Below, piece by piece: positions 1 to 48,314 of a stretch of 48,314 bases of DNA. Origin of the DNA: Acetobacteraceae bacterium (GTDB lineage Bacteria; Pseudomonadota; Alphaproteobacteria; Acetobacterales; Acetobacteraceae); the NCBI GenBank assembly GCA_027326105.1, contig DAHWFB010000020.1, positions 1 to 48,314 of the forward strand. The letters run 5' to 3'. The notes below the pieces were generated by a model, which was given only the letters and a program-made list of their open reading frames with translations, did no database searches and was not told where the DNA came from. A program made the translations under genes and the position numbers. The number at the start of each line of letters is the position of its first letter. Within the stretch, counting starts at the first letter, position 1.

Positions 1-299
1 GGCAGCGGCAGGAACTCGCGGGCCCCCTCGCGAATGGCACGAAGCGCCGCCTCCTCGTCCTCGCCGGTGCCGCAGGCGACGACGGGAACCGCCATGCGTT
101 CGTGGGCGAGCGCGCGCACCAGCGCGCCCACGTCATGGCCGAGATCGCAGAGCACGACATCTACCCGAGCATCCTCGCGCAGGCGGACGAGTCCGGTCTC
201 GATATCGTCTGCCTGGTCGAGCTTGGCGCCGCGGGCGATCGCGATGCGCGCCGCCTGGCCGAGTTCGCCGGCGAGCGAGCCGATGAGGAGAACGCGCAT
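1..299 (-). CDS. flbD: FlbD-type flagellar sigma-54 regulator, N-terminal receiver domain, truncated by window edge
   Basis: Reverse-strand reading from ATG at 299: MRVLLIGSLAGELGQAARIAIARGAKLDQADDIETGLVRLREDARVDVVLCDLGHDVGALVRALAHERMAVPVVACGTGEDEEAALRAIREGAREFLPLP; resembles FlbD N-terminus (VPVVACG...GAxEFxPLP); directly follows fliN. Missing from ORF track because its stop is outside the window. Confidence 0.8.
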   Translation of the reverse strand, partial: MRVLLIGSLAGELGQAARIAIARGAKLDQADDIETGLVRLREDARVDVVLCDLGHDVGALVRALAHERMAVPVVACGTGEDEEAALRAIREGAREFLPL

Positions 300-312
300 G
301 CTCTACCTCGCT

Positions 313-645
313 TCAGCCGGCACGGTCGGCCTTGACGATCTCGGTCATGGTGATACCGAGGCGGGTATCATCCACCATCACGACCTCACCGCGGGCGACG
401 AGGCGGTTGTTGACGTAGATGTCGATCGCCTCGCCGAGCTTGCGATCGAGCTCCACCACCGCGCCCCGCCCGAGCTTGAGCAGTTGGCTCACCTGCATCG
501 TCGCCTTGCCGAGCACGGCGGAGACAGTGACGGGAATGTCATAGACCGCCTCGAGGTCACGCGCGGTGCGCCCGGCGCCGGGCTCGGGCGCGCCGAGGGC
601 CGGAGCGTCGGAGGACAGTTCCGCGAGTTCGACATCATCTGCCAT
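313..645 (-). CDS. fliN: Flagellar motor switch protein FliN
   Basis: SpoA-like C-terminus: DIPVTVSAVLGKATMQVSQLLKLGRGAVVELDRKLGEAIDIYVNNRLVARGEVVMVDDTRLGITMTEI. Confidence 0.93.
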   Translation of the reverse strand: MADDVELAELSSDAPALGAPEPGAGRTARDLEAVYDIPVTVSAVLGKATMQVSQLLKLGRGAVVELDRKLGEAIDIYVNNRLVARGEVVMVDDTRLGITMTEIVKADRAG

Positions 646-696
646 CGGTCTTGCTCCTGTCCGCCGCGGCGCCGCAGCGAGATGTGCGCTTCATGG

Positions 697-1704
697 TCAA
701 TAGACCAGCTCCTCGTCCTTGCCTTCGCCGATCTCGATCTGGCCCTGGGCCGCGAGATCCTTGGCCAGCGCTACCACCGAGCCCTGCGCCTCGTCCACTT
801 GGCGCAGCTTGACCGGGCCGAGCGCCTCGATGTCGTCGCGCAGCATCTTCGCCGCGCGCTCTGATAGATTCTTGAAGAAGAGATCGCGGATCTTCTCCGA
901 GGCTCCCTTGAGTGCGAGCGGCAGCTTGTCCTTCTCGACCGCACGCAGCAGCGTCTGGATCGCGGCGGGAGAAAGTCTCTGGAGATCGTCGAAGGTGAAC
1001 ATCAGTGACTTCACCCGTTCGGCGGATTCGCGGTTGCGCTCTTCGAGGGCAGCGACGAACCGGGTCTCGTTGGCGCGGTCGAGATTGTTGAAGATCTCGG
1101 CGAGCAGCTCGTGGGCGTCTCGACGGGTGTTGCGGGCGAGGTTGGACATGAATTCCGCGCGCAGGGTGCGTTCGACCCCGTCGAGTACCTCCTTCTGCAC
1201 CGTCTCCATGCGCAACATGCGCATCACCACTTCCATCGCGAAGGGTTCGGGCAGGATCGCGAGGACGCGGGCCGCATGGTCGGCGCGGATCTTGGAGAGC
1301 ACCACGGCGACAGTCTGCGGGTATTCGTTCTTGAGATAGCTCGCGAGCACGTTCTCGTTGACGTTGCCCAGTTTGTCCCACATCGTCCGCCCGGCGGGGC
1401 CGCGGATCTCATCCATGATCTGGGTAACCCGTTCGCGCGACAGCGTCTTCTGCAGCAGCCGCTCGGTGCTGTCGTAGGAGCCGACGAGCCCGCTCACCGC
1501 GCCGAGACTGTCGGAGAATTCGCCGCATAGTCCTTCGATCACCTCGGCTGGCACCGAACCCAGTTTGGCCATCGCCGCCGAGATCTCCTTGATCTCGTCC
1601 TCGTGCATCAAGGCGAATAAGCGGGCGCACTGTTCCTCGCCCAGCGCCAGCATCAGCGCCGCTGCCTTCTTCACCCCGCTGAGCGAGCCGCCGTCCTGTG
1701 CCAT
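697..1704 (-). CDS. fliG: Flagellar motor switch protein FliG
   Basis: [22 protein letters not shown] ... [73 protein letters not shown], FliG-specific motifs. Confidence 0.95.
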
Positions 1705-1705
1705 T

Positions 1706-3358
1706 TCAGCCCGCCTCCTGCGTCATCCAGCCGCGCAGGATCGCGAGTGTCTCGTCAGGGTGGGCGTCGGCAAGTCCGGCGACGCGGCGGAGCGAGGAGG
1801 CTCGCATCTGGCCCTCGATCTGGCCGACCTCGACCATGCTCTCGTCGCCGCCACCGGCGCCGCCCGCGGGGCCGGCGAGCAACGAGGTGCCGGCGGCGCC
1901 AGCCACCGGCGGGCCGCCCGCGCCACCGGCGATGGCCGGCGGTTCGGACCCGGCCTCGCCTCCCCCGAGCTGGGGCAGGCCGAGGCGCAGTACCATAGGA
2001 CGGAAGACGAAGAGCAGGGCGAAGAGGGCGACGAGCCCGAAGATCGCGGTCTCCACCAGCGGCATCGCGGCGGGTCCGGGCAGGGGCACCCCGAAAAGGG
2101 TCGGACGTTTCGCCGGTGCTCCCGAGGCGGGGCGAACGAAGCGCATGCTGGTGACGAAGACATGATCCCCGCGCGCCTTGTCGTAGCCGATGGCGCTTTT
2201 CACCAGATCGGCGATCTGGGTGAGTTGCGCCGGGGTTCGCGGCTGCCAGACCGGCTTGCCGCCCGGCCCCTTGGCCTCGGTCCCGTCCACCATCACCGCG
2301 ACACTGATACGCTTGATCTGCGGCTGATCGTGGATCAGCGTGCGCACCGTCTTGCTGATTTCGTAATTGTCGATCTCGTGGGTCGTGGTGCGTTGCGAAC
2401 CCGCCTGCCCCTGGCCGGCGTTGGCGTTGGGCAGATTGTTCTGCACCGAGACGTTGCGATTGGCGGCGCGGGTGCGGCTGCTCTTGGTCGAGGAGGTCTG
2501 CTGGCTGCGCAGCACCTGGCCGTTGGGATCGAAGCTGGTCTGGGTCTGCCGCTGCTGATCGAAATTCATCGCGACCGACGTCTCGACGCGCACGTGTCCG
2601 GGCCCGAAGGCGCGGGCGAGCATATCCTCCACCGCGCGGGTGAGGCGCAGCTCTATGCCGCGGCGGATTTCCTCGGCGCTCGACGAGCCTCCCAGGACGC
2701 CGACCGGAGCGCCGGCGCGGGCGAGCAGGTCGCCGCGATTGTCCACGATCGCGATGTCCTGGGGGCGCAGTCCGGGCACCGCGGCGGCGACGAGATTGAT
2801 GATCGCCGCCACCCCCTGCGGGTCGAGCGGCATCGCGCCCGCCATGGTGAGCAGGACCGAGGCTCGGGCGGGCTGGCTGGTCTGTGAGAAGGGCTGCCGG
2901 CGCGGCAGCACCAGGTTCACCTTGGCGCCGCGTACACCCTGGATCAGCCTGATGGTCTGTTCGAGTTCGCCCTCCAGGGCGCGGGTCTCGTCGATACGCT
3001 GCTGGAAAGCGGTCTGGCCGAGCAGGTTGGCGTGGTCGAAGATGCGAAAGCCGATCGAGCCGCCGGTGGGCAGGCCGACCTTGGCGAGGAGGAGCCGCGC
3101 CGGTGCCACCTGGTTCGCCGGCACCAGGATTTCGCTGCCCTGCGCACCCAGGCTGTACGGGATGTGCGCGCCCTTGAGCGCGTCGGCGACGCTCGCCGCG
3201 TCGCGCAGGCCGAGATCGCCATAGAGCAGGGCCATCGGCTGGTTGCCGGCACGCAGCGCGAGGAATCCGAGCATGGCGAGTGCGACCACGGCGACACTGC
3301 CCATCGCGACCAGCCGGGGCAAACCGAGCGACTTGATGCTGTCGAGCAGCGCTTTCAT
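1706..3358 (-). CDS. fliF: Flagellar MS-ring protein FliF
   Basis: [27 protein letters not shown]...[21 protein letters not shown]...; C-terminal second TM region and FliG-binding tail. Confidence 0.95.
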
Positions 3359-3525
3359 TGGCGCCCTCCAGGCCCGCGGTCGCCCTGCCCCTCTCGCTCT
3401 CGTGTCATCGCCATTCGGTTCCTGCCGCTCGCCGCCTCTTGCCGCGACTCCATTGTTGAGCGAGGGTCGATTACTCCGCCGTTAATCGGCCGGCAGAAGA
3501 TGCCTAGTCAGGCGAAGGGTGCGGC

Positions 3526-3954
3526 ATGGAACCAAGCTTCGATCGGGCATTGCGCGGCTTCGCGGCCGGGGTAGTGTCGTTTTTCCTGTTCCACCAAGGC
3601 ATGTGGGAACTTCTACACGTCGTCGGCGTGATGCCGCCGGCCTTTCCGATGGGGGCGACGGCACCGCTCGGCGTGCCCCAGAGCTACAGCCTGGCCTTCT
3701 GGGCCGGGATCTGGGGGGCGCTGTTCGGCTGGGTGCGACCGCGGCTCGGCGGGCTTCCTCTGGTGGCCGGCGGTTTCCTTTGCGGCATGGCGGCGACGGT
3801 GTTTGCGCTGTTCGTGGTATTTCCGATCAAAGGCCTGCCGCTGGGCAACGGCTTCACCTTTTGGGGGATCCTGATCCCGGTGCTGATCAATGGTGCCTGG
3901 GGAATCGGGCTTGGGCTGCTGCTTCCCTACACCCGCCGCACCGCGACCGGCTGA
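3526..3954 (+). CDS. Conserved hypothetical small membrane protein
   Basis: 142-aa ORF with several hydrophobic segments (AAGVVSFFLFHQGMWELL, LAFWAGIWGALFGW, PLVAGGFLCGMAATVFALFVVFPIKG, WGILIPVLINGAWGIGLGLLLP); divergent from fliF. Confidence 0.65.
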   Translation: MEPSFDRALRGFAAGVVSFFLFHQGMWELLHVVGVMPPAFPMGATAPLGVPQSYSLAFWAGIWGALFGWVRPRLGGLPLVAGGFLCGMAATVFALFVVFPIKGLPLGNGFTFWGILIPVLINGAWGIGLGLLLPYTRRTATG

Positions 3955-4009
3955 CCAACGGTCCGGCCGCGCCTTGCGCGGCGGCCTCCGGGGCGCTAGT
4001 TGCGCAAAG

Positions 4010-5527
4010 GTGAACGAGCATGATCCGTCCGTGTCCGATCCCGCCCTCGCGCCCGCGTCCATGGCGGGCGGAGCGGCGGAGATGGCGGCGCTCGCTGCGG
4101 GGGTGCCCAGACTGACCCGCGGTAGCGTGCTGGTGGTGGGCGATGTGATGCTCGACCGCTACATCTACGGCACCGTCAATCGGGTGAGCCCGGAGGCGCC
4201 GATCCCCATCCTCTCGGTGAACCGCGAGGTCGCGATGCCGGGGGGCGCCGGCAATGTGGTGCGTAACCTCTGCGCGCTCGGCGCCGCCGTGGCCTTCGTC
4301 TCGGTGGTGGGCGACGACCAGACCGGATCGGATCTGACCGCGCTGATCGGCGGTCAGGCCGGGGTCGAGCCCTGGCTCCTGGTGCAAGGCGGGCGGCAGA
4401 CCACCCGCAAGAGCCGATTCCTCGCCCAGGGCCAGCAATTGCTGCGCGCCGATCGGGAGGAGACTGCACCGATCCACCCCCGACTGTCCGACCGGCTGGT
4501 CCACATCGCCGAGGGGGCGATCGGGGCTACCCATCTCTCTGTGCTCTCCGACTATGGCAAGGGCGTGCTCGCCGGCAGCGTCCCCGCCCGGCTGATCGCC
4601 GCCGCTCACACCGCCGGCCGGCGGGTGATCGTCGATCCCAAGGGCCAGGACTACGGACGCTACGCCGGGGCCGACATCATCACCCCCAACCGCCGTGAAC
4701 TCGCCGAGGCGACCGGCATGGCGACCGATACGGACGTGGCGGTGGCAGCCGCGGCGGGGCGGCTGCGCGCCGCTCACGGGTTCGCCGCGGTGCTGGTCAC
4801 CCGTTCCGAGGACGGAATGACGCTGGTGGACGCGACGGGCACGCGCCACTTCCCGGCCGAGGCGGCGGAAGTCTTCGACGTTTCGGGCGCGGGGGACACG
4901 GTGGTCGCGACGCTCGCGGCCGGGCTCGCCGCCGGGCTCGAACTCGCGGTCGCGGTGCGGCTGGCCAATCTCGCCGCCGGCATCGTGGTCGGCAAGGTGG
5001 GAACCGCGGTGGTCCACCCGGCGGATCTGGCGGCAGCGCTGGGGCCGCAGCAAAGCTCGCTGCGCAAGATCGTCAGCCGCGAGCAGGCACTGGAACAGGT
5101 CGAACGCTGGCGTCGCCGCGGCTGGCGGGTCGGCTTCACCAACGGTTGCTTCGACCTCCTCCACCCCGGCCACGTCCATCTGCTCGAACAGGCCCGCGGC
5201 GCGGCCGACCGGCTGGTGGTGGGGATCAATGCGGACGCGAGCGTGCGCCGCCTCAAAGGCGCGAGCCGCCCGGTGCAGCCGGAAGCGGCGCGGGCCGCAG
5301 TGCTGGCCAGCCTCGCGTCGGTCGATCTCGTCGTCGCCTTCGAGGAGGACACGCCGCTCGCGTTGCTCGAGGCGCTGCGCCCGGAAGTGCTGGTCAAGGG
5401 CGCGGACTACACGCTCGACCAGGTGGTCGGCAGGCGCGAGGTAGAATCCTGGGGCGGAAAGGTGGTCCTCGCCGGGCTTCTCCCCGGTCATTCCACCACC
5501 GCGACGGTGGCCCGGCTGCGCGGCTGA
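4010..5527 (+). CDS. hldE: Bifunctional D-glycero-beta-D-manno-heptose-7-phosphate kinase / 1-phosphate adenylyltransferase
   Basis: PfkB-family kinase (VLVVGDVMLDRYIYGTVNRVSPEAPIPIL...DVSGAGDTVVATLA) fused to cytidylyltransferase domain (VGFTNGCFDLLHPGHVHLLEQARGAADRLVVGINADASVRRLKG). GTG start at 4010 proposed; ATG 4061-4063 region also possible. Confidence 0.93.
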   Translation: MNEHDPSVSDPALAPASMAGGAAEMAALAAGVPRLTRGSVLVVGDVMLDRYIYGTVNRVSPEAPIPILSVNREVAMPGGAGNVVRNLCALGAAVAFVSVVGDDQTGSDLTALIGGQAGVEPWLLVQGGRQTTRKSRFLAQGQQLLRADREETAPIHPRLSDRLVHIAEGAIGATHLSVLSDYGKGVLAGSVPARLIAAAHTAGRRVIVDPKGQDYGRYAGADIITPNRRELAEATGMATDTDVAVAAAAGRLRAAHGFAAVLVTRSEDGMTLVDATGTRHFPAEAAEVFDVSGAGDTVVATLAAGLAAGLELAVAVRLANLAAGIVVGKVGTAVVHPADLAAALGPQQSSLRKIVSREQALEQVERWRRRGWRVGFTNGCFDLLHPGHVHLLEQARGAADRLVVGINADASVRRLKGASRPVQPEAARAAVLASLASVDLVVAFEEDTPLALLEALRPEVLVKGADYTLDQVVGRREVESWGGKVVLAGLLPGHSTTATVARLRG

Positions 5528-5548
5528 AGCGGGGCGGTAGGCGGCCGG

Positions 5549-6181
5549 TCAGGCCGCCCGGGTCAGCCGCTTGACGAACGCCGAGAGCCGGTGGCGGCGG
5601 AGTTCCGAGCGGGCCTTGCCGTCCGTCGTCATGTAGTTGAGCTGGATGGCGTAGCGTGGTCCGACGAAGCGCTTGTGGCCGTGCCAGGTGGTCGGCCCGT
5701 TGGGAAAGACCAGCAGAGTGCCGTTCACCGGCGCCACCTCCACCGCGTAATCCTCGATGTTGCTCGGCCCGCGCAGCAGGCGCAAGCAGCCCTCCTGGCG
5801 CGACCAGGCGGCGCCTTCTGGGTTGAGATAGAGCAGGACGGTGACCCGCTTGGCGGTGGAATCGCAATGGATGCGCCCGTCGCGCTCGCCGGTCGCGCAG
5901 CGCAGAGTGAGCATGGTCGGCGCGCCCGAAAGGTCGAGGCCGAACTTGGCGGCGATGGCGGCGCGCAGCCGCGGCCCCTCCATTTCCGCCATCAGCGCAC
6001 CGGCATCGGGGCCGAGGCGGACGGAGGCGATCGGCAGCGAACCCCGCGGTTGCCCCCTAGGCAGGCCCGCCACCACCCGGGCGAGTGTTGCCGGAGACAC
6101 GAAATGCCCGACGACCACATGGGGGAAGGGGTCGGCGGCTACCGGGGTTGCGGTCAACGCATCGTAAGCCAGATCGATCAT
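5549..6181 (-). CDS. 2OG-Fe(II) oxygenase family protein
   Basis: HxD...H facial triad candidates: GRIHCDSTAKRVTVLLYLNP ... LLVFPNGPTTWHGHKRFVGPRYAIQLNYM; start MIDLAYDAL at 6181. Confidence 0.75.
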   Translation of the reverse strand: MIDLAYDALTATPVAADPFPHVVVGHFVSPATLARVVAGLPRGQPRGSLPIASVRLGPDAGALMAEMEGPRLRAAIAAKFGLDLSGAPTMLTLRCATGERDGRIHCDSTAKRVTVLLYLNPEGAAWSRQEGCLRLLRGPSNIEDYAVEVAPVNGTLLVFPNGPTTWHGHKRFVGPRYAIQLNYMTTDGKARSELRRHRLSAFVKRLTRAA

Positions 6182-6291
6182 GGTGCCTCGCTCTCCGCCC
6201 GGGATGCGCGTGCCGTGGGCAGGGGCCGGATGGTTGTGTGCGCGCGATCCGTGATAGCCTTTCCTAGCCGCCTGGCGGCGGCGGAGCAACG

Positions 6292-6762
6292 TTGCAGCCA
6301 GAGGGGGACAGAATGTCCGGCATGAGCGAATCAGTGATGAGCGGTTCCGCCACCCATCGATCGGGGGGCTTGCGCGATCTCGGGCTGCTGGTGGGCAGGA
6401 TCGTCATGGTCTCGCTCTTCCTGCCGGCGGGGATCGGCAAGATCACCGGCTGGCCCGGGATCGTGCATTACCTCGCCTATCTGCATGCCCCGGTTCCGTT
6501 CCTGGCCGGGATTGTCGCCATCGTCTGCGAGGTCGGGGTTTCGACGCTGATCGTGCTCGGCATCGGGGTGCGGCTATCGGCCCTGGTGATGGCCGCCTTC
6601 ACGCTCGGCACCATGTTCATCGCCCACCGTTTCTGGGACCTGCACGGGGCCGCGATGATGGCGGCAAAGACGAATTTCTTCAAGAACTTGTCCATCGTCG
6701 GAGGGTTCCTGGTCATGGCCTCGGCAGGCTCGGGACGATACGCGCTCCGGCCCGACGGCTGA
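6292..6762 (+). CDS. DoxX family membrane protein
   Basis: LLVGRIVMVSLFLPAGIGKITGWPGIVHYLAYLHAPVP...AFTLGTMFIAHRFWD typical DoxX pattern; exact start uncertain. Confidence 0.8.
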   Translation: MQPEGDRMSGMSESVMSGSATHRSGGLRDLGLLVGRIVMVSLFLPAGIGKITGWPGIVHYLAYLHAPVPFLAGIVAIVCEVGVSTLIVLGIGVRLSALVMAAFTLGTMFIAHRFWDLHGAAMMAAKTNFFKNLSIVGGFLVMASAGSGRYALRPDG

Positions 6763-6905
6763 GATCGCCGGCGCTTGCGGATTGTTCATGCTTGCGTGCC
6801 ATGCTCCTGCCGCGCGCCGGGCGTTCGCGGCCGTGAAGGAAAGGGGCTGCGTCCGGCCATGCCGCAGCGCCGCCTCGGGAAGATCCGGCTGCCAGGGAGA
6901 TCCGG

Positions 6906-10372
<3,467 letters not shown>

Positions 10373-10373
<1 letters not shown>

Positions 10374-11248
10374 TGGCAATCCTGGTGGACGAAGCGACAA
10401 CGGTGATCACCCAGGGGTTCACTGGCGCCCAGGGTACCTTTCATTCCGAACAGGCAATTGCGTATGGCACCCGGGTGGTCGGCGGGGTGACACCGGGCAA
10501 GGGCGGCGGACGGCATCTCGATCTTCCGGTGTTCGACACGGTGGCAGAGGCGGTGGCCGCCACCGGTGCCACCGCGAGCGCGATCTATGTGCCCCCGCCA
10601 TTTGCCGCGGATGCCATCCTCGAAGCCGCGGACGCCGGAATTCCCCTCATCGTTTGCATCACGGAAGGGATTCCGGTGCTCGACATGGTGCGGGTCAAGC
10701 GCACCCTCGCAGGCTCGGGCTCGCGGCTGATCGGGCCGAACTGCCCTGGCATCATCACCCCCGAGGCGTGCAAGATCGGCATCATGCCCGGCCACATCCA
10801 CCGGCGCGGGCGCATCGGCATCGTCAGCCGTTCCGGCACCCTGACCTACGAGGCGGTGGCACAGACCACGGCGGCGGGCCTGGGCCAGAGCACCTGCGTC
10901 GGTATCGGCGGCGACCCCGTCAAGGGGCTCGACTTTGTCGAGGTGCTCGAGCTTTTCCTTGCCGACGCCGAAACCGCGGCAGTGGTGATGATCGGCGAGA
11001 TCGGCGGCGAAAGCGAGATCGATGCCGCCGAGTTCATCGCCCGGAGTGGAACTAGGAAGCCGGTGGTGGGCTTCATCGCCGGTGTCACCGCGCCACCGGG
11101 GCGGCGCATGGGCCACGCGGGGGCGGTGATCAGCGGCGGGCGTGACACGGCGGGCGCCAAGATGGAGGCGATGAAGAGCGCGGGCATTCACGTGGCGGAA
11201 AGCCCTGCCGCGCTAGGCAGCACCATGCTCGCCGCACTGCGCGGCTGA
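10373..11248 (+). CDS. sucD: Succinyl-CoA synthetase alpha subunit
   Basis: [45 protein letters not shown]...[15 protein letters not shown] coupling to sucC. Confidence 0.97.
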
Positions 11249-11316
11249 GCCGGCGGTCCTGAAGCGATTTTCCGCCCCGGCCGTGCCGCCGGGCGCATTG
11301 TGTCGAGGGGTTGAAC

Positions 11317-14181
11317 ATGGCTGGCGTCGATATCCTGGCAACCGCCTTCAACGGTGGCAATGCCGCCTTCATCGCCGATCTCTACGCACGCTGGGTCGGT
11401 GATCCGGCGAGTGTCGACCCTGGATTCGCCGAACTGTTCGCCGCACTCAACGACGAGGGGCGCGCCGTGCTGGGCGATGCGGTCGGCGCATCCTGGGCGC
11501 CGCGGCGCACGGTCTTCGCCACCCCCGAAGCGCCGGCGATGCGTCCGCCACCCGCCGAAGGAGCTGTTTCCGCCGAAACGGTGCGCGCGGCGACGCTCGA
11601 TTCGATCCGCGCGCTGATGCTGATCCGCGCCTACCGGGTTCGCGGGCATCTCGAGGCCAAACTCGATCCGCTGGGGCTCGCCACACCCCGCCATCATCCC
11701 GAACTCGACCCTGTCAACTACGGATTTTCGGCCGGAGATCTCGATCGGCCGATCTTCATCGACAACGTGCTCGGCCGCGAGAGCGCCAGTCTGCGCGAGA
11801 TCGTCGCCATCCTGCGCGAAACCTATTGCGGACCGCTCGGCGTCGAGTTCATGCACATCCAGGACCCCGACCAGAAATCCTGGATCCAGCGCCGTGTCGA
11901 GGGCGCACCGTGGCGGCGTGGCTTCGACACCGAAGCCAAGACCCGGCTTTTGCGCCAGCTCACCGAAGCGGAAACCTTCGAGACGTTTTGTCAGAAGCGC
12001 TTCGTCGGCACCAAGCGCTTCGGGCTCGAGGGCGGCGAATCGCTGATCCCGGTACTGCACACGGTGATCGAGGTGGCGGCGATTGCGGGCGTGCGCGAGA
12101 TCGCCATCGGCATGGCCCACCGCGGGCGGCTGAATGCTTTGGTCAACGTGCTGCGGAAGCCCTTCTCCGCGGTGTTCAGCGAGTTCGCCGGCGCCTCTGC
12201 CAACCCCGACGACGTGCAGGGTTCGGGTGACGTGAAATACCATCTCGGCACCTCGACCGACACCGAGATCGCGGGCCATACCGTCCATCTTTCGCTGCAG
12301 CCCAACCCGTCCCATCTCGAAGTCGTCGATCCGGTCGTGGTGGGCAAGGTCCGCGCGCGCCAGGACATGGCGGGCGATACCCGCGAGCGGCGCTCAGTGA
12401 TGGGCATCCTCATCCATGGCGACGCTGCCTTCGCCGGCCAGGGCATCGTCTATGAAACGCTGGCGATGAGCCAGCTCATCGGCTACCGCACCGGCGGCAC
12501 GGTGCATCTGATCGTCAACAACCAGATCGGCTTCACCACGGTCCCCGCCCACGCCTATTCCGGCCTCTACTGCACCGACGTCGCGAAATCGATCCAGTCG
12601 CCGGTGCTGCACGTCAACGGCGACGATCCCGAGGCCGTGGTGTTCGCTGCGCGCATGGCGGCGGAATATCGCCAGAAGTTCGCCGCCGACATCGTGCTCG
12701 ACATCGTCTGCTACCGCCGCCACGGTCACAACGAGGCGGACGAGCCCGCGTTCACCCAGCCGCTGATGTATCGCGCGATCGCCGCCCGCCCGACCACCCG
12801 CACCCTCTACGCCGAACGTCTCGCCACCGAACGCACCGTCTCCGCCGAAGCGTCGCAGGCGATCCAGGATGAGTTCAACAGCACGCTCGAGGCTGCCTAC
12901 CAGGCCGCGCGCGCCTACAAGCCCAACAAGGCGGACTGGCTCGAAGGCCACTGGACAGGGTTGAGCCAGGAGGGCGGCGAGGACAAGCGGGTAGAGCTCT
13001 CCACTGCGGTCTCGGCGACGGTGCTGCGCCAGGTCGGCGGCGCGCTCTGCCGCGTTCCGGAGGGATTCGCGCTCAACCCCAAGATCGCCCGCCAGCTCGA
13101 GGCCAAGCGGGCGGCGATCGAAAGCGGCGCTGACATCGACTGGGCAACCGCCGAGGCGCTCGCCTTCGGCACGCTCCTGCTCGAGGACCATCGCATCCGC
13201 CTCTCCGGCGAGGATTGCCAGCGCGGCACCTTCAGCCAGCGCCACGCGGTGCTGATCGACCAGGAGAACCAGAACGAATATACGCCGCTCAACAACATCG
13301 CTCCCGACCAGGCCAAGATCGAGATCTACAATTCGCCGCTCTCCGAGGTCGGCGTGCTCGGGTTCGAATATGGCTACGCCCTCGCCGACCCGCGCACGTT
13401 GGTGCTGTGGGAAGCGCAGTTCGGCGATTTCGCCAACGGCGCGCAGGCGATCATCGACCAGTTCCTGTCGAGTGGGGAGAGCAAGTGGCTGCGCATGTGC
13501 GGCATGGCGCTGCTGCTGCCGCACGGATTCGAAGGCCAGGGGCCGGACCATTCCTCGGCCCGGCTCGAGCGCTATCTCCAACTCTGCGCCGAGCGCAACA
13601 TGACGGTCTGCAACCTTACCACCCCGGCCAATTATTTCCACGCACTGCGCCGGCAATTGCGACGCAATTTCCGCAAGCCGGTGGTGATCATGACGCCGAA
13701 GTCGCTGCTGCGCCACAAACTCGCGGTCTCACCCATCGCCGAAATGGCGGAGGGTTCCAAGTTCCGCTATGTCATCCCCGAGATCGACCCGATCGCGCCC
13801 GCCGAGGCGGTCAAGCGCGTGGTATTGTGCTCGGGCAAGGTCTATTACGACCTGCTCGCGGAGCGGCGCGAGAAGCACATCGACGAAGTGGCGATCGTGC
13901 GCATGGAGCAACTCTATCCGTTCCCCGACAAATCGTTGACGCTAGCCCTTGCGCCCTACCGCAACGCCGAAGTGGTGTGGTGCCAGGAAGAGCCGGAGAA
14001 CAGTGGCGCCTGGACCTTCCTCGACCGCAGGCTTGAGAAATTGCTCGGCCACATCGGCAACGCGGCGCAGCGTCCGCGCTACGTCGGCCGCGCCGAGGCG
14101 GCCAGCCCGGCGACCGGGCTCGCCCGCCAGCATGCCCGCCAGCAGACCCATCTCGTCCAGGAAGCACTCCACCTCGCCTGA
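11317..14181 (+). CDS. sucA: 2-oxoglutarate dehydrogenase E1 component
   Basis: [42 protein letters not shown]...[18 protein letters not shown]...[21 protein letters not shown]. Confidence 0.97.
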
Positions 14182-14221
14182 CGCCCGCCCAGATCTTGCC
14201 CCGGGAAGGAAAACCCTCCGC

Positions 14222-15436
14222 ATGAGCATCGAGATCAAGGTTCCCACGCTCGGAGAGAGCGTCACTTCCGCGACCGTGGCGCGCTGGCTCAAGGAGACCG
14301 GCGCAGTGGTGAAGACGGACGAGCCTCTGGTCGAGCTCGAGACCGACAAGGTGACGGTGGAGGTCAACGCGCCAGCCGCCGGCCGGCTCGGCGCCATCGC
14401 GGCCGCCGCAGGCGCAGAGGTGGCGGTAGGAGCGGTGCTCGGCAGCATCGAGGAGGGCGCCGGACCGCCGGAGCCCGGCTCGGAAATGACCGCAGCGGGC
14501 GTGCACGCGCCACCGCAACCGGTCGGACCCGTCGCACGCCCCGCCGCGACCGCGCCGGTGGCCCTGCCTGCCGCGCAACGGCTGCTGGCCGAAAGCGGTA
14601 TCGGCCCCGCCACGATCGGCGCCGGCTCGGGCAAGGGCGGGCGGATCACCAAGGGCGACGTGCAGGCCTTCCTCGACCGGCCCGCACCGTCCCCGGCACC
14701 CGCGGTAGCGCCTGCTCCCGCCCCGCGCGAGGCCGCGCGCGAGGAGCGGGTGCGCATGACCCGTCTGCGCCGCACCGTCGCGACCAGGCTCAAGGAGGCG
14801 CAGAACACCGCCGCCATGCTCACCACCTTCAACGAGGTGGACATGTCGGCGGCGATGGCACTGCGCGCCGAATACCGTGACGCGTTCGAGAAGAAGCACG
14901 GCGGCGTGCGGCTCGGCTTCATGGGCTTCTTCGTGCGCGCCGCCGTGGTAGCACTGCACGAGTTCCCGGCGGTGAATGCGGAGATCGACGGCGAGGAGAT
15001 CGTCTACAAGAACTACGTCCACATGGGCATCGCGGTGGGCGGGCCGCAGGGGCTGGTGGTACCGGTGATCCGTGACACACACACCATGGGATTCGCCGAG
15101 ATCGAACGCGCCATCGCTGATTTCGGCAAGCGCGCCCGTGAAGGCACGTTGAAGCTCGAGGAACTCACCGGAGGCAGCTTCAGCATCACCAACGGTGGTG
15201 TCTACGGCTCGCTGATGTCCACCCCCATCCTCAACCCGCCACAATCGGCGATCCTCGGGATGCACAAGATCCAGGAGCGACCCATCGCCATCGCCGGCAA
15301 GGTCGAGATCCGGCCGATGATGTATCTCGCGCTGACCTACGACCACCGCATCGTGGACGGGCGCGAGGCAGTCTCCTTCCTGGTGCGGATCAAGGAAAGC
15401 GTCGAGGATCCGCGCCGTCTCCTGCTCGGTCTGTGA
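14222..15436 (+). CDS. sucB: 2-oxoglutarate dehydrogenase E2 (dihydrolipoyl succinyltransferase)
   Basis: [27 protein letters not shown]...[16 protein letters not shown] lipoyl domain; [16 protein letters not shown] catalytic motif. Confidence 0.97.
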
Positions 15437-15443
15437 GGACACG

Positions 15444-16835
15444 ATGAGCGAAGCGTTTGATCTCCTCGTCATCGGCGCGGGGCCCGGCGGCTATGTCTGT
15501 GCGCTGCGCGCGGCGCAACTCGGTCTCAGGGTCGCCTGCGCCGAGAAGCGCGAGACCCTGGGCGGCACCTGCCTCAATATCGGCTGCATTCCCTCGAAAG
15601 CGCTGCTGCAGTCGAGCGAGAATTTCCACGCTGCCGCTCACGCGTTCGCTGATCACGGCGTGCGGGCGGAAGGGATCGTGCTCGATCTGCCCCGCATGAT
15701 GGCGCGCAAGGAGGAGGTGGTCTCCGCCAACGTCAAGGGCGTGGAGTTCCTGTTCCGCAAGAACCACGTTACCTGGCTCAAGGGTGCAGCTCGTATCGCC
15801 GGGAGGGGCAAAGTAGACGTTGCCGGTACTATCCACGAGGCGAAGTCCATCGTCATCGCCACCGGCAGCGAGAGCGTGCCGCTGCCGGGTGTGGAGATCG
15901 ACGAGAAGGCAATCCTCACCTCCACCGGTGCGCTTGCCCTCGAAGCCGTCCCCAAGCGACTTGTCGTCATCGGCGGCGGCTATATCGGGCTCGAACTCGG
16001 CAGTGTCTGGCGGCGCCTCGGTGCCGAGGTCACGGTGGTCGAATTTCTCGACCGCATCGTGCCCACCATGGATAGCGAAGTTGCAAGGAATTTCCAGCGT
16101 ATCCTGACCAAGCAGGGAATCGTGTTCCGTCTCGGCACCAAGCTCACCGCGGCGGAGCGGACCAGCGCGGGCGTTCGGCTCACGCTCGCGCCGGCCAAGG
16201 GAGGTGACGCCACCGCGCTCGAAGCCGATGTGGTGCTGGTTGCGATCGGGCGGCGCGCACACACCGAAGGATTGGGGCTCGCCGAAGCCGGGGTGGCGCT
16301 CGATGCTCGCGGGCGGGTGATGACGGATGGGCACTACGCCACCAACATCCCCGGCATCTACGCGATCGGCGATGTCATCGCGGGACCGATGCTCGCGCAC
16401 AAGGCCGAGGAGGAAGGCGTCGCACTCGCGGAATTGCTCGCCGGACGCGCCGGGCACGTGAACTACGGCGCCATTCCTGGCGTGGTCTACACCTCGCCCG
16501 AGGTCGCGGCCGTGGGCGAGACCGAAGAGGAGCTCAAAACCCGCGGTCAGCCTTACAGGATCGGCAAATTCCCCTTCACCGCGAACGGCCGCGCCCGCGC
16601 CATGGGCGAGACCGAGGGGTTCGTCAAACTGCTCGCCGATCCCGTGACCGACCGTCTGCTCGGCGCCCACATCCTCGGCGCGGACGCCGGCACGCTGATC
16701 GCGGAACTGGTGCTCGCCATCGAGTTCGGCGCCTCGGCCGAGGATATCGCGCGCACTTGCCACGCCCACCCGAGCCTGAACGAAGCGGTCAAGGAAGCCG
16801 CCCTCGCGGTCGACGGTCGGGCGCTGCACATCTGA
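15444..16835 (+). CDS. lpdA: Dihydrolipoyl dehydrogenase (E3)
   Basis: FDLLVIGAGPGGYVCALRAAQLG...KRETLGGTCLNIGCIPSKALLQSSE. Confidence 0.97.
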   Translation: MSEAFDLLVIGAGPGGYVCALRAAQLGLRVACAEKRETLGGTCLNIGCIPSKALLQSSENFHAAAHAFADHGVRAEGIVLDLPRMMARKEEVVSANVKGVEFLFRKNHVTWLKGAARIAGRGKVDVAGTIHEAKSIVIATGSESVPLPGVEIDEKAILTSTGALALEAVPKRLVVIGGGYIGLELGSVWRRLGAEVTVVEFLDRIVPTMDSEVARNFQRILTKQGIVFRLGTKLTAAERTSAGVRLTLAPAKGGDATALEADVVLVAIGRRAHTEGLGLAEAGVALDARGRVMTDGHYATNIPGIYAIGDVIAGPMLAHKAEEEGVALAELLAGRAGHVNYGAIPGVVYTSPEVAAVGETEEELKTRGQPYRIGKFPFTANGRARAMGETEGFVKLLADPVTDRLLGAHILGADAGTLIAELVLAIEFGASAEDIARTCHAHPSLNEAVKEAALAVDGRALHI

Positions 16836-17013
16836 CGATGGGGGTCCGGAGCCTCATACCGGCGCCTCCGATTCCTGACTCGTCGAACTCGCGGTCGGGC
16901 CACTGGTATGCCGTTGATTTCGGATGCCGCCGCCCGCCAACCCGGCGCGCGACACCGGTCAGCCCGGCGGGCCGCCGGGATCAGGCTCCGGCCCTGGCCC
17001 CTTCTTTGCCGAT

Positions 17014-18024
17014 ATGGACCCGATGACCCTGGTCGCACTTTCGATGGGGGAGCCCGCCGGCATCGCAGGCGAGATCACGCTCGCTGCGTGGCGTGTCCTG
17101 CGCGCGAGCGGGCCCGCCTTCGTGCTGATCGGGGATCCCGCCTGGCTCGGTGCGATCGATCCCGCGGTGCCGCTGCGTCCGGTCGCGAGCACGGCGCAAG
17201 CGGCGGCGGCGTTTGCCGAGGCTCTGCCTGTGCTGCCGCTCGCGCTCGGCGCCCCCGTCCGGCCCGGTCGCCCCGATCCGGCGAATGCCGCGGCGGTGAC
17301 GGAGTCCATCACCCGTGCCGTGCGCCTCGCGCAGTCCGGCGCGGTGGCGGCGGTGGTCACCAACCCGATCGCCAAATCCGTGCTCTACGCCGCAGGGTTT
17401 CCCCATCCCGGCCATACCGAGTTCCTCGCCGCCCTCACCGGCGCCGCGCGGCCGGTCATGCTGCTCGCAGCACCCGGGCTGCGCGTGGTGCCGGTCACCG
17501 TCCATGTCGCACTCGCCCGCGCGCTGGCAGAGCTCCGCAGCGATACGATCCTCGCCTGCGGCCGCATCACCGCTGCCGCCTTGCGGCGCGACTTCGCCAT
17601 TCCCTCGCCCCGCCTCGCGGTTGCCGGGCTCAACCCGCACGCCGGCGAATCCGGCGCGATGGGCGACGAGGAGGCGCGCATCATCGCCCCGGCCATCGCG
17701 GCACTCCGCGCCGAAGGGATTGCGGCGAGCGGCCCCCACCCGCCCGACACGCTCTTCACCGAAGCGGCACGGGCGCGCTACGATGTCGCGCTCGGCATGT
17801 ATCATGACCAGGTGCTCATCCCGCTCAAGACGCTCGACATGCGCCACGGCGTGAACGTCACCCTCGGGCTGCCCATCGTGCGCACCTCGCCCGACCATGG
17901 CACGGCTTTCGACATCGCGGGCACGGGCACCGCCGACCCTTCGAGTCTGATCGCCGCGATCCGCCTCGCCGCCGAACTCGCCGCCAACCGGAGACGCGCA
18001 TGCACCCCATCCGCCTCGGCGTGA
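17014..18024 (+). CDS. pdxA: 4-hydroxythreonine-4-phosphate dehydrogenase
   Basis: [21 protein letters not shown]...[26 protein letters not shown]...[42 protein letters not shown]; start among ATGs near 17014/17023. Confidence 0.95.
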
Positions 18025-18737
18025 ATGTCGACCACGTGGCGACGCTGCGCAATGCGCGCGGCGGCACCCACCCCGACCCGCTCGCCGCGGCGCGCGTCGC
18101 GCTAGCCAGTGGCGCCGACGGCATCACCTTTCATCTGCGCGAGGACCGCCGCCACATCCGCGACGCCGACGCGGAGGCGATGCGCGCGGCGCTCGCAGCA
18201 CCCCTCAATCTGGAGATGGCGGCGACGGCGGAGATGGTCGCGTTCGCCTGCCGTCTGCGTCCCCACGCCGTTTGCCTCGTCCCTGAACGGCGCCAGGAAC
18301 TCACCACCGAAGGCGGGCTGGACGTCGCCGGCCATCGTTCGGCCCTCGCCCCGGCGATCGCCGCCCTCGCCGATGCCGGCATCCGCGTCTCCCTCTTCAT
18401 CGACCCGGACCCGCGCCAGTTGGAAGCGGCGGCGGCGGTCGGCGCGCCGGTGGTGGAGCTCCACACCGGCGCCTACGCCGAACGTCCGGAGGCGGAGTTC
18501 GAACGGCTGCGCACGGCGGCGCGGCAGACCACGACCCTCGGGCTCGAATGCCACGCCGGACACGGGCTGAGCTTCGAGAACGTCGCACCGATCGCGGCAC
18601 TGCCCGAGGTGCACGAGCTCAACATCGGCCATTTCCTGCTCGGCCAGGCGATCTTCGAGGGGCTCGGCACCGTGGTCGCGGAGATGAAGCGGCGGATGAT
18701 CGCGGCCCGGCTGGCGGCGGCGGGCCAAGGCGGATAG
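18000..18737 (+). CDS. pdxJ: Pyridoxine 5'-phosphate synthase
   Basis: [53 protein letters not shown]; overlaps the 3' end of pdxA by 25 nt. Confidence 0.97.
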
Positions 18738-18747
18738 GCTGGCTCCC

Positions 18748-19221
18748 ATGGCCCCACCCGCGCCCTTCTGGAAGCTGAGGACGCTCGAAGAGATGAGCGC
18801 CGCGGAGTGGGAATCGCTCTGCGACGGCTGCGGCCGTTGCTGCCTGCACAAACTGCGGGACGGCGACAGCGGGGCGCTGAGCTTCACCACCGTCGCCTGC
18901 CGCCTGCTCGATGTCACCACCGCCCGCTGCACCGACTATGCCCGCCGCGTCCGCCGCGTGCCGGACTGCGTGCCGCTGACCCCGGCTACCGTGCGCGAGA
19001 TCGACTGGCTGCCCCCTTCCTGCGCCTACCGCCGCCTCGCCGAGGGCAAGGATCTGCCCGCCTGGCACCCGCTCGTCACCGGCGATCCCGCCTCCGTGCT
19101 ACGCGCGGGCGCCTCGGTGGCCGGGCGGGTGGTGAGCGAGCGAAGCGCGGGCCCTTGCGAACACCATCTCGCGGAATGGCCCGGAAGGATGCCGCGCGTG
19201 CCGCGCAGCCGGGTCGCGTGA
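18748..19221 (+). CDS. YcgN/UPF0260-type cysteine-cluster protein
   Basis: PFWKLRTLEEMSAAEWESLCDGCGRCCLHKLRD...CRLLDVTTARCTDYARR...CAYRRLAEGKDLPAWHPL. Confidence 0.85.
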   Translation: MAPPAPFWKLRTLEEMSAAEWESLCDGCGRCCLHKLRDGDSGALSFTTVACRLLDVTTARCTDYARRVRRVPDCVPLTPATVREIDWLPPSCAYRRLAEGKDLPAWHPLVTGDPASVLRAGASVAGRVVSERSAGPCEHHLAEWPGRMPRVPRSRVA

Positions 19222-20147
19222 GCTCCCCTCCTCTCTTCGCCGGCATCAATGCCGCGGCCCTCACCCCGTTCGATGCCGATCTCGCGGTCGATCTCGATCG
19301 GCTGGCGGCGCACTGCCGCTTCCTGCTCGCCGAGGGGGCCGACCATCTCGCCGTCCTCGGCACCACCGGAGAGGCCAACAGCCTCGGGGTCGACGAGCGG
19401 CTTGGGTTGCTCGAAGGGTTGGTAGCGCGCGGGATTCCGCCAGAATGTCTGTTGCCCGGCACCGGCACTCCCGCGATCACGGACACGGTGGCCCTCACCC
19501 GCCGCGCCGCGGAACTCGGCTGCCGGGGCGTGCTGATGCTGCCGCCGTTCTTCTACAAGAACCCCTCCGAGGACGGGCTCTTCGCCTGGTTTGCCGAAGT
19601 GATCACCCGCCTGCCGGCAGCACCGGCCATCCTGCTCTACCACTTCCCCCAGCAATCGGCGGTGCCCTTCGGCCTCGCGCTGATCGCGCGGCTGCGCCAA
19701 GCCTTTCCGGGCATCGTGCGCGGCATCAAGGACAGCAGCGGCGATTTCGCCAACATGCTGGCGGTGCTCGAAGCCTTCGGAGCCGACGGGTTCGAGGTCT
19801 ACGCTGGCGATGATTCGCTCCTCCTCGGCCTGTTGCGCGCGGGCGGGGCGGGAAGCATCAGCGCCGCAGCCAATGTGGGCAGCCGGCTCTCGGCCGCGGT
19901 GCACGCCGCCTTCCGCGCCGGCGACACGCCAACTGCCGAAGCCGGGCAGAGCCGGCTCACCGCGCTGCGCCGCACGCTCGCCTCCGCCCCGCTGATCCCC
20001 GGGCTCAAGGCGCTGATCGCACGGCGAACCGGCGATGCCGGCTGGGCCCACCCCCGCCCGCCGCATCTGCCGCTCGGCGTGGAAGCGGCGGGGCGCCTCT
20101 TCGCGGCGTACGATTCGTGGTGTGAGTCCGGCGCCGGGGCGGCCTGA
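19218..20147 (+). CDS. Dihydrodipicolinate synthase (DHDPS/NAL) family aldolase
   Basis: AALTPFDADLAVDLDRLAAHCRFLLAEGADHLAVLGTTGEANSL...VRGIKDSSGDFANM; GTG start overlapping the upstream TGA; substrate not assignable. Confidence 0.82.
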   Translation: MSSPPLFAGINAAALTPFDADLAVDLDRLAAHCRFLLAEGADHLAVLGTTGEANSLGVDERLGLLEGLVARGIPPECLLPGTGTPAITDTVALTRRAAELGCRGVLMLPPFFYKNPSEDGLFAWFAEVITRLPAAPAILLYHFPQQSAVPFGLALIARLRQAFPGIVRGIKDSSGDFANMLAVLEAFGADGFEVYAGDDSLLLGLLRAGGAGSISAAANVGSRLSAAVHAAFRAGDTPTAEAGQSRLTALRRTLASAPLIPGLKALIARRTGDAGWAHPRPPHLPLGVEAAGRLFAAYDSWCESGAGAA

Positions 20148-20164
20148 AAGCCCGCACTGCGCGC

Positions 20165-20902
20165 TTGCCGGCAGCGCCGGGCCGGTCCACCATGGTCCGG
20201 ATGGAGACCCCGGCTCCCGAGACCGTTTCTCTGCCTTCCGGCCCGGCGCGGGTGGAATTCCGCCGCAGCGCCCGGGCACGGCGGGTTTCCTTGCGCATCG
20301 ATCCCCGCGCCGGCGCGGTGGTGGTGACCCTGCCGCCGCGCGCCGGCCGCCGCGCCGGGATGGCACTGCTCACCTCCCATGCCGACTGGGTGGCGGACCG
20401 TCTGGCCGCGCTGCCCGACGCCATCCCCTTCGCCGATGGCGCGCTGGTGCCCATCGGCGGCATCCTGCACCGCATCCGCCATTGCCCCGAACGGCGCGGC
20501 GGCGTGTGGATCGAGGGGAAGGAGATCCGGGTTTCGGGCGAGCCCGGGTTCCTCCCGCGCCGCGTCGGCGCCTTCCTCCGCGCCGAAGCGCGGCGGCGGC
20601 TCGCACCTCTGCTCGCCGAGGCCGCCTGCCGGCTGGGGGTGAAGCCTGTCCGGCTCCTGCTCAAGGATACCCGCAGCCGCTGGGGCAGCTGCGCCCGCGG
20701 CGGCACCATCGCGCTCTCCTGGCGGCTGGTGCTGGCACCGTCCTTCGTGCAGGAATACGTCGTAGCCCACGAGGCGGCGCATCTTCTGCACATGAACCAC
20801 GGGCCGCAATTCTGGCGCACACTGGAAAGCGTCTGCCCCCACCGCACCCGGGCGACCGCTTGGCTGCACGGCGAAGGTGCGCGGCTGCTGCGCATCGGCT
20901 GA
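20165..20902 (+). CDS. YgjP-like (M48-type) metallopeptidase
   Basis: RRVSLRIDPRAGAVVVTLPPRAGRRAGMALL...TRSRWGSCARGGTIALSWRLVLAPSFVQEYVVAHEAAHLLHMNHGPQFW; start could be 20192. Confidence 0.85.
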   Translation: MPAAPGRSTMVRMETPAPETVSLPSGPARVEFRRSARARRVSLRIDPRAGAVVVTLPPRAGRRAGMALLTSHADWVADRLAALPDAIPFADGALVPIGGILHRIRHCPERRGGVWIEGKEIRVSGEPGFLPRRVGAFLRAEARRRLAPLLAEAACRLGVKPVRLLLKDTRSRWGSCARGGTIALSWRLVLAPSFVQEYVVAHEAAHLLHMNHGPQFWRTLESVCPHRTRATAWLHGEGARLLRIG

Positions 20903-20977
20903 AGCCGGCAAGAAGGAGAGCCTCCATGCCCGCGTTCCTCCCTCCCGCGCGCGGCGCGGCCGCGACCGGCTGAGCCC

Positions 20978-21775
20978 ATGCGCATCGCCACCTGGAACAT
21001 CAACTCGCTCCGTCTGCGCCAGGGCAGGCTGGCCGATCTCGCCGCCGCCCTCGATCCCGACGTGATCGCGCTGCAGGAAACCAAGGTGCCCGACGAGCTG
21101 TTCCCGGCCGAAATGCCGGCTGCCCTCGGCTATCCCCACGTGCTGCGGCGGGGCATGAAGAGCTACAATGGGGTCGCCATCCTGTCCCGCCTGCCGCTCG
21201 GCGAAATCCCCGACACGCCGGACTGGGTCGGCCGCGGCGACTGCCGCCATCTCGCGGCCACCGTGCATGCCCCGGGTGGGCCGGTCGCCCTGCACAATTT
21301 CTACGTCCCCGCCGGCGGCGACCTGCCGGACCGCGCGCAGAATCCGAAATTCGCCCACAAGCTCGACTTCGTCGCCGAGGCCGCCGGCTGGTTCGCCGCC
21401 CGCGGCCCGCTCGCGCGCACCGTGCTGGTGGGTGATCTCAACATCGCGCCGCTGCCCGAGGACGTGTGGAACCACCGCGCCCTGCTCGACGTGGTCAGCC
21501 ACACGCCGGTCGAATGCGCCGCCCTCGAAGCGTGGCGGGCGAGCGGCTTCCTCGATGCCGTACGCCATTTCGCGCCCCCGCCGGAACGGGTGTTCACCTG
21601 GTGGTCCTACCGCAACCGCGACTGGCGCGCCTCCGACCGCGGCCGCCGGCTCGACCACATCTGGGTCAGCCCCGATCTCGCCCCGGCCCTCACCCGCCAC
21701 CAAATCCTGCGCGACGCACGGGACTGGGAGAAGGCTTCGGACCATGTTCCGGTGATGGTCGAACTGGCGCTGTGA
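20978..21775 (+). CDS. xthA: Exodeoxyribonuclease III
   Basis: MRIATWNINSLRLRQGRLADLAAALDPDVIALQETKVPDELFP...LVGDLNIAP...RRLDHIWVSPDLA. Confidence 0.93.
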   Translation: MRIATWNINSLRLRQGRLADLAAALDPDVIALQETKVPDELFPAEMPAALGYPHVLRRGMKSYNGVAILSRLPLGEIPDTPDWVGRGDCRHLAATVHAPGGPVALHNFYVPAGGDLPDRAQNPKFAHKLDFVAEAAGWFAARGPLARTVLVGDLNIAPLPEDVWNHRALLDVVSHTPVECAALEAWRASGFLDAVRHFAPPPERVFTWWSYRNRDWRASDRGRRLDHIWVSPDLAPALTRHQILRDARDWEKASDHVPVMVELAL

Positions 21776-22604
21776 AGCCCGGCGATCGCGCGGCGGCGAG
21801 CGCCTGGTAGAGTGCGGGACGACGATCGGCGAGCATGGGGTCGCGGGCGCGCACGGCAGCGAGCAGGGTGGGGTCGAGGTCGGCGAACAACATCTCCTCG
21901 CCCGCCCCGGCCCGGGTGAGCGCGGCGCCGTCGGGGCCCGCGACCACGCTTTCGCCGAAATAGTCGAACGGCGGCTCCGCGCCGCTGCGGTTGGCGTAGG
22001 CGCAGAAGATCTGGTTCTCGTATGCGCGCGCCGGGATCAGCGCGCGCGCGACCACCTCGTAGGGGCGCATCGCCGCGGTCGGCACCAGAACCAGATCGGC
22101 GCCCGCCAGGGCCAGCGCCCGCACCGTTTCGGGGAACTCCACGTCGTAGCAGATCAGCATACCCACGCAGAGCCCGAAGAGCGGCGCCAGTACCACCCCC
22201 TCCCCGCCCGCCGCGAACATCGCGCGATCGACGGCGCCGAACAGGTGCGTCTTGCGATAGGTGGCGAGGCTGCGCCCGTCCGGCCCGATCAGGGCGGCGG
22301 CGTTGAACACCGCGCCCGCCGCCGCCTCGGGGAAGCCGAAGCAGAGTGCGATCCGGTGGGCGCGGGCGATCGCGCCTGCCGCCTGCGCGCAAGGACCCTC
22401 CGCCGGCTCGGCGAGACGGGCGGCGGCCTCCGGCCCGATGTTGTAGCCGGTGAGGAACATCTCCGGGCACACCAGCAGCCCCGCCCCGCGCCCGGCGGCG
22501 GCGGCGGCGAGCGCTTCGAGCTGGGCCAGCGCCGCCGCCTTGTCCTGCCATCGTCCCGGCCCCTGATAGAGCGCGATCCGCAGCCGCTCGGCCGTCCCTT
22601 CCAC
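21690..22604 (-). CDS. Carbon-nitrogen hydrolase (nitrilase superfamily)
   Basis: Catalytic E (LVCPEMFLTGY), K (YRKTHLFG), C (LICYDVEFPE) all present; GTG start near 22604 proposed. Confidence 0.85.
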   Translation of the reverse strand: MEGTAERLRIALYQGPGRWQDKAAALAQLEALAAAAAGRGAGLLVCPEMFLTGYNIGPEAAARLAEPAEGPCAQAAGAIARAHRIALCFGFPEAAAGAVFNAAALIGPDGRSLATYRKTHLFGAVDRAMFAAGGEGVVLAPLFGLCVGMLICYDVEFPETVRALALAGADLVLVPTAAMRPYEVVARALIPARAYENQIFCAYANRSGAEPPFDYFGESVVAGPDGAALTRAGAGEEMLFADLDPTLLAAVRARDPMLADRRPALYQALAAARSPGFTAPVRPSPEHGPKPSPSPVRRAGFGGG

Positions 22605-22735
22605 CGCTGCCCTCCCGTTCGATTCTGCTCCGCTCGCTACCACGGTGGGGCGGACCTGCGCCAGGAACCCTTGCCGCTCCGCGGAAGAGGCGCTAACCGG
22701 GCAGCCCACGGTTCGGGTTGGGAAGGAGCAGGGTG

Positions 22736-23764
22736 ATGGCCTATCGGGTCGCGGTTGTCGGCGCCACCGGCGCGGTCGGGCGCGAAATGCTCAAGACTCT
22801 CGCCGAGCGGCGGTTTCCGGTGCGCGAAGTGGCGGCAGTGGCCTCCGGCCGTTCCACCGGCGCGGAGGTGTCCTTTGGCGAAAATACCACGCTCAAGGTC
22901 CAGAACCTCGCAAGCTTCGACTTCGCCGGCTGGGACATCGGCCTGTTCAGCCCCGGCGCCGCGGTCTCCGCCATCCACGCGCCGCGCGCCGCTGCGGCGG
23001 GCTGCGTGGTCATCGACAACACCAGCCACTTCCGCATGGAGCCCGACGTCCCGCTGGTGGTGCCCGAAGTGAACCCGCAGGCGCTGGCAAAATTCGCCAA
23101 GCGCAACATCATCGCCAACCCCAACTGCTCGACCATCCAGATGGTGGTCGCGCTCAAGCCGCTGCATGATCGTTTCCGGGTCCGGCGCGTCGTCGTCGCC
23201 ACCTACCAGTCGGTCTCCGGCGCCGGCAAGGAGGCGATGGACGAACTCTTCACCCATACCAAGGCGGCGTTCGTGAACGATCCGACCAGGCCGGAGAATT
23301 TCACCAAGGAGATCGCCTTCAACTGCATCCCCCAGATCGACCGCTTCCTCCCCGACGGCGAAACCAAGGAAGAGTGGAAGATGGTAGTGGAGACGCGCAA
23401 GATCCTCGACCCCGACATCGCCGTCGTCGCCACCTGCGTGCGGGTGCCGGTGTTCATCGGCCACGGCGAGGCGGTGCACGTGGAGTTCGAGCGGCCGGTC
23501 TCCCCCGGCGAGGCGCGCGCCATCCTGCGCGATGCCCCGGGCGTGACGGTGATCGACCGTCACGAGGATGGCGGCTTCGCCACCCAGCTCGAATGCGCCG
23601 GGGAGGACGCGGTCTTCGTCAGCCGCATCCGCCGCGATCCTACCGTCGCGCACGGGCTCGCCTTCTGGTGCGTCTCCGACAATCTGCGCAAGGGCGCGGC
23701 GCTGAACGCGGTGCAGATCGCCGAGGCGCTCGACGCTCAAGGGCTGCTGCGCCAAGCTGCCTGA
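22736..23764 (+). CDS. asd: Aspartate-semialdehyde dehydrogenase
   Basis: YRVAVVGATGAVGREMLKTLAERRFPVREVAAVASGRSTG...NPNCSTIQMVVALKPLHD. Confidence 0.96.
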   Translation: MAYRVAVVGATGAVGREMLKTLAERRFPVREVAAVASGRSTGAEVSFGENTTLKVQNLASFDFAGWDIGLFSPGAAVSAIHAPRAAAAGCVVIDNTSHFRMEPDVPLVVPEVNPQALAKFAKRNIIANPNCSTIQMVVALKPLHDRFRVRRVVVATYQSVSGAGKEAMDELFTHTKAAFVNDPTRPENFTKEIAFNCIPQIDRFLPDGETKEEWKMVVETRKILDPDIAVVATCVRVPVFIGHGEAVHVEFERPVSPGEARAILRDAPGVTVIDRHEDGGFATQLECAGEDAVFVSRIRRDPTVAHGLAFWCVSDNLRKGAALNAVQIAEALDAQGLLRQAA

Positions 23765-23770
23765 TTGCGC

Positions 23771-24820
23771 TCAGGCCGCGACCAGCCGGCCCGGGATGGC
23801 GACGCCACGGGCGCGGAAATAGGCCGCCGCCCCCGGGTGGAACGGTAAGACCGCGTCCTCGGGTGCGTTCTCCGGACGGCTCGCCGCCGCTTCCGGCAGC
23901 GCGCGGCGCAGCGCGGCGCGACCCTCCATCGCTGCCTTGGTGAGGGCGAAGGCGAGCCCGTCCGGCAGCTCGCGCGCCCCGATCGCGAAATTGAACATCC
24001 CCACCGCCGCCACCGGGCGCACCAGACCGGGATAGGCGCCAGCAGGAATGACCCCGGGACGAAGCTCGGGCAACAGCGCCGCGACATGCGCCATCTCCGG
24101 GCGGCTGAAGCCGAGCAGCTTGAAGCGGACGCGGGAGGCAAGCGCGGCGAAGGCAGGCATGGGAACGCCGGTCGCGGCGACGCAGGCATCGAGCCCGCCC
24201 GCGACCACCGCGCGAGATTGTTCCGCATAGGAGCCATAGCGGAACCCTGCCGGCGCAATGCCGAGCGCGCCCAGCATCAGCGGGACATATTCCGCCGCGG
24301 TTCCCCCGCGGGGACCGATGCCGACGGTCCGCCCCGAGAGATCGGCGATCCGCAGGATGCCCGTCCCGAGCCGGGCGATGCCGTGGAAGAGCGACGGATA
24401 CATGGGAAAGAGTGCCCGCGCCCGGCGCAGCCGCATGGCGTGGGTCCAGCCGCCGATGCCTTCCCAGGCCTGACGGGCGACACCGAGGCTGGTCATGCCG
24501 AGCTGCGCCGCCCCCTGTTCGATCAGGATGATGTTCTGGCTCGGACCCTCGGTCGCGCGGTAGGAGATGTGTACCCCGCTCGCGCGAGTGGCGAGCGCTC
24601 CCCAGGCCGGCCCATACACGACATAATCGCCGCCCGGCTCCGCCGTCCCCATGACCAGCGAAACCGGCCAGGAGTGGGCGGCGGCTGTCGGCGCCGCCGC
24701 GGCCGGAGACGGGACAGCCAAAAGCGGGGCAGCCAAAAGCGGGGCGGCCAAAACCGGGGCAGCCGGCAGCGGGGCGGCGATCAGCCCGGCCAGGAGGCCG
24801 CGGCGGCGCAACACCGTCAT
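23771..24820 (-). CDS. TAXI-family TRAP transporter solute-binding protein
   Basis: SLVMGTAEPGGDYVVYGPAWGALATRASGVHISYRATEGPSQNIILIEQGAAQLGMTSLGVA; N-terminal twin-Arg-like/hydrophobic signal. Confidence 0.85.
   Translation of the reverse strand: MTVLRRRGLLAGLIAAPLPAAPVLAAPLLAAPLLAVPSPAAAAPTAAAHSWPVSLVMGTAEPGGDYVVYGPAWGALATRASGVHISYRATEGPSQNIILIEQGAAQLGMTSLGVARQAWEGIGGWTHAMRLRRARALFPMYPSLFHGIARLGTGILRIADLSGRTVGIGPRGGTAAEYVPLMLGALGIAPAGFRYGSYAEQSRAVVAGGLDACVAATGVPMPAFAALASRVRFKLLGFSRPEMAHVAALLPELRPGVIPAGAYPGLVRPVAAVGMFNFAIGARELPDGLAFALTKAAMEGRAALRRALPEAAASRPENAPEDAVLPFHPGAAAYFRARGVAIPGRLVAA
24711..24785. repeat. 15-bp tandem repeat, five imperfect units, inside signal-peptide coding region
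   Basis: gggacagccaaaagc / ggggcagccaaaagc / ggggcggccaaaacc / ggggcagccggcagc / ggggcggcgatcagc. Confidence 0.85.
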
Positions 24821-24877
24821 TCGTCTCCTCCCTGTTTCATCTCTGGAAAAATCTTCTGCCTTATCGGGAGGCGCGAT

Positions 24878-25627
24878 TCAAACATTCCAGGGTTGCAGAA
24901 CCCCCTCGACGGTCGCCGGAACTGCCGCCCCACCGCCGGGCGGTTGGTCCGCGAACACCTCGGCCCAGGCGGCGGCGAGGGCGGCGTCGGCGGTGGCGAA
25001 ATCGGCAGGCAAGCCAAGGGCGGCGAGGCTGGTCACCCCGTGCTCGCGGATGCCGCAAGGCACGATTCCCGAGAAATGGTCGAGATCGGGGAACAGGTTC
25101 AGGGCGATCCCGTGCCAGCTCACCCAGCGGCTCACCCGCACCCCGATGGCCCCGATCTTGGCCTCCGCCCCGGACGGCAGCACGACCCAGATGCCCACGC
25201 GGCCCTGCCGTCGTTCGCCCGCCACGCCGAGGCGGGCCAGCGCGCGGATCATCCATTCCTCGAGCCCATGGACAAAAGCGTGTAGATCGCGCGCCCGTAC
25301 GCCGCCGTGGCGGCGTTCGAGGTCAAGCATCACGTAGGCCACCCGCTGCCCGGGCCCGTGGTAGGTCCATTTGCCCCCCCGTCCGGCGGCGAAGCTCGGG
25401 AAGCGGGAAAAATCGCGCAGGTCCGCGGGTTCGGCCGAGCTTCCAGCGGTGTAGAGCGGCGGATGTTCGACCAGCCAGACCAGTTCCCTCGCGGCTCCCG
25501 CGCGGATCGCAGCGACCCGGGCCGCCATCGCGGAGACCGCGTCCGGATAGGCGGTGAGGCCGGGCGCTACCCGCCATTCCGGCGCCGCGCCAGGTTCCCC
25601 GCCCCCGATTGCCGAGGCCATCGTCAT
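24878..25627 (-). CDS. lipB: Octanoyltransferase
   Basis: [18 protein letters not shown]...[18 protein letters not shown]...[23 protein letters not shown]...[17 protein letters not shown]. Confidence 0.96.
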
Positions 25628-25637
25628 CGGCTATATC
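25609..25637 (+). promoter_or_regulatory. Candidate sigma-70 promoter for tRNA-Leu (TTGCCG-N17-TATATC)
   Basis: 17-nt spacer, about 40 nt before the tRNA, overlapping the lipB start region. Confidence 0.45.
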
Positions 25638-25677
25638 CCCCGCCCTGCCCCGCCGGCCTCCGGGCCGGCTGCGACGT

Positions 25678-25763
25678 GCGGTCGTGGCGGAATGGTAGAC
25701 GCGCAAGCTTGAGGTGCTTGTGGGGGAAACCCCGTGGAAGTTCGAGTCTTCTCGACCGCACCA
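25678..25763 (+). tRNA. tRNA-Leu(GAG)
   Basis: Acceptor GCGGTCG/CGACCGC, encoded ACCA, anticodon loop TTGAGGT with stem CAAGC/GCTTG, long variable arm. Confidence 0.95.
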
Positions 25764-25873
25764 TCCCTGCTTCGCCATCGGCTCTGCCCTTTTCAGGAGG
25801 GCCGCCGCAGGGCATGGTCCTGGACACCGCGGGCGCCAAGCCGCCGGGCCTGTTCGGGAGGGGATGAACGGTC

Positions 25874-28144
25874 ATGGATGAAGATTTCCGCAAGGCGGCC
25901 TTGGATTACCACCGCTTGCCCCGGCCTGGGAAGCTCGCCATCGTCCCCACCAAGCGGATGGCGACCCAGCGCGACCTCGCGCTGGCCTATTCGCCGGGGG
26001 TCGCCGCCGCCTCGCTCGCCATCGCCGCCGACCCGGAGGCAGCGCGCGACTATACCGCGCGCGGCAATCTCGTCGGCGTGGTCTCCAACGGCACCGCCGT
26101 CCTCGGCCTCGGCAACATCGGCGCGCTGGCCGGCAAGCCGGTGATGGAGGGCAAGGCGGTCCTGTTCAAGAAGTTCGCCGGCATCGACGTGTTCGACATC
26201 GAGGTGGACGCCGCCGACCCCGCCCGCTTCTGCGACGTGGTCGCCGCCCTCGAGCCCACCTTCGGGGCGATCAATCTCGAGGACATCAAGGCCCCCGAGT
26301 GCTTCGCGATCGAGGCAGAATTGCGTCGACGAATGAAGATCCCGGTCTTCCACGACGACCAGCACGGCACCGCGATCATCGTCGCCGCCGCGGTGCGCAA
26401 CGGGCTCGAGCTGCAGGGCAAGACGCTGGCTGCCGCACGTCTGGTCACCTCCGGCGCGGGCGCGGCCGCGCTCGCCTGCGTCAAGCTTCTGATCGCCATG
26501 GGCCTGCGGCGCGAGAACGTCGTGCTCACCGACATCGAGGGCGTGGTGCACGTCGGCCGGGCGAAGCTCGACCCCAGCCTCGCCCCCTTCGCGGTCGAAA
26601 CCACCGCCCGCACCCTGCCCGAGGCGCTGCCGGGGGCGGACATCTTCCTCGGCCTTTCGGCGCCCGGCGTGCTCAAGCCGGCCTGGCTCGCCGATTTCGC
26701 CCCCCGCCCGCTGATCCTCGCGCTCGCCAACCCCGACCCCGAGATCCTGCCCGAGCTTGCCCATGCCGCCCGGCCGGACGCCATCATCGCCACCGGCCGC
26801 AGCGACTACCCCAACCAGGTCAACAACGTCCTCTGCTTTCCCTTCCTTTTCCGCGGAGCGCTCGACGTCGGTGCCACCGCCATCAACACCGAAATGGAAC
26901 TGGCGACGGTGGAGGCGATCGCCGCGCTCGCGCGGGTCGAGGCGAGCGAAGTGGTCGCCGCGGCCTATGGCGGCGCCGCGCCGACCTTCGGGCCGGACTA
27001 TATCATCCCCAAGCCCTTCGACCCCCGGCTGATCCTCGCCATCGCCCCGGCGGTGGCACGCGCGGCCATGGATTCCGGCGTCGCCACCCGCCCGATCGCC
27101 GATTGCGCCGCCTACGCGCGTGATCTCGAGCGCTTCGTCTTCCGCTCCGGTCAGGTGATGCGCAAGGTGTTCGAGGCCGCCCCCGCCTCGGGCGCCCGCA
27201 TCGCCTATGCCGAGGGCGAGGACGAGCGGGTGCTGCGCGCGGTGCAGACGGTGATCGACGAACGCATCGCGCGGCCGGTTCTGCTCGGCAGCCGCGAGAC
27301 CATCACCCGTCTGATCGCCGAGATGGGGCTGCGCATGGTGCCCGGGCGCGACCTCGACATCCGCGATCCCGCCCGGGATGCCGACTTCTTCACCCCGCTG
27401 CTCGACGACTACCGCGTCCTCGCCGGCCGCCGCGGCGTGCCGCCGGCCAGCGCGGAACGCCGTCTGCGCGATCGCGCCACCGTGCCGGCCGCCCTGATGC
27501 TGCGCCGCGGGCTGGTGGACGCCGCGATCTGCGGCGGCAGCGGGGACTGGTGGCGGCACATGCAGTATCTCCTGCCCATCATCCCGCGCCGGGAAGGGAT
27601 CGGCCGCGTCTATGCCCTCTCCTGCCTGATCCTTCCCGCCGGCGCGCTCTTCTTCTGCGACACCCATGTCACGATAGAGCCCTCGCCCGAGGAGATCGCG
27701 GAAATGACGCTGCTCGCCGCCACCGCGGTCGCGGATTTCGGCATCGTGCCCAAGGCTGCGCTGCTGTCGCACTCCAACTTCGGCGCCTCCAATTCGGCCT
27801 CGGCGCGCAAGATGCGGGCGGCCCTGGCGCTGATCCGCGAGCGCGCGCCCGACCTCGAGATCGACGGGGAAATGCACGCGGACGCCGCCCTGGTGCCGGC
27901 GATCCGCGAGCGGGTGGTGGCCGACCCCCGGCTCGCCGGGACCGCCAACCTGCTGGTCATGCCGAGCCTCGATGCCGCCAACATCGCCTACACCCTGCTC
28001 AAGGCCGCCGCCGAGGGGCTCCCGGTGGGGCCGCTCCTGCTGGGGATGGAAAAGCCTATCCACGTGCTGTCCTCCAACGTCACCGCGCGCGGCATCGTCA
28101 ACATGAGCGCGCTCGCGGCGGTCGCCTCGAGTTCGGGTCGCTGA
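25874..28144 (+). CDS. maeB: NADP-dependent malic enzyme with phosphotransacetylase-like C-terminal domain
   Basis: [36 protein letters not shown]...[18 protein letters not shown]-terminal PTA domain ([16 protein letters not shown]...[17 protein letters not shown]). Confidence 0.95.
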
Positions 28145-28205
28145 ACGAGGTTTGGCGGACACCCGCGCCACCCCACATGGATGGCGTGGAATAGGCGCCG
28201 CGGTC

Positions 28206-28643
28206 ATGCCACTGTTCTGGGTGCTGCTCGGGCTGCTGCTGTTGACCATCCTGCTCTACGGGGTGGATGCGCTCGGCAGCCTTCCGGTGCACGAACTGAA
28301 GCTCACCGGCCTCTGGCTCGCCGCTACCTTCGGGGTGGGACTCTCGATCCTGCTGCTGGTCGCGACCCGCGGGGCGCTGCTCGTCGTCGCACTCCCGTTC
28401 GTCTGGCCGCTGCTGGCGCGCTACCGCCGCTCCCGCCCCGCCGGCCCCCGCCCGGCACCGCGGGGGCCGCGGATGAGTCGTGAAGAGGCCTATGAAGTGC
28501 TCGGCCTCGCCCCCGGCGCGAGCCGCGCCGAAATCCGCGAGGCGCACCGGCGGCTGATGCTGCGCTGCCACCCCGACCAGGGCGGTTCGGATTGGCTCGC
28601 CGCGAGGTTGAATGAAGCGCGCGACGTGCTCGGCGGCGGTTGA
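28206..28643 (+). CDS. Membrane-anchored J-domain protein (Pam18/Tim14-like architecture)
   Basis: N-terminal TM segments, then [56 protein letters not shown] with HPD motif. Confidence 0.85.
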
Positions 28644-28725
28644 GCCCGGCTTGCCGCCGCGCGGCCGGCGTGGCACCTATCCGGCGCGAGCCGTCACGAC
28701 CCCGCGAGCGGAGGATCCCACGCCC

Positions 28726-29607
28726 ATGACCCGGCAGTTGCGCAAGGCGGTGATCCCGGTCGCCGGCCTCGGCACCCGCTTCCTGCCCGCGACCAAGGCG
28801 ATGCCCAAGGAAATGCTTCCGGTAGTGGACAAGCCTCTGATTCAATACGCGGTGGAGGAGGCGCGGGCGGCCGGGATCGAGCAGTTCTGCATGATCACCG
28901 GGCGCGGCAAGACCGCCATCATCGACCATTTCGACGTTGCCTACGAACTCGCCGCCACCCTGCGCGAACGCGGCAAGACCGAGGCGCTGGCCATGCTGGC
29001 CACCATCTCGCTCCCCCCCGGCTCGATCGCGACCGTGCGCCAGCAGGTCCCCTTGGGCCTCGGCCACGCCATCTGGTGCGCTCGCGCCTTCATCGGCGAG
29101 GACCCCTTCGCCATCCTGCTGCCCGACGATCTCGTGCTCGGCGAAACGCCTTGCCTCGCGCAGCTCGCGGACGCCTTCCGCGAGACCGGGGGCAACCTCG
29201 TCGCCGTCACCGACGTGCCGCCCGAGCAGACCCACCGCTACGGCATCCTCGACGTCGGCGCCGAATCCGGCCGCCTGGTCACCGTCAAGGGGCTGGTGGA
29301 AAAGCCCGACCCCGCGGTCGCGCCGTCCACCCTCGCCATCATCGGCCGCTACGTGCTGCTCCCCGAAGTGATCGGCCATCTCGCCCAGACCGCGCGCGGA
29401 GCCGGCGGGGAGGTGCAGCTCACCGACGCGATGGCGCGGATGATCGGCGGCTCGCCCTTCCACGGCGTCCGCTTCGAGGGCCGCCGCTTCGACTGCGGCG
29501 ACAAGGCCGGCTTCCTCGAGGCCCAGATCGCCTTCGCACTCCGCCACCCCGACATCGCGCCCCAGGTGCGCGCGCTCCTGCGCAGCTACGCCGAGGACGG
29601 CGTCTGA
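28726..29607 (+). CDS. galU: UTP-glucose-1-phosphate uridylyltransferase
   Basis: [50 protein letters not shown]. Confidence 0.96.
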
Positions 29608-29621
29608 CGGACCCCCGAACC

Positions 29622-31052
29622 ATGGACCAGACCCGCGTTCCTCCCCGTTTCACCCATGCCTTCCGGCCCAATCTCCTGCGCGAATACGATCTGCGCGGCA
29701 TCGTGGGCGAGAATCTCCACCCCGCGGACGCCTTCGCCCTCGGCCGTGGCTTCGCCGCCATTGTTGCCGAACATGGGGAGCCCACGGTCGCGGTGGGGCG
29801 TGACGGCAGGCTCTCCTCCCCCGATCTCGAGGCGGCTCTGGTGGAGGGCCTCCTCGCCGGCGGGGCGCGGGTGCTGCACGTCGGCCTCGGTCCCACGCCG
29901 ATGCTCTATTTTGCCGCCCTGACCTCGCGTGCCACCGGCGCGGTGATGGTCACCGGCAGCCACAACCCTGCCGACTACAACGGCTTCAAGATGATGCTGG
30001 CGGGCAAACCCTTTTACGGCGAGGCGATCCGCAGCCTCGGGGCGCGGGTGGCCGCCGGGGTTGAGGCCCCGGTCCGCCCCGGCGCGGTCGAGCCGCTCGA
30101 CGTCGCCGCCGCCTACGCCGACCGCCTCGCCACGGACTGGGACGGCGGCGCGCGCGGGCTTCAGGTGGTGTGGGACAACGGCAACGGCGCCGCCGGCGAG
30201 GCGCTGGTGCGCCTCGTCCGTCGCCTGCCCGGCCGCCACACCGTGCTCAACGCCGCCATCGACGGACGCTTTCCCGCCCACCATCCCGACCCCACCCTCC
30301 CGGCCAACCTCGCCCAGCTGATCGCCGCGGTGCGCGGCCAGGGCGCCGATCTCGGGATCGCCTTCGACGGCGACGCCGACCGGATCGGTGTGGTGGACGA
30401 CGAGGGCACCATCCTGTGGGGTGATCAATTGATGCTGCTCCTCGGGCGCGACATCCTCGCCACCCGCCCCGGCGCCACCATCATCGCCGACGTCAAGGCG
30501 AGCCAGGTGCTGTTCGACGAGATCGCCGCCGCCGGCGGCCGGCCCCTGATGTGGAAAACCGGCCACAGCCTGATCAAGGCCAAGATGGCGGAAACCGGCG
30601 CGCCGCTGGCCGGGGAGATGTCCGGCCATCTCTTCTTTGCCGACCGCTGGTACGGGTTCGATGACGCGCTCTACGCCGCGGTGCGCCTGCTCGGCCTCCT
30701 CGCCCGCTCGGGAAGGAGACTTTCCGAACTGCGCGCCGGCTTCCCGCAAGTCTTGAACACCCCCGAGCTCCGCTTCGACTGCTCCGAGGAGCGCAAATTC
30801 GCGGTCATCGCCGAGGTCGCCGCCCGCCTCGCCGCACGCGGCGCGGCGGTGAACGCGGTGGACGGAGTGCGGGTGCGCGAAGCCGACGGCTGGTGGCTGC
30901 TGCGCGCCTCCAACACCCAGGCGGTGCTGGTCGCCCGCGCCGAAGCCGCGACCGCGGCCGGGCTCGCCCGGCTCAAGGCAAGGATCGCCGAGGAACTGCT
31001 CGCCTGTGGCCTGCCGGTGCCCGACTTCGACTCCCCCACGGCCGGCCACTGA
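29622..31052 (+). CDS. Phosphomannomutase/phosphoglucomutase
   Basis: [21 protein letters not shown]...[19 protein letters not shown] (phosphoserine loop), [26 protein letters not shown]. Confidence 0.95.
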
Positions 31053-31063
31053 AAAACAGGCAG

Positions 31064-31125
31064 AAGTTTTTTGCTACTTTTTTTCAAAAAAGTAGTTCTT
31101 TCTTGCAAGAAAAAACCAAAGAACT
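31064..31125. repeat. AT-rich nested palindromic intergenic element
   Basis: CTACTTTTTT-TC-AAAAAAGTAG (31074-31095), TTTCTTGCAAGAAA (31099-31112), and AGTTCTTT...AAAGAACT (31094-31101 / 31118-31125). Confidence 0.85.
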
Positions 31126-31159
31126 CTCGTCTTTTCGGGCTTTAGACTTGGCCGGTGGC

Positions 31160-31531
31160 ATGGAACTGTTCCTCTACGGCAGCCTGCTCGATCCGCGCAC
31201 GCTCGAACGCCGCAGCGGTGTGCCCGGCCTCGCCCGCCGCCTGCGCCCGGCGCAGATTCTGGGTTGGCGGCGGGTGGTGCCGCCAGGCCGGCGCTATCCG
31301 AGCCTGGGCCGCGTTCGTCGCGGGCGGGTGGATGGCGCGCTCCTCGCTCTGCCCGCGGGCGCCCTCGCCCGGCTGATCGCCTACGAGGGAGCCTATTACC
31401 GGATGGTACGGCTGATCACCGAGGAGGCATCGAGACCGCGGGCGGCCCACGCCTTCATCGCCAGCGCCCGCACGGAAAGGCGCTGGCGAAGCCGGGCGAT
31501 CAGCCCCTCCCCGTCGAACTTCGCCCCATAG
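31160..31531 (+). CDS. Gamma-glutamylcyclotransferase-like (AIG2/GGCT fold) protein
   Basis: MELFLYGSLLDPRTLERRSG...ILGWRRVVPPGRRYPSLGR...VDGALLALPAGALARLIAYEGAYYRM. Confidence 0.78.
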   Translation: MELFLYGSLLDPRTLERRSGVPGLARRLRPAQILGWRRVVPPGRRYPSLGRVRRGRVDGALLALPAGALARLIAYEGAYYRMVRLITEEASRPRAAHAFIASARTERRWRSRAISPSPSNFAP

Positions 31532-33167
31532 CCGGTGCGCCGGGCACCCCGGCGGCCGCCGCGCGTCGCTGCTCGGCCTGGGCAGCGAGGCCGCCAGCGC
31601 GGGCGATGCCATGGGGGTCGAGGACCATCGCCGCCGAGCCGTCGCGGAGAACGGTGTTGCCGGCGAACATGGTGATGGCGCGCAGAATGGGCGCGCCCGG
31701 CTTGACCACGACCTCCTCGGGTTCGAACACCCGATCGACGAGGACGCCGATCCTGCTCGGGCCCACCTGGACGACGACGATGCTCCGCTGTTCGCTTTCC
31801 TCGCCGCCGCCCTCGATCTGCAACAGCGAGTCGAGGCTGACCAGCGGCCACAGCTGGTTGCGCAGGCGCAGCAACGGAGCCGCAACGATGCACTCGATCG
31901 GGCTCTCCGCACCGGGTCCGCCGGGCACCAGCGCGAGCACGTTGACCCGCGGGATGGCGAAGCGTTCGCCACCCGATTCGACGATCAGGGCCGATACCAC
32001 GGCCAGCGTCGTCGGAATCCTGATGGTAAAGACGGTGCCCTCGCCCACCACCGATTCGACGTCGAAGGTGCCACCGATCGTCCCGATGCTGGTGCTGACC
32101 GCGTCCAGCGCGGCACCGCCCCCGCAGACCCCGCCGGCGGCAGCGACGGTGGCGAGCCCGGGGGCGAGCGACCCGGCGCGGGTCTTCTCCAATCCCAGCC
32201 CGCGCCCGTCATCGGCGATCTCGAACACGACGTGGCCGCCGACGTGATAGGCGGTCAGCGTGATCCGGCCGGCTTCCGGCTTGCCGCGGCCGCGTCGCTG
32301 GGCCGGCCCTTCGATCCCGTGTTGGGCGGAGTAGCGCACCAACGCGGCGAGCGGATCCTTGATCCGCTCGACCAGCGGGTGGTCCAGTCCGGTCTCGGCA
32401 CCGATCATGGTGAAATCGATCTTCCTGCCCAGCCCGCGCTCGAGGTCGCGCACCAGCCCGGGAAGCTGGTTCCAGGCGTTGCCGACCGGCTGCATGCGCG
32501 CCTTCATCACCACGGCCTGCAACTCGGCGGTGATCTGGCCGAGGCGCCGCAGCGGAGTAGCGAGGCTTTCGCTCTGCTGGGTGCGCAGGAGCGGGAGCAG
32601 TTGGTTGCGGGTGAGCACGAGTTCGCTCATCCGCGTCATCAGATCCTCGAGCACCTCGACTGCGACGCAGACCGTCCGGCTGCTTGTCCCGTCCGGGACG
32701 GCAGGCGTCCCGGCCGCCGGTTGCGTCGCCGCAGGCGCGGCGGAAGCGGCCGCGGCGGCCGGGGCGGGGCTCGCCCCGGCGGGCACGGTCTCTCCCGCCG
32801 CGAGGGCATCGAGTGCCGCGACCAGCGCCCGGTCGTCGCCCGCCGCCTCGGCCGCGGTCTCGGTGAACCCGGAAATAATCTCCCGGATGCGCCCGGACAT
32901 GGAGCGGATGAGGCCGAGCGTGTCCGCCGAGGCGGCGAGCTCGCCGTCGCACATCCGCCGGAGCACTTTTTCCCCGGCCTGGGCGACCCGTTCGAGCCGC
33001 GCCAACCCGAGCACGCCGCAGGCCCATTTGATCGAGTGGACAGGGCGGACGATCCGGGAAAGCGTGGCGGCGTCGCCGGGAGCGGCTTCGAGCTTGCCCA
33101 GCGCAACGTCAAGCTCGTCGAGATGTTCCTTCGCCTCCGCGAGGAAATCCAGCAGCAGGTCGTCCAT
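31500..33167 (-). CDS. cheA: CheA-like chemotaxis histidine kinase, probably catalytically degenerate
   Basis: HPt (IVRPVHSIKWACGVLGLARLE), P3 dimer domain (EVLEDLMTRMSELVLTRNQLLPLL), HATPase (LVRYSAQHGIEGPAQRRGRGKPEAGRITLTAYHVGGHVVFEIADDGRGLG), CheW-like domain (SALIVESGGERFAIPRVNVLALV); start MDDLLLDFL at 33167. Confidence 0.9.
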   Translation of the reverse strand: MDDLLLDFLAEAKEHLDELDVALGKLEAAPGDAATLSRIVRPVHSIKWACGVLGLARLERVAQAGEKVLRRMCDGELAASADTLGLIRSMSGRIREIISGFTETAAEAAGDDRALVAALDALAAGETVPAGASPAPAAAAASAAPAATQPAAGTPAVPDGTSSRTVCVAVEVLEDLMTRMSELVLTRNQLLPLLRTQQSESLATPLRRLGQITAELQAVVMKARMQPVGNAWNQLPGLVRDLERGLGRKIDFTMIGAETGLDHPLVERIKDPLAALVRYSAQHGIEGPAQRRGRGKPEAGRITLTAYHVGGHVVFEIADDGRGLGLEKTRAGSLAPGLATVAAAGGVCGGGAALDAVSTSIGTIGGTFDVESVVGEGTVFTIRIPTTLAVVSALIVESGGERFAIPRVNVLALVPGGPGAESPIECIVAAPLLRLRNQLWPLVSLDSLLQIEGGGEESEQRSIVVVQVGPSRIGVLVDRVFEPEEVVVKPGAPILRAITMFAGNTVLRDGSAAMVLDPHGIARAGGLAAQAEQRRAAAAGVPGAPAMGRSSTGRG

Positions 33168-33239
33168 CGCACGCTCCACCGCACAGGGGCAGGGACGAGA
33201 TTGCGCCGTGGTGCACCAAGATTCGGTAAACACGCAGCC

Positions 33240-33299
33240 GCATGCAGCCGGGGCGCATGCAGCGGGGGCGCATGCAGCGGGGGCGCCATCAGCCCGGGC
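33240..33299. repeat. 15-bp tandem repeat, three near-perfect units plus one degenerate unit, between ptsP and cheA
   Basis: gcatgcagccggggc / gcatgcagcgggggc / gcatgcagcgggggc / gccatcagcccgggc. Confidence 0.85.
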
Positions 33300-35142
33300 C
33301 GGAGCCTCCTTGCGCCGCGGCGAGATGGGCGCGGATGCGGGCAGGGTCGGATTCATCCATCACCCGCCGTGCCAGCCGCACCGCGCCTTCGATCGAGGCC
33401 GCCCGCACCGCCTGCTTCACCCGCGGCACGGCGGGTGCGTTGATGCTGAAGCGACGCAGCCCGAGCCCGAGCAGAAGGGCGGTGAAGGCCGGGTTCGCTC
33501 CCATCTCGCCGCACACCGAAACCGGCTTGCGCATGCGCAGGCCGGCCTCGGTCGCGAACTGCACCAGTCGCAGCACGGCCGGATGGAGGGGGTCGTAGAG
33601 CCCGGCGAGCTCCGCCGCCCCGCGATCGACGGCAAGGGTATACATGGACAGATCGTTGGTGCCGATGGCCAGGAAGTCGGCCTCGAGGGCGAGCGCATCG
33701 GCGGCGAGTGCGGCCCCCGGGGTCTCGATCATCACCCCGAGCGGGGGCAGGCGCTCGGGGATGCGCTCGCCGCGCCGGCGCAGGCGCCGCGCCACCCGCT
33801 CGTAGATCGCCCGCGCCTGGTGCAGCTCCGACAGGTGGGTGATCATCGGCAGCAGCACCGAGGTCGGCCCGGCCACCGCGGCACGCAGGATGGCCGCGAG
33901 CTGGGTCTCGAACAGCGCCGGCGCCCGCAGCAGAAGGCGGATGCCACGCAAGCCCAGCGCCGGATTGATCTCCCGCGCCTCGGCAACGACGCCGGCGGCA
34001 GCGAGCGCGTCGATCTCCTTCTCCCCGCCCCAGTCGAGCACGCGGATGGTCACCGGGTCAGGCGCGATCGCCTCGATGATGCTGCGATAGACCGCAGTCT
34101 GCGCATCCTCGTCGGGCAGGCCCTCGCGGTTCATGAACAGGAACTCGCTGCGCAGGAGCCCGATGCCGTGCGCGCCCGATGCGGTGACGAGCGGCAGCTC
34201 GGCGGGGATCTCGAGATTGGCCTGGAGCATCACCACCGCCCCGTCGGTGGTCACCGCGGGCAGCCGGCGCAGGCGGGCGAGGCGCTGGTTCTCGCGGGCA
34301 TAGGCGCTGGCCGCGCGGCGCGCCGCGGCGAGCCGCGGCGGTGAAGGGTCGAGCACCACCTGGCCGGCGCCCCCATCCACCAGCACGACCTGCCCCGGGC
34401 GCGCCGCCGCCGCCAGCCCGGCGACCCCGAGCACCGCGGGCACGCCGAGCGCGCGCAGCATGATCGCGGTATGGCCCTCCGCGCCGCCCTCCTCGGTGGC
34501 GACGCCGGCGAGCCGCCCGGGATCGAGCAGCGCCGCATCGGCCGGGCGCAGCGCCTCCGCCACCAGCACCGCGCCCTCGGGCAGGCCGGCGAAGTTCTGG
34601 AACGGCTGGCGGGTGAGATTGCGCAGGATACGGGCGGCGATCTCCCGCACCTCCGCCGCCCGCCGCTCCTGCGCCGCCCGGTCGGGGTCTTCCATGGCGA
34701 GGATAATGGCGCAGATCGCCTCCGCCTCCTCGGCGACGGCGCTCTCGGCGCGGATCAGGGTGGTGGCGATGCGCGCCCGCGCCCCGCGCAGCAGGCGCGA
34801 GCCGTCGAGCATGCGCAGATAGGCCTCGATCAGCGGCGCCAGTTCGCGGCTGCCCTCCTCGGGCAGCGCGTCGAGTCGGGCGCGCAGCTTGAGCAATTGC
34901 CTGCGCGAGCGCGCCACCGCCTCCTCGAGCCGCGCACCCTCGGCGGCGATGTCGGCAGCGACGATCTTCTGGCGGGTGACGGTGACGGCGGGCTCGGCGG
35001 CTCCGAACACCGGCCCGATGCCGATCCCCGGAGCGATCGCGATGCCGGCGAACACCCGCTCGCCCGGCGGTGCCGGCGCGGCCGCGGGCGGCGAGCGCGG
35101 GGCCGGACGCGGCGAGGGGGCGGGCGGGTCAGTCCTGCTCAT
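33289..35142 (-). CDS. ptsP: PEP-protein phosphotransferase, PTS enzyme I
   Basis: FAGIAIAPGIGIGPVF...EEGGAEGHTAIMLRALGVPAVLG (active-site His), GIGLLRSEFLFMNR, FLAIGTNDLSMYTLAVDR, SVCGEMGANP. Confidence 0.94.
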   Translation of the reverse strand: MSRTDPPAPSPRPAPRSPPAAAPAPPGERVFAGIAIAPGIGIGPVFGAAEPAVTVTRQKIVAADIAAEGARLEEAVARSRRQLLKLRARLDALPEEGSRELAPLIEAYLRMLDGSRLLRGARARIATTLIRAESAVAEEAEAICAIILAMEDPDRAAQERRAAEVREIAARILRNLTRQPFQNFAGLPEGAVLVAEALRPADAALLDPGRLAGVATEEGGAEGHTAIMLRALGVPAVLGVAGLAAAARPGQVVLVDGGAGQVVLDPSPPRLAAARRAASAYARENQRLARLRRLPAVTTDGAVVMLQANLEIPAELPLVTASGAHGIGLLRSEFLFMNREGLPDEDAQTAVYRSIIEAIAPDPVTIRVLDWGGEKEIDALAAAGVVAEAREINPALGLRGIRLLLRAPALFETQLAAILRAAVAGPTSVLLPMITHLSELHQARAIYERVARRLRRRGERIPERLPPLGVMIETPGAALAADALALEADFLAIGTNDLSMYTLAVDRGAAELAGLYDPLHPAVLRLVQFATEAGLRMRKPVSVCGEMGANPAFTALLLGLGLRRFSINAPAVPRVKQAVRAASIEGAVRLARRVMDESDPARIRAHLAAAQGGSGPG

Positions 35143-35464
35143 CGAACCCGGCCTCGATCAGGGCGGCGAGCGCCTCGAGAGCCGCCTTGGCATCCCAGCC
35201 CTCGGCGCGCAGCGTGACTTCGCTGCCGCAACCGGCGCCGAGCATCATCAGCCCCATGATGGAGCGGGCGGAGACCGACTGCCCGTCCTTCGCCACCTCG
35301 ACCGCCGCCTCGAAGCGTTCGGCGAGCATCACGAATCGGGCGGCGGCGCGGGCGTGCAGGCCGCGGCGGTTGACGATCCGCACTTGTTGGGAGAGCGCCG
35401 GCTGGCCGCCTTCCGCGGGCGGGGTCGGCGCGCCGGAACCGGTTTCGCCGATCGGCGGACTCAT
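35129..35464 (-). CDS. ptsH: Phosphocarrier protein HPr
   Basis: VRIVNRRGLHARAAARFVMLAERFEAAVEVAKDGQSVSARSIMGLMMLGAGCGSEVTLRAEG; active-site His and regulatory Ser present. Confidence 0.94.
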   Translation of the reverse strand: MSPPIGETGSGAPTPPAEGGQPALSQQVRIVNRRGLHARAAARFVMLAERFEAAVEVAKDGQSVSARSIMGLMMLGAGCGSEVTLRAEGWDAKAALEALAALIEAGFDEQD

Positions 35465-35955
35465 CCGCCGCTGCGAGGGCCGCCGCCCGAGTTGCCACTC
35501 GAGCCGTTGCCCGAGCCGTTGCCCGAGCCATTGGTCGAGCCGCTGGCAGCGGGCCTGCCGCCATTGAGCACGTGGGAGGCGCTGGCGATATATTTGCGCC
35601 CGGCCTCCTCGGCGCAGGAGACCGCCTCGGCGAGGCCCTGGCTCGAGCGCACCTTGGCGAGCTTGACGAGCATCGGCAGATTGACTCCGGCGATCACCTC
35701 GACCCCCTTGCGGTCCATCATCGAGATGGCGAGGTTCGAGGGCGTGCCGCCAAACATGTCGGTCAGCAGCACCACCCCGTCACCGGTATCGACCTTGGCG
35801 ATGGTGGCCTCGATATCGGCACGGCGGTTCTCCATGTCGTCCTCGGGCCCGATGCAGATGGTGGCGACGTTGCGCTGGGCGCCGACGACATGCTCCATCG
35901 CCTTGCGCAATTCCTCGGCGAGGCGGCCGTGGGTCACGAGCACGAGCCCGATCAT
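35461..35955 (-). CDS. PTS EIIA (mannose/fructose-type) protein with Gly/Ser/Asn tail
   Basis: MIGLVLVTHGRLAEELRKAMEHVVG...VVLLTDMFGGTPSNLAI...GVNLPMLVKLAKVR; tail GSTNGSGNGSGNGSSGNSGGG. Confidence 0.93.
   Translation of the reverse strand: MIGLVLVTHGRLAEELRKAMEHVVGAQRNVATICIGPEDDMENRRADIEATIAKVDTGDGVVLLTDMFGGTPSNLAISMMDRKGVEVIAGVNLPMLVKLAKVRSSQGLAEAVSCAEEAGRKYIASASHVLNGGRPAASGSTNGSGNGSGNGSSGNSGGGPRSGG
35501..35548. repeat. 12-bp in-frame tandem repeat in EIIA tail
   Basis: gagccgttgccc x2, gagccattggtc, gagccgctggca. Confidence 0.8.
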
Positions 35956-35964
35956 CGCCGCTGC

Positions 35965-36870
35965 TCAGCGGCCCGCGGGCGCGAGCCCGGCGTGGGGAGC
36001 GGTCTCGGAAGCGCCGTCTCGGGAAAGTTCACGATGGGTCACGCTTACACGCCAGCCGGAGGCCGCAAGATGGGATGCCAGGGTTTCGACGAGATGAACC
36101 GACCGGTGGCGCCCTCCCGAACACCCGATCGCAATCGTCACATATTTCTTGCCCTCTTGGACGAAGCGAGGCAAGAGCAACCCAAGCAGATCGTCGATCA
36201 TTCCCCGATAGCGCGCGAAATCCGGGTCCGATTCGATGAAATCCGCAACTTCCGGATCCAGCCCGGTTCTCGTACGCAATTTCGGGTCGTAGAACGGGTT
36301 GCGCAGAAACCGCGCATCCAGCACCAGGTCGGCCTCGCGCGGCAGCCCGGCGGGATAGGCGAACGAGACCAGCGCGATGGCGGGCGCCGCCTCGGCGACG
36401 GCCGCGAAGCGCGCCTCGACCAGCCGGCGCAGCGCCGCGATCGGCAGTTCGGAGGTATCGATCACGACATCGGCCGCGGCGCGCAAGGGCGCGGTCAGCG
36501 CCGACTCGGCCGCGATCCCCTCGCTCACCCGCCCGGCGGGGGCGAGGGGATGGCGGCGGCGGGTCTCGGTGAAGCGGCGCAGCAGTACGCTCTCCTCCGC
36601 CCAGGCATAGACGAGTTCGGCGCGCAGCCCGGCGCGCTCCCTCAGCCGTGCCAGCGTCGCCAGCACGGCGGCGGGGTCGAAGCCGCGGCTGCGGATATCG
36701 ACGCCGATGCCGAGCCCCGCGCTGCCGCGCCCGACCAGCGATTCGATCATCGCGAGCGGCGGATTGTCCACCGTCTCATAGCCGACATCCTCGAGGGCGC
36801 GCAAAATGGAGCCGCGTCCGGCGCCGGACAGTCCGCTCACCAGCACCACCCGCGAGGACGCGCCGCTCAC
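35965..36870 (-). CDS. rapZ: RNase adapter protein RapZ (YvcJ family)
   Basis: VVLVSGLSGAGRGSILRALEDVGYETVDNPPLAMIESL...VTIAIGCSGGRHRSVHLVETLASHL. Confidence 0.95.
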   Translation of the reverse strand: MSGASSRVVLVSGLSGAGRGSILRALEDVGYETVDNPPLAMIESLVGRGSAGLGIGVDIRSRGFDPAAVLATLARLRERAGLRAELVYAWAEESVLLRRFTETRRRHPLAPAGRVSEGIAAESALTAPLRAAADVVIDTSELPIAALRRLVEARFAAVAEAAPAIALVSFAYPAGLPREADLVLDARFLRNPFYDPKLRTRTGLDPEVADFIESDPDFARYRGMIDDLLGLLLPRFVQEGKKYVTIAIGCSGGRHRSVHLVETLASHLAASGWRVSVTHRELSRDGASETAPHAGLAPAGR

Positions 36871-37295
36871 GGGAGCGCTGCCAGGGCACCCGCGACCGCG
36901 CTCGCCCGCCCGGTCGCCGCGGCGAAGGCAAGCGCCAGCCGGGCCGGGGCGGAGGGGGCGAACGGGTCGAGCGCGATCACCGGCAGCCCGAGCGCGGGAT
37001 GGCGGCGCGGCTCGGGCAGGCGCGCCGCCGCGGTCCCGAGTTCGGCGGCCAGCACGAGCCGCACGTCGGTCCGGAAGGGCAGGCGGAAGATGCCGAGCCC
37101 GCGCACTTCGAGCAGCCCGGCGAGTGCCGCCGGCGCCCGCGCCCGGCCCGCTTCGATGTCCACCCGATCGTCGGCGACGAGCAGGAATCCATGGTCGAGC
37201 AGCCGGAGCGCGAGATCGGATTTTCCCGCACCCGCAGAACCGAGCAGAAGAAGCCCCTCGTCGTCCCGGGCCAGGCAGGTGGCGTGGAGTTGCAT
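36867..37295 (-). CDS. hprK: Short alphaproteobacterial-type HPr kinase/phosphorylase
   Basis: MQLHATCLARDDEGLLLLGSAGAGKSDLALRLLDHGFLLVADDRVDIEAG; P-loop GSAGAGKS; start 37295 or 37322. Confidence 0.88.
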   Translation of the reverse strand: MQLHATCLARDDEGLLLLGSAGAGKSDLALRLLDHGFLLVADDRVDIEAGRARAPAALAGLLEVRGLGIFRLPFRTDVRLVLAAELGTAAARLPEPRRHPALGLPVIALDPFAPSAPARLALAFAAATGRASAVAGALAALP

Positions 37296-37355
37296 TGCGG
37301 CCGGAATGTGGCCCTTCCCCATGCGGAAGGGAAGCGCCGGCAGCGAAGAAACCGC

Positions 37356-38264
37356 CTATGGCCAGCGCACCTCGGGCGGCAGGCTCATCAGGATCGCCTC
37401 GGTATTGCCCCCGGTGCGCAGACCGAACAGCGTGCCGCGGTCATAGAGCAGGTTGAACTCGACGTAGCGGCCGCGGCGGACCAGCTGGTGCTCGCGCTCC
37501 GCTGCACTCCAGGGCGCGCCCATGCGTCGGCGGACGATGGCGGGATAGGCGGCGAGGAACGCCTCGCCGACGTCGCGGGTGAAGGCGAAATCGGCCGCCG
37601 CGTCCCCGCTCGCGAGGGTGTCGTAGAAGATGCCGCCCAGTCCGCGCGGCTCGCCGCGATGGGGCAGGTAGAAATAGCGGTCGCACCACTCCTTGAAGCG
37701 CGGGTAGAAGGCGGGGTCGGCGCGGTCGCAGGCGGCGCGCAGCGCGGCGTGGAAATCCCCCGCGTCCTCCTGCGCCGCCGCCGCTTCGGGACCCATCGGG
37801 GTGAGGTCGGCGCCGCCCGCGAACCAGCCGCGGGTGGTCACCAGCATGCGGGTGTTGCAGTGCGCCGCGGGCACGCGCGGGCTCTGGGGATGCGCGACGA
37901 TGCTGATCCCCGCCGCCCAGAAGCGCGGATCCTCGGCCGCGCCGGGAATGGAGGCGGCGAATTCGGGTGCGAACCGCCCCCAGACTTCGGAGACGTTGAC
38001 ACCGACCTTCTCGAAAACCCGCCCGCGCAGCACGCGCATCTCCCCGCCCCCGCCCGGCGCGCCGTCTTCGGTCGGCCGCTGCCAGACCCGCCGCTCGAAC
38101 CGCCCCGGCGGACGCTCCGCGAGCGCCGAATCGGGCGCCTCCTCGATCGTCTCGAAGGCGGAGCACAGCCGCTCGCGCAGCGCGGCGAACCAGGCCGCCA
38201 CCCGCGGCTTCAGGGATTCGTGTGCCGGCGGGTCAGCGTCGGCGGCGGGAAGGGCTGGCGGCAT
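37356..38264 (-). CDS. hemF: Oxygen-dependent coproporphyrinogen III oxidase
   Basis: [18 protein letters not shown]...[40 protein letters not shown]...[35 protein letters not shown]. Confidence 0.96.
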
Positions 38265-38317
38265 GGCGGAACGGTCCACATCGGAGGAAAGCGGGCTCGC
38301 AAGGTGGCCCGGGCATG

Positions 38318-38346
38318 TTGCAGGGCGCAAGTCTCCTCCCTACTAT
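38318..38346 (+). promoter_or_regulatory. Candidate sigma-70 promoter for petBC (TTGCAG-N17-TACTAT)
   Basis: Good -35 and -10 boxes with a 17-nt spacer, about 100 nt upstream of the petB ATG. Confidence 0.5.
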
Positions 38347-38443
38347 GCGCCGGTTCGCGTCGCACCGGCAGGAGGGTGCGGGTCCGCCGCGCAAGTGTGC
38401 GGCGGATCGGGTTGCAGCGACAGGGAACAGGCAGGTTTCGACG

Positions 38444-39712
38444 ATGGTCGGTCTCTTCAAGAGCGAATACAAGAACCCGGTCGTGCGCTGGATCGACGAG
38501 CGCATGCCCATTTTCACCATGATGGACAAGGAATACCGGAATTTTCCTACCCCGAGGAACTTCAACTATTTCTGGAACTTCGGTGCGCTCGCCCTGGTCA
38601 ACCTGATCGTGATGATCGGCTCCGGCATCTTCCTCGCCATGTTCTATACGCCGAATACGAGCATGGCGTTCGGCTCCGTCCAGCGGATCATGCGGGACGT
38701 CAACTGGGGCTGGCTGATCCGCTACATCCACATGAACGGCGCCTCGATGTTCTTCATCGTGGTCTACATCCACACCTTCCGAGGCCTCTACTACGGCTCC
38801 TACAAGAGGCCGCGCGAGCTGTTGTGGATTCTTGGCGTGCTCATCCTGCTGCTGATGATGGCCACCGCCTTCATGGGCTACGTGCTGCCCTGGGGCCAGA
38901 TGTCCTATTGGGGCGCGACCGTCATCACCAACCTCTTCTCGGCCTTCCCGTTCGTCGGCAAATCCATCGTCACCTGGCTGTGGGGCGGCTACTCGGTCGG
39001 CAACGCGACGCTGAACCGATTCTTCAGCCTGCACTATTTGCTGCCGTTCGTGATCTTCGGGGTGGTCTTCCTGCATGTGGTGGCGCTGCACATCACCGGA
39101 TCGAACAATCCCCTCGGGATCGACGTCAAGAGCAAGCAGGACACCGTCCCCTTCCACCCCTACTACACCATCAAGGATTCGGTCGGGCTCGGGGTCTATC
39201 TCATCGTGTTCGCTTGCCTGGTCTTCTTCCTGCCCAAAATCCTCGGTGATCCGCTGAACTTCCAGCAGGCCAACCCGTTGCAGACCCCGCCCGACGTGGT
39301 GCCGGAGTGGTATTTCCTGCCCTTCTACGCCATCCTGCGCTCGATCCCGAATAAGCTCGGCGGCGTGGTGATGATGTTCACCTCGGTCTGCGTGCTGTTC
39401 GTGATCCCCTGGCTCGATACCAGCCCGGTGCGCAGCGCCCGCTTCCGGCCGCTGTTCCGCCCCTTCATCCTGCTGCTGGTGGTGGATGTGCTGGTGCTCG
39501 GCGTGGTCGGCGCCCATCCGCCGGTGGGATCGTGGATCCTCATCGGCCGGCTCGCCACCACTTACTATTTCCTGTTCTTCTTCGTGTTGATGCCGGTGGT
39601 CGGGAAGTTCGAGCGGCCGTTGCCGTTGCCCGAGAGCATCAGCCGGCCGGTGCTGCGCGGCGGCGGGCCGCTGCCCGCCCCCTCCGCAGGCCAGCCGATG
39701 GAGAAACCGTGA
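38444..39712 (+). CDS. petB: Cytochrome bc1 complex cytochrome b
   Basis: [26 protein letters not shown]...[31 protein letters not shown]...[24 protein letters not shown]. Confidence 0.97.
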
Positions 39713-40457
39713 TGCGCCGCCTTTCGCTGCTCGCCGTGCTCGCGGCACTGCTCGCCACCCCCGCGCTCGCGCAGGAGGTGCCGCCGCTGCCCAAGGTCTC
39801 CTGGAGCTTCCAGGGCCCCTTCGGCACTTTCAACGAGGCGGCGCTCCAGCGCGGCTTCCAGGTCTACAAGGAGGTCTGCTCGAACTGCCACTCGCTCAAC
39901 CTGGTCCACTACCGCGATCTCGCCGGGATCGGGCTGAACGAGGCCGAGATCAAGGCGGTGGCGGCGAGCGTGCAGGTCCCCGGCGGGATCGACAAGCAGG
40001 GCAAGCCGTTCGATCGCCCCGGCCGTCCCGCCGACGCCTTCCGCAACCCCTGGCCCAATCCGGAGGCGGCGATCGCGGTGTTCGGCATCCAGCCGCCCGA
40101 TCTCTCGTTGATGGCGAATGCCCGGGTCGGCGGACCCACCTACATCTATGCGCTCATGAACGGCTTCAAGAAGCCGCCGGCGGGGATGAAGGTGCTGCCC
40201 GGCCACTACTACAACGAGTATTTCCCCGGCCATCAGATCGCCATGCCGCCACCGCTGCACGCCGGCGTCGTCACCTACGCCGACCATACCAAGGCCACCG
40301 TTCCGCAAATGGCCCATGACGTCGCCACCTTCCTCGACTGGGCGGCCAACCCGGAGATGCAGGCGCGCAAGCAACTCGGGGTGCATATCGTGCTGTTCCT
40401 GGTCTTCCTCACCGGCCTGACCTATGCGGTCAAACGCAAGATCTGGTCGGACGTGCA

Positions 40458-40461
<4 letters not shown>
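39712..40461 (+). CDS. petC: Cytochrome bc1 complex cytochrome c1
   Basis: Signal peptide; GFQVYKEVCSNCHSLNLVHYRDLA (CxxCH); PPDLSLMANARVGGPTYIYALMNGF. Confidence 0.96.
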
Positions 40462-41345
<884 letters not shown>

Positions 41346-41364
41346 ACGCCCCCGCCACTCTTTC

Positions 41365-41392
41365 TTGCCTCCCCCACGCTTGCTGCTAGAGT
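41365..41392 (+). promoter_or_regulatory. Candidate sigma-70 promoter for hfq (TTGCCT-N16-TAGAGT)
   Basis: Reasonable boxes and spacing in the mtnP-hfq gap. Confidence 0.3.
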
Positions 41393-41478
41393 AGTGCTCT
41401 CTTGGCCGTCGGGCTCGCCACGCCCGCCCCCTCGCCCGAGGGGAAGCGGCCATCGGAACAACAAGAAGGATGTTCGCC

Positions 41479-41769
41479 GTGGCCAACGAGAAGTCGCAGA
41501 ATGTTCAGGACGTGTTCCTGAATCATGTGCGCAAGAACAAGACTCCCGTTACCGTGTTCCTGGTCAACGGGGTCAAGCTCCAGGGCGTGATCACCTGGTT
41601 CGACAATTTCTCCATGCTCCTGCGCCGCGACGGGCACACCCAGCTCGTCTACAAGCATGCCATCAGTACCGTGATGCCGGGCGCCCCCATCCAGCTCTTC
41701 GACCCGACTCGCGCCGCTGAGGGCGCGGTGCCGGCGCGCGAGCCCGCCACGGTCACGGGTGATCGCTGA
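41479..41769 (+). CDS. hfq: RNA chaperone Hfq
   Basis: [68 protein letters not shown] 41479 preferred over ATG 41470 from RBS spacing. Confidence 0.96.
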
Positions 41770-43045
41770 AACCGCCCCGGCGCCGTCGCGCGCCGCGGTC
41801 GTGTTGCCCTGGGAACGGCCGGAGCGTGCGGAGGCCGCGCGCGCCGGGGAGGCTCGGCTGGCCGAGGCGGTGGGGCTCGCCGCTTCCATCGGTCTCGTCG
41901 TCGTCACCCAGGAGATCGTCCCGCTGCGCGCCCGCCGCCCCTCGACATTGATGGGCGAAGGCCAGGTGGCACGGTTGAAGGAGGCCATCGCCGAGGAGGG
42001 AGTGAGCGTGGCGGTGGTCGATTCCGCGCTCTCCCCGGTGCAGCAGCGCAATCTCGAGCGCGCCTGGTCCTGCAAGGTGATCGACCGTACCGGGCTGATC
42101 CTGGAAATCTTCGGCGAGCGCGCCCGCACCAGCGAGGGCACGCTGCAGGTCGAACTCGCCCATCTCGAATACCAGCGCTCGCGCCTGGTGCGCTCCTGGA
42201 CCCATCTCGAGCGCCAGCGCGGCGGCTTCGGCTTTCTCGGCGGCCCCGGCGAGACCCAGATCGAGGCCGACCGCCGCCTCATCGGCACCCGCATCGCCCG
42301 TCTCAAGCGAGAACTCGAACAGGTCCGTCGCACCCGAGGGTTGCATCGTGAGGCGCGCCGTCGCGTCCCCTTCCCCATCGTCGCGCTGGTAGGCTATACC
42401 AACGCGGGAAAATCGACTCTCTTCAATGCCATGACCGGCGCCTCGGTGGTCGCCGAGGACCAGCTCTTCGCCACGCTCGACCCCACCATGCGCGGCTTCG
42501 CGCTGCCGTCCGGGCGGCACGCCATCCTCTCCGACACGGTGGGCTTCATCAGCGAACTCCCCACCGCCCTGGTCGCCGCCTTTCGCGCCACCCTCGAGGA
42601 AATCGCCGAGGCGGCGGTGATCCTGCACGTCCGCGACATCGCCCACCCCGACACCGCCGCCCAGCGCGCCGACGTGACCGCGGTGCTCGAAGGCATGGCG
42701 GCGGAAGCCATGCTCGAGGAAGGCTGGGAGGACCGCGTGATCGAGGTGCTCAACAAGTCCGATCTGCTCGGCGGCGTCGCCGGAGTGAGCGCGCAGGCCA
42801 ACCAGGCCATCGCCGTCTCGGCGCTCACCGGGGAGGGCCTGGATGCGCTCGCCGCCGCGATCGAGGCCAGGATCGCCACCGGCATGGAGGTCACCGAATA
42901 CGCCCTCGCCGCGGCCGACGGTGCCCGCCTCGCCTGGCTGTATCGCCACGGCGAAGTGCTCGCGCGTCACGACGGGGAGGCTGGCGTGCGGGTCAAGGTC
43001 CGCCTCCTGCCCGCCGACCGGGCCCGCTTCGAGCGCCTGGCATGA
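41759..43045 (+). CDS. hflX: GTPase HflX
   Basis: [16 protein letters not shown]...[22 protein letters not shown]...[24 protein letters not shown] start overlapping hfq by 11 nt. Confidence 0.95.
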
Positions 43046-43052
43046 GGGGCGG

Positions 43053-43898
43053 ATGAGCGTCACCTCCGGCAGCCGATTCGACGCCGACGATCTCGCCGCG
43101 CTGGCCGCCATCCTCCGCGCCGCGGCGCGGGCGGAGATTCTGCCCCGTTTCCACCATCTCGGCCCGGGCGCGATCCGCCACAAGAACGGGCCGCTCGATC
43201 TCGTCACCGCGGCCGACGAAGCCGCCGAGCGCCACATCACCGCTGCCCTGCTCGCGCGCTTCCCCGCTGCCCGGGTGGTCGGGGAGGAGGCGGCCGCCGC
43301 CGACCCCGCCGTGCTCGGGCGGCTGCGCGGCGAGGGGCTGGTCTTTACCGTCGATCCCATCGACGGGACGGCAAATTTCGCCGCCGGCCTGCCGCTCTTC
43401 GGGGTGATGGCCGCGGCGGTGGCGGCCGGCGAGGTGCTCGCCGCCGCTATTCTCGATCCCATCGCCGGCGATATCGCCCTGGCACGCGTCGGCGCCGGCT
43501 CCTGGCTCGAGGCGGCGGACGGGTCCATCACCCGCCTGCGGGTGGCCGCCGCCGCGCCGCCGGCCGAAATGGCGGGGTCGGTGTCCTGGCGCTTCCTGCC
43601 CGAGCCGCAACGCAGCCTGGTCTGCCGCAACCAGGCCCGGCTCGCCGCCTGCTTCGACTATCGCTGCGCCGCCCACCAGTACCGCATGGCGGCCGCCGGG
43701 CATTGTCATTTCGTCGCCTTCAACCGCCTCCTGCCGTGGGACCATGCCCCGGGCTGGCTGCTGCACCGCGAGGCCGGCGGCTATTCGGCCCGCTTCGACG
43801 GCTCCGCCTACCGCGCCGACGAGACCGCCGGCGGCCTGCTCTGCGCCCCGGACCGCGGTTCCTGGCAGGCCCTGCGCGCGGCACTGCTCGAACCGTGA
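43053..43898 (+). CDS. Inositol monophosphatase family phosphatase, histidinol-phosphatase-like
   Basis: DLVTAADEAAERHITAALLARFPAARVVGEEAAAADP...FTVDPIDGTANFAAGLPLFGVMAA...LLPWDHAPGWLLHREAGG. Confidence 0.88.
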   Translation: MSVTSGSRFDADDLAALAAILRAAARAEILPRFHHLGPGAIRHKNGPLDLVTAADEAAERHITAALLARFPAARVVGEEAAAADPAVLGRLRGEGLVFTVDPIDGTANFAAGLPLFGVMAAAVAAGEVLAAAILDPIAGDIALARVGAGSWLEAADGSITRLRVAAAAPPAEMAGSVSWRFLPEPQRSLVCRNQARLAACFDYRCAAHQYRMAAAGHCHFVAFNRLLPWDHAPGWLLHREAGGYSARFDGSAYRADETAGGLLCAPDRGSWQALRAALLEP

Positions 43899-43901
43899 CC
43901 C

Positions 43902-43930
43902 TTGCGCAGCACGCCGGCCCTTCCTAGGGT
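43902..43930 (+). promoter_or_regulatory. Candidate promoter for tRNA-Pro (TTGCGC-N17-TAGGGT)
   Basis: 17-nt spacer; -10 ends 13 nt before the mature tRNA 5' end. Confidence 0.35.
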
Positions 43931-43943
43931 GCGGCGCCGAAGG

Positions 43944-44020
43944 CGGGGCGTGGCGCAGCCTGGTAGCGCGCGTGTTTTGGGTACACGAGGCCGCCGGTTC
44001 GAGTCCGGCCGCCCCGACCA
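43944..44020 (+). tRNA. tRNA-Pro(TGG)
   Basis: Acceptor CGGGGCG/CGCCCCG, anticodon loop TTTGGGT in stem CGTGT/ACACG, GGTTCGAGTCC T-arm, encoded CCA. Confidence 0.95.
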
Positions 44021-44043
44021 TCGAACCGAGGAGAACGAGCACG

Positions 44044-44352
44044 ATGCGCGTCCGTATCTATCTTCCGCCGCGCACCGCGATGCAGTCTGGCCGCGCCAAG
44101 ACCCAAGAATGGGTGCTGGAATACGAACCCGAAACCCCACGCCGGCCCGACCCGCTGATGGGCTGGAGCGGCGGGGCCGACACCCGCGCCCAGCTTCGCC
44201 TCTTCTTTCCCTCGCGCGAGGCCGCCGTCGCCTATGCCGAGCGCGAGGGCCTCGTCTACGAGGTCGAGACCCCGCCCGCCCCGCGCCCGGTACGGCCCAA
44301 GGCCTACGCCGACAATTTCCGTTTCGGCCGTGGCGAGAACTGGACCCATTGA
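44044..44352 (+). CDS. NDUFS4-like ETC complex I accessory subunit
   Basis: MRVRIYLPPRTAMQSGRAKTQEWVLEYEPETPRRPDPLMGWSGGADTRAQLRLFFPSREAAVAYAEREGLVYEV...KAYADNFRFGRGENWTH. Confidence 0.92.
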   Translation: MRVRIYLPPRTAMQSGRAKTQEWVLEYEPETPRRPDPLMGWSGGADTRAQLRLFFPSREAAVAYAEREGLVYEVETPPAPRPVRPKAYADNFRFGRGENWTH

Positions 44353-44362
44353 CCACGATGCC

Positions 44363-44439
44363 GCGCCCTTAGCTCAGTCGGATAGAGCGACAGCCTTCTA
44401 AGCTGTGGGTCGGGGGTTCGAATCCCTCAGGGCGCGCCA
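44363..44439 (+). tRNA. tRNA-Arg(TCT)
   Basis: Acceptor GCGCCCT/AGGGCGC, anticodon loop CTTCTAA in stem ACAGC/GCTGT, GGTTCGAATCC, encoded CCA. Confidence 0.95.
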
Positions 44440-44535
44440 CTGCGACATCGTCGAGACCGGCAACGAGAGCGGGCGCTTCCGGAACCGCGCCCGGCCGCCT
44501 CGCCGCCGCTCGCGGCTGGCACCGACGGGTCCACA

Positions 44536-44557
44536 GGCGTGACCTATACGTCACGCC
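44536..44557. repeat. Perfect 8-bp inverted repeat GGCGTGAC-CTATAC-GTCACGCC
   Basis: Exact dyad in the non-coding gap between tRNA-Arg and ubiV. Confidence 0.75.
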
Positions 44558-44731
44558 CGCGCGCCACCGCGTCAGCCTCTGGACGGGCACCCCACGACGC
44601 GCGGCCCCCCAGGGACTACCGGCACAAGCCGCTGCCAGGGGGGGTCTTTTTTGCCGCCGATGGGGGGCCCTCTTGCGCGCCGATCGGCCCGCTGCGGACG
44701 GCAAAGCCGATCGGGTCGCGGCGAGCCCCCG

Positions 44732-45637
44732 TCAGGCGGCCGCTACCCAGGCCATGCCTTCCCGCCCGTGGAAATACCCGTTGATGAACGGCACCGGGGT
44801 CACCATCGCGCGCAGTGCCGCCTCGGCCTCGCCGGCACCGAGCACGCCGTCCGCCACCGCGCGGAACAGCGCCGCCACGCGGACCATGTCCACCCCGTCC
44901 TGCGGCGAGAGGCGGAAATGGCCGACGCCCGCGGCAGCCAGCCCCGCCAGTTCGCGCAACAGCACGAGATAGCCGTGCGACAGCGTCTGGGTGCCGTTGA
45001 CGCGCAGGAGCCCGCGCCCGTCGATCTGGTCGGCCGCCAGCCCGTCGGGGTCGCGCTCGCAGACGAACTGGCAGCCGTCCTTGTGAAGTCCGTAGGCGCG
45101 GGCGTGGTAGCAGCGCATCGAAATCGCCAGCGCCTGGCGGCCGAACACCTGGACTTCGGTCTCCAGCGCCCGATCGCGCGCGGCGAGCACGCCGATCGCG
45201 GCGGCGGAAAGCTCGACCGGCAGGACCGCCCGGGTGGCGCCTTCCCGGCGCAGGAAATCCAGCGTCGCCTCATTGAACAGATTGATCATCGGCCCGGCGA
45301 TGAAGGGCCGGCCGGCGAGCGCGCGGATCGCGGTGACATCGTTCGCTTCCACCACGAGCCCTGCCTCGGCGAGCCCGCCGATCGCGGCCAGCTCGCGCGG
45401 CGTCGTGATCAGGGCGAGGGTCGCGATGGTGACCTCTTTGCCGGCGGCCTCGAGGCGCTCGATCACCTGCGGCAGATGGTCGGCGAAGAACGGCTCGCGC
45501 TTGGCGCATACCACCTCGCCCAGGGTGACGGTGTCGAGACAGGCCTCGTCGGCGATGCGGAAATAGAAATCCCGCCTTCGCTCGGCCGGCCAGTGGAACA
45601 GGAGCGGCCCCAGGGTGAGCTTCGCCGCGGCCGTCAT
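44732..45637 (-). CDS. ubiV: UbiV, O2-independent ubiquinone hydroxylation protein (U32 family)
   Basis: LTLGPLLFHWPAERRRDFYFRIADEACLDTVTLGEVVCAKREPFF...SMRCYHARAYGLHKDGCQFVCERDPDGL Fe-S cysteine pattern. Confidence 0.93.
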   Translation of the reverse strand: MTAAAKLTLGPLLFHWPAERRRDFYFRIADEACLDTVTLGEVVCAKREPFFADHLPQVIERLEAAGKEVTIATLALITTPRELAAIGGLAEAGLVVEANDVTAIRALAGRPFIAGPMINLFNEATLDFLRREGATRAVLPVELSAAAIGVLAARDRALETEVQVFGRQALAISMRCYHARAYGLHKDGCQFVCERDPDGLAADQIDGRGLLRVNGTQTLSHGYLVLLRELAGLAAAGVGHFRLSPQDGVDMVRVAALFRAVADGVLGAGEAEAALRAMVTPVPFINGYFHGREGMAWVAAA

Positions 45638-46632
45638 CGCCAGCCGCTCCGGTAGGCGCTGAGCGTCTCCTTGCCGCCTTCGCTCAGCGCCGCCAGCCTC
45701 GCTACCGGCGGCGGCGGAAGGCCGGCGGCGAGCGCATCGAGCAGGGCGCGGAAACAACTCACCACCTCGCTCACGTAGGCGCGGCCCCGCTGGCGTCCCT
45801 CGATTTTCAACGCGGTGACCCCGGCGGCCCGCAACTCGGCGAGGATGCCGCTGGCATTGAGCCCGACCGGTTCCTCGAACAGATAGGAGGGCTGCCCGAA
45901 GGTCGCGAACCGGCCCTTGCACGGGGTCGGGTAGGACCGCGGCTCGCCGGGCCCGAAGCGGTTCAGCACCGCGTCCCCGAGCATGGCGCGCAAGCCGTCG
46001 CCGTCCTCGCGATAGGTGACGCATTCGGCCGGGGCGCAGACCCCGTCGCTGCTCGGCGAACGCCCGGTGATGTAGGAGGACAGATAGCACCGTCCCTCGA
46101 CCATGGTGCCGAGCGAGCCGAAGGCGAACACCTCCGCCTCGACCGCGATCGCGCCGACCAGGGCGGCGACCTCGGCGAGCGCCAGCACCCGCGGCAGCAC
46201 CACCCGGCTGATGGCGAAGCGTTCCCGGTAGTAGCCGATGGCGAGCGGGTTCGCCGCCGCCGCCTGCACCGAGAGATGGCGGCGCAAGGCGGGGTGGCGG
46301 GTCGCCGCATGGTCGAGCACGCCGAGATCGGCGAGGATCACCCCGTCCGCCCCGCAGCCGGCGGCATCGTCCACCGCCCGCTGCCAGAGCGCGGTCTCTC
46401 CCGCGCGGGGAAAGGTATTGATGGCGACCAGCACCCGCCGCCCCTGCCGGTGCGCATGGGCGATGCCCGCGCGCATCTCCGCGCGGCTGAAGTTCAGCCC
46501 GGGGTAGTTGCGGGCGTTGGTGGCGTCGGCAAAGCCGCAATAGACGGTATCCGCGCCGGCCTCGATCGCGGCGTGCAGGGCGGCCGGCGTTCCCGCCGGG
46601 CAGACGAGTTCGAGCGACGCTGGCGGACTCAT
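45634..46632 (-). CDS. ubiU: UbiU, O2-independent ubiquinone hydroxylation protein (U32 family)
   Basis: LELVCPAGTPAALHAAIEAGADTVYCGFADATNARNYPGLNFS...GRCYLSSYITGRSPSSDGVCAPAEC...LKIEGRQRGRAYVSEVV; ATGA overlap with ubiV. Confidence 0.94.
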   Translation of the reverse strand: MSPPASLELVCPAGTPAALHAAIEAGADTVYCGFADATNARNYPGLNFSRAEMRAGIAHAHRQGRRVLVAINTFPRAGETALWQRAVDDAAGCGADGVILADLGVLDHAATRHPALRRHLSVQAAAANPLAIGYYRERFAISRVVLPRVLALAEVAALVGAIAVEAEVFAFGSLGTMVEGRCYLSSYITGRSPSSDGVCAPAECVTYREDGDGLRAMLGDAVLNRFGPGEPRSYPTPCKGRFATFGQPSYLFEEPVGLNASGILAELRAAGVTALKIEGRQRGRAYVSEVVSCFRALLDALAAGLPPPPVARLAALSEGGKETLSAYRSGWR

Positions 46633-47303
46633 GTCGGGCTCTCCTCGGGCCGGCCGGCCCGGCCCCGTTCGATCCGGGCCAGGCGCCGGGCCAGACGATC
46701 GATTTCGCCGCGCAACGCCGCGATCTCGGCGGCGGCGGGCGCCGGTTCGCCGTCGTGCGGTTCGCCGTCGTGCAGGGCGCGGTGGGCGGCGGTCAGGCGG
46801 GTCCGGATCCGCCCGGCGATGGTTTCGAGCCGGCGCGCGCCGGCCCGCGCCGGGCGGGCGAGCGGGCCGAGCAGCGCGCCCAGTTCGGCCGGCAGATCGA
46901 TGCGGTCGCGCTCGAGCTGGTTGTGCAGCCCGACCACGATGGCGCTGTTGCCCTCGACGGTGATGGCGCGGGAAAAGAACAGCGTGTCGCTGTCGAGCCG
47001 GCCTTCCAGCAGCCCGAGCAGGCTCTCCAGGCTCCCGCGGATGCGCGCATCGGCATCGGGGCGGCCGCCGCGTGCCACGGCAAGCCGCGGCGGGCCGCCG
47101 AGCTGGAGCAGAAAGCGGTGCGGCAGACCGGTGATCTCGATGCACAGGCGGGCGGGCGGCAGCGCCTCCAGGGCGCGAAACAGCGCGGGATGGCCGCGCC
47201 CGATCCGGCGCAGCAGCAGCGCGGCGCCGGCCGCCACCACGGGCTGCGGCAGCAGACGCAGGCCACCCCGCAGGATGGCGGTGGAAAATGCAGGATCGGC
47301 CAT
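46629..47303 (-). CDS. ubiT: UbiT, SCP2-domain ubiquinone biosynthesis accessory factor
   Basis: SCP2-like domain (LCIEITGLPHRFLLQLGGPPRLAV...PDADARIRGSLESLLGLLEGRLDSDTLFFSRAITVEGNSAIVVGLHNQLERDRIDLPAEL), coupled to ubiU. Confidence 0.9.
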   Translation of the reverse strand: MADPAFSTAILRGGLRLLPQPVVAAGAALLLRRIGRGHPALFRALEALPPARLCIEITGLPHRFLLQLGGPPRLAVARGGRPDADARIRGSLESLLGLLEGRLDSDTLFFSRAITVEGNSAIVVGLHNQLERDRIDLPAELGALLGPLARPARAGARRLETIAGRIRTRLTAAHRALHDGEPHDGEPAPAAAEIAALRGEIDRLARRLARIERGRAGRPEESPT

Positions 47304-47376
47304 GCTCTCCTCGCCGCCGGCGGGCGGAGCGGCCCCGGCGATCCTGTGCACCTCGCAGCCGCGGCGCCGGCCGGCA

Positions 47377-47390
47377 TTGACGTGGATCAA
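47377..47390. promoter_or_regulatory. FNR/CRP-superfamily binding box TTGACGTGGATCAA
   Basis: Nine of ten core positions match TTGAT-N4-ATCAA; about 75 bp upstream of the ubiT start. Confidence 0.75.
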
Positions 47391-47644
47391 CGTCGGGCCC
47401 GCAGCGCCGGCGGGCGGCGGCGGCGGGCGGTGGGCGGAGTCTGCCGCGCCCGCGCCCGATGCCGGGCCTCGGGAACTTCGCCGCCATCCCCGCCCCGCGT
47501 GCTCGCCGCACCGCGCCCGCCGCACGACAACACGAATCTGGCCGGCCGCCGCGCGACGATCTACAAGGGATCCTGTCCCACCCCGGCCGGACGCCCCGCC
47601 CTGGCGTGGTCCGCGCCGCGGCGGGGGATGGTGCTCGCTTCCAC

Positions 47645-47689
47645 TCTTGGGAGATTTCTTGGCGAATTCCTGGGCAATTCTTGGGCAAT
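47645..47689. repeat. Four tandem 11/12-bp direct repeats (consensus TCTTGGGCAAT)
   Basis: tcttgggagatt / tcttggcgaat / tcctgggcaat / tcttgggcaat, ending 11 nt before the ATG at 47701. Confidence 0.75.
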
Positions 47690-47700
47690 GGAGACAAGCT

Positions 47701-48300
47701 ATGAAGCGCGTTGCTGATCGCATGCGAGATCTCGGTGCCACCGTCGGTCTCGCGATCGTGCTCGCCGGTGGCTCGATGGGGCTGTCCCCGGTTCTGCCCT
47801 GCGGCGTTTCGCCCGCGTTCGCCCATGGCGCCGGCGGCGGAAATGGCGGCGGTCATGGCGGCGGGAACGGCGACGGCCATGGCGGCGGGAACGGCGGCGT
47901 CGCGGGCCAGTCCGCGAGCCACGGCGCCGGCCCAGCGAGCGGCGGCGCGCCGGGAAGCGCGGCCGGTGTTCCTGGCATCGGGCCGGCCAATTCCGGGGAG
48001 ATCTCCCGTGCCCTCGGTGCGCTGAATGCCGCCCACGCCAATGCCCAAGCGCTGGCCTCCGCCGCCCCGAATTCGGAGGTGGGTCGGATCGCGGCGTACG
48101 ACCGCGCGATGCTCGCCGCCCTCGCATTGCCGGACACGACCCCGGCCGAGATCATCGCCCGTGATCATGCGATCGCCGCCGCGCGCCATTTCCAGCTCGC
48201 CCTCGCGGCGAAAAAGCCGCTCCGCGCGGCCGTCGTCCGCCGCGTCGATACGCTGCTCGGCTTGCCGCCTTCGGACCCGGCGCTCGGCCTCACCCCTTGA
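47701..48300 (+). CDS. Secreted Gly/His/Asn octarepeat protein of unknown function
   Basis: Signal peptide ending SPAFA-HG, then GGGNGGGHGGGNGDGHGGGNGG; helical C-terminal domain (SEISRALGALNAAHANAQALASAAPNSEVGRIAAYDRAMLAAL...); GGAG RBS upstream. Confidence 0.8.
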   Translation: MKRVADRMRDLGATVGLAIVLAGGSMGLSPVLPCGVSPAFAHGAGGGNGGGHGGGNGDGHGGGNGGVAGQSASHGAGPASGGAPGSAAGVPGIGPANSGEISRALGALNAAHANAQALASAAPNSEVGRIAAYDRAMLAALALPDTTPAEIIARDHAIAAARHFQLALAAKKPLRAAVVRRVDTLLGLPPSDPALGLTP

Positions 48301-48314
48301 CCGCTGGCGCGCGG

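Follow-up and report, generated by a model that had tools for sequence, protein, structure and literature searches.

The best solved relatives of the protein described here are the CheA proteins of Thermotoga maritima and E. coli (PDB 1b3q, 6s1k), active kinases in which the N, G1, lid and G2 motifs are intact. The closest described system is the alphaproteobacterial CheA-receiver kinase, encoded in a cheA-cheW-cheY-cheB-cheR operon (L099; L031, L050, L044). Two further cases show what else can become of such kinases. Caulobacter DivL has a histidine-kinase fold without kinase activity, repurposed as a sensor of a phosphorylated receiver; it has Tyr in place of the phospho-acceptor His, and its Y550H form can show ATP-dependent autokinase activity (PMC4211667). 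In the split CheA3/CheA4 of Rhodobacter sphaeroides, the CheA-derived CheA3 takes phosphate from another protein (PMC6829392). In the open-access literature searched I found no description of a CheA-derived pseudokinase with a lost ATP site, and nothing bearing directly on inactive CheA, or on the loss of chemotaxis among Acetobacteraceae, turned up there.

The window analysed here, a stretch of 48,314 nucleotides, is one whole contig of a 2.55 Mb Acetobacteraceae MAG (132 contigs, 82.3% complete, 0.04% contamination). It carries a cheA gene whose product, hereafter window CheA, shares the P1-P3-P4-P5 order, the start and the pmm/galU position of the alphaproteobacterial CheA-receiver kinase, but is without the ATP site, a 23-residue lid segment, the second CheW-like domain, the receiver and the operon partners, and evolves about twofold more relaxed. 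Its domain folds are the same as those of the T. maritima and E. coli proteins, although of the motifs that are intact in those active kinases only G1 is so here. DivL lost its phospho-acceptor His, whereas window CheA keeps the His and has lost the ATP site. CheA3 and CheA4 form a pair within a complete cytoplasmic chemotaxis cluster, whereas for window CheA neither a partner kinase nor a receptor or receiver came to light.

The cheA gene and the lost operon

The features of the locus are as follows.

28726..29607, plus strand: galU, the second syntenic anchor
29622..31052, plus strand: phosphomannomutase-type gene (pmm), syntenic anchor of the ancestral che locus
31160..31531, plus strand: gamma-glutamylcyclotransferase-like gene (Pfam GGACT, E 8e-8)
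31500..33167, minus strand: cheA remnant, 555 aa (ATG at 33167, GGAG 6 nt upstream)
31596..32000, minus strand: P5, first CheW-like domain (Pfam CheW)
32001..32501, minus strand: P4 HATPase domain, degenerate (Pfam HATPase_c, 30 bits)
32094..32165, minus strand: ATP lid and G2 remnant (G1-G2 spacing; R350G, G353A)
32196..32213, minus strand: G1 box DDGRGL, intact (motif comparison with orthologs)
32307..32357, minus strand: N-box with H275A, N279Y (32331-32333) and D282Q (ortholog alignment)
32502..32681, minus strand: P3 dimerisation helices (Pfam H-kinase_dim)
32853..33161, minus strand: P1, the Hpt domain (Pfam Hpt, E 2e-9)

Pfam matches give the domain order Hpt (P1), dimerisation (P3), HATPase (P4) and CheW-like (P5), and the N-terminus, MDDLL..., begins at the start position common to all orthologs compared. 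P1 retains the phospho-acceptor His44 (33036-33038), Lys47 and Glu66, with Gly48 changed to Trp, and the matches to P3 and P5 exceed the Pfam cut-off though both domains are eroded. The protein stops after P5, where its orthologs go on into a second CheW-like domain and a receiver; at 555 aa, against roughly 800-910 aa in full-length orthologs, it is without the C-terminal third.

In a genome of the same family (G004, locus L099), galU and pmm are followed on the opposite strand by cheR, cheB, cheY, cheW and cheA, whereas the order in the window is galU, pmm, the gamma-glutamylcyclotransferase-like gene and the cheA remnant. By comparison with L099, the gamma-glutamylcyclotransferase-like gene, which lies tail-to-tail with the remnant and overlaps its 3' end, occupies the position held in relatives by cheW, cheY, cheB and cheR, of which no detectable trace was found anywhere in the window. 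Genes for pmm and galU also lie near cheA in G010, G128 and several other Alphaproteobacteria, and in the tree window CheA is nested, on a long branch, inside the canonical CheAs. Given this synteny and tree position, the simplest account is that the gene descends vertically from the cheA of an operon whose other members were deleted.

Directly upstream of the remnant and codirectional with it are hprK, rapZ, a manX-like EIIA gene, ptsH and ptsI (33289-37322, minus strand), and a GCATGCAGCGGGGGC-type repeat sits between the remnant and this PTS cluster at about 33240-33285. The gap from ptsI to the start of cheA is only 121 bp. A functional tie to these upstream genes (ptsI, ptsH, manX) was considered and rejected, because ptsI stands beside cheA in no relative's locus; the adjacency is treated as a rearrangement.

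The ATP site and erosion in the other domains

In GHKL kinases the N-box Asn coordinates Mg-ATP, and the roles of the lid and of G2 are likewise established in GHKL ATPases. An intact CheA P4 carries N, G1, lid and G2; in window CheA G1 alone is intact. The comparison sample comprised 106 alignable orthologs with a readable P4, no congeneric genome among them. His275, Asn279, Asp282, Arg350 and Gly353 are invariant in all 106, and window CheA has Ala, Tyr, Gln, Gly and Ala at these positions. Its N-box reads DPLAALVRYSAQHGIE, and the Tyr that the initial annotation reported in place of the N-box Asn is indeed residue 279, encoded exactly at 32331-32333. The collapse of the lid, also reported there, is equally clear from the G1-to-G2 spacing, which is 25 residues here but 48 in 104 of the orthologs, the two exceptions having 44 and 47. 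The deletion, of 23 residues (69 bp), is in frame at about 32150/32151 and leaves the segment PGLATVAAAGGVCGGGAALDAV at about 32097-32162, in which R350 and G353 of GRGVGMDVV are gone. The altered form occurs in none of the 106 orthologs.

A model made with AlphaFold from sequences of the window and the loci reaches a mean pLDDT of 81, and its P4 matches the T. maritima P4 (1i5a_A) with a TM-score of 0.82 normalised by target; the lid remnant, residues 335-348, falls below pLDDT 50. Because of the established role of the N-box Asn, the lid and G2, window CheA has almost certainly lost ATP binding, and on these sequence grounds it should have no kinase activity. The broken site is real and lineage-specific. 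Orthologs with an intact Asn and lid, which had been proposed in advance as the mark of a recent mutation or an assembly error, do exist; however, all belong to different genera, with identities to window CheA of about 57% at most, so they indicate that the loss is specific to this lineage but did not happen very recently.

The damage extends well beyond P4. When a residue is counted as near-invariant if 95% or more of 44 orthologs from the family share it, window CheA has changes at 10 of 45 in P1 (22%), 10 of 39 in P3 (26%), 33 of 95 in P4 (35%) and 13 of 59 in P5 (22%), where the average ortholog has changed 1-3%. With 22-26% of their near-invariant residues altered, the flanking domains cannot be called well preserved, as they were in the initial annotation, and their state gives no argument for a scaffold. 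Within the ATP-site motifs the count is 14 of 35, against 33 of 143 in the other domains (Fisher p = 0.054), and against the rest of P4 the comparison gives p = 0.50; a loss specific to the ATP site thus lacks statistical support. Every domain of window CheA is eroded, and the ATP-site motifs only somewhat harder.

Chemotaxis genes in the assembly and orphan cheA derivatives

The assembly, 82% complete, yielded no second CheA, which answers the suggestion that an intact copy be looked for, and no MCP, CheR or further CheW domain either; CheB and solitary CheY were sought within the window. The sole CheW-domain match in the assembly is the cheA remnant itself. Since the sampled family relatives with this cheA type carry at least two MCPs each, except G017 with none, incompleteness of the MAG alone is unlikely to explain the absence of all MCP, CheW and CheR. 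The initial description of the gene as an orphan CheA homolog whose ATP site is broken is supported. The idea of a receiver-interacting scaffold finds no positive support, as the locus has neither cheY nor cheB and the protein has no C-terminal receiver. As far as the searches went, for MCP, CheW and CheR in the assembly and for cheY and cheB in the window, window CheA lacks the receptors, CheW and receivers to which a CheA is coupled. As a separate observation, G017 (97% complete, no MCP found) encodes a full-length CheA with an intact ATP site (L168, about 7124-8848, minus strand).

Flagellar genes are present. The window begins with fliN, fliG and fliF, for the flagellar switch and MS-ring (316-3481, minus strand), and contig C11 carries FlhA (Pfam) together with an FlbD-kind sigma-54 activator, FlhF and FleN, these three read by eye. 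This flagellated lineage has probably lost chemotaxis signalling and kept, at its ancestral cheAWYBR locus, a remnant of the alphaproteobacterial CheA-receiver kinase. With the N-box, lid and G2 lost, P4 would no longer hold ATP, and for that reason the protein's own P1 would not be phosphorylated by it; the receptors, CheW and receivers that a CheA would couple would be missing as well.

Other genera hold orphan genes encoding P1+P4 derivatives of CheA.

L164, 10007-11173 (G001)
L165, 5834-6832 (G002)
L241, about 2689-3762 (G064)

These proteins are roughly 270-360 aa long with N-box and G2 intact, and have neither P3 nor P5 nor an adjoining che gene. The gene in G001 directly adjoins pmm and its product is short-lidded, and moaA is a neighbour in both G001 and G064. 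Shared descent with window CheA is not supported, as the tree places the orphans in a group apart (92% support, on long branches) and window CheA inside the canonical CheAs. Like window CheA they survive without a che operon; unlike it they keep N-box and G2. Genes derived from cheA can outlive their operon, and have done so independently in G001, G002 and G064. Two apparently damaged copies were also seen: in G134 (L177, 5369-6880, plus strand) a CheA with P1-P4 intact ends early inside P5 and looks frameshifted, and in G018 (L166, 9453-10607, minus strand) a fragment of the P4 of a second CheA runs into CheB-like sequence, probably a deletion-derived pseudogene.

Probable decay under weak constraint, and the alternatives

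The sequences show directly which residues are gone, that the lid has a deletion, that the protein is truncated, that the operon is lost at the locus and that selection is relaxed specifically in CheA. On balance, window CheA is probably a catalytically dead remnant, weakly constrained and fading since chemotaxis was lost; fading seems more likely than a new role. The lineage evolves fast and cheA faster still, with a tip branch of 1.14 against a median of 0.20 for cheA and of 0.45 against 0.16 for pmm. Under a codon model (custom script, MG94-type, F3x4, fixed topology), omega on the window cheA branch is 0.24 against a background of 0.08-0.14 (2 delta lnL about 17), and the relaxation is equal in all four domains. 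With a second taxon set the values are 0.296 against 0.134 (2 delta lnL 19.7) for cheA and 0.121 against 0.135 (2 delta lnL 0.3) for the neighbouring pmm; because pmm shows no such shift, the relaxation is particular to cheA and not genome-wide. These statistics overstate significance, as one control tip, G020, deviates the opposite way by 2 delta lnL 32.

Several points count against decay: the frame is open over 555 codons, the start and ribosome-binding site are intact, GC at the three codon positions keeps a coding-type pattern throughout the gene, and omega = 1 over the whole window cheA branch is rejected (2 delta lnL about 61); moreover, in a MAG that is 82% complete some chemotaxis genes could be unseen. 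The open frame, which the initial annotation took as a sign against decay, is there, but it is weak evidence, since the window is 70% GC and opposite-strand frames are open for more than 600 codons too (a 610-aa ORF). A history of normal constraint followed by a neutral phase of 0.13 substitutions per site gives just as good a fit (lnL -10662.3 vs -10662.8). Such a phase predicts 1.2-2.9 stops, where the 555 cheA codons contain none, and general experience with bacterial indels is that a neutral phase of this length gives several frameshifts, where the remnant has none. As these expected stops and frameshifts are not seen, complete neutrality seems to me less likely than constraint that is weak but continuing, or than a neutral phase that was shorter.

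The same observations lend some weight to a tentative alternative, in which ATP binding was given up and the dimeric P1-P3-P4-P5 body was kept as a scaffold or as a phosphotransfer (Hpt) partner for some other system, constraint being weaker as catalysis became irrelevant. A frame that stays intact over a long branch with omega well below 1, the missing stops, and the retention of His44, Lys47 and Glu66 in P1 are what a maintained protein would show; orphan cheA-derived genes do persist without a che operon in three other genera, and functional pseudo-histidine kinases exist, DivL among them (PMC4211667). However, no partner gene was identified, erosion reaches every domain including P3 and P5, and relaxation that is equal across domains gives no sign of one protected surface. 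The constrained-then-neutral history accounts for the branch equally well, and none of the 106 orthologs, all from other genera, shares the altered form.

That the protein is still an active, if unusual, kinase, for which G1 and a short lid suffice as in many ordinary histidine kinases, is very improbable. G1 is intact, the predicted P4 fold is confident everywhere but in the lid, and the CheA-derived protein of G001 is short-lidded too, yet that relative keeps its N-box and G2, whereas in window CheA the N-box Asn has gone together with H275, D282, R350 and G353. Although the genome is a fragmented MAG, an assembly or sequencing artefact of an intact cheA is scarcely credible, as the in-frame deletion and the many in-frame changes scattered over the whole gene rule out assembly error, estimated contamination is minimal, and two other genes of the contig, pmm and galU, look like normal members of their families.

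As a fading remnant, window CheA offers a snapshot of chemotaxis being dismantled: receptors, adaptor and receivers are gone, and the central kinase lingers, dead yet in frame. Were the protein maintained after all, it would be a CheA-derived pseudokinase lacking its ATP site. It is conceivable, though doubtful, that lineages losing or reducing chemotaxis repeatedly keep CheA alone among the che proteins, whether in the form of a dead P1-P3-P4-P5 body or of a P1+P4 mini-kinase that stands as an orphan, for a non-chemotactic phosphotransfer or scaffold role. The more promising candidates for experiment may be the orphan P1+P4 proteins, whose catalytic motifs are intact.
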